DNA of 32,985 bases, from contig MNZA01000167.1 in the NCBI GenBank assembly GCA_001873375.1, positions 1 to 32,985 on the forward strand, in the 5' to 3' direction. The notes under the pieces were generated by a model that saw only the letters and a program-made list of their open reading frames with translations, searched no databases and was not told the DNA's origin. Both the position numbers and the translations under genes were made by a program. Source of the DNA: Oscillatoriales cyanobacterium CG2_30_44_21 (GTDB lineage: Bacteria; Cyanobacteriota; Cyanobacteriia; Pseudanabaenales; Pseudanabaenaceae). Each line of letters starts with the position of its first letter. Positions within the stretch are counted from its first letter, which is position 1. This document shows positions 1 to 32,985 of this stretch, piece after piece.

Positions 1-202
1 ATTCCTTATGCGCTTCTAATTCACTTGGAGTTGGATTGCCTGCTTTTTTTGGTTCCAAGCTCTCTGTCTCTCTCTTTAGCTTGATAAAACTCGCAACTGT
101 TTTGGGGTTGACCATAAACTGTTCCGCAACTTTACGAATTGATGTTTTTCCTGTTTCGTATGCTGATGCTATCTTGGTTCTTAAATCTAGAGAATATGGC
201 AT
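1..202 (-). CDS. IS630-type transposase, N-terminal part (runs off the window)
   Basis: Reading the minus strand from the ATG at 202 gives 67 residues without a stop up to the window edge. It begins MPYSLDLRTKIASAYETGK and continues with a helix-turn-helix of the type IRKVAEQFMVNPKTVASFIK, then a K/E-rich linker. This is the usual start of IS630/Tc1-mariner-like transposases of cyanobacteria, which bind the element ends and cut DNA with a DDE catalytic domain; that domain would lie outside the window. A TGA in frame about 12 bases upstream fixes this ATG as the first possible start. The terminal inverted repeat should lie somewhere in 210-280, but I could not fix it without the other end. Whether the gene is intact cannot be judged here. 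Confidence 0.75.
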   Translation of the reverse strand, partial: MPYSLDLRTKIASAYETGKTSIRKVAEQFMVNPKTVASFIKLKRETESLEPKKAGNPTPSELEAHKE

Positions 203-511
203 AAGGATATCTCACTAAACTTGCGATTTTTTAAGTCCAGTTATTGTACCGTATATTCCCTCAATAAGCTGTATTTAAATGGGTTAAGTTCCCACTCAGC
301 AGAGGGATAGCAGCTTTCTGATTTCGCTACAATATTATTAAATTCTTTTTTCTTTCACTTTCTTAAGTCGCCAACAACCTATTTAGGCTTTGAGTGATCC
401 AGAAAAAGTTTTAAGTCAGCGCAAAGCACTGTATTTAGCCAAAACTAAAAAGGCAAGAGGAAATAATTATCTCCTCTTGCCTTTCTTAAAATTTTAGATT
501 ACTTGCAAAAA
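203..511. other. Gene-free stretch between IS630 end and hli
   Basis: No convincing ORF on either strand. It should hold one end of the IS630 element next to the transposase start. At about 381-437 there is a degenerate remnant of repeat family A: AGGCTTTGAGTGATCCAG, then the tail TCAGCGCAAAGCACTGTA without its central hairpin. The hli terminator follows at 452-481. Confidence 0.6.
452..481 (-). terminator. Rho-independent terminator of hli
   Basis: A perfect 10-bp stem, GGCAAGAGGA paired with TCCTCTTGCC, encloses a 10-base AT-rich loop. On the minus strand it is followed by TTTTTAGTTTTGG, a usable U-tract. It begins about 30 bases after the hli stop codon, the position expected of that gene's terminator. 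Confidence 0.75.
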
Positions 512-664
512 CTACAGGAGACCCCAGAAATGAAGTACGCCTTGACCGCTAGTTAGTTCGATCGCTAAAGCTGCTACGAAACCGATCATTGCTAAGCGTC
601 CATTCCAGTTTTCAGCACCAGATGTAAAGCCCCAGCTCCATACATTACGATTATCTTCAGGCAT
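512..664 (-). CDS. hli: High-light-inducible protein (HLIP / small CAB-like)
   Basis: The minus strand from the ATG at 664 encodes 50 residues. The core [20 protein letters not shown] (residues 18-37) is the single chlorophyll-a/b-binding helix of HLIPs, with the ExxxxR chlorophyll-binding signature (E..NGR) and the AMIGF turn. The N-terminus is short and soluble; the protein ends HFWGLL, as many Hli proteins do. HLIPs sit in the thylakoid membrane, bind chlorophyll and carotenoid, and protect photosystem II assembly intermediates under excess light. AAGGA lies 8 bases before the ATG. The gene is monocistronic, with its own terminator downstream and a likely promoter/HLR1 site upstream. The gene is short but the motif is unambiguous. 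Confidence 0.93.
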
Positions 665-693
665 GATTATTTTCCTTGGTTAGTTAGTTAATC

Positions 694-732
694 TAATAAA
701 AGGAATGTAACATCTATCTCAACAATCTGCAA
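694..732 (-). promoter_or_regulatory. hli promoter with candidate HLR1 (RpaB) site
   Basis: On the minus strand, TTGCAG (727-732) and TACATT (704-709) are separated by 17 bases and resemble -35 and -10 boxes. Overlapping the -10 is GTTACATT (704-711), a match to the HLR1 half-site (G/T)TTACA(T/A)(T/A). After a 2-base spacer comes a poorer second half, TTTTATTA (694-701). HLR1 is the known RpaB-binding element of light-responsive cyanobacterial promoters, including those of hli genes. Seen: the matches. Inferred: the function. Confidence 0.45.
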
Positions 733-772
733 TCTTTCTTTACATTTTTCCGCCTTTAGAGGCAGCACCATA

Positions 773-833
773 AAGTCCAGAAAGAAATTTGATGGCGCAG
801 CGGAGTCGCGCCATCAAATTTCTTTCTGGACTT
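773..833. repeat. Long perfect hairpin (family A-like), 26-bp arms
   Basis: Arms 773-798 and 808-833 are perfectly complementary over 26 bp, starting AAGTCCAGAAAGAAATTT, with a 9-base loop. The outer TCCAGAAAGAAA resembles the TCCAGAGAAA outer stem of other family A copies. The AGCGC tail is not seen. Confidence 0.85.
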
Positions 834-837
834 GAGA

Positions 838-920
838 ATACCCAACCAAGAAATGACATAGCCATTTTTTGATTTAAAAACCCTTACGGGGTTTGGTTTT
901 TAATAGTCGTGAATTGGGAT
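838..920 (+). repeat. Family B element, degenerate copy
   Basis: The ends ATACCCAA (838-845) and TTGGGAT (914-920) are inverted. Inside are a hairpin AAATGAC-ATA-GCCATTT with one mismatch and an A-rich AAAACCC...GGTTTGGTTTT segment, as in the copy at 10410-10512. Compared with that copy, both ends carry an extra C/G, so pairing is kept. Confidence 0.65.
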
Positions 921-971
921 AAGTTATATTTCTACATATTCTGTAAAGCGATCCCCTCCTAAAAAATAGCC

Positions 972-1937
972 ATGAAACCAGTTGTCAGCCTCTTACGTAC
1001 TTCCATTTACGAAGTAGATTTATTGATGCAATCTTTGGAGACAGTCCTTGCGCCCCTAGGAGGTATGTCCAGTATCGTTAAAGCTGGCGATCGCGTTCTG
1101 CTCAAACCTAACTTGCTCACAGGCTCACGCCCCACCAAAGAATGTACGACTCGCCCTGAATTGGTTTATTGTGTTGCCAAAATGGTACAGGAGGCTGGGG
1201 GGAAGCCATTTTTAGGCGACAGCCCTGCTTTTGGCAGCGTTAAGGGGATTGCCAAGGCTAACGGACTACTGCCCCTTGCCGAAGAATTAGGGATTCCGAT
1301 TGTGGAGTTTCACGGTAAGCGCTATGAAACCCAAGGGGATGGCGAGTTGCATCATTTGCGCCTGAGTAAAGAAGCGATGGATGCAGATGTGGTGATCAAC
1401 TTGCCCAAGGTAAAGTCGCATATGCAATTGACCCTGACTTTGGGGGTAAAAAATCTATTTGGCTGTGTGCCTGGCAAAATGAAGGCTTGGTGGCACATGG
1501 AGGCTGGCAAAGACGTGGAAAGATTTGCCCAAATGCTGGTGGAAACGGCGCGAACGATTGATCCTGAGTTAACAATTCTCGATGGCATTATTGGTCATGA
1601 AGGTAATGGACCCAGCGGAGGCGAACCAAAAAATTTGGGTGTGTTGGCGGCTTCCTGTGATGTATTTGCCCTCGATCGCGTTATGGTGGATATTCTGGGT
1701 GTTAAGCCTGAAGATGTGCCAACGGTAGCCGCCGCGATCAAGTCGGGACTATGCAACGATCTTGAGGCGATTGAAATTGTGGGGAACACTGTTTCTCAAC
1801 TGCAAATTTCTGATTGGCAGCTTCCGACAAATATGTTGGCAATTGACTTTGGAATGCCAAGGGTCTTACGCTCAACGTTTAAACATTTATATATCAAGTT
1901 CATCAAGGAACCGCTTAGCAACTATGCCCGCATTTAA
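972..1937 (+). CDS. DUF362 family protein
   Basis: 321 residues of the DUF362 family. The conserved blocks are visible in order: LKPNLL (about 44-49), GDSP (82-85), NLPKVKSHMQ (143-152), GVKNLFG (158-164), and a DG.IG.EG.GP..G block near 208-221. Many family members carry a C-terminal 2x[4Fe-4S] ferredoxin domain; this one does not and ends in a basic hydrophobic tail. The biochemical role of the family is unsettled, so no reaction is assigned. The start is the first ATG after a stretch of repeat sequence. The 3' end overlaps the next gene by 14 bases, which implies one transcript and possibly translational coupling with the response regulator. Confidence 0.85.
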   Translation: MKPVVSLLRTSIYEVDLLMQSLETVLAPLGGMSSIVKAGDRVLLKPNLLTGSRPTKECTTRPELVYCVAKMVQEAGGKPFLGDSPAFGSVKGIAKANGLLPLAEELGIPIVEFHGKRYETQGDGELHHLRLSKEAMDADVVINLPKVKSHMQLTLTLGVKNLFGCVPGKMKAWWHMEAGKDVERFAQMLVETARTIDPELTILDGIIGHEGNGPSGGEPKNLGVLAASCDVFALDRVMVDILGVKPEDVPTVAAAIKSGLCNDLEAIEIVGNTVSQLQISDWQLPTNMLAIDFGMPRVLRSTFKHLYIKFIKEPLSNYARI

Positions 1938-2310
1938 CAACCAGCCGCTAATCTTGGTGGTCGAAGATGCCCCAGACAATCAAGTTTTGGTGGAACAGGT
2001 GTTTCAAGATTCAGGATATCAAGTGACTTGCATCCAAGATGGACAAGCGGCTTTGAATTGGTTGGAAACTAATCAACCTGATTTAATTTTGCTAGATCTA
2101 TCTTTGCCAGAAATCGATGGCTGGGAAGTGGCGCGGCAACTCAAGGCTTGCGATCGCACGGCAAAGATTCCGATTGTGGCGGTGACTGCCCATGCGATGA
2201 AGGGGGATAAGGAGGCGGCGATCGCTTCTGGTTGTGATGATTATCTGACCAAACCATTGGACATTGATTTGCTCGAAGCCTGTGTCAAGCAATGGCTAGC
2301 CAAGACATAA
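1924..2310 (+). CDS. CheY-like single-domain response regulator
   Basis: 128 residues made only of a receiver domain. The acidic pair E14-D15, the phospho-acceptor D58 (in LILLDLSLPEIDGWE), the switch T88 and K110 (in YLTKPLD) are all present, so it should be phosphorylated normally. There is no output domain, so it likely works through protein partners in a phosphorelay, as DivK/CheY-like proteins do. A longer ORF begins at 1762, but its first 54 codons lie out of frame inside the DUF362 gene and look like nothing known; the ATG at 1924 starts exactly at the receiver fold. No histidine kinase is adjacent. The last codons and the stop lie inside one arm of the hairpin at 2301-2347. Confidence 0.9.
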   Translation: MPAFNNQPLILVVEDAPDNQVLVEQVFQDSGYQVTCIQDGQAALNWLETNQPDLILLDLSLPEIDGWEVARQLKACDRTAKIPIVAVTAHAMKGDKEAAIASGCDDYLTKPLDIDLLEACVKQWLAKT

Positions 2311-2347
2311 AGAAAGCGCGGCGAAGCCGCGCTTTCTTTATGTCTTG
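2301..2347. terminator. Hairpin between convergent genes; left arm includes the end of the regulator gene
   Basis: Arms 2301-2322 and 2326-2347 are perfect over 22 bp with a GAA triloop and a GC-rich tip. The left arm contains the last two codons and the TAA of the response regulator, so the right arm is an inverted copy of that coding end. It is placed to terminate the + strand operon and possibly the TPR gene too. A strong U-tract is missing, so termination is inferred. Confidence 0.65.
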
Positions 2348-2368
2348 AAAACCAAGTATATTTTTTAT

Positions 2369-3259
2369 TTACTCAGCGCACTTTACGCCACCTGAGAGGT
2401 TTTGGCATTGTTGGCGAATCTCGGCTAGCAATGTCGGATTTAATTGATTGGCTTTTTTCAAAGCTAGTTCAAATTGCTTCTTGGCTTCAGGAATATTGCT
2501 GCCGCCCTGCATCCACAAAATTTGACCCTTGAGATAGTTGAGATCAGGGTTGTTAGGAGCCGCGACTAGAGCCTTGTTAACTGCTTCTAAAGCGAGATTG
2601 GGGATGCGGGCATCGCGATAGGCGAGAGCAATCCCGCGCCATTTGAGATAGTCGGGAGCTGCATAGGTTTTGAGACTAGCTAGCGCTGACTCCAGATCGG
2701 ACAAAGGTAATACCGATGCGATTAGCATATCGATATAGCCTTTGACCAAGTTCAGTTCTGGATCTTTGGGATCAATATCTTGGGCTTTTTTGATATTGTC
2801 GAACACACTTTGGACAAGCGGTAAAGCCTTTCCAGCGCTAGATAGCCCTTCTGCTTTGACAATATATCCCGCTTCGATCAGGTCGCTTGCCGCCAAATAT
2901 ACGTGCGCTCTCAGGTTATCTTTTCCTTTCAAAGCCTCAGCATTTGATCTAACTCGTTTGCCTGCAACTTGCATTCCCAAATAGTCTTCTTTGGCATAAA
3001 AAGTCGAAGCTCTCAGCGCAAATAACAATGGCTCATTGGCTTCCGTCCGAATCGCCACATCCAATTGCTTGACAGCCGATGTGTAGTTTCCATCCTTAAA
3101 CATCAACTCAAAGGCTTTTTGAGTTTCTGCCCCGATCGCTCTGGAGTTACTGCTACGAAAAGGGTCAGCCGCGCTAACTGAGACTGCTGTCGCTAAGGAC
3201 ATTAGTGCTGTCAGCATCAAGGCGATCGGCACGGAGCCAAGTTTCAAAATGCGGTTCAT
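2369..3259 (-). CDS. Secreted TPR-repeat protein (Sll0314-like)
   Basis: 296 residues. The N-terminus is a signal peptide: a short basic start (MNRILK), a hydrophobic core rich in A, L and M, and a likely cleavage after VSVSA near residue 30. The rest is helical with TPR-like units, including FELMFKDGNYTSAVKQLDVA (about 50-69) and others near 215-270 (NLALEAVNKALVAAPNNPDL). The family, known from Synechocystis Sll0314, has no defined role; protein-protein contacts in the periplasm or at the thylakoid lumen side are the expected mode. CGGGGA lies close before the ATG. It is convergent with the response regulator and divergent from the transporter. Confidence 0.75.
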   Translation of the reverse strand: MNRILKLGSVPIALMLTALMSLATAVSVSAADPFRSSNSRAIGAETQKAFELMFKDGNYTSAVKQLDVAIRTEANEPLLFALRASTFYAKEDYLGMQVAGKRVRSNAEALKGKDNLRAHVYLAASDLIEAGYIVKAEGLSSAGKALPLVQSVFDNIKKAQDIDPKDPELNLVKGYIDMLIASVLPLSDLESALASLKTYAAPDYLKWRGIALAYRDARIPNLALEAVNKALVAAPNNPDLNYLKGQILWMQGGSNIPEAKKQFELALKKANQLNPTLLAEIRQQCQNLSGGVKCAE

Positions 3260-3468
3260 ATTATTCCCCGAAAGTTTTAATCTAAAAATTTAATCTAAAA
3301 ACAGTTCAAATTGCCTACAGCCATCATAAGTGACTCTTTAAGTTATAAAAAGTTTCTAAAATCCTTACGTCATGAATCTCGTCAGGCTGTATGTGAACCA
3401 AGGTGCAAAGTGTCGTAGTTCATATACTTAGTTATAATCAAATTTGCTAGATTAAAATTTCTTAATAT

Positions 3469-4884
3469 TTGGACAATCGTATCGTGCTAATTCAATCAGA
3501 CTGGCTTAAGAGTTTGCGAGAACGCTCGTTAGATTTGGAGTTGGGGGCGATCGCCGTAATTTACTTTGTGCAAGGCGCAATGACAATTTCTCAGCTTGCT
3601 GTAAGTTTCTTTTTAAAAGATGACTTAGGGCTAAACCCTGCGGAAGTTGCTTCGATGGTGGGGATTACCATGCTGCCTTGGACGATCAAGCCTCTGTATG
3701 GGCTAATTTCGGACGGGTTTCCTGTATTTGGCTATCGCCGCCGTCCTTATTTGCTGCTATCTAGCGTGTTAGGAATTTTTGCTTGGATCAGTATGGGTTT
3801 ATGGGTGGCGACTCCATTTTGGGCGATCGCCATGATTGCGATCGGCTCTCTGTCCTTGGCTTTTTCTGATGCGATTACTGATGCGCTGATTGTCCAACGC
3901 GCCAGACTCGAAGCTGAAGGCGATGCTGGCTCATTGCAGTCTTTTAGCTGGATTGCCTCTTCGATTGGGGCAATTATTTCCGCTTACTTGAGTGGCTACC
4001 TGTTAGAACATTTTGGCGCAAAGTTAGTTTTTGAAATCACTGCTGTTTTGCCTTTGCTAGTGGGTATCTCTGCTTTTGCGATCGCCGATCCACCGATGTC
4101 TACTATCTTTATTGATGCCCCAAATTTGGATGGGACTGCGCCCAATCTGTCGCGTAACTCTCAGATCTGGCGATCGCTCAGTTACAATTTCACCCAGTTA
4201 AAACAAGCTTTTAAAAATAAAGCGATCTGGCTACCTGCCGCTTTTCTATTCCTTTGGCAAGCGACCCCAAGTGCGGATACAGCTTTTTTCTATTTCACCA
4301 CCAATGAACTCCATTTCAATCCAGAGTTTTTAGGGACAATCAAATTTTTTGCGAGTTGGGCAGGATTATTTGGAGTATGGCTATTTCAGCGTTTTTTTAA
4401 AGGTGTGCCAACCCGCAAGATTTTCTTTTGGACAACTATAATTTCGACCCTATTGGGGCTGACTAGCTTGATGCTAGTTACCCACGCCAACCGATCACTA
4501 GGTATTGACGATCGCTGGTTTAGCCTCGGCGATAGCATCATCTTGACTGTGGCAGGTCGAATTGCGTTTATGCCAGTACTCGTACTAGCCGCAAGGCTTT
4601 GCCCTGAAGGAATTGAGGCAACCTTATTTGCCTTGCTAATGTCAGTTTTAAATATTTCGGCGTTATGTTCCTTTCAGTTGGGCGCAGGGCTAACCTATTT
4701 GCTCGGTGTCACTGAGTCAAATTTTGATAACCTCTGGATCTTGGTTTTGATTGCCAATGTCACTAGCCTGTTACCTTTGCCTCTGCTGAATTGGCTACCC
4801 AATGAACAGGAAGTGAAGAATATGTCTATCAATAATGTTGATGCATCTCTGAGCGATCGCCCTGAAGTAGTTTTGCAAGATTAA
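3469..4884 (+). CDS. Folate/biopterin (FBT) family MFS transporter
   Basis: About 471 residues with roughly 12 hydrophobic segments. The region around LGLNPAEVASMVGITMLPW, then IKPLYGLISDGFPVFGYRRRPYL, is characteristic of the folate-biopterin transporter family (Leishmania BT1, Synechocystis Slr0642), whose members move folates or pterins across the inner membrane. The substrate here is inferred from family only. The longest frame starts with TTG at 3469; GTG at 3484 is an alternative and neither has a clear Shine-Dalgarno sequence. The hydrophilic C-terminus of about 30 residues after the last membrane segment is not conserved-looking. It stands alone and is followed at once by the VOC gene on the same strand. 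Confidence 0.85.
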   Translation: MDNRIVLIQSDWLKSLRERSLDLELGAIAVIYFVQGAMTISQLAVSFFLKDDLGLNPAEVASMVGITMLPWTIKPLYGLISDGFPVFGYRRRPYLLLSSVLGIFAWISMGLWVATPFWAIAMIAIGSLSLAFSDAITDALIVQRARLEAEGDAGSLQSFSWIASSIGAIISAYLSGYLLEHFGAKLVFEITAVLPLLVGISAFAIADPPMSTIFIDAPNLDGTAPNLSRNSQIWRSLSYNFTQLKQAFKNKAIWLPAAFLFLWQATPSADTAFFYFTTNELHFNPEFLGTIKFFASWAGLFGVWLFQRFFKGVPTRKIFFWTTIISTLLGLTSLMLVTHANRSLGIDDRWFSLGDSIILTVAGRIAFMPVLVLAARLCPEGIEATLFALLMSVLNISALCSFQLGAGLTYLLGVTESNFDNLWILVLIANVTSLLPLPLLNWLPNEQEVKNMSINNVDASLSDRPEVVLQD

Positions 4885-4931
4885 TTAATCAAATCAAGGT
4901 TGCACAATGTACAGCCTTGATTCAAATCTGT

Positions 4932-5339
4932 ATGGAAATAGATTACATAGCTTTGTTTGTTTCTGATGTAGCGCGATCGCTAGTTTTTTATCGTGATTTA
5001 CTAGGCTTCAAGTTTGACAAGCCTGCTAAGCCTGATGGAGCCGAGGGCTACAGCGGCAAGATCAAAATTGGCATCTACGATCGCAGTTGGCTACCCAAAT
5101 TATTTGGCGATCGCGGCGAGCAAGCAATTAGCGGCAACTCATTTTTGTTATCAATGTCAGTGGCAGACCTTGACCAGACTTATCAACAAATATTGGACAA
5201 AATAGGCGATCGCTCTGATATTCAGCCTGATCAATCACGCGCCGAAATCATTGCCGCCCCAAAGCTGATGCCTTGGGGACAAAAAATATTATTTTTAAGC
5301 GATCCTGATGGCAACATGATCGAGATTGTGCAGATTTAG
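4932..5339 (+). CDS. VOC (glyoxalase/bleomycin-resistance) superfamily protein
   Basis: 135 residues from the ATG at 4932; a TTG five codons earlier also opens the frame but the domain begins at MEIDYIALFVSDVARS. It has one full two-module VOC fold: IALFVSDVARSLVFYRDLLGF at the start and GQKILFLSDPDGNMIEIVQI at the end, whose D-P-D-G-N-x-I-E pattern carries the usual metal-ligand glutamate. Members range from glyoxalase I to dioxygenases and antibiotic-binding proteins, and the substrate cannot be told from sequence. It lies 47 bases after the transporter, so co-transcription is plausible. A family A repeat tail begins immediately after its TAG. Confidence 0.85.
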   Translation: MEIDYIALFVSDVARSLVFYRDLLGFKFDKPAKPDGAEGYSGKIKIGIYDRSWLPKLFGDRGEQAISGNSFLLSMSVADLDQTYQQILDKIGDRSDIQPDQSRAEIIAAPKLMPWGQKILFLSDPDGNMIEIVQI

Positions 5340-5400
5340 TACAGCGTTTTGCGCTTAGTTAAAACCAAAGAAATTTTGAAAAGCGGCGCTCCGCGCCGCC
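5340..5400 (-). repeat. Family A element, decayed, reverse orientation
   Basis: The tail TACAGCGTTTTGCGCTTA starts directly after the VOC stop codon. It is followed by AAAACCAAAGAAATTTT and the GC tip GCGGCGC-TCC-GCGCCGC (5383-5399). The outer arm on the far side no longer pairs, so the long stem is lost in this copy. Confidence 0.7.
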
Positions 5401-5423
5401 ATTGCTCTTTTGATTTGTCCAAT

Positions 5424-5621
5424 CTAATATTTAGCCTTATATTTAACCTTGGGTGAACTACCAGACGTTGATGCTACGCATACAACAATGGCTTCCTGAT
5501 TCATTGGGATGAGCTTTCTATACCGAAATACAGCGAGTCTTACCGTCCCTCCACAGGCAGAAGTCCTAGTTCCTAAGACCCATATCTTCCTTGCAACACG
5601 TCCCTTTAGCTTGGTTTTCAC
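5424..5621 (-). pseudogene. Remnant of IS200/IS605-type tnpB (3' end)
   Basis: A 65-codon minus-strand frame starts with GTG directly after an in-frame TGA. Its middle, LGTRTSACGGTVRL, followed by IPMNQE, resembles the C-terminal tail of many cyanobacterial TnpB proteins, which end with SACGG and an M-K/N-Q-E segment after the zinc-finger/RuvC domain. Nothing of the RuvC active site or the zinc finger is present, so if this is tnpB only the last part survives. The inverted repeat at 5701-5739 could belong to the same element. It could instead be an unknown small protein; the TnpB reading is a pattern match, not a search result. Confidence 0.45.
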
Positions 5622-5700
5622 TTTGGGAGTTAGTGGTCAAGACATGGTTATTTTATCATTGATTCGCTACCGCTCAATTTGTTTTCGGGCTGCGCTTTCA

Positions 5701-5746
5701 TCCCGTCACTCTATCCGTTTACAAGGATGAGTGACGGGACTTCCCG
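5701..5746. repeat. Inverted repeat, possible insertion-element end
   Basis: TCCCGTCACTC (5701-5711) pairs with GAGTGACGGGA (5729-5739), with an inner ATCC/GGAT step. A second small hairpin, CGGGA-C-TTCCCG, overlaps the right arm. This structured block looks like the subterminal hairpins of IS200/IS605 elements and sits 80 bases from the tnpB remnant. The rest of 5622-5778 shows no gene. Confidence 0.5.
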
Positions 5747-5778
5747 TTCACGTTGGTTAAAGCCTTACCTAAAAAACT

Positions 5779-6657
5779 ATGCCTATCCAAAACGATATTC
5801 CCGTTGCCAAGAGAATCAGCGACCCTGAGCGATCGCCCAAAAAGCAACCTGTCGTAAAATCCCGCTCGATCTGGCGATCGCTTTTGTCAGTGCCTTGGTG
5901 GGCATATTTTTTGGCGGTTTTAGCGTTTCTATCACCGATTGTCAGTACCCGCATCTGGTTCTCATTGGATGCCGATAAGGTTGCTCAAAATTCTGTCGCC
6001 GTAGTTGCATCACCTACGACTGCGCCAGTACCAACAACCTTTACCCCTCCTCCATTTATTGATACTGATGCGACTCCGACAGCAATTCCTAATCAACCTG
6101 AAGAAGAGGTTCTCCCCACCTTGTTTGGGCATTATGCTTTTGCGGAGGCTCCCGCTAATAAGCTACGCACGATTAATAAAGCAGGGGATGGATATGAAAT
6201 TAAACTGTATGAGGCGGCGGCGAAGAGTTATCTCACGATGGAAGCTGAGGCAAAAGCAGACGGTATCGATTTTGTAGTGATTTCTGGATTTCGGACGATC
6301 GCGGAGCAGCAAGAGCTTTTCTTTGAAATCAGTAAGCAGCGCAATCAAACTCCTGCGGAAAGAGCCAAAGTGAGCGCTCCTCCTGGACATAGCGAACACC
6401 ATACAGGCTATGCTGTGGACATCGGCGATGCCTCAGTTCCTAGCGCTAACCTATCAGTTAGCTTTGAGAAAACTGCGGCTTTTCAATGGTTACGAAGTCA
6501 TGCAGCTAAGTATGGATTTGAAATGTCGTTTAAACCAAATAATACTCAAGGCGTAATGTATGAGCCTTGGCATTGGCGCTTTGTGGGTGATGAAGATAGT
6601 CTTGCGACTTTTTATAAAAAATCTAACCGCAGTAATTCCTTTATCAAAAAGCCTTAG
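5779..6657 (+). CDS. D-alanyl-D-alanine carboxypeptidase, VanY/M15B family
   Basis: 292 residues. One membrane segment (about 38-58, PWWAYFLAVLAFLSPIV) anchors the protein, then a proline/threonine-rich linker (about 75-110) leads to a periplasmic M15 peptidase domain. The zinc site is complete: SEHHTGYAVD (about 205-214) fits SxHxxGxAxD, and EPWHW (about 262-266) supplies the catalytic Glu and third ligand His. SGFRTIAEQQELF is the substrate-pocket block typical of VanY/LdcB-like enzymes. It should trim the terminal D-alanine of peptidoglycan side chains. No vancomycin-resistance genes are nearby, so a housekeeping wall role is likely. The ATG at 5779 is the first start and leaves a plausible cytoplasmic tail. 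Confidence 0.88.
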   Translation: MPIQNDIPVAKRISDPERSPKKQPVVKSRSIWRSLLSVPWWAYFLAVLAFLSPIVSTRIWFSLDADKVAQNSVAVVASPTTAPVPTTFTPPPFIDTDATPTAIPNQPEEEVLPTLFGHYAFAEAPANKLRTINKAGDGYEIKLYEAAAKSYLTMEAEAKADGIDFVVISGFRTIAEQQELFFEISKQRNQTPAERAKVSAPPGHSEHHTGYAVDIGDASVPSANLSVSFEKTAAFQWLRSHAAKYGFEMSFKPNNTQGVMYEPWHWRFVGDEDSLATFYKKSNRSNSFIKKP

Positions 6658-6660
6658 CAC

Positions 6661-6739
6661 TTACAGCGCTTGGCGCTCAAATTTTCCCAATAAAAAGAGA
6701 AAAAGAGTTGCTTCGCAACTCTTTTTCTCTTTTTATTGG
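6661..6739 (-). repeat. Family A element with 25-bp hairpin between vanY-type gene and metH
   Basis: The tail TTACAGCGCTTGGCGCT (reverse orientation) is followed by a perfect 25-bp stem: arms 6687-6711 and 6715-6739, triloop TTC, tip GTTGC/GCAAC. It lies between convergent genes, ends 3 bases from the metH stop, and could terminate both. Confidence 0.85.
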
Positions 6740-6741
6740 TT

Positions 6742-9700
6742 TTAAGCACTAAAGTACTTAGCGATCGCATGATGCACGATTAGAGCCGTTGTTGATTGTT
6801 CTGGGTAGAGTTGTTCACTCTCATCCATAACCAAGTCAACCCGCTTCGCATCTAATAAATCCAGCAGCTTGTATTGATCCTGCATATTTGGACAGGCAGG
6901 GTAGCCAAAGCTATAGCGAGAACCGTGATATCGCTGAGCAAGGATATCGCGAATATTGTCAGGCTCTTCAGCGCCAAAGCCTAACTCATGGCGAATTCTT
7001 GTGTGTGTCCATTCCGCCACAGCCTCCGCCATCTGCACAGCTAATCCATGAAAATAGAGATAGTCGGTATATTGGTTAGCCTTAAATAGTCCTTGAGCAA
7101 ACTCGGTAGCAATGTTGCCCACGGTGACTGCTTGCAAAGGCATCACATCAATAATTCCCGACTCCTTTGGCGAAAAGAAGTCAGCGATACAGAGGCGGCG
7201 CAAGGACTTCTGACGCGGGAAGACAAAAGAATTAATTGGTTGGGTGTGAGCGCTGATGCTATCTACATTTTGATGGTCATACACATAAACCGTATTTCCT
7301 TCCGCTAGCACAGGGAAATAGCCATAGACAGAAGTTGGCACTAGTAACTTCTCTTCAATGATTCGCCCTTTCCATAGTTCTAAAATTGGATAGACCTTCT
7401 CTTGCAGAAAAGCATCATATTCTTCCCTTGACTGTTCTTTAGGCTTGCGGAATTGCCACTGTCCTGCAACTAGGGCTTGCAAATCCAGATTCCAGAATAG
7501 TTCTTCATAAGGAATATCCGCTTCACGAAAAATCTTCGTTCCCCAAAAGGGAGGAGTCGGACGTGGGATGTTAGTTTCGACAGCATCTGATCGCTCGATA
7601 TCGAGATAGCGTTCTGCTAATAGAGCCTCTTGCTTAGCTTTTTCTTCGGAGGCACTGATCGCCGCATCCAGAGCAATACTTGCCTCATCGACCAGATTTT
7701 CATCCAGAAATCCCTGCTTATCTTCCCATTTCCCCTCAGCCTTAGCGGGCATATACTTGTCCATAAAGTTGAGGTCTGAGAAGGCATCCTTGCCGTAAAT
7801 CACTTTACCTTGGTAAACATTTTGGCAATCGTTATATACAAACTTGGGAGTCAAGGCTGCGCCACCGAGGATGACGGGAACACTGATGCCTCGACTGTTA
7901 AACTCTTGCAAGTTGTCCTTCATGAAAGCGGTAGACTTCACTAGCAAGCCACTCATGGCGATGCAGTCTGCTTTATGCTCTTCATAGGCTTTGATAATGT
8001 TTTCGACAGGCTGCTTGATGCCGATATTGACGACTTTATAACCATTGTTAGACAAGATGATATCGACAAGGTTCTTACCGATATCATGGACATCGCCTTT
8101 CACCGTCGCGATCAGGAATACTCCTTTGTTAGAACCTTCGGCTTTCTCCATAAAGTTTTCTAAAAAGGCAACTGCTGACTTCATGGTTTCCGCAGATTGC
8201 AGCACAAAGGGAAGTTGCATCTGCCCTGAGCCAAACAGATCGCCGACAACTTTCATGCCATCCAATAGGAACTGATTGATGATAATCAGAGGTTCATATT
8301 GCTTGAGAGCTTCCGTCAGTGCATCATCTAAACCAATGCGATCGCCATCGATAATGTGATTTTTTAGCTTCTCTTCAATGGAAAGATTTTCATCAACGAC
8401 CTTGATGCGCTTGGCAGAAACTCCTTCAAATAGCTTCGTATATTCCCCAAGGGGATCATAAGTACAGATATCACCATCAAATTGACGCTGATCGTAAATC
8501 AACTGCCGCGCGACTTCTAGTTCTCTCTCGGGAATGCGATTAAGCGGCACAATTTTACTAGCATGAACAATGGAAGAATCCATGCCCATTTTCATCGCTT
8601 CATGGAGAAATACAGAATTGAGAACAACTCGAGAGGCGGGATTTAAACCAAAGGAAACATTGGAAACACCAAGCAATATATGGGTTTCAGGCATCGCCGC
8701 TTTGATGCGATGGATTGATTCAATGGTTGCTGCCGCGTTTTGACGGTCTTCGGCAATGCCTGTGGAGATCGGTAAAGCGAGGGTGTCAAAGAAGATTTCA
8801 CTGGGCGGCATTCCCAATTCTTCGGTGGCTTGTTTGTAGGCACGGCTGGCGATTTCAAACTTCTTGTCCGCAGTTCGCGCCATGCCATCTTCATCAATCG
8901 TACCGATGACAATACCCGCGCCGTAATGTTTAGCCAGACTTACTACTTTGCAAAAACGTTCTTCCCCATCTTCGTAATTAGTGGAATTCAAAATACATTT
9001 ACCACCCGCAACTTTCAAGCCTGCTTCCATTTTTTCCCATTCAGTGGAGTCCAGCATCAGTGGCAGAGTAACATTAGTGACCAGTCGAGATACCAACTCG
9101 TGCATATCTCTTACGCCATCGCGTCCCACATAGTCCACATTCACATCAAGTATGTGAGCGCCCTCTTTGACTTGCGATCGCGCGATCGCCACCAGTCCAT
9201 CCCAATCCTCTGCATTTAATAAGTCGCGAGTTTTCTTAGAACCACTAGCATTAAGCCTTTCGCCGACAATTAAGAAAGAATTGTCTTGAATATAGGGTTG
9301 AGAACTATAGATCGAGGCAGCAGATGGAACAACTAAGGGATGTCTCTGTTTAGGTTTGAGGGTTTTGGCGGCATCGGCGAGAGCCTTGATGTGAGCGGGG
9401 GTCGTGCCGCAACAACCACCGATGACTTGCACTCCTAAGTCTTCGACAAAATGCTGAAGGTGCGATCGCAGGTCATCGGGAGTCAATCGATAGAAAGCTT
9501 GTCCGCCCACATTTTCAGGTAAGCCCGCATTCGGTACACAGGAGACCGCAAAAGGCGAATGCTCGCTCAAGTAGCGCATATGCTCTTTCATTAAGTCAGG
9601 GCCAGTGGCGCAGTTTAGCCCCAGCACATCAATTTGATAAGGTTCCAAAATTGTGACTACTGCTGATATATCGGAACCAACCAGCATTGTGCCAGTGGTT

Positions 9701-10302
9701 TCCATCGTCACGGAGACCATTACAGGGATGCGGGGCTTGCCCTGTTTGGTAACCTTGGCAAAAAATTCTTCGATCGCATTGAGGGCAACCTTAATTTGCA
9801 GGACATCTTGACAAGTTTCGATTAGCAGTAAATCCGCTCCGCCATCGTACAGCCCTTCGATTTGCTCGACAAAAGACTGCTTCATGGTATCGAAATCGAT
9901 GTGCAGCAAGGTCGGCAATTTGGTAGTGGGGCCAATGGAGCCAGCCACAAAACGGGGCTTTTCAGGTGTGGAAAATTCGGCAGCCACGGACTTGGCTAGT
10001 TCGGTGGCTTTTTTGCTTAACTCATAGGCCATGTGCGCGAGGTCATACTCCGCCAACACAATCGATGTACCGCCAAAGGTGTCTGTCTCAATCACATCTG
10101 CACCTGCGGCTAAAAAGTCGCGATGCACCTTGGCGACTGCTTCAGGTTTTGTCATCACCAGATACTCATTGCAGCCCTCATACTCCGCGCCGCCAAAGTC
10201 TTCGGCAGTGAGGTCTTGTACCTGCAAATTTGTACCCATCGCCCCATCAAAAACAATAACAGGGCGATCGCTGCTGTGAAGACGTTCCAGAAACAGACTC
10301 AT
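6742..10302 (-). CDS. metH: Cobalamin-dependent methionine synthase
   Basis: 1186 residues, close to the usual 1180-1230. The four modules are visible in order. First is the homocysteine-binding barrel, with its zinc cysteines in GLNCATGPD (about 230) and [10 protein letters not shown] (about 297-298). Next is the methyltetrahydrofolate pterin-binding barrel, from about 345 ([15 protein letters not shown]). Then comes the cobalamin cap and Rossmann domain with DVHDIGKN near 735-742, whose His is the lower cobalt ligand. Last is the C-terminal AdoMet reactivation domain ([18 protein letters not shown] ... [10 protein letters not shown]). It transfers the methyl group of 5-methyl-THF to homocysteine through methylcobalamin in the cytoplasm. 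No cobalamin or SAM riboswitch was recognised in the short upstream region. The need for cobamide fits cobD at 30810. Confidence 0.98.
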
Positions 10303-10385
10303 GTGTGTATAACCCTAAGCTTAGTAATCAAGTCTAACAAACCATTTTAAAGAAAGTATAGCAAGCTGAGCAAACCCAAATAGAG

Positions 10386-10410
10386 TTAGGCGGCGCTTCG
10401 CGCCGCCTAA
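10386..10410. repeat. GC-rich hairpin core, 11-bp arms
   Basis: TTAGGCGGCGC-TTC-GCGCCGCCTAA is a perfect 11-bp stem with a triloop. It abuts the family B element that follows and lies between the divergent metH and ABC exporter genes. Confidence 0.85.
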
Positions 10411-10512
10411 TACCAAGTAAAGAAATGGCGGAGCCATTTCTTTACTTGAAAACCCATACTGGATTTGGTTTTCAATTTGCAAAAGTGTGATTACAGTTTT
10501 GTGAATTGGTAT
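10410..10512 (+). repeat. Family B element, best-preserved copy
   Basis: The ends ATACCAA (10410-10416) and TTGGTAT (10506-10512) are inverted. Within are a perfect 16-bp hairpin (arms 10414-10429 and 10433-10448, loop GGA) and a conserved segment AAAACCCATACTGG followed by TTTGGTTTTC, which can itself fold. It lies directly upstream of the ABC exporter start and may supply its leader. Confidence 0.75.
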
Positions 10513-10539
10513 AAGATTACAAAAACTAAAAGCATCATA

Positions 10540-12339
10540 ATGCCCAAACCAGCCCACCCTTTCATTCGTCTAACTCGCTATGCCCACAAATATCGTCCCC
10601 AAATTTGGAAGGCAACTACCTACTCGATTTTAAATAAATTCTTTGATCTAGCTCCGCCTGTTTTAATTGGAGCGGCGATCGACTTGGTACTGCAAAAGGA
10701 AAACTTTTGGGCAAATCCTCTAGGTGTGGAAGGGCTAGCTGCACAATTATTTGTGCTATCGGTGATTAGTGGACTGATTTGGGCGTTGGAGTCGATTTTT
10801 GAATATGCATACGCCTTGCAATGGCGCAACCTCGCGCAGACCTTGCAGCATGACCTACGCCTCGATACCTATCAACATTTGCAGGAGTTAGAGCTAGCCT
10901 TTTTTGAAGAACGCAGTTCGGGTGGATTGATGTCGATTGTCAGTGATGATGTCAATCAATTGGAACGCTTTCTTGATGGTGGCGCTAATGAAGTGATTCA
11001 GGTTTCAGCAACCATCCTGTTAATTGGTGGTGCGTTTTTTGTGATTACCCCTAACGTCGCTTGGCTAGCAATGTCGCCGATGCCATTTATCCTCTGGGGT
11101 TCGATCTGGTTTCAGAAATTTCTGGCTCCCCGTTATGCAGAAGTACGGGAAAAGGTGGGAATGCTCAATGGTCAGCTAGCCAATAATATCGGTGGCATCA
11201 CCACGATCAAGGCTTTTGTGACGGAGACCTATGAACGCAAGCGGATTGAGAAAGAAAGCGATCGCTACCGTCAGAGTAATCGCGCGGCGATCGCCTATTC
11301 GGCTGCTTTTGTGCCATTGATCAGAATCTTGATCTTCATGGGATTTATTGCGATTTTGTACTATGGCGGCTTGGAAGTACAGGCTCAAAAATTATCAGTA
11401 GGCAATTACTCGGTGATGGTTTATTTAATTCAGCGTTTGCTCTGGCCATTGACTCGCCTTGGAGAAACCCTTGATCAATACCAACGAGCGATGGCTTCCA
11501 CCAATCGCATTCTCGATTTACTCGACACCCCGATCGCGATCCATTCTGGGACAAAATCCTTTCCTCTGCCCATACTCGATCAAATTCCCATGCGTGGCGA
11601 AATTCTTTTAAAAGATGTCACCTTTGGCTATCGCGCCGATTTTCCAATTGTTGAAAATCTCTCCTTAGAAATTGCCGCCAATAAGACTACGGCGATTGTA
11701 GGCGCGACAGGCTCAGGCAAAAGCACCTTGGTAAAACTGTTACTCAGGCTCTATGAAATCCAATCAGGCAGTATTTTTGTCGATGGTATCGAAATTCGTG
11801 AACTAGAATTGCGATCGCTGCGTTCCTGTATTGGTTGGGTCAGCCAAGATGTATTTCTATTTCACGGTTCGGTTTTAGAAAATATTACCTACGGCTCCTT
11901 CGATGCAACTGTTGATCAGATTGTGGAAGCTGCCAAAATTGCCGAAGCCCATGAATTTATTCTGTCCTTACCCAATGGCTACGACACAATTGTGGGTGAG
12001 CGCGGTCAAAAGCTGTCGGGTGGGCAACGACAAAGAATTGCGATCGCCCGCGCTGTATTAAGGAATCCCCCAATATTAATTCTTGATGAGGCAACTTCGG
12101 CGGTTGACAATGAAACGGAAGCTGCAATTCAAAAATCCCTTGATCGGATTACCAAAAATCGCACCACGATCGCGATCGCCCATCGCCTCTCCACAATTCG
12201 CAATGCTGATCGGATCTATGTGATGGAACAAGGCAAGGTTGTAGAAACAGGAACCCACGATCAATTAGTTGCTTTGAATGGCGTTTATGCAGGTTTGTGG
12301 AATTTGCAAACTGGACAAACCCACGAGGCAATTTACTAA
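10540..12339 (+). CDS. ABC exporter, fused membrane and ATPase domains (MsbA/HlyB type)
   Basis: 599 residues from the ATG at 10540. The frame opens at 10465, but those 25 codons are family B repeat sequence; MPKPAHPFIRLTRYAHKYRP is a normal start for this family. The N-terminal half has six hydrophobic segments of a type IV exporter domain. The ATPase half has Walker A GATGSGKST (about 388-396), signature LSGGQ (about 492-497), Walker B ILILDEATSAVD (about 510-521) and the switch H in AHRLST. All catalytic residues are present. It works as a dimer in the inner membrane; lipids or hydrophobic compounds are likely cargo, but substrate cannot be read from sequence. A hairpin at 12341-12365 lies directly after the stop. 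Confidence 0.93.
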   Translation: MPKPAHPFIRLTRYAHKYRPQIWKATTYSILNKFFDLAPPVLIGAAIDLVLQKENFWANPLGVEGLAAQLFVLSVISGLIWALESIFEYAYALQWRNLAQTLQHDLRLDTYQHLQELELAFFEERSSGGLMSIVSDDVNQLERFLDGGANEVIQVSATILLIGGAFFVITPNVAWLAMSPMPFILWGSIWFQKFLAPRYAEVREKVGMLNGQLANNIGGITTIKAFVTETYERKRIEKESDRYRQSNRAAIAYSAAFVPLIRILIFMGFIAILYYGGLEVQAQKLSVGNYSVMVYLIQRLLWPLTRLGETLDQYQRAMASTNRILDLLDTPIAIHSGTKSFPLPILDQIPMRGEILLKDVTFGYRADFPIVENLSLEIAANKTTAIVGATGSGKSTLVKLLLRLYEIQSGSIFVDGIEIRELELRSLRSCIGWVSQDVFLFHGSVLENITYGSFDATVDQIVEAAKIAEAHEFILSLPNGYDTIVGERGQKLSGGQRQRIAIARAVLRNPPILILDEATSAVDNETEAAIQKSLDRITKNRTTIAIAHRLSTIRNADRIYVMEQGKVVETGTHDQLVALNGVYAGLWNLQTGQTHEAIY

Positions 12340-12340
12340 C

Positions 12341-12365
12341 AATGGCGGCGCTTTGCGCCGCCATT
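12341..12365. terminator. GC-rich hairpin between convergent exporter and menD
   Basis: AATGGCGGCGC-TTT-GCGCCGCCATT, perfect over 11 bp, starts 2 bases after the exporter stop and ends 12 bases before the menD stop. Its position suits a bidirectional terminator; no long U-tract is present. Confidence 0.65.
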
Positions 12366-12376
12366 TGTTATTCGGT

Positions 12377-14167
12377 TTAACAGCGATCAAAACTGCGATC
12401 GCAACCTGCGATCACCTGCTGCCAAATGTCGAAATGTAGCTGTCGGCTGCGATCGCGATTAGTTCTAACTTCTAATACCTGAGTACCAGTTGCCGAGAGC
12501 GAACTAGTTACCGCCTCGCGCAAATGTTGCCAATCTTTGATCAGGACATATTCGCAGGCATAAGCGGTGACTAGGGGAGCGAAGTCTAAACCGTGAGCAG
12601 TGCCAAAAAACTCCTCAAAGATATCAGCAAACTTCGCGATCGGTAATAGATTGAAGATGCCGCCGCCATCGTTATTTAAAAGAATTATGGTTAGGGAAAT
12701 ATGGTACTTTTTGGCGGCAAGTAATCCATTGAGATCGTGATAGAACGTCAAATCACCACAAATGAGAACCATCGGGCGATCGCATCCACAAGCCGCACCA
12801 AGGGCACTCGAGATCGTGCCGTCAATTCCATTTGCACCGCGATTTGCCAGAACTGTAATTGGTAAATTGCTATGAAAAAATGTATCCAAATCACGGATCG
12901 GCGTACTACTTGCCACATAAATATAAGTTTCCGCAGGTAAGATCTCTGCTAATTCTGCGTAAACCTTGCCATCAAACAATTCATCAATTGACCGCAGCGA
13001 ATTGGCGATCGCCGCACAAGCGATCGTCTCGGCAAGTTCAAAATCCAAACGCCATTGCTGATCTTGCCAAGTAGTCGGAGCATAGCTGGTCAAATAATCG
13101 GCTAACTGTTTGCAAAAGCCGACAGTTTCCACATTTAGAGCCTGTGTAAATCCATGCGTAGGGTCACTATTAATACTGCCAACCACGATTTGCTGACAGC
13201 CTATGTGCCTTTCTAGCCAGAGCAAATAGCTTTTGGAAGTGGGCATCGCACCAAACCTGATCACGATCTTAGGTTCATGAGTTTGGGCAAAATTAGGCGA
13301 TCGCAAAAAACTGTCGTAATGTCCAATTGCATCGTGGCGATCGCTTCCCGTTGCCTCAATTAATAACGGATAGCCTGTCGCCTTTGCCAGCGCCCGCACC
13401 GTCTTCAAAAATCCTGCTGGCGCATCATACACGCCGACCACAATTACGCCCTGCGGACAGCTAATGATTTGATTGGCGATCGTGGCGATTACTTCATCAT
13501 CAAAAATTCTCTGACCTGCGATAATCTGGCTATAGGCTGTATTACCTCGCATAGCTTCGGGACTACTCAAATCGAGATCTTCAGGAATATCTGCGGGAAT
13601 GGGAAAGGGAACCATCGGATCGGCAAAGGGAAAGTTAAGATGGATTGCCCCTGCTGCGGTTTCGCCTCTGCCCGTGGCAATGCCGACCGCTCGACCAATT
13701 AGCGATCGCAAATATCGCAACCGAAATCCCAAAATCTCAGGCGTACCCACCTCAAAGAAATAGCGAACGTGCTTACCATACAAATTAATCTGATCAATCG
13801 TCTGCCCTGAGCCACAATCGCGCACCTCAGGAGGGCGATCAGCGGTCATCACCACTAAGGGAATATGGCTATAATAAGCCTCAATAATCGCAGGATAATA
13901 ATTTGCCGCCGCCGTTCCTGAAGTGCATAGCAGCGCCACAGGTGACATTTTGATCTTGGCTAAACCAAGGGCAAAAAAACTGCTGGAGCGTTCATCAATA
14001 TGGACAAATATTTGAAAATCTGGATCGCGATCGCGCAGTTCTGCAAAAGCCAAGACTAATGGTGTCGAACGCGATCCTGGGGAAATGCAAACCGCCCTGA
14101 CCCCAGAGCGATAGAGTTCTTCCACAACGATACTCGCCCAAAGCGTATTTCGATTAGCAGTATTCAT
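12377..14167 (-). CDS. menD: 2-succinyl-5-enolpyruvyl-6-hydroxy-3-cyclohexene-1-carboxylate synthase (MenD)
   Basis: 596 residues, full length. It opens NRNTLWASIVVEELYRSGV and then has the substrate-binding block ISPGSRSTPLV (about 29-39), both diagnostic of MenD. The thiamine-diphosphate half carries NRGANGIDGTISSALGAA and ICGDLTFYHDLNGLL, with the GD...N cofactor/Mg motif. It condenses 2-oxoglutarate with isochorismate. In cyanobacteria this pathway makes phylloquinone, the secondary electron acceptor of photosystem I. Its ATG overlaps the stop of the upstream maf gene as ATGA, so the two are translationally coupled. No other men genes are in the window. Confidence 0.97.
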   Translation of the reverse strand: MNTANRNTLWASIVVEELYRSGVRAVCISPGSRSTPLVLAFAELRDRDPDFQIFVHIDERSSSFFALGLAKIKMSPVALLCTSGTAAANYYPAIIEAYYSHIPLVVMTADRPPEVRDCGSGQTIDQINLYGKHVRYFFEVGTPEILGFRLRYLRSLIGRAVGIATGRGETAAGAIHLNFPFADPMVPFPIPADIPEDLDLSSPEAMRGNTAYSQIIAGQRIFDDEVIATIANQIISCPQGVIVVGVYDAPAGFLKTVRALAKATGYPLLIEATGSDRHDAIGHYDSFLRSPNFAQTHEPKIVIRFGAMPTSKSYLLWLERHIGCQQIVVGSINSDPTHGFTQALNVETVGFCKQLADYLTSYAPTTWQDQQWRLDFELAETIACAAIANSLRSIDELFDGKVYAELAEILPAETYIYVASSTPIRDLDTFFHSNLPITVLANRGANGIDGTISSALGAACGCDRPMVLICGDLTFYHDLNGLLAAKKYHISLTIILLNNDGGGIFNLLPIAKFADIFEEFFGTAHGLDFAPLVTAYACEYVLIKDWQHLREAVTSSLSATGTQVLEVRTNRDRSRQLHFDIWQQVIAGCDRSFDRC

Positions 14168-14790
14168 TTGATTGTAGTTCCATTGGTGCTGAAGTGAATG
14201 CCATAGCCAAGCTCCGTCAGCATCTGCCGCAATATGGGCAAGCTCAATCCCAAAACATTAGTATGGCAACCTTCTATCTTCTCAATTAAAAATCCGCCCA
14301 ACTTCTCTAAAGTAAAGCAACCCGCACAGCACAGGGGTTCTCCTGAATCCGCATAGCTGATAATTTCTGTGTCAGTAGCATCGCTGAAATACACCTTAGT
14401 CACGCCGTAGCGCATCACTGTACGCTGAGTTTTGGTATCAATCAAGCAATGACCCGTGTAGAGTTCGCAATAGTTGCCGCGCATCTTCTGCCATGTGGCG
14501 ATCACCACTTCTTCTGATTCAGGTTTGCCATAGATCAAGCCATTGAGATACATAATCGAGTCACAACCCAAGATCAAAGCATTCTGTCCCGCCAGTTCTT
14601 GCGTAATATCTGGCAAAACTGCTCTAGCCTTACATTGCGCCAAAGTCAACACCAAGGAGGTCGGATCGCTCACTTGAATTGCCTCTTCATCAAAATAACT
14701 CACCCTAACCATTGGGGTGATGCCCGCATTTTCTAGGATTTTTTTGCGCGTGGGTGAGGCAGAGGCAAGCACAAAAACGGGATAGGACAT
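14164..14790 (-). CDS. maf: Maf-like nucleoside triphosphate pyrophosphatase
   Basis: 208 residues. The N-terminal signature LASASPTRKKIL (about 8-19) is the phosphate-binding SxSxRR-like loop of Maf proteins. ILGCDSIMYLNGLIYGKPES carries the catalytic aspartate block, and a C-terminal segment GFLIEKIEGCHTNVLGLSLP matches the family's conserved IxGxxxNVxGLPL. Maf enzymes hydrolyse non-canonical or ordinary dTTP/UTP-type nucleotides to monophosphates and are tied to septum control in some bacteria. The GCDS form, instead of the more common AADT, is a small departure. The stop overlaps menD's ATG; the start is the first ATG of the frame. Confidence 0.93.
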   Translation of the reverse strand: MSYPVFVLASASPTRKKILENAGITPMVRVSYFDEEAIQVSDPTSLVLTLAQCKARAVLPDITQELAGQNALILGCDSIMYLNGLIYGKPESEEVVIATWQKMRGNYCELYTGHCLIDTKTQRTVMRYGVTKVYFSDATDTEIISYADSGEPLCCAGCFTLEKLGGFLIEKIEGCHTNVLGLSLPILRQMLTELGYGIHFSTNGTTIK

Positions 14791-14901
14791 AGTGGCTAAA
14801 TTGAGAGGTAGAGATAGTTTTCGCTTTCCACTAAAATATCATAAGCAGCTAGGCGCAATTATGTATAAAGCCGACTCACTTAGTTTCCTCTATTCCCCTA
14901 G

Positions 14902-15489
14902 TTACCGCTCAGAGGAATCAAAATCAATATTGTCATAAAGATCAGCTATGTGGATTTGTAAATTTGCAAACTTTAGAGAAATTGTTATCGAAGGATCATC
15001 ATATTCTGAAAATAGCCATTGATTGACCGCAGTTTTAACGTGATGTTCCACATGGACGCGATATTGATCGATTAATAAATATTCCTGAAAAGCATCAATG
15101 GTGCGATAGAAGCCAAATTTTTCACTGCGATCGTAATTTTGAGTAGATTTTGATAACACTTCCGCAATAAAGCAAGGATTGGTAATCGTATCTTTGCGAC
15201 CATCTTGCATCTGTAAAGGTTTAGGCGCAACCATGACATCAGGATAAGTATGGATTTTGATATCAGGAATCCAAAGACGTTGATCGGCGGAAAATATACG
15301 AAAAGGTTTACTGCGTAAGGAATTTTTGATGATTGACAACAAGTTCACTGCAATTTCAGTGTGATTTGGGGTTCCGCCAGCCATTGGCATAATTTCTCCA
15401 TTACGATATTCATTGCGAATATCTGACCCAACTTCTAGTTCCAGATATTCATCAACTGTGTAAATTTTCTTAGCAAGTTGCATAACCAT
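14902..15489 (-). CDS. Uma2 family endonuclease-like protein (DUF820)
   Basis: 195 residues of the Uma2/DUF820 family, a PD-(D/E)xK-fold group greatly expanded in cyanobacteria. The catalytic pattern is present: YPDVMVAP (the D, about 110-118), CFIAEVLS (the E, about 138-145) and LLIDQYR. The N-terminal YTVDEYLELE and GGTPNHTEIAVNLL blocks are also standard. Biological role is unknown; transposon association and nuclease activity have been proposed. A second Met (MQL) two codons inside is an alternative start. It is separated from arsR by a pair of hairpin repeats. Confidence 0.85.
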   Translation of the reverse strand: MVMQLAKKIYTVDEYLELEVGSDIRNEYRNGEIMPMAGGTPNHTEIAVNLLSIIKNSLRSKPFRIFSADQRLWIPDIKIHTYPDVMVAPKPLQMQDGRKDTITNPCFIAEVLSKSTQNYDRSEKFGFYRTIDAFQEYLLIDQYRVHVEHHVKTAVNQWLFSEYDDPSITISLKFANLQIHIADLYDNIDFDSSER

Positions 15490-15532
15490 GATGTTTTACC
15501 TGCGATCGCATAGGGAACAAAAGTGTGATGCC

Positions 15533-15545
15533 GCGGCTTTGCCGC
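15533..15545. repeat. Small decayed GC hairpin
   Basis: GCGGC-TTT-GCCGC, with partly matching GATG/CATC flanks just outside. It looks like a degraded copy of the hairpins found elsewhere in the window. Confidence 0.5.
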
Positions 15546-15569
15546 ACCATCAAAAATAGGCATTAGTAA

Positions 15570-15610
15570 AGATTATTGTGCCGCCCGCTCCGCGGGCGGC
15601 ACAATAATCT
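15570..15610. repeat. Family A-like hairpin, 19-bp arms
   Basis: Arms 15570-15588 and 15592-15610 are perfectly complementary over 19 bp, loop TCC, tip GCCCGC/GCGGGC. It is followed by GGGTTTTAAG, the first part of the family A tail, but the AGCGC repeat is gone. It lies downstream of arsR on the minus strand and could terminate it. Confidence 0.75.
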
Positions 15611-15629
15611 GGGTTTTAAGTGCTACTTA

Positions 15630-15989
15630 CTAGGATAAAGCTTCGCGCAACATCGCTAACTTTTCAGACAAAATGCGGTAATAAATCCAAGTACCGCGCC
15701 GCTCCTTATCTAGCAATCCTGCTTCATACAAAACCTTGAGATGATGACTTACTGTTGGTTGCGCTAGCCCTAAAGTTTCCACCAATTCACAGGCACATAC
15801 CTCTTGACTGGGCTGAGCCGCAATCAAGCTCAAAATTTGTAACCTTGCAGGCTCCCCCAATACGCGAAAAATACTGGCTAATAAAGCCGTGTCTTCTAGT
15901 TGCAATCGCCCAGCCATAAGCGGTGGACAACATCTAGGGGCGATCGCTACTTCCTCAATTGATGCAGTCATAGTTTGGTCAAGTTTCAT
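15630..15989 (-). CDS. arsR: ArsR/SmtB-type metalloid-responsive repressor
   Basis: 119 residues, a winged-helix ArsR/SmtB protein. The helix-turn-helix AQPTVSHHLKVLYEAGLL spans about 76-93. Metalloid-binding cysteines are present: C65 and C67 in EVCACELV, the equivalent of the ELCVCDL box of ArsR, plus a C20-C21 pair near the N-terminus (RCCPP) as in some cyanobacterial ArsR. When As(III)/Sb(III) binds, the protein should release DNA. It is divergent from gap3-arsJ and shares a 147-base promoter region that contains a strong palindrome at 16041-16066. This context makes an arsenic role much more likely than zinc or another metal. Confidence 0.88.
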   Translation of the reverse strand: MKLDQTMTASIEEVAIAPRCCPPLMAGRLQLEDTALLASIFRVLGEPARLQILSLIAAQPSQEVCACELVETLGLAQPTVSHHLKVLYEAGLLDKERRGTWIYYRILSEKLAMLREALS

Positions 15990-16040
15990 GTTTTTTATCT
16001 TGACATATCCCTATCAAAACCGTCAAAATATCGACAAAGA

Positions 16041-16066
16041 TAAATATTGACTTATATCAATATTTA
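16041..16066. promoter_or_regulatory. Candidate ArsR operator
   Basis: TAAATATTGA (16041-16050), six bases, then TCAATATTTA (16057-16066): a perfect 10-bp inverted repeat with 6-base spacer between divergent arsR and gap3. ArsR/SmtB repressors bind such dyads overlapping promoters. Both genes would be controlled from it. Confidence 0.6.
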
Positions 16067-16074
16067 AATTCAAA

Positions 16075-16111
16075 AATCATTTGTACGGCGCAAAGCGCCG
16101 TACAAATGATT
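16075..16111. repeat. Perfect 17-bp hairpin in the gap3 leader
   Basis: Arms 16075-16091 and 16095-16111 pair perfectly, triloop AAA, tip GGCGC/GCGCC. It lies between the operator and the gap3 ATG (26 bases away), so it would be in the 5' untranslated RNA if transcription starts at the operator. It shares the tip type of family A hairpins. Confidence 0.8.
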
Positions 16112-16136
16112 CGTTATATTTTGTGTGGGTTAAATT

Positions 16137-17141
16137 ATGGCTGTGCGCGTTGGTATTAATGGCTTTGGCAGAATCGGTAGATTGGTGCTACGGGCTGGTT
16201 GGGACTTCCCTGAATTAGAGTTTGTGCATATTAATGAAATCAAGGGCGGCATAGAAGCTGCCGCGCATTTACTTGAGTTTGACTCAGTACATGGACGTTG
16301 GCAACAGGATATGAAATTAGTAGGCGATCGCATCCAAATTGATCAGAAGTCTCTTAGCTTTAGCGAATATGCCAAACCCGAACTAGTTAATTGGCAAGAA
16401 TTAGGCGTGGACATAGTTCTGGAGTGTTCGGGCAAATTCCGCACTCCCGACACCCTAAATCCCTATTTCAGCAAAGGCGTAAAGAAAGTGATTGTGGCGG
16501 CTCCTGTTAAAGAAGAAGCGCTAAATATCGTCATGGGAATTAACGATCATCTTTATGATCCTGCCCAGCATCAGATTTTGACGGCTGCCTCCTGTACAAC
16601 CAACTGCCTCGCGCCTGTGGTGAAAGTGATCCATGAAGGTTTAGGAATTAAGCATGGCGTAATTACCACGATTCACGATAATACGAATACGCAAACCCTC
16701 GTTGATGCACCGCACAAAGATCTTCGCCGCGCAAGGGCTTCGGCTTTATCCCTAATTCCTACAACCACGGGATCGGCAACTGCGATCGCGCTCATCTATC
16801 CCGAACTCAAGGGCAAGCTGAATGGGTTAGCCGTGCGCGTGCCTTTGCTGAATGCTTCGCTTACGGATTGTGTATTTGAAGTGGCGAGAGAAACCACAAT
16901 CGAAGAAGTGAATGGATTATTAAAAACTGCTTCTGAAGGTGAACTTAAAGGAATTTTAGGCTATGAAGAACGTCCCCTAGTTTCTATTGATTACAAAGAT
17001 GATCCGCGATCTTCCATTATTGATGCACTATCCACAATGGTTGTGGATGGCACTCAGGTCAAAATTTTGGCTTGGTATGACAACGAGTGGGGCTATTCCT
17101 GCCGCATGGCGGAATTGGCGAGAAAAGTGGCGTTGTCTTAA
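16137..17141 (+). CDS. ArsJ-associated glyceraldehyde-3-phosphate dehydrogenase
   Basis: 334 residues, type I GAPDH. It has the NAD-binding start [16 protein letters not shown], the active-site [11 protein letters not shown] with the catalytic Cys near residue 152-153, and a normal C-terminal [13 protein letters not shown]. In ars operons this enzyme uses arsenate in place of phosphate and makes 1-arseno-3-phosphoglycerate, which ArsJ then exports; that pairing is established for the arsR-gapdh-arsJ type operons. Here the divergent arsR and downstream arsJ support this role over central glycolysis. It is separated from arsJ by a 134-base gap filled by a repeat. GTGGG lies 8 to 13 bases before the ATG as a weak Shine-Dalgarno sequence. 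Confidence 0.93.
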
Positions 17142-17144
17142 AGA

Positions 17145-17246
17145 CCCTCACCCCCCAGCCCCCTCTCCCGCAGGAGAGGGGGAGCGAAGAACGCTTATTT
17201 CTTTCTTGTTCCCCTCGCCCTTTAGGAGAGGGGCTAGGGGTGAGGG
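17145..17246. repeat. CCCTCACCCC...GGGGTGAGGG inverted repeat between gap3 and arsJ
   Basis: About 102 bp bounded by CCCTCACCCC and GGGGTGAGGG. It contains two inner hairpins, CCCCCTCTCC-CGCA-GGAGAGGGGG and CCCCTCGCCCTTTAGGAGAGGGG. Such CCCCTCTCC palindromes are widely dispersed in cyanobacterial genomes. It splits the operon without obviously ending transcription, though the first hairpin could attenuate it. Confidence 0.85.
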
Positions 17247-17275
17247 CAAATCATCTAAACTTTGAGAAATTGATC

Positions 17276-18535
17276 ATGAACTCCTCAACTGCATCCAAGG
17301 CAAACTTCAAAAACTATGTGCTTGTCACCCTCACCTATTGGGGGTTTACAATTACCGATGGTGCTTTGCGACTATTGGTACTGCTCTATTTCAACAATAT
17401 TGGCTATACTCCCATTCAAATCGCTTCACTATTTTTATTTTATGAAGTATTTGGAGTCGTTACCAACTTCTTAGGCGGCTGGATTGGATCACAATTAGGA
17501 CTGAAAGTTACGCTCTATACAGGGATTGGCTTACAGATATTTTCGTTGGTAATGTTATCCTTCCTTAATCCTGAATGGGCGCAGTGGTTGGCAGTTCTCT
17601 ATGTGATGATTGCTCAGGCTTTTTCAGGAGTTGCCAAAGACTTGACGAAGATGAGTACCAAAAGCGCGATTCGCCTAGTCGTGCCGCAGGATGCTCAATC
17701 GGCTTTGTTCAAATGGGTTGCCATTCTCACGGGTTCCAAAAATGCCTTGAAAGGTGTAGGCTTTTTTATCGGTAGTGCCTTATTAGGATTAGTAGGTTTT
17801 ATCAATTCTCTCTGGATTATGGCGGGATGCTTATTTTTGCTGCTATTCACAGGTTTATTTTTACCAAAGGGCATGGGCAAAATCAAAGCAAAAGTCAAAT
17901 TCAAACAACTCTTTTCTAAAAGCCCTGAAATCAATCTTCTATCCGCCGCAAGATTCTTTCTATTTGGCTCCAGAGATGTTTGGTTTGTGGTGGGATTGCC
18001 TGTATTTTTGCGGAGTGTTTTAGGCTGGTCATTCTCTCAAGTGGGTGGCTTCTTAGCCTGTTGGGTAATTGGCTATGGTTTGATTCAATCCCTTGCACCG
18101 ACATTGATCAAGCGCTTTGGTTCTGGACAACCACCGCGATCGCAAACCGTGCGATTTTGGACAAATTCTCTAGTTGCAGTTCCTGCGATAATTGCGATCT
18201 CTTTACAATTAAATCTCCCTGCAAACATAGTGATCATCGGCGGCTTACTAATTTTTGGTGTCGTGTTTGCCTTCAATTCATCGGTACATTCCTATCTAGT
18301 CCTCGCTTTTACTGACGATGACAAAGTGGCTCTAAATGTCGGCTTCTATTACATGGCAAATTCGGGCGGACGTTTAGCAGGGACAGTTCTCTCTGGTTTG
18401 ATTTATGAATTTTATGGATTAATTGGCTGTCTATGGGTATCCGCAATCATGGTTTTAGCGGCGGCGGTGATTACGCGCAAGTTACCTGATCCTGAGCCGA
18501 GTAAGGCGATCGCATGGAAATCTGATGGTGAATAG
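17276..18535 (+). CDS. arsJ: Organoarsenical efflux MFS transporter ArsJ
   Basis: 419 residues from the ATG at 17276. The frame is open from 17087, but the extra 63 codons are the 3' end of gap3 and the repeat, so the later ATG is chosen; the protein then begins MNSSTASKANFKNYVLVTLT. It has about 11-12 hydrophobic segments. The blocks YWGFTITDGALRLLVLLYF, SGVAKDLTKMSTKSAIR and TGSKNALKGVGFFIG are those of ArsJ. The protein sits in the inner membrane and exports 1-arseno-3-phosphoglycerate, which falls apart outside to arsenate and 3-phosphoglycerate. Together with the GAPDH it forms an arsenate-resistance pathway that needs no reduction to arsenite. Confidence 0.93.
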   Translation: MNSSTASKANFKNYVLVTLTYWGFTITDGALRLLVLLYFNNIGYTPIQIASLFLFYEVFGVVTNFLGGWIGSQLGLKVTLYTGIGLQIFSLVMLSFLNPEWAQWLAVLYVMIAQAFSGVAKDLTKMSTKSAIRLVVPQDAQSALFKWVAILTGSKNALKGVGFFIGSALLGLVGFINSLWIMAGCLFLLLFTGLFLPKGMGKIKAKVKFKQLFSKSPEINLLSAARFFLFGSRDVWFVVGLPVFLRSVLGWSFSQVGGFLACWVIGYGLIQSLAPTLIKRFGSGQPPRSQTVRFWTNSLVAVPAIIAISLQLNLPANIVIIGGLLIFGVVFAFNSSVHSYLVLAFTDDDKVALNVGFYYMANSGGRLAGTVLSGLIYEFYGLIGCLWVSAIMVLAAAVITRKLPDPEPSKAIAWKSDGE

Positions 18536-18607
18536 GCGATCGCTTATCCCTGCGCTTTGGTGATTATCGGTAAATGTTGGAGGTTAAGGGCAGAGCGTTA
18601 CCAATTT
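18536..18607 (+). repeat. 72-bp direct repeat, left copy
   Basis: Starts GCGATCGCTTATCCCTGCG and ends GGGCAGAGCGTTACCAATTT. It matches 19836-19907 over the same 72-base length with scattered differences, and the part ending GGTAAATG matches 19797-19835. Copies bracket the toxin-antitoxin-like genes. Confidence 0.8.
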
Positions 18608-18731
18608 GAGGCGATCGCGCCATCAGTCCCTTGTGGGGCAATTCCTCCAGAGTGAAGCTGAATGTCTTGATTTAAGGTAACGGAATCAAACATTTGAAAC
18701 TTACTTATCTTTAATCTTCACTGCTGCAATT

Positions 18732-18992
18732 TTATAAGTCTCGATAAATTTCGCGCCGATGTCCTATGCGTCTTAAATTTACGATTTTGTTGCCGTCATC
18801 AATATCGTATAGAACACGATAATCTCCAATTCGCAATCGAAACCCTTGTCCTCCTTTCATTTGTAAAGAGTTGACGGGTCTAGGTTCTTCTTGTAACTGG
18901 ACTAAAGTCTTTAAAATTCGTTGTTTTAGCTCTTGTGGTAAGGTGTTCAGTTGTTTCTGGACAGTTTTTGGTAAATTAACTTGATAGCTCAT
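18732..18992 (-). CDS. RelE/ParE superfamily toxin
   Basis: 86 residues with the compact RelE/ParE fold pattern: two N-terminal helices (PKTVQKQLNTLPQELKQRIL), then strands FRLRIGDYRVLYDI and KIVNLRRIGHRREIYRDL. The basic and aromatic residues (R in FRLRIGDYRVLY, R/H in RIGHRREIYR) are those used by RelE-type mRNA interferases, so it is probably active, though ParE-type gyrase poisons share the fold. It lies 9 bases downstream of its likely antitoxin and would be co-transcribed with it. Both sit inside a segment bounded by direct repeats. Confidence 0.85.
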   Translation of the reverse strand: MSYQVNLPKTVQKQLNTLPQELKQRILKTLVQLQEEPRPVNSLQMKGGQGFRLRIGDYRVLYDIDDGNKIVNLRRIGHRREIYRDL

Positions 18993-19001
18993 CAGAATTA
19001 C

Positions 19002-19211
19002 CTATAATTCGGCTGCTAGGTAACTATCTAGATTAACAAAATCACCATTAGCTATTTCTGAATCCGTTTCTTCAACTGCTTGTTGATATCCTCTCCAGCA
19101 TAAGAATTCATCCATTTCATCAAGTAATTTTTGATAAGCTTCAATATTCAGGATGACAGCGATGCGATCGCCTTGGACATTGGTAATATATTGTTCTTGG
19201 AGTTGCAGCAT
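19002..19211 (-). CDS. Antitoxin (Phd/YefM-like) of the RelE pair
   Basis: 69 residues. The N-terminal half, QYITNVQGDRIAVILNIEAYQKLLDEM, resembles the DNA-binding part of Phd/YefM-type antitoxins (a short strand, then xAVILxxxxYxxLL). The C-terminal half is acidic and flexible (EETDSEIANGDF), as expected for a toxin-wrapping tail. It precedes the toxin gene, the normal order for a type II system, and likely represses the pair together with the toxin. Family assignment rests on pattern and context. Confidence 0.75.
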   Translation of the reverse strand: MLQLQEQYITNVQGDRIAVILNIEAYQKLLDEMDEFLCWRGYQQAVEETDSEIANGDFVNLDSYLAAEL

Positions 19212-19299
19212 AAGAAGGAACGGGTTGGCAATCTCTATATTTTAGCAAAAAAGCAATTAGCTGTAGTGGTTTAGTCACGATCGCAGATGATATGGCGCT

Positions 19300-19518
19300 T
19301 TACACAGGTTGCAGTGTTTTAAGTTCTAGGTTTGTCAAAATATTAATTGAGTTGAGATCTACTTGATTTCTCGCTGACTCAATAGTAACTCCCACTAATG
19401 TTTCTTCTATGTCAAAGTCTACGGTCACTAAGTCATTAATTTCTTCAGTTCTGACACTAGGGCGATCGCTAAGTTCAATAAAGAGTGTATCTGTGTCTGC
19501 AAAGTAATGGATTTTCAT
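19300..19518 (-). CDS. DUF2283 family protein
   Basis: 72 residues. The pattern MKIHYFADTDTLFIELSD, followed by VDFDIEETLVGVTIESA, is the DUF2283 signature: a small beta-rich protein often found beside a DUF4258-like partner. The pair is thought to act as a toxin-antitoxin-like unit, with DUF2283 in the antitoxin place; this is inference from genome context. Its ATG overlaps the stop codon of the upstream gene by 4 bases (ATGA), so the two proteins are made together. Confidence 0.82.
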   Translation of the reverse strand: MKIHYFADTDTLFIELSDRPSVRTEEINDLVTVDFDIEETLVGVTIESARNQVDLNSINILTNLELKTLQPV

Positions 19519-19775
19519 GTTTGTTTTGCTTCTCTTTCTAATTGTTTACGAAAATTGCGATCGAAGAATGCGTTGTGAATTGTTTCGCCATCATCTAATG
19601 TGACAACCCTCAAAACTCGGTTATCGGCTTCAGCGATTATACCCCAATGACGAATTCTGCCGTCTGGTTGTGATTCTGTCTTTAGGGGATTTGCAATTAC
19701 GCGATCGCACCAATCTAAGCTAATCTCTAAGCGTTTGTTAAGGACTATTTTTTCAAAGTATGGGGTTAGTTTCAT
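19515..19775 (-). CDS. DUF4258-like small protein, partner of DUF2283
   Basis: 86 residues. The central and C-terminal segment (DGRIRHWGIIAEADNRVLRVVTLDDGETIHNAFFDRNF, split here by loops) is typical of a small RelE/BrnT-like fold group annotated as DUF4258 or hypothetical and commonly paired with DUF2283. The conserved W, H and D/R residues are intact. If the pair is a toxin-antitoxin system, this would be the toxin-like half, encoded first; toxin-first order also occurs in BrnT/BrnA. The function is not proven. Confidence 0.7.
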   Translation of the reverse strand: MKLTPYFEKIVLNKRLEISLDWCDRVIANPLKTESQPDGRIRHWGIIAEADNRVLRVVTLDDGETIHNAFFDRNFRKQLEREAKQT

Positions 19776-19796
19776 TTTTTAAGTTTTGTATTTGTT

Positions 19797-19907
19797 GATC
19801 GCTTATCCTTTCGGTTTGGTGATTATCGGTAAATGGCGATCACTTATCCCTGCGGTTTGGGGATTTTTGCTGATTTGCGGAGGTTTAGGGCAGAGCATTA
19901 CCGATTT
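19797..19907 (+). repeat. 72-bp direct repeat, right copies (one and a half)
   Basis: 19797-19835 repeats the first half of the unit (GATCGCTTATCC ... TTATCGGTAAATG). 19836-19907 repeats all 72 bases of 18536-18607 with scattered changes. So the right side holds a partial and a full copy in tandem. Confidence 0.8.
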
Positions 19908-19957
19908 AAAAGGATCTTAAAATTTATAAATTGTGGCGGTAATGCTCTGCCCCTAAC
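19884..19957. repeat. Inverted repeat at the 3' end of the kinase gene
   Basis: TTAGGGCAGAGCATTACCG (inside the right direct repeat) is complementary to CGGTAATGCTCTGCCCCTAA (19937-19956) with a single bulged base, across an AT-rich 34-base loop. The second arm contains the kinase stop codon. It may terminate the kinase transcript. Confidence 0.65.
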
Positions 19958-21845
19958 TTGGTTGAATTACAACACGAAATCCATAGCTTTCAATATCTAT
20001 AACAGCTTTTGCTTCGCTAAAAATTTCTTTCTCCACTCGATATACTAAACTTTCTACTTCTGTTCCATTTTTCCCAATACGACTTTTCGAGCTGCATTGT
20101 ATATCGCTATTTCCCCACGAACCTCCTTTTAAAACGCGATAGGATTTTCTGTTAACACAATCCCCCCAAGGTTCATTTCCATTTTGATTAATTCGTAAAG
20201 GTTTAGTATCATCGATATACTGCCATGCATCTAAACACCATTCCCAAACATTACCATGCATTTGATATAGTCCCCATTGATTGGGATAAAAGGATTCAGC
20301 ATCAACAGTTCGTCCGCGATACTTTCCCTTCGGTAACTGATTGTAGAGAGATGTACCTTTATAGTTTGCGATATCTGTACTAATTGCATTCCCAAAGCTA
20401 AACAAAGTCCGCGTTCCAGCAGAACAGGCATATTCCCACTCTGCTTCGGTAGGTAATCTTGCTGATTTATTAATTTTTTGTGATAGCACTTTGCAGAATT
20501 CGGTGGCATGATTCCAAGAAACCCTTTCAACAGGTAGTTCTGCACCTTTAAATCGAGATGGGTTGTTGCCTGTCAATCGCCTCCAAAAGTTGTTTTTCAT
20601 CAATGACTGCCATTGCTTTTGGGTAACTGTATGTCTACCCATCCAGAAACCATTTAAAGTAACCTCTTCATGCTCATTACCCATCAAAAATTTACCAGCA
20701 GGTATCCACATAAAATCCATCGTGACTCCATTGCCCAAGTCTTCACGAATGTAAGAACTTTTATTTTTCTTAATAGCCGTTTCAATCCTAGTTTTAGTAA
20801 TTAATCCTAGAGTAAGCCATCCTACTAAGTTGTCGTCATCTTCTACAGCACGAGCAGTAATATATTTAAAGTTAGACTCTAGAATCTGATTCTGTTGTTT
20901 ACTTTGATTAGGAGTATTCACAAACTGAGTATGAGAAATATTTTGATTGGAAGTTTGTGTTTTCTGATTTTTCTGTCTAGGATGAATTTCCTGAAGTATT
21001 TCATAGACAGCCTGATATCTTTTGATAAGAGCTTTTTCTAACATCTTATCTAGCATTATTTTAAAATTGGTACTGACTATCTCCCCGTTTAGAAAATCTT
21101 GCCATACCCATTTATCTTCATGGTCACTAAATAAATATCTTGGCTCACAATTGGTAAGCAAATGAATACAAGTCACCCCCAAACCATAAATATCACTGGC
21201 AAATACTGCCTTACCCCTTGCTTGTTCAGGAGCGGTATATTCAGGACTACCGATCGTTGTTCCCGTCTTTGCCAACGCCGTCTTACTCGCCATCTTCGCC
21301 GCGCCAAAATCCACTAACACCAACTTGCTATCTGATCGCCTTCTAATGATATTTTCTGGCTTAATATCGCGATGAATCACCTGCCCTGCATGGATAAACT
21401 GCAACACAGGCAACAGATCCAGCAATAAATCCTTAATTTTTGCCTCACTAAACCGCCCTGCACGGTTCAACTCCTGTAACAGATTTTCACCATCAATAAA
21501 TTCCTGTACCAAATATTGCCGCCCCTCCTGCTCACAATGTGCCAACAACTCAGGAATTTGCGGATGCTTACCCAAATCATCCAAACGCACTGCTTCCTGT
21601 TCAAATAACTCCTGTGCCTTTTGCAAAGAAATAGGATCATTGTAAGTAAACTGCTTGATTACACATCGAGGTTTTGATGGCTTCCCTTCATCCTGAGCCA
21701 AGAAAGTTTTACCAAAGCCCCCCTGACCGATTACCTTCAAAGCGCGATAACGCTCTTGAATTTGCAGCTTAGCGCCGCATTCGGTGCAAAATTTTGTGGT
21801 TAAAGGGTTGGCGTGATCGCAAGCAAGACAGAGGCAGTTACTCAT
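19953..21845 (-). CDS. Zinc-ribbon Ser/Thr kinase fused to a formylglycine-generating-enzyme-like domain
   Basis: 630 residues from the ATG at 21845 (a TTG three codons earlier is possible). Residues 4-23 carry a zinc ribbon, CLAC and CTEC. The kinase domain, about 33-290, has the glycine loop GQGGFG, the catalytic HRDIKPEN (about 158-165), DFGAAK (about 179) and an APEQARG P+1 region, so it should be active. After a Q/N-rich linker, a C-terminal FGE-sulfatase/SUMF1 domain starts near 375 (MDFMWIPAGKFLMGNEH) and includes LPTEAEWEYACSAGT and MHGNVWEWCLDAW. The catalytic cysteine pair of true formylglycine enzymes is not evident, so this domain probably binds rather than oxidises. Such fusions are common in cyanobacteria with unknown targets. 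Confidence 0.9.
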   Translation of the reverse strand: MSNCLCLACDHANPLTTKFCTECGAKLQIQERYRALKVIGQGGFGKTFLAQDEGKPSKPRCVIKQFTYNDPISLQKAQELFEQEAVRLDDLGKHPQIPELLAHCEQEGRQYLVQEFIDGENLLQELNRAGRFSEAKIKDLLLDLLPVLQFIHAGQVIHRDIKPENIIRRRSDSKLVLVDFGAAKMASKTALAKTGTTIGSPEYTAPEQARGKAVFASDIYGLGVTCIHLLTNCEPRYLFSDHEDKWVWQDFLNGEIVSTNFKIMLDKMLEKALIKRYQAVYEILQEIHPRQKNQKTQTSNQNISHTQFVNTPNQSKQQNQILESNFKYITARAVEDDDNLVGWLTLGLITKTRIETAIKKNKSSYIREDLGNGVTMDFMWIPAGKFLMGNEHEEVTLNGFWMGRHTVTQKQWQSLMKNNFWRRLTGNNPSRFKGAELPVERVSWNHATEFCKVLSQKINKSARLPTEAEWEYACSAGTRTLFSFGNAISTDIANYKGTSLYNQLPKGKYRGRTVDAESFYPNQWGLYQMHGNVWEWCLDAWQYIDDTKPLRINQNGNEPWGDCVNRKSYRVLKGGSWGNSDIQCSSKSRIGKNGTEVESLVYRVEKEIFSEAKAVIDIESYGFRVVIQPS

Positions 21846-21931
21846 GCGAGACAAATCTTAAAAAATTTAGCTTTAATAATCCAGTTATAGCCTAACGTGA
21901 GTAAGTCTTAGCAACTATCTGCGGCGATCGC

Positions 21932-22432
21932 CTACTCAGGTAAAAAATCTTCATCAAGCACTTGATCAGAAGTAAATGGGCAAATCTCAGGGAAATGCTC
22001 TAAAGGTAGTCTGGTTTGGATTTTGGCTTGCTTTCTTGCATCCAAATAACATTCCGCAAAAACTTGATGAAAATACCTTTTTAAGCTGGGGCTATTGCGA
22101 AAAATTCGCTTAATACGTTGCCTATGTTCAGCAATGCTATTTTCCCAACTTCGAGTCCGCTTGCTAGGCTGATATTGCCATTTTAATAAATGTAATAAAA
22201 TTACGACAAGATTATTTTCTAAGGATTGTTTGTCACTATTTCCCATCGATTCCACTTCTTCGAGTAAATTCACCACATCTAGTTCTGCTAACCTACCTTC
22301 ACGCAATAGCTGGGCGATTGACTCAACCCATAGATTAAAGTCGCATTCATAGAGATTGATAAGCACATCAAGGGAATTATTCGCGATCGCTGGTTCATGG
22401 ATATCCTGTGTCTCTAAGTAAGCCTGTGTCAT
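21932..22432 (-). CDS. DUF29 family protein
   Basis: 166 residues. The segment YECDFNLWVESIAQLLREGR, then LDVVNLLEEVESMGNSDKQSLEN, is the DUF29 signature, followed by LLHLLKWQYQP and SWENSIAEHRQRI. DUF29 proteins are all-helical, nearly confined to cyanobacteria and a few proteobacteria, highly multicopy and of unknown function. AGGAAAAGCTA precedes the ATG. It lies upstream of the kinase on the same strand, 86 bases away, so co-transcription is possible but not shown. Confidence 0.85.
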   Translation of the reverse strand: MTQAYLETQDIHEPAIANNSLDVLINLYECDFNLWVESIAQLLREGRLAELDVVNLLEEVESMGNSDKQSLENNLVVILLHLLKWQYQPSKRTRSWENSIAEHRQRIKRIFRNSPSLKRYFHQVFAECYLDARKQAKIQTRLPLEHFPEICPFTSDQVLDEDFLPE

Positions 22433-22501
22433 TAGCTTTTCCTCAAAGTTTTATTCGCAATTAATCTTGAGCGTAACATAATCCGCACTGACAGTTATCT
22501 T

Positions 22502-23656
22502 CTACTGACCAAATGCCACGATCGCATTTTGACCACCAAATCCAAAACTAAAGTTGAGTGCTGATTGCAGATGTGGCGATCGCTGGGCTTGGCGCACAAT
22601 GTTCAAATCAAATTCGGGAGTCTGCAAACCCACGCAGGGAGGCAATAGGCGATCGCGTAGCGCCAATAAACAAAAGGCAGCTTCGATCATTCCTGTCGCG
22701 CCCAAAGTATGTCCTGTCGCTCCTTTTGTGCCACTGACTGCGGCTTGTGGGAAGGTGTCAGCGATCAAGATTGCTTCGCGGGCATCATTCATTATTGTGG
22801 CTGTGCCATGGATATTGATATAACCAATGTCGATCGCATCTAAATGGGAACGTTTTAAACAATCCTGAATTGCTCTTTGGGCGCTGTGATGGTCGGGACT
22901 GGGGCTGGTTGCGTGGTAAGCATCATTGGTAATTCCCCAGCCCAAGACCTTGCCATACATTTTTACTCCTCTCCGTTTGGCTGAAGCGAGGGATTCCAAA
23001 ACTAGAGTCGCTGCACCTTCACCTAAGGCAAATCCCTGCCGTTCTCGGCTAAGTGGATATACTCCTGATGTGGCGAGTACATTGATTTTCTGAAATCCTG
23101 CGATCGTTAAGGGCGTAATCGCAGCATCGGTTGCGCCTGCGATCGCCAAATCACAACGTCCTGATCGAATTAGTTCGCTAGCTTGGGCGATCGCCCAGTT
23201 TGCGGTGGCACAGGCTGCCATGGGCGCAAGAACGGGAGCTTGAGTTTTTAGTAATTTGGCAATTTGAGCCGATAGGGAGGCGAGTTGGCAGTTCCCCCAA
23301 GCATTCGATGACCAATTTCGAGGGGATTGTTCTAAAAGTAATTCCAATTCTCTCTGATTGCTGCGACTAGAGCCAATCACGACCCCACAGTTAACTAGTG
23401 GAACTTGTAAACCCGCATCAGCGATCGCTTCAAGAGTTGCAATCTCAAGTAAGTTTTGCGATCGCGACAAGTCCTCATCTTGAGAGATGTCAATCTCAGC
23501 AATGGGAAGTTGTAATTGATGATTAAATTTAATTCCTGATTGACCAGCCAGCAGTCTTTGCCATGTGGTTTCGCGGTCAGGCGCGATCGCGGTGATCATG
23601 CCAATCCCTGTGACCACAACTATTGTCTTCTCAATTTCGCGATCGCCGTAATTCAT
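22502..23656 (-). CDS. Divergent beta-ketoacyl-ACP synthase (KAS II-like)
   Basis: 384 residues, about 30 shorter than a standard FabF. The thiolase-fold catalytic triad is complete: C149 (MAACATANWA), H283 (INIHGTAT) and H316 (TGHTLGATG), with K311 as well. The start VVVTGIGMITAIAPDRETTW and the FSFGFGGQNA end are typical. The active-site context ACATA instead of the usual ACAT/SG, and the reduced length, separate it from the housekeeping enzyme. No acyl-carrier protein or other fatty-acid gene adjoins it. It should condense malonyl-ACP with an acyl chain; a secondary or specialised lipid role is inferred. Confidence 0.88.
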   Translation of the reverse strand: MNYGDREIEKTIVVVTGIGMITAIAPDRETTWQRLLAGQSGIKFNHQLQLPIAEIDISQDEDLSRSQNLLEIATLEAIADAGLQVPLVNCGVVIGSSRSNQRELELLLEQSPRNWSSNAWGNCQLASLSAQIAKLLKTQAPVLAPMAACATANWAIAQASELIRSGRCDLAIAGATDAAITPLTIAGFQKINVLATSGVYPLSRERQGFALGEGAATLVLESLASAKRRGVKMYGKVLGWGITNDAYHATSPSPDHHSAQRAIQDCLKRSHLDAIDIGYINIHGTATIMNDAREAILIADTFPQAAVSGTKGATGHTLGATGMIEAAFCLLALRDRLLPPCVGLQTPEFDLNIVRQAQRSPHLQSALNFSFGFGGQNAIVAFGQ

Positions 23657-23693
23657 CGTTTTAGCTTTAAGTAGCTCAGCTTAATTAAAACCT

Positions 23694-23744
23694 AAAACCA
23701 GAGGTTGTTCCGCCCGCTACGCGGGCGGAACAACCTCTGGTTTT
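23694..23744. repeat. Family A hairpin, 24-bp perfect arms
   Basis: Arms 23694-23717 and 23721-23744, starting AAAACCAGAGGTTG, pair perfectly; the loop is TAC and the tip GCCCGC/GCGGGC. It shares the tail at 23752-23773 with the next hairpin and lies between the ketosynthase start and the end of the 501-residue protein gene. Confidence 0.85.
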
Positions 23745-23751
23745 TTAGCTT

Positions 23752-23830
23752 ACAGCGCATTGCGCTCAAACCCGAACCAAGAATAATTTTGAAAGCGTTG
23801 CTTTGCAAAGCTTTCAAAATTACTCTTGGT
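23752..23830 (-). repeat. Family A element, reverse orientation
   Basis: The tail ACAGCGCATTGCGCTCAAACCC is read in reverse, then a long stem: arms from ACCAAGAATAATTTTGAAAG (23776 on) to CTTTCAAAATTACTCTTGGT (ending 23830), with two mismatches and a TTGC-TTT-GCAA tip. It lies just past the stop of the 501-residue protein gene and may terminate it. Confidence 0.8.
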
Positions 23831-23836
23831 AATAGC

Positions 23837-25342
23837 CTATGGGAACCAACGGGGTGATGTTCCGAAAATTGGCAGCAGTTCAGGCTGAGGCAAAAAGTTA
23901 CTTTTTTCATTACTCTGTTCATTGTTGATGGGAAGAACCACCAATTGAGTTAGGGCTTGAGGCGATCGCGAAGTTCGTGAACCCTGTGCCGAGTCTTCAG
24001 GAATAGAAGGATTGGAAATCGGAGCAGCATTGGGAACGGCGGAGTTAAGTAAAATTGATTGTCCATCAGGAGCGATTTTAAATTGAACTTCTCGCTGGGG
24101 CGGCAACTCCAAAAGTCTTTGCAATTGCGCTGATTCTAAGTTAATTTCTGCAAGATAAGGCTTTTCAAGAAATATATTTTTGGCTGTATCCTGCTCAACA
24201 TCCGTTAACAGACAATAGAGATTTTTCTCTTGCGGATCAAACTGAGCGCCCAAAATGGAACCATTGATTTTGGTGAGTTCTTTTTGTAAACCTTGATTGT
24301 TCACAAGATAGAGCGATCGCGTGTAGTCTTTATTGAATTTAATCGTGGCTGCCTTCGTACCGCTGCGACCGAAGCTCAAGACTGTGCCGAACCTTGGCAA
24401 AAAATCTAGGGGCGCAGCTTGAGATTCGAGGGGCAGAATTGCCACGCCTTCGCCTTGGGCGATCGCCACCGAAGAACTGTCAGGAGTAAACATGAAGTCT
24501 CCCCCTGGCTGATTTTCTAAAGGCTTAGGTGAGTTGTTTTCTGAAATTAACCAAAGCCCGTATAGCCCAACCTGCTTACGACTGAGGCGCTGCACTAAGA
24601 TATTCTTTCCATCGGGTGAAAGGTCAAATTTAAAGTTTTGAAACTCTTCATTGCCAAGTATAGTTTGCAACTGGGGAGCCTTGCTGAGTTTATCCTCTGC
24701 GTCAATTCCTGTAGTGACGGTATAAATTTTCTGATCGATCAAGCTCTGCTCACCCGTTTTAATGGCTCCAAATAAAATCTTCTGGCGATCAGGATAAATG
24801 CGAAAATCTAAAACCTTCAATTCGGCAGGGGTTAAAATCTTCTTCTCTTTTCGTTGGGGGGCATAAATAATCAACCGTCCCTGTTCTTCAGCCTGTGCGC
24901 CGATGTAAGCAAGGTAAGGATTGGGCGTAGAGAAATTTCCCACAAAAGGCGCAATTGATTTCTTTTTGCTGATTTCACTAGAAAAGCGATCGTATGCGTC
25001 CGCTAGCTTAACGGTATAAGATTTACCATAAATTGCTGGAACTAGAGGTGTGTAAGACATTCGCCGCGATGACCAACTGATTTTGCCTGCGAGGGGTGGT
25101 TCAATCTGGAGATTTTTTTCCACACTGTCGCGATCCATCGGACGACTGAAGGTTAGCGCAAAAGATATATTAGTAGCATCAATTTTTTGTCCCTGCCAGC
25201 TAAAATCGCGCACCTGTGGCAAAGTGCGATCGCCTGACCACAAAAGTACCGCAATCATCACGCTCAATATAGCAATTACACCAATGGCAAAGCGATCAAT
25301 GGGTTGGGCAAATAATTTAGAGCGAGGGCTAGATTGCATCAC
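23837..25342 (-). CDS. Membrane-anchored Big_5 / beta-propeller-like protein
   Basis: 501 residues. One membrane helix (about 18-36, FAIGVIAILSVMIAVLLWS) follows a short basic cytoplasmic tail, so the rest faces the periplasm or lumen. Residues 50-140 look like a Big_5 (SbsA Ig-like) domain: ISFALTFSRPMDRDSVEKNL, with the typical YTPLVPAIYGKSYTVKL end. From about 145 there are repeated strands of a TolB/WD40-like propeller (for example FKFDLSPDGKNILVQRLS, GGDFMFTPDSSSVAIAQGEG and VQFKIAPDGQSILLNS). The C-terminal 60 residues are P/S/N-rich and low in structure. Function is unknown; a scaffold or sensor of the cell envelope is a guess. The start is the ATG at 25342 (MMQSS). Confidence 0.75.
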   Translation of the reverse strand: MMQSSPRSKLFAQPIDRFAIGVIAILSVMIAVLLWSGDRTLPQVRDFSWQGQKIDATNISFALTFSRPMDRDSVEKNLQIEPPLAGKISWSSRRMSYTPLVPAIYGKSYTVKLADAYDRFSSEISKKKSIAPFVGNFSTPNPYLAYIGAQAEEQGRLIIYAPQRKEKKILTPAELKVLDFRIYPDRQKILFGAIKTGEQSLIDQKIYTVTTGIDAEDKLSKAPQLQTILGNEEFQNFKFDLSPDGKNILVQRLSRKQVGLYGLWLISENNSPKPLENQPGGDFMFTPDSSSVAIAQGEGVAILPLESQAAPLDFLPRFGTVLSFGRSGTKAATIKFNKDYTRSLYLVNNQGLQKELTKINGSILGAQFDPQEKNLYCLLTDVEQDTAKNIFLEKPYLAEINLESAQLQRLLELPPQREVQFKIAPDGQSILLNSAVPNAAPISNPSIPEDSAQGSRTSRSPQALTQLVVLPINNEQSNEKSNFLPQPELLPIFGTSPRWFP

Positions 25343-25370
25343 AGATTAATTTTATTTAAAAACTCTCTTC

Positions 25371-25425
25371 CTACTCAATGAATATTAATGCGGCGCAAAG
25401 CGCCGCATTAATATTCATTGAGTAG
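25371..25425. repeat. Perfect hairpin, 26-bp arms
   Basis: Arms 25371-25396 and 25400-25425 are complementary without mismatch, loop AAA, tip GCGGCGC/GCGCCGC. It is the first of three hairpins packed into 150 bases. Confidence 0.9.
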
Positions 25426-25436
25426 ACATTATAGAA

Positions 25437-25519
25437 CAGAGAAACTTTTAAAATCGTGGCAAAGCCACGATTTTAAAAGTTTCTCTGGGTTCTTACAGCG
25501 CTTTGCGCTGTAAGAACCC
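25437..25519 (+). repeat. Family A element: 24-bp hairpin plus 15-bp tail hairpin
   Basis: The first stem has arms 25437-25460 and 25464-25487, starting CAGAGAAACTTTTAAAATCG, loop AAA. The tail here is itself a perfect 15-bp hairpin, GGGTTCTTACAGCGC (25487-25501) with GCGCTGTAAGAACCC (25505-25519), loop TTT. It lies between divergent genes, 91 bases before the cbiO ATG. Confidence 0.9.
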
Positions 25520-25610
25520 ACTACATTTTATCTGTGAATTATCATCATGCTAAACTTTTAAGAAGGAACTATTTCACACCCATATCTCAAAAGTTCGACT
25601 CAATTCTGCT

Positions 25611-26345
25611 ATGCACCACAACCCTATTTCCATTGAGAATCTTAGCTATACCTATGCTGATGGAATCCGAGCCTTACGCGGAATTAACCTCCAAGTCAAG
25701 GCGACCGAAAAAGTCGCGATCGTGGGGGCTAATGGTTCAGGCAAGTCCACTTTATTATTACATCTCAATGGAATTTTGATGCCCCAAAAAGGCGAAATTG
25801 TCATTGGCGAGAGACAAGTTTCAACGCAAAACCTAGTTACTATTCGCAATTTTGTGGGCGTAGTTTTTCAAAATCCAGACGATCAATTATTTATGCCCAC
25901 AGTTTGGGAAGATGTTGCTTTTGGTCCCATGAATATGGGAATGCGCGGAAAAGATTTGGATATCAGGGTTGCCGAATCTCTGGTGGCAGTAGGTTTGGAC
26001 TTAGATAAATATCGACAACGCCAGTCGCAAAATCTATCAGGTGGCGAAAAAAAGCGAGTGGCGATCGCGGGAGTGTTAGCAATGCAGCCACAAGTTCTCG
26101 TCTTTGATGAGCCATCTTCGCAACTCGATCCGCGATCGCGCCGCCAATTAATTCAACTATTACAAACTCGGATGGAAACTCAACTAATCGCCACCCACGA
26201 TCTAGATTTGGTATTGGAGTTATGCGATCGCACGGTGGTCTTGAGTGAAGGGAAAGTAGTCTATGATGGCAAAACTCAACAGGTGTTAAGCGATCGCGAG
26301 TTTTTATTAGCGCATTCTCTAGAAATGCCATTAAGTCTAGGATAA
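25611..26345 (+). CDS. Energy-coupling-factor ABC ATPase (CbiO/NikO-like)
   Basis: 244 residues. It has Walker A GANGSGKST (about 39-47), Q-loop VFQNPDDQLF, signature LSGGEKKR (about 142-149), Walker B VLVFDEPSSQLD and switch His in ATHDLDLVLELC, all intact. The LFMPTVWEDVAFGPMNMG block is typical of ECF-type ATPases of the CbiO/NikO group, which drive cobalt, nickel or vitamin uptake with a T component and an S component. Neither partner is in this window, so the substrate is open; the presence of metH and cobD makes cobalt tempting but unproven. A possible regulatory dyad AACTTTT...AAAAGTT lies upstream within 25551-25592. Confidence 0.88.
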   Translation: MHHNPISIENLSYTYADGIRALRGINLQVKATEKVAIVGANGSGKSTLLLHLNGILMPQKGEIVIGERQVSTQNLVTIRNFVGVVFQNPDDQLFMPTVWEDVAFGPMNMGMRGKDLDIRVAESLVAVGLDLDKYRQRQSQNLSGGEKKRVAIAGVLAMQPQVLVFDEPSSQLDPRSRRQLIQLLQTRMETQLIATHDLDLVLELCDRTVVLSEGKVVYDGKTQQVLSDREFLLAHSLEMPLSLG

Positions 26346-26373
26346 TGCTTAAAAATGTTGCAAAGCAGCATCT

Positions 26374-27000
26374 TTAGGCAATCTCGATCGCAGCTTGAAA
26401 TACAGCATCAGTCATTAAATTTAGTTCGGGCAAAATATCAGACTCAATCCGTTGACCCGCAGTAAAAAGAAATAACTGATACTCTCCTTCTATTAATTTA
26501 CAAACTGTCACGGTGGGCTGTTTGGGCTTACCAATATGTCGCACCGCTCCTAAAGCCAAATAGTCCACAATCCAGTATTCAGAAATTCCAATCGCCTCAT
26601 ATTCCGCTAACTTCACCGCATAATCATTGCGCCAGTTGGTGCTTACCACTTCAATTACCAAAGGCACAGTCTTTCCATTTTGAATTACCGAAGACTTTTG
26701 CCAAAGGGGTTCATTAACCAATTCTCGCCGATCTATAACCACCACATCAGGAATAAATCCTGTCTCCGCCATTTCGGGCTTGATTAGGCAAACTCTAGGA
26801 ATTGAGAATGGCAAACTACATCTACGAATTTCAAAATTTAATTCAGCGACAAAAAAGCCACTAACATCTTCATGGCTACCTGTAGTCATAACTTCTTTAA
26901 CCGCTCCTCCGTATAGCTCATAGCGCTTACCATCTTCGGGATACCACTCGATAAACTCTTCAAAAGTCATGCGATCGCGGTCAACTAATGCCTGTGCCAT
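26374..27000 (-). CDS. Uma2 family endonuclease-like protein (DUF820)
   Basis: 208 residues, a second Uma2 protein unlike the one at 14902. Catalytic-pattern residues appear in FIPDVVVIDRR (about 106-116), LVIEVVSTNW (about 137-146) and YWIVDYLALG. The start RMTFEEFIEWYPEDGKRYELYGG is the standard N-terminal block. It is convergent with cbiO, with 28 bases between the stops. Its function is unknown, as for the family. Confidence 0.87.
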   Translation of the reverse strand: MAQALVDRDRMTFEEFIEWYPEDGKRYELYGGAVKEVMTTGSHEDVSGFFVAELNFEIRRCSLPFSIPRVCLIKPEMAETGFIPDVVVIDRRELVNEPLWQKSSVIQNGKTVPLVIEVVSTNWRNDYAVKLAEYEAIGISEYWIVDYLALGAVRHIGKPKQPTVTVCKLIEGEYQLFLFTAGQRIESDILPELNLMTDAVFQAAIEIA

Positions 27001-27066
27001 CGCTATACCTCTAACTTTTTGGTTATGATTTGTCCTAAATTATAGCTGTCGCGACAAATATCTTAG

Positions 27067-27085
27067 GGCGGCGCGAAGCTCCGCC
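27067..27085. repeat. Decayed GC hairpin core
   Basis: GGCGGCGC-GAA-GCTCCGCC pairs with one mismatch. It resembles the tip of the other hairpins but lacks long arms. Confidence 0.5.
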
Positions 27086-27092
27086 TTGTGAT

Positions 27093-27176
27093 AAAAACCA
27101 GAGAAATTTGAGAAAGCGGCGATCCGCGCCGCTTTCTCAAATTTCTCTGGTTTTTAATCAAGCCTAAAGCGCTGTA
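27093..27176 (+). repeat. Family A element, 28-bp perfect arms
   Basis: Arms 27093-27120 and 27128-27155 pair perfectly, starting AAAAACCAGAGAAATTTG; the tail AATCAAGCCTAAAGCGCTGTA ends 26 bases before the glycosyltransferase ATG. It is the longest perfect stem in the window and would lie in that gene's leader or promoter. Confidence 0.88.
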
Positions 27177-27202
27177 TAAACAAAAAATCAATAGAAAAAG
27201 AA

Positions 27203-28327
27203 ATGAAAAAACATATTTTATTCGTTCTGCCCTATCTCAACCAAGGCGGAACCGAAAAGCAAGCTCTTAGTTTGATCGAAGGACTTCGCGATCGCTACAC
27301 AATCTCTTTAATTGCCCCCGATGGCAAAGGCGCACCGCAGTTTCGAGCCTTGCCAATTAGGCAACGAGAATTTACCAGATGGGAGTTTAACTTTTTTAAA
27401 GGTGTAAGCGAATTAATTAAGGGAATTAAAGACATTCATGCAGAACAGGCGATCGACCTAGTCCATGTGCATGGAGCGCATGAGTTAATGGCGGCTGTGC
27501 GCTTAGCTCTGGGCAAAGTGCCGATTATCTTTACGGTGCATGGATATCATGGCTATAGCGCGGAATTTAGTTATCGAATGTCCTGTTGGTTTAGCAATCG
27601 CTTCGCTAATCAAGTGATTAGTGTTTGCGAGGCTGAGTATAAAACTTTGAAGGAATTAGGAATGGACACGAAAAAACTCCATTTAATTTATAACGGAGTT
27701 AGTGAAGCAACTCTTGATTCTCAAAAGTCAACTAAAATTGCGGAAAGATTCAATCTTGATCCCACGAGTCAAATTATTCTTGGCACAGCCGCCCGCCTTA
27801 ATGAAGCTAAGGGATTAACTTATTTATTAAAAGCATTTGCCGCCCTCACACCCAGCCCCTCTCCCACTGGGAGAGGGGAACAAGATCTGCGCTTGGTGAT
27901 CGCAGGCACTGGCGAGTTAGAAACATCCCTCAAACAAGAAGCTCAAGATCTAGGTATAGGCGATCGCGTAATTTTTACAGGCTATCAAGATGACTTGCCC
28001 AACTTGATGAGTTTATTTGACATTTTTGTATTGCCATCATTGCAGGAGGCTTGCAGCCTTGCATGTGCCGAAGCGATGTCTCAAGCTAAGCCCGTGGTTG
28101 GTACTTGCGTGGGTGGCATCGCCGAACAAGTTAGCGATCGCCAGACGGGTTTTATTGTGAACCCACGCGACCCTGATGGTTTAGCGGCTCGACTGATCGA
28201 ATTAATTAATGATCCAGATTTACGCGATCGCTTTGCCAAAAATGGCTATGCCCGCTACCGTCAATTATTTTCTAGCAAAATGATGTTAGACAAAACCGCA
28301 GCACTTTACGAAAATTGCCGCGCTTAG
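27203..28327 (+). CDS. Family 4 glycosyltransferase
   Basis: 374 residues of GT-B fold. The N-terminal domain begins HILFVLPYLNQGGTEKQALSL and has HVHGAHELMAAVRLALG. The C-terminal domain has IIYNGVSEATL-type spacing, LVIAGTGELE, and the nucleotide-sugar EX7E motif in PSLQEACSLACAEAMSQ. It should add a sugar from a nucleotide donor to an envelope or exopolysaccharide acceptor; donor and acceptor are unknown. Residues about 214-227 (LTPSPSPTGRGEQD) are translated from a CCCCTCTCC-type palindromic repeat inserted in frame between the two domains, where relatives have an ordinary short linker. The stop codon lies in the loop of a hairpin whose arms include the final codons. GAAAAAGAA precedes the ATG. 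Confidence 0.9.
   Translation: MKKHILFVLPYLNQGGTEKQALSLIEGLRDRYTISLIAPDGKGAPQFRALPIRQREFTRWEFNFFKGVSELIKGIKDIHAEQAIDLVHVHGAHELMAAVRLALGKVPIIFTVHGYHGYSAEFSYRMSCWFSNRFANQVISVCEAEYKTLKELGMDTKKLHLIYNGVSEATLDSQKSTKIAERFNLDPTSQIILGTAARLNEAKGLTYLLKAFAALTPSPSPTGRGEQDLRLVIAGTGELETSLKQEAQDLGIGDRVIFTGYQDDLPNLMSLFDIFVLPSLQEACSLACAEAMSQAKPVVGTCVGGIAEQVSDRQTGFIVNPRDPDGLAARLIELINDPDLRDRFAKNGYARYRQLFSSKMMLDKTAALYENCRA
27843..27879. repeat. CCCCTCTCC palindromic repeat inside the glycosyltransferase gene
   Basis: CCCTCACACCCAGCCCCTCTCC then CACT then GGGAGAGGGG: the same unit as the left half of 17145-17246. It keeps the reading frame and contains no stop codon. Confidence 0.85.
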
Positions 28328-28338
28328 CGCGGCAATTT
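28312..28338. terminator. Hairpin spanning the glycosyltransferase stop codon
   Basis: AAATTGCCGCGC (28312-28323) and GCGCGGCAATTT (28327-28338) pair perfectly around the triloop TTA; the TAG stop starts in the loop. It lies between convergent genes and could terminate both. Confidence 0.6.
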
Positions 28339-28344
28339 GCTGTG

Positions 28345-28842
28345 TTATTCAGCCATACTCAGGTTTACAGTAATTGTCAACTTCAAAGATGAGTCAGTAT
28401 TAGAGTCATGGATTTGCTGTAAATAGCGATCGCCAATTGGCTCAGTCAAGACTCTAGACAACAATTGCAACAACCGAGAAGCACCATTACTAATCTCTTG
28501 ACTAAAGGATTCAGTACCAGACAAATTTATAGGTGCGGAAATTCCTGTAATCATTGGAGAATTGTTAGCAGGAATATTACCAGTAACTGCCCGATTGTTG
28601 TAACGGCGCAAGACTACTTGCAAATTATTTTTAGTCACGCGATCGCTAAAGGCATCTGACAGTAACTGCCATAGTTTGTAACCAACATCACGGATGTAAG
28701 CAGCATCATAGCCAGCCTTTTCAGCAATCTCTGAATAGGTCTTACCTTCCCAAGTTTGGCGAAAGATCGCCTCTTGAATTGTACTAAGGCTCTTATTTCC
28801 CAAAACAGAATCCACGATATTGAGTGCGTCTTCAATAGTCAT
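28345..28842 (-). CDS. Orphan protein with VMAP-type N-terminal helix-turn-helix
   Basis: 165 residues from the ATG at 28842; a GTG four codons earlier also opens the frame, but GAGGAA lies 5 bases before this ATG. Residues 1-75 (MTIEDALNIVDSVLGNKSLS, then FRQTWEGKTYSEIAEKAGYD, then YIRDVGYKLWQLLSDAF) match the N-terminal HTH that cyanobacteria attach to large NTPase, TIR, WD40 or vWA-MoxR-associated conflict proteins. Here the effector part is absent; residues 85-165 are N/S-rich, have one amphipathic helix (GASRLLQLLSRVLTEP) and end in a strand (LKLTITVNL). It may be a stand-alone regulator or the remnant of a larger protein; no frameshifted remainder is visible downstream. Confidence 0.7.
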   Translation of the reverse strand: MTIEDALNIVDSVLGNKSLSTIQEAIFRQTWEGKTYSEIAEKAGYDAAYIRDVGYKLWQLLSDAFSDRVTKNNLQVVLRRYNNRAVTGNIPANNSPMITGISAPINLSGTESFSQEISNGASRLLQLLSRVLTEPIGDRYLQQIHDSNTDSSLKLTITVNLSMAE

Positions 28843-29355
28843 TTTCTTCCTCACAGTTCCCTAATTGTTTATATGTAGATCTAGATTTTTTTTCTAGAAT
28901 ATTTGGCAAGTCAAAATGTTCTAATAGCTCTAATAATTTTGTTTATCTCAGCAAACTAATAGTTTGTACTCAACACAAGAGATAAAAACCTTACAATTTA
29001 AAAATCATAGCCATAATTAGACTTGCTTAAAAGTTTTAGAAAAAATCTAAAATCAATACAGACAACAACATAAAAAGTAGAATGTTTTGTATGTTGTTTC
29101 CGCAAGCACAGCTAAGTTAGCACAGTTTATTTAAAATGATCATTTAAGATAATTGTATAGATGTAAACTCCAAAAACATTTAATAGCAAGGTTTTCGAGC
29201 TTTTTTGATTATTTTATATACAGTTCAAACTTGTTTTTAACGATAGAAACACCGATGTTTTATGACATCAATGCAGACATTAACTAGCAAATTATAGAAA
29301 CGGAAAAAGTCTGATATTTTTTTCTAGCATTTTACGACAAATCAATAAAAAAGCA
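28843..29355. other. AT-rich gene-free stretch
   Basis: No ORF with recognisable coding character on either strand. It is markedly AT-rich compared with its neighbours. The only structure found is an inverted repeat, AACAACAT (29064-29071) with ATGTTGTT (29091-29098), about 220 bases upstream of the HTH gene. It may hold a long 5' leader or the remains of a lost gene. Confidence 0.5.
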
Positions 29356-29541
29356 GTTACAGCGCTCTGCGCTAGCTTAAAACCCATAGAAAATTGTAAA
29401 AGCGCCGCTTTTATAATTTTCTATGTACCCCTTAAAGCCTATTGAGGCTATGAGTAGTACAGAGAAATATTTGAAAGCACGGCGGAGCCGTGCTTTCAAA
29501 TATTTCTCTGGGTTTTTCAATTAAGCGCAGAGCGCTGTAAC
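29356..29541. mobile_element. 186-bp composite of two facing family A copies with 18-bp terminal inverted repeats
   Basis: It begins GTTACAGCGCTCTGCGCT (29356-29373) and ends with its exact complement AGCGCAGAGCGCTGTAAC (29524-29541). Inside are a reverse copy with a 19-bp stem (29385-29403 with 29407-29425, one G-T pair), a central AAAGCCTATTGAGGCT, and a forward copy with a perfect 24-bp stem (29460-29483 with 29487-29510). GCA flanks both ends, a possible 3-bp target duplication. It encodes no protein; a MITE-like, non-autonomous element is the natural reading. Confidence 0.7.
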
Positions 29542-29582
29542 GCACCCTACAGGACTGAAATAGGGTCAGGCAATCTGGATTT

Positions 29583-30674
29583 TTATTTGATTTGTGATTC
29601 AAAACTTTCTAGCAGTCGAAACTGAACTAGCGATCGCAGCAAATTATGTTCAGGATATTTGATGTGGAAATAAGTATTTCCTGCGAGGTAGTCGGTAAAA
29701 AATCGCAAGCCTAACTCAAAAGTAATTACTCGTATTGAGTCATAAATGTAGTCTTCGTCAGTTTTGGTGAGAAATGAATTGGCGATCGCCTTATATCCAG
29801 ACAATATTTCTTGACAAAGATCCATGTCAAAACGAACTTCTGTCCACTTTCTGGTTTCCTCACCTGCGGGGTTGCAGCCTGAGCGCAGACAGTCGCCGAT
29901 GTCGTAATGGATTAGCCCTGACTTGACTGTATCGAGATCAACGATGCTGACGGCTAGCTGGGTGCTTTGATCAAACAAAATATTATTTACTTTGGGGTCG
30001 CCATGCATGACCCGCAAAGGTAACTTGCCAGAGGCTTTGGCATCTTCTAGCAGATGGACTAGCTTTTGGTGCTGCTCGATAATTTGGTGACAATAAGTGA
30101 TTTCAGGGGAGGTTTGCGTGTTTTTGCCCTCGGCGATGACCTGTTGGTACTGCTGCAAATATAAGGGCGTGATGTGAAAGCCTGCGATGGTATCGACTAA
30201 CTTTTCTGGGGCAAGATCGCTGGTTAAGTAATGAAAAGTGCCGAGGGCATAGCCGACTTCTCGTGCCTGCTGAGAATTGGTAATTGCATCGTAGGACTTA
30301 GAGTTTTCAATAAAACTTAGCGATCGCCAAAATTCGCCATCTGTAGTTTGAGAATAATCTTGACCTTGAACAGTGGGCAATATTTCGGGCAGTTCCCAAC
30401 GCCGATCTAGGGGACTTTGGGCAAGGCGATCGCGCACATGGTCAGTATAAGTCCGCATATTTTGCATGACCAGTTGTGGCTCCCGAAATACGCCATGATT
30501 GATGCGTTGTAAAATCAAGAATTGATATTCCGCGTCTTGCAAAGATACCCAAAAGGTATCGTTAATATTGCCACTGCCAAAACCTTGAATGTCGATCACC
30601 TGAGCCTGTGGCGCAAATTCAGCGACTATAGATTTAAGCTTGTCGAACAAATTTTCTTGATTATCGTTTGCCAT
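29583..30674 (-). CDS. Aminoglycoside-phosphotransferase-fold sugar kinase
   Basis: 363 residues from the ATG at 30674 (MANDNQENLFDKL). The frame continues 31 codons upstream, but that part runs into the hairpin repeat and is rejected. It has the nucleotide loop GFGSGNINDTFWVS (about 26-39), the Brenner motif MHGDPKVNNILFD (about 222-234) with catalytic D, and the metal site VDLDTVKSG. The layout resembles N-acetylhexosamine 1-kinase and related small-molecule kinases of the APH fold. The substrate is probably a sugar or amino alcohol; it need not be an antibiotic. It is divergent from cobD, with a family A element in the shared promoter region. Confidence 0.82.
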   Translation of the reverse strand: MANDNQENLFDKLKSIVAEFAPQAQVIDIQGFGSGNINDTFWVSLQDAEYQFLILQRINHGVFREPQLVMQNMRTYTDHVRDRLAQSPLDRRWELPEILPTVQGQDYSQTTDGEFWRSLSFIENSKSYDAITNSQQAREVGYALGTFHYLTSDLAPEKLVDTIAGFHITPLYLQQYQQVIAEGKNTQTSPEITYCHQIIEQHQKLVHLLEDAKASGKLPLRVMHGDPKVNNILFDQSTQLAVSIVDLDTVKSGLIHYDIGDCLRSGCNPAGEETRKWTEVRFDMDLCQEILSGYKAIANSFLTKTDEDYIYDSIRVITFELGLRFFTDYLAGNTYFHIKYPEHNLLRSLVQFRLLESFESQIK

Positions 30675-30725
30675 AGCGTTTAATTGTAAAGCAGCTTGTT
30701 GAAGCCGCGCTTTTAAAAATGTAGT

Positions 30726-30806
30726 CGAGAGAGATTTTGAGAAGGGTTGCTCCGCAACCCTTCTCAAAATCTCTCTCGGTTTTAATTAAGCGCCAAGCGC
30801 TGTAAT
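30726..30806 (+). repeat. Family A element, 25-bp perfect arms, in divergent promoter region
   Basis: Arms 30726-30750 and 30754-30778 (CGAGAGAGATTTTGAG..., loop TCC) pair perfectly. The tail GGTTTTAATTAAGCGCCAAG and GCGCTGTAA ends just 3-4 bases before the cobD ATG. Confidence 0.88.
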
Positions 30807-30809
30807 TCC

Positions 30810-31793
30810 ATGCAAATCGAATTTGTCAATATAGATATCCTGATTTTAGTTCTGGCTGCCACCATCGACTATGTAATCGGTGATCCTGTGGAGTGGCTGC
30901 ATCCTGTGCAAGTCATGGGCTGGTTGATTTCTGGATATGTAAACTTAGTCACTGATCAACTTGTCGCCAGATTTTCGCCCCAAATCATGAAGATGCTGGG
31001 TGTGATTTTGGGAATGACGATGATCGGGGGGAGTGGCGCGATCGCTTGGTTAATCGTAATTACGGCGGCTAAGTTCAATCTTGTTTTGGCGATCGCCATT
31101 TCCAGTATTTTGCTAGCAGCTTGTTTTGCGGGGCGCAGTCTCAGGGACGCGGCTGAGTCGGTACTAAAAGTTTTGGCAACAGGCAATCTCGAAGCGGCTA
31201 GGCAAGAATTAAGCCGCTATGTGGGGCGAGATACTGACGATCTCGATGAGGTGGAGATTCTCCGTGCAGTTTTAGAAACTGTCACTGAAAATTCGATCGA
31301 TGGTGTTACTTCTCCATTGTTTTATGCCTTGGTCGGTACGGCTCTGTTTGACTTTGGCGGTGTAGCCCTGGCGATCGCGTACAAAGCAGCCAGCACCCTT
31401 GACTCAATGGTGGGCTACCATGAAGCGCCCTATACAGATTTGGGTTGGTTTAGCGCGAAGACCGATGATGTCTTGACTTGGTTGCCCTGTCGCTTGACGG
31501 TGCTGACTTTGGCGCTAGTTTCGAGGAAGTCAATCTATGTATGGAAAATTTGCGATCGCGATGCGAGGCAAGATCCTAGTCCTAACTCCGGGTGGAGTGA
31601 ATGTGTATATGCCGCGATTTTACAAGTGCAACTGGGCGGCGACAATCGTTATCGCGGATTTGTCAAGTCAAAGCCACTCTTAGGGGATGCGATTCAGGCG
31701 ATCACCCCTCTAAAAATAATTCAAGCGCTGCAACTAACTCGAATTTGTTTTTTAATTTGGTTAGGCTTAGCGATTACAGCGCTTTGCGCTTAA
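30810..31793 (+). CDS. cobD: Adenosylcobinamide-phosphate synthase (CobD/CbiB)
   Basis: 327 residues, a normal length, with several membrane helices. Family blocks are all present: DYVIGDPVEWLHPVQVMG (about 20-37), the loop ARQELSRYVGRDT, TENSIDGVTSPLFYALVG, and STLDSMVGYHEAPYTDLGWF. The enzyme joins the aminopropanol(-phosphate) arm to adenosylcobyric acid in the inner membrane, late in corrinoid synthesis. Cyanobacteria usually make pseudocobalamin by this route, which feeds MetH. The start codon lies only 3-4 bases after a family A tail. The last residues, ITALCA, and the TAA are read from a second, reverse tail, so the protein's C-terminus comes from the repeat. Confidence 0.95.
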   Translation: MQIEFVNIDILILVLAATIDYVIGDPVEWLHPVQVMGWLISGYVNLVTDQLVARFSPQIMKMLGVILGMTMIGGSGAIAWLIVITAAKFNLVLAIAISSILLAACFAGRSLRDAAESVLKVLATGNLEAARQELSRYVGRDTDDLDEVEILRAVLETVTENSIDGVTSPLFYALVGTALFDFGGVALAIAYKAASTLDSMVGYHEAPYTDLGWFSAKTDDVLTWLPCRLTVLTLALVSRKSIYVWKICDRDARQDPSPNSGWSECVYAAILQVQLGGDNRYRGFVKSKPLLGDAIQAITPLKIIQALQLTRICFLIWLGLAITALCA

Positions 31794-31848
31794 TTGAAAC
31801 CCCAAGAAAATTTTAAAAGCGGCGCTTCGCGCCGCAACGCTAAATTTT
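31774..31848 (-). repeat. Family A element, reverse, decayed stem, overlapping the end of cobD
   Basis: The tail TTACAGCGCTTTGCGCTTAA lies inside the final cobD codons and stop. It is followed by GGGG-TTTC-type spacer, arm CCAAGAAAATTTT and tip GCGGCGC-TTC-GCGCCGC (31819-31835). The far arm TAAATTTTGG still pairs in part. Confidence 0.8.
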
Positions 31849-31888
31849 GGTCTTTAATGCCTAATTTCATAGCGGGAAGGGAGTATTT

Positions 31889-32695
31889 CTAATCTTCTTC
31901 AGTGTCCTTAACCTGTGAAGGCAATCGCGAGATTACAGTATTTTGTAGTTTGCCAATACCTTCAATTTCTATATAAACGCGATCGCCGCCTTCCATTGCT
32001 CCCACACCTTCGGGAGTGCCAGTCAAGATAATATCTCCTGGTAATAAAGTCATAATCTGACTTATGTAAGAAACAATATAATCAGGCGAAAAAACCATCT
32101 CATCAATCGTGGCGGATTGAAATGGTTTTTTGACATCATTCACAAAAGTTTGAATCATCGCCGTAGGACTAATCTCTTGCACAATCCAAGGTCCCAGCGG
32201 ACAAAAAGTATCAAAACCCTTGCCGCGAGTCCATTGGCTATCGCTTCTTTGTAAGTCGCGAGCGGTCACATCATTGGCGATCGTATATCCCCAGATGCAG
32301 GCGATCGCCTGTTTTGGTAAAAGATTAAAGCAACGCTCACCAATTACTAAAGCCAATTCCCCCTCATATTCGACTCGCTTAGACTGCGGCGGTAATACAA
32401 TCTCGGCTTCAGGATCGATGATCGCGGTGGTGGGTTTAAGAAATAGAATCGGCTCTTTAGGAACCTCTCCGCCCATCTCTGCGGCGTGTGCCGAGTAATT
32501 TTTACCTACGGCGATAATTTTGCTGGGTTCGCATGGAGCCAAAAGTTGATATGTATCTGGCGCTAATAGTTCACCATTTAACTTACCTCCCAACCAAGGC
32601 GCTGTGTCTAATATTTTCACAGACTGATTTAGCTCTAGCAATCCATAGTAGGACTGTCCTTGGGAAGTTTTCACGCGAACGTATCGATCCGCCAT
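31889..32695 (-). CDS. Fumarylacetoacetate hydrolase (FAH) family protein
   Basis: 268 residues with the FAH catalytic core. The metal-binding glutamates and aspartate are in VEYEGELALVIG (about 102-113) and NDVTARDLQ (about 140-148). The C-terminal block ILTGTPEGVGAMEGGDRVYIEI is diagnostic. The N-terminal 60 residues form the small beta domain typical of bacterial members. Family activities include acylpyruvate hydrolysis, oxaloacetate decarboxylation or tautomerisation, and homoprotocatechuate-pathway isomerisation; which applies here cannot be read from sequence. There is no aromatic-degradation cluster nearby, so a housekeeping oxaloacetate/acylpyruvate role is the better guess. It is flanked on both sides by family A repeats. 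Confidence 0.88.
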   Translation of the reverse strand: MADRYVRVKTSQGQSYYGLLELNQSVKILDTAPWLGGKLNGELLAPDTYQLLAPCEPSKIIAVGKNYSAHAAEMGGEVPKEPILFLKPTTAIIDPEAEIVLPPQSKRVEYEGELALVIGERCFNLLPKQAIACIWGYTIANDVTARDLQRSDSQWTRGKGFDTFCPLGPWIVQEISPTAMIQTFVNDVKKPFQSATIDEMVFSPDYIVSYISQIMTLLPGDIILTGTPEGVGAMEGGDRVYIEIEGIGKLQNTVISRLPSQVKDTEED

Positions 32696-32717
32696 AGCAT
32701 CTTATGTGTATCTAAAT

Positions 32718-32820
32718 ATTATTGAGGCTTTGATTATTCCAGAGAAACTCTTGTGCATCGCGGCGGAGCCGCGATGCACAAGAGTTTCTCTGGATTTTAA
32801 ATAAGCTCAAAGCGCTGTAT
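32718..32820 (+). repeat. Family A element, near full length, 27-bp perfect arms
   Basis: It has the 5' block ATTATTGAGGCTTTGAT, then arms 32738-32764 and 32768-32794 (TCCAGAGAAACTCTTGTG..., loop GGA), then the tail ATTTTAAATAAGCTCAAAGC and GCTGTA. With the copy at 29434-29541 it shows the whole element: leader hairpin, long stem, tail. Confidence 0.9.
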
Positions 32821-32873
32821 TACGAGTCTGATTATATATCAAGCACTATAAACCTGAATAGCGATGCTCAACT

Positions 32874-32937
32874 AATACCCAACAAAAAAATGGCGTAGCC
32901 ATTTTTTTGTTGGAAAACCCATACTAGGTTTGCTTCT
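32874..32937 (+). repeat. Family B element, third copy
   Basis: AATACCC, then a perfect 16-bp hairpin (arms 32879-32894 and 32898-32913, loop GTA), then GAAAACCCATACTAGG. The stem CCAACAAAAAAATGGC differs from the copy at 10414 at several positions, each compensated on the other arm. The right end is not recognisable before the window ends. Confidence 0.75.
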
Positions 32938-32985
32938 CAACTCACAAAAACTATATTCATACTACTAAAAACCAATAAGCGAGTG

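Follow-up and report, generated by a model that had tools for sequence, protein, structure and literature searches.

IS1031-type insertion sequences of the IS5 family are associated with a 3-bp duplication of TNA. Bacterial miniature transposable elements (MITEs), among them Nezha of cyanobacteria, Correia/NEMIS and QMITE2, have been reviewed (PMC10969869). Measured against the sections of that review drawn on here, the 103-bp Pseudanabaena element described in this study is MITE-like in being short and gene-less, with inverted ends, a target duplication, many intergenic copies and strong predicted stem-loops, Nezha itself being compared through citations of Nezha. The element differs from the units treated in those sections in its very short terminal repeats, its three separate internal hairpins and its TNA duplication, in having no parent found for it and in carrying loops in both orientations. 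REP/REPIN sequences are defined, in the portion of PMC3733652 used, as palindromes of 20-40 bp with a GTAG/CGTC tag; the element shares with such GTAG-tagged sequences a short palindromic make-up, an intergenic position, a high copy number and an occurrence in cyanobacteria, and is set apart by its 103-bp unit, its 3-bp target duplication and a hairpin foot free of the GTAG/CGTC tag. A further parallel is template switching, which according to the relevant extracts has inverted spacers in perfect yeast hairpins and homogenised their arms, only where arms exceed 9 bp, as rare single events numbering 10 in yeast genes (PMC8604942); the extracts on rRNA likewise report 69 loop-only inversions as rare single events (PMC8794818).

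The window, i.e. the whole stretch of 32,985 nucleotides analysed here, contains one full-length element at 10410-10512 on the forward strand, identified by sequence reading, BLAST and a covariance-model match. Its mobile core, TACC...GGTA (10411-10511, forward strand), is bordered by target-site duplications TAA at 10408-10410 and 10512-10514, assigned from the sequence and from the TNA duplication seen across the family. The terminal repeats, ATACC (10410-10414) and GGTAT (10508-10512), enclose three hairpins, all given on the forward strand. Hairpin 1 (10415-10447) has 15-bp arms at 10415-10429 and 10433-10447 around the loop GGA (10430-10432), which occupies the position where loops are found in both orientations across the family. 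Hairpin 2 (10448-10473) pairs 7-bp arms at 10448-10454 and 10467-10473 around a 12-nt loop with the CATACTGG motif, and hairpin 3 (10474-10507) has arms at 10474-10488 and 10493-10507 and the loop GATT (10489-10492). The family consensus follows the same order, from ATACC through hairpin 1 (15-bp arms, 3-nt loop), hairpin 2 (7-bp arms, 12-nt loop including CATACTGG) and hairpin 3 (15-bp arms, 4-nt loop) to GGTAT, so that the gene-less element forms a trefoil. As a single strand, 10410-10512 is predicted to fold far below dinucleotide shuffles, with z of -8.7 as DNA and -7.9 as RNA.

The original prediction grouped small elements with compensated stems into one family, present in three copies in the window. 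Both the family and the copies were recovered: all three carry the described sequence, and the covariance model matches them at 10410-10512, 838-920 and 32875-32956. The latter two, both on the forward strand, are decayed and without most of hairpin 3, which at 838-920 (58.6 bits) is mostly deleted and at 32875-32956 (52.9 bits) is eroded together with the right end. The 14-mer shared by the copies is exact at 10449 and has one mismatch at 32914 and two at 877; a fourth match with two mismatches, at 3788 on the reverse strand, stands without the surrounding hairpins, and four or more such matches occurred in none of 100 shuffles. The ends of the copy at 838 (ATACCCAA/TTGGGAT) can be paired only if a bulge is allowed.

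The neighbours of the full-length copy, both outside it, are the gene for a B12-dependent methionine synthase (6742-10302, reverse strand) and, divergent from this, an ABC exporter with ABC_membrane and ABC_tran domains (10540-12339, forward strand), the ATG start of which was placed by orthologue alignment. The window also holds a second dispersed family, consisting of long palindromes with a G+C-rich core and A+T-rich arms, at 5361-5399, 10368-10406, 25432-25494, 27094-27156, 29455-29517, 30722-30784 and 31797-31835. These often lie beside a GCGC-rich 36-nt repeat (27142, 29505, 30770, 32785). Related 82-nt direct repeats, with a GGCGATCGC-like beginning, are found at 18535-18616 and 19794-19916.

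In the host genome (3.5 Mb in 272 contigs), BLAST with the 103 bp found at least 40 places at 83% identity or more, these being the best 40 of 314 candidates. A genome-wide search with a structure model, as originally proposed, recovered numerous additional copies that have these ends and stems in common: the covariance model, built from 31 copies, matched at least 150 places, of which at least 91 score 73.4 bits or higher. Matches were present in all 23 Pseudanabaena genomes searched, the host included, and at an E value of 0.01 in none of 15 genomes of other families. A pattern scan of named genomes returned at least 112 stretches, all in records titled Pseudanabaena or Phormidium tenue FACHB-1050, and 80 of these 112 loci were taken into one later search. 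A copy is present on four Pseudanabaena plasmids; named viral contigs (exact pattern) and phages (blastn) gave no match. After removal of truncated copies, copies with less than 15 bp of flank on either side, odd lengths and near-duplicate flanks, 357 distinct insertion sites were retained out of 547 non-overlapping matches. The Pseudanabaena element is a genus-wide, new MITE-like family, and the open-access literature searched contained nothing on Pseudanabaena MITEs.

The copies have terminal inverted repeats ATACC/GGTAT, which are usually in the form ATACCAA/TTGGTAT, and are short for a MITE. At the 250 of 357 sites with intact ends, on which the duplication was assessed, the flanking 3-mers are identical in 195 cases, against a mean of 96.6 and a maximum of 117 when partners are shuffled; TNA accounts for 194 (96 TAA, 92 TTA, 3 TGA, 3 TCA). 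A first set had given 121 of 155. When TACC/GGTA ends with matching TNA were sought irrespective of the internal sequence, 112 pairs were found in 1.57 Mb, of which 94 measured 95-109 bp, and the reversed-sequence control gave 3 in all. A single unit of 41 bp with one hairpin (L183, 19389-19429) likewise has TACC...GGTA ends and is flanked by TTA left and right.

Empty sites are found between two sister genomes, G004 (putative Roaring Creek) and G014 (putative PCC 7429), which share about 93-96% identity across the flanks compared. Where G014 reads GCGTTAC, G004 has a 103-bp insertion with TTA duplicated, in flanks of about 96% identity. A second clean empty site is matched by a 99-bp copy that has entered another copy and duplicated TAA, and at a third locus the two genomes carry separate insertions, 17 bp from each other and each with an empty site in its sister. 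Such sites indicate that the element moves, and it is a MITE-like mobile unit. Two candidate readings were discarded. L124 and L400, taken as orthologues with a compensated change, are two different insertions and became insertion evidence, and a supposed nested insertion of a one-hairpin form at L117 is an ordinary 99-bp copy inside another copy. In putative PCC 7429, copies abut at L138 (2779-2987 and 4499-4869), and the orthologous positions of G004 are occupied differently. In the closest relative at the focal site, G010 (91-94% identity), the element is absent; this is not a clean empty site, as it is occupied by 165 bp of other palindromes. The left half of a GC-core palindrome (10368-10410) abuts the focal element; G010 has the whole palindrome and more palindromes, which suggests a deletion beside the insertion. 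By simple ORF calls, none of 75 copies lies inside a gene, compared with about 70% of random positions; 29 are between tandem, 20 between divergent and 16 between convergent genes, and 10 are at an edge.

By inference, a cut-and-paste transposase of the DDE type would act in trans on the element ends and cut TNA sites with a 3-bp stagger. No transposase with TACC...GGTA ends was found among the PF13359, PF01609 and PF13612 loci of the genus, which have other ends, or by a search for widely spaced ends; the parent that would define a MITE is missing, a point against this reading. Pairs of TNA-TACC and GGTA-TNA ends at 0.6-2.6 kb and 0.5-7 kb delimited only intervals without a recognisable transposase, and the long intervals whose proteins were read by eye contain host genes. 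Clustering of repeated ORFs, again judged by eye, gave no transposase cluster in the 45 largest groups. Relatives carry insertion sequences of about 0.9 kb (about 915 bp at L338, L339, L344 and L346) with GAGCGTGTTTGAGAAG ends and a TNA duplication, and the element shares this 3-bp TNA duplication with IS1031-type sequences. The match of ends expected of an IS5/IS1031 derivative was nonetheless not found, as the ends of the insertion sequences in the genus read GAGCGTG... and are unrelated to TACC...GGTA; these sequences are candidate parents at most.

The original prediction held that both the ends and the stems of the element are compensated. This is correct for the stems and fails for the outermost ends: in the alignment of 31 copies, 13 of 42 stem pairs are changed on both sides, compared with a shuffle mean of 3.8, and the cells changed on both sides number 27 against 6.1 in shuffles, whereas ATACC/GGTAT is conserved, both partners being changed in 0 of 5 pairs. 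Pairing is also better within copies than across them, at 14.44 of 15 against 11.37 for hairpin 1 and 13.98 against 12.62 for hairpin 3.

Compensated stems, a strong predicted RNA fold and the intergenic position of the copies are features that a transcribed structured RNA, or a leader or attenuator, would have if its stems were kept by selection on RNA pairing, and the focal element ends 27 bp before the exporter ATG. Such an RNA is nevertheless considered improbable, and the proposed role as leader or promoter of the exporter is not borne out. The 500 bp upstream of the exporter contain no copy in any of 20 orthologues, the closest relative is without the element at this site, a search of 10300-10620 for promoters of the sigma-70-like type found none, and copies between tandem genes show no preferred orientation (16 same, 13 opposite). 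Selection at the RNA level should tolerate G:U over A:C on the transcribed strand, but stem mismatches on the forward strand comprise 54 G:T against 77 A:C in hairpin 1 and 101 against 162 in hairpin 3, so no wobble tolerance is visible there. An RNA from the reverse strand, in which this A:C excess would become G:U, is conceivable, though shared ancestral mismatches may explain the excess, which is probably inherited in part, many copies sharing one A:C pair in hairpin 3. Rfam gave no match at the gathering score and only sub-threshold matches at relaxed E, and free reverse-complementing of RNA loops, as described below, is not expected.

Loops were counted in copies with at least 12 of 15 positions paired, which left 348 of 357 for hairpin 1 and 330 of 357 for hairpin 3. 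TAC and GTA occur 128 times each in hairpin 1; other loops there are ATA 11 and TAT 13, AAC 10 and GTT 10, TAA 7 and TTA 6. The reverse-complement partner of the loop also occurs for 330 of 348 copies in hairpin 1 (controls: reversal 11, complement 36) and for 297 of 330 in hairpin 3 (controls 0 and 0). Hairpin 3 is biased in orientation, strongly for AGCC (69) over GGCT (7) and less so for AGTC (40) over GACT (17), which means that its orientations are not at equilibrium. For hairpin 2, the one with 7-bp arms, no inversion was seen in 169 cases. Flipping of the hairpins with 15-bp arms but not of the one with 7-bp arms is in line with the extracts on yeast template switching (PMC8604942); unlike the yeast and rRNA cases as reported in the extracts used (PMC8604942, PMC8794818), the two orientations of hairpin 1 are equally common over hundreds of copies.

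The equal frequency, 128 to 128, is also what a site-specific invertase that recognised and switched hairpin 1 might produce. This is very improbable, as the arms are too diverse for a fixed recombination site, 248 copies containing 101 different left arms of 15 nt, and a 3-nt spacer is, to our knowledge, too short for known invertases. Draft assemblies supply most copies, and the two orientations could in principle be an assembly error; this explanation is given next to no weight, since both orientations occur in five assemblies of 1-9 contigs (12 TAC and 10 GTA in 44 copies) and the 15-nt arms would be shorter than usual assembly k-mers.

Among 153 copies of equal length, 368 pairs have 0-2 differences at other positions, and orientation differs in 49% of them for hairpin 1 and 14% for hairpin 3; these pairs stem from few sequence classes, and the flip counts are of sequences and not of independent events. 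Orientation in one hairpin does not depend on that in the other (p 0.84). Six classes with at least two copies are identical outside the loop, and three of them include both orientations, with 4.5 expected at 50:50. Otherwise identical copies differ in hairpin-1 orientation half the time, as if it were drawn randomly at each insertion, and the loop might be inverted during transposition, for example when an extruded or single-stranded hairpin intermediate is handled by the transposase, instead of by replication in place. This is judged unlikely, given that, within the same copies, flips are much rarer in hairpin 3 than in hairpin 1 and that two orthologous pairs at the same site differ in orientation.

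These pairs come from an orthologue scan with masking of flank repeats. L159 and L381, with both flanks 93-95% identical over 700 bp, show an exact GTA/TAC difference in hairpin 1 and also a double change from C-G to T-A in a hairpin-3 pair. L094 and L377 show the same loop difference, with one long flank and the other short to the contig end. L146 and L078 have GTA and TAA, which is not an exact inversion, and L120 and L142, compared in one flank, both have GTA. Two of four usable pairs are therefore exact inversions, one is ambiguous (GTA/TAA) and one unchanged, a small set that favours inversion in place. Three further pairs were rejected as orthologues, L178/L173 for mismatching left flanks and L072/L110 and L302/L183 as different elements.

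The element is probably a non-autonomous miniature transposable element of MITE-like type whose hairpins are reshaped by polymerase strand switching. A polymerase would repeatedly switch strands within the near-palindromes, so that one arm is rewritten from the other and pairing is restored, and the same switching would invert the short spacer in place, at hairpin 1 presumably much faster than point mutation. Template switching both equalises arms and inverts the spacer, and the presence of both signatures in the element fits this process. A simple form of template switching might predict more perfect stems in the minor orientation of hairpin 3, and against it no such link was found (22 of 39 versus 78 of 145, p=0.86). 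It is from the signature that we infer the process, and on this reading the compensated stems would need no RNA function. Put forward more tentatively, as a possibility, is that hairpin 1 is a continuously inverting, self-correcting palindrome, rewritten in place far above the point-mutation rate, and that compensation across the family is a by-product of DNA copying and not of selection.

The class of the element is itself ordinary, and it is the saturation of loop inversion that is unusual. Template switching is known; its saturation across a mobile-element family appears new. Among the matches listed for open-access searches, none on MITEs and template switching concerned bacteria by title, and none on palindromic repeats and template switching concerned loop inversion by title.

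The compensation of stems is widely taken to prove that an RNA is functional. In this element, pairing is kept together with the signature of a DNA process, namely freely inverted loops, no G:T excess on the strand read and a short-armed hairpin as an internal negative control, and this calls for caution in covariation-based RNA discovery. The hundreds of sister copies could serve to measure the rate of template switching. Pseudanabaena would host an active MITE family with a TNA-targeting transposase and, if the continuous rewriting of hairpin 1 is true, each genome would hold dozens of natural recorders of template switching that are independent of one another.

Follow-up and report, generated by a model that had tools for sequence, protein, structure and literature searches.

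The window, which is the whole stretch of DNA analyzed here (32,985 nucleotides), belongs to a 3.5-Mb draft genome of Pseudanabaena. An inverted pair of hairpin-bearing repeats, 186 bp in all, lies at positions 29356 to 29541. Nearby are cobD/cbiB (30810-31793) and a gene with no Pfam match (28345-28854). The roughly 230 bp at 29111-29342, upstream of the latter gene, appear to be noncoding and are approximately 75% to 91% conserved in some 18 genomes of the genus, and the adjoining intergenic DNA is not conserved; this stretch may function as a long leader or in regulation. A different interspersed family of hairpins (around CTAATACC...AAATGGCGNAGCCATTT...) has three copies in the window, at 835-912, 10407-10484 and 32872-32949. 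At 18535-18616 and 19794-19916 are 82-nucleotide direct repeats that contain embedded copies and are not related to the tails of the pair described below.

The outermost 18 bp of the pair are exact inverted copies, with GTTACAGCGCTCTGCGCT at 29356-29373 and its perfect reverse complement at 29524-29541, and GCA is present on both flanks, precisely as described in the original prediction that the pair is a MITE-like unit. The DNA of the pair can fold along nearly its whole length (-71 kcal/mol, z -16). Each half belongs to one repeat family, here called family A, whose units have a palindromic tail at one end and a different sequence, the head, at the other (Table 1). A covariance model was made from 19 single units, including the right unit of the pair and excluding the left. 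On the plus strand it matches the left unit with 81.6 bits at 29358-29452, and on the minus strand it matches the right unit over all 105 model positions (1-105) with 115.1 bits. The right unit has one change among its last bases, CTT for CTG, and the loop of the hairpin that the two units share is oriented as in the right unit.

Table 1. Coordinates of family A features in the window
Feature	Coordinates	Strand	Remarks
Left unit, subfamily A2: tail + CTTAAAACCC + hairpin + TGTACCCCT head	29358..29449	+	Without the outermost head bases
Right unit, full-length, subfamily A1: tail + TTAATT + hairpin + TGTACTACTCA head	29433..29539	-	
Tail end of left unit: CAGCGC-TCT-GCGCT after the TA target copy	29358..29373	+	
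Tail end of right unit	29524..29539	-	TA target copy is 29538-29539
Central hairpin of left unit, 18-bp arms	29385..29425		
Central hairpin of right unit, 24-bp perfect arms, 3-nucleotide loop	29460..29510		
Fusion point: single head hairpin AGCC-TATTGA-GGCT common to both units	29436..29449		From overlap of the model matches and comparison with single-unit ends
GCA left flank, no target duplication	29353..29355	+	Empty sites of the family give TA
GCA right flank, no target duplication	29542..29544	+	Empty sites of the family give TA
Further single unit	32713..32819	-	98.3 bits, covariance model
Further single unit, diverged	30700..30804	-	77.3 bits, covariance model
Further single unit, diverged	27079..27176	-	78.4 bits, covariance model

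Family A units are short, gene-free, strongly folded and present in high copy number. When they are aligned on their tails, each consists of the tail, a linker, a long hairpin and a second end, AAAGCCTCAATAGGCTGTA. A unit runs from TA-CAGCGCTTTGCGCT... to ...GCCTCAATAGGCTG-TA, the head end reading AAAGCCTCAATAGGCTG-TA, or CAGCCTATTGAGGCT in reverse orientation, and the modal length is 105 bp when both TA copies are counted. In the consensus fold, 14 of the 24 stem pairs are changed on both sides in some copy with pairing kept (alignment A1). Arms that change and yet stay complementary could reflect structural selection or templated copying between the arms. A search of Rfam gave no family at the gathering threshold.

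Each of the 25 Pseudanabaena genomes searched contains single units. At E <= 1e-4 the model has at least 149 matches in the window's genome and from 36 to at least 149 in each of the 25, although weaker matches may stem from related hairpin families and these copy numbers are lower bounds or depend on the model. A genus-wide search of the same 25 genomes with 29350-29545 returned the whole pair solely in the window, among the matches listed. The remaining listed matches each cover one unit, either the right (query positions about 83-191), which matches single units in most genomes of the genus, or the left (about 9-91), which matches single units such as G022:C3:141846-141927 and G000:C27:1345-1429.

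One family A tail, at 31773-31793, overlaps the 3' end of cobD/cbiB and provides its last codons and stop codon. Relative G024 is similar only as far as 31774, immediately ahead of the unit, and in relative G010 the similarity continues into the unit. The arrangement suggests that the C-terminus of the protein may have been rewritten by insertion.

The tail motif occurs far more often than expected by chance. With up to three mismatches allowed, it is found at 344 places in the 3.5-Mb genome (159 forward and 185 reverse), and the reversed control pattern is found at two (one forward and one reverse). That two tails should pair is unremarkable: from 159 plus 185 tails in 3.5 Mb, arithmetic gives about 1.7 expected facing pairs within 200 bp. 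A 314-kb sample picked around tails contains 17 facing, 17 same-strand and 12 back-to-back pairs within 2 kb, six of the 17 facing pairs each being one palindromic tail that was counted once per strand. Facing pairs, which had been put forward as a signature for finding further elements, are no commoner in this sample than same-strand or back-to-back pairs, and we rejected them as a general type of element. Neither a transposase gene nor a full-length element carrying one, as the original prediction anticipated, was seen between two tails. Tails almost never recur as closely spaced paired ends: one other close pair (less than 200 bp apart) is present in the sample, a perfect tail-tail palindrome at G000:C175:21206-21474 whose flanks are the same sequence inverted and also match contig C177. 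This pair (L050) is probably an assembly fold-back at the hairpin, and it was left out of the evidence. The match between the two tails of the window's pair, which extends to their variable trinucleotides, had been read as a sign that the tail is a recognized end. TCT loops like theirs are indeed uncommon, occurring in 5 of 94 tails. Otherwise the match is mostly family consensus, and GT preceding TACAG is the commonest tail context (30 of 94).

Matched empty sites are available for 11 single-unit insertions. Nine are orthologous (three for units of the window's genome and six for units of sister species), and two lie within paralogous repeats. For the units of the window's genome, the joined flanks were searched across the genus and then aligned to G010. 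The insertion at L056:6302 is clean, GT-TA[CAG...CTG]TA-TAGCAATTG corresponding to an empty GT-TA-TAGCAATTG in G010. The left junction is also exact at L048:6905, where the right TA has decayed to AA, and at L042:1340, where the right flank is divergent. Among sister-species units, TA is present at both ends in all 20 that were fetched. Five of their orthologous empty sites contain a single TA (L177, L178 with three empty genomes, L187, L182 and L179), and a sixth reads TC instead of TA (L176). The two remaining units (L175 and L174) lie within repeats that have uninterrupted copies, in which one flank continues into the other across a single TA. Overall, one side differs from TA in two of the 11 comparisons (L048 and L176). 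These comparisons show that family A units insert singly into TA and duplicate it, and they uphold the proposal that the tail is the end of something mobile, including the clean insertion expected of it. They place the target duplication elsewhere than proposed, however: it is TA, hidden inside the 18-bp repeat, and GCA, which the empty sites never show, flanks the pair by chance. The ISY100 element of Synechocystis, a member of the IS630 family, inserts almost exclusively at TA and duplicates it, and TA duplication is a trait of IS630/Tc1-mariner transposons (PMC2170065).

The head end points to the same transposon family. Several IS630-type (DDE_3) fragments in the window's genome have the end TGTACCCCTTAATCCCTCAATAGGCTG-TA, which is close to the family A head. 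A full-length IS630 relative in Pseudanabaena sp. UBA1465 (L118) measures 1033 bp with its TAs and encodes one 315-amino-acid transposase (NF033545, 178.8 bits with a cut-off of 100; DDE_3, 108.3 bits). Genome G002, also of a sister species, has more than 20 similar IS630 copies, and its full-length 1032-bp element L121 has a transposase split over two reading frames. The A1 head matches the two ends of L121 at 23 and 22 of 27 positions, and the A2 head matches those of another element, L119, at 24 and 25 of 27. The best scores against the terminal repeats of this lineage, IS-A, are 23/27 for A1 and 25/27 for A2, and none of 2,000 shuffles was as good. In the window's draft genome, which breaks at repeats, the IS630-A copies stop at contig ends, and none that is intact was seen. 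IS630-family transposases are most likely the movers of family A, which would be mobilized in trans by cut and paste. The earlier suggestion that the mover is encoded elsewhere is probably right in this respect. A second IS630-type element is represented in the same genome by virtually identical fragments at six contig ends (L079-L084, on contigs C73, C76, C121, C128, C217 and C233). The ends of this group (...CTAGCTACTTA) are unrelated to those of family A, and the fragments are probably recent copies that were collapsed in assembly.

The family A tail is like the IS-A terminal repeat in CAGC only (10 to 13 of 27 positions, p 0.085-0.52), which leaves the IS630-A transposase no more than a candidate for binding it, and the genus's IS630 elements with readable ends bear IS-A or IS-B repeats and no tails. 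IS-B is a second IS630 lineage (L106; 1063 bp; NF033545, 102.7 bits). Another set of units, family B, has the same tail as family A and a different head, CAGCAATTACCAATCAAACGAACC. This head matches IS-B at 19 of 24 positions; the family B tail matches it at 16 of 24 (p 0.002, one among many comparisons). Family B-like hairpin units with this tail are present at 23751-23841 of the window, at L043:16782 and at L024, and their head, where complete, matches IS-B (L106). As a lead only, the shared tail may descend from an end of the IS-B type. It is possible, although we hold the idea tentatively, that Pseudanabaena has several MITE families with one palindromic tail (CAGCGC-nnn-GCGCT) and heads from different IS630 lineages, IS-A for family A and IS-B for family B. 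In that case the two ends of family A would come from separate transposon lineages, making it a hybrid whose mover would tolerate mismatched ends.

The pair probably formed when two units came to lie head to head on one TA, ...AAAGCCTCAATAGGCTG-TA-CAGCCTATTGAGGCT..., making a long palindrome. Long palindromes are prone to deletion. Loss of the 18 bp between the AGCC repeats would leave a single head hairpin in common and a tail facing outward on each side. The window's genome includes two precedents for abutting units: at L052 the terminal TA of one unit is shared with the tail of the next, and at L085 a family A unit interrupts an IS630 head end at the TA of CCTCAATA, and the remainder of that end is still readable. 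The latter case, in which the unit is nested at CCTCAA-TA, also lends itself to a different route. The left unit would have received the right one within its head, at the TA of either CCTCAATA or CCCCTTAAAGCC, and would have lost the remainder of that head. The left junction of the pair, CCCCT-TA-AAGCC, agrees with such an insertion, but no clear remainder of the left head is present to the right of 29539 (TAACGCACCC...). Fusion by insertion is a possible route, and the less likely of the two.

Whichever way the head-to-head units were joined, their history has to be weighed against readings in which the inverted pair itself is the element. A 186-bp MITE that transposes as one unit and duplicates 3 bp would account for the perfect 18-bp ends, for the GCA on either side and for the competent-looking tails at both outer ends. 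However, its two halves come from different subfamilies and occur singly many times, no second copy of the pair is found in the 25 genomes among the matches listed, and units of about 105 bp insert alone, with CAGCCTATTGAGGCT... and not a second tail as the other end. These facts, together with the TA empty sites, make a transposing 186-bp unit very unlikely. Two inverted, hairpin-bearing repeats in high copy number also recall REPINs, in which paired inverted REP sequences are moved by a RAYT (Y1) transposase and which have been reported from Nostoc punctiforme (PMC3116915). Yet a search for Y1_Tnp (PF01797) that finds this domain in control genomes gave no matches in the window's genome. Moreover, the unit that is repeated and inserted is a single one and not an inverted pair, and the TA duplication is that of IS630/Tc1-mariner elements (PMC2170065). 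A REPIN at this locus is exceedingly improbable.

We therefore have high confidence in the explanation that the 186-bp element consists of two independent noncoding units of about 105 bp, one from A2 and one from A1, arranged head to head and belonging to a MITE family of the IS630/Tc1-mariner type. The pair has no readable empty site of its own because the neighboring genes are not syntenic in relatives: neither G010 nor G024 has the flanking genes next to each other, and the intergenic DNA there is unrelated. Movement of the pair as a unit is now probably rare or absent.

A defined family whose ends and target are known takes the place of what appeared to be a new 186-bp element, and this family accounts for many of the intergenic hairpin repeats across the genus. 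The pair also illustrates how two units joined to run from tail to tail may be mistaken for a MITE with long terminal repeats. Family A is a testable system: its two ends are unlike, there is a candidate transposase, and many of its insertions have readable empty sites.

RUP elements duplicate a TA target, and family A is like RUP in its size, lack of a gene, folded structure, high copy number and IS630-like end. As far as the consulted parts of the RUP literature describe it, RUP of Streptococcus pneumoniae is a MITE related to IS630-Spn1, gene-free, tightly folded, 107 bp long and present in more than 100 copies, with ends like those of the resident IS630, and repeats of this type cluster and insert into one another (PMC3049150). 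In the same account, RUP has terminal inverted repeats, whereas family A combines an IS630-like head with a dissimilar tail. Unlike RUP, family A also has a small palindrome as its tail and a central hairpin with covarying arms. With IS630/Tc1-mariner elements of the ISY100 type, family A shares the TA target, the TA duplication and the outer CAG...CTG, and its head matches IS630 terminal repeats; unlike IS630, it is gene-free and one of its ends is not an IS-A repeat. Nezha, a cyanobacterial MITE for which ISNpu3-like elements are the proposed movers (cited in PMC3049150), is comparable, on the strength of that brief description, as a cyanobacterial MITE with a proposed IS helper. REPINs and REP sequences with their RAYTs resemble family A in having inverted palindromic repeats in high copy number, but family A differs from them in its TA duplication, its single inserted unit and a host genome that lacks matches to the Y1 transposase.
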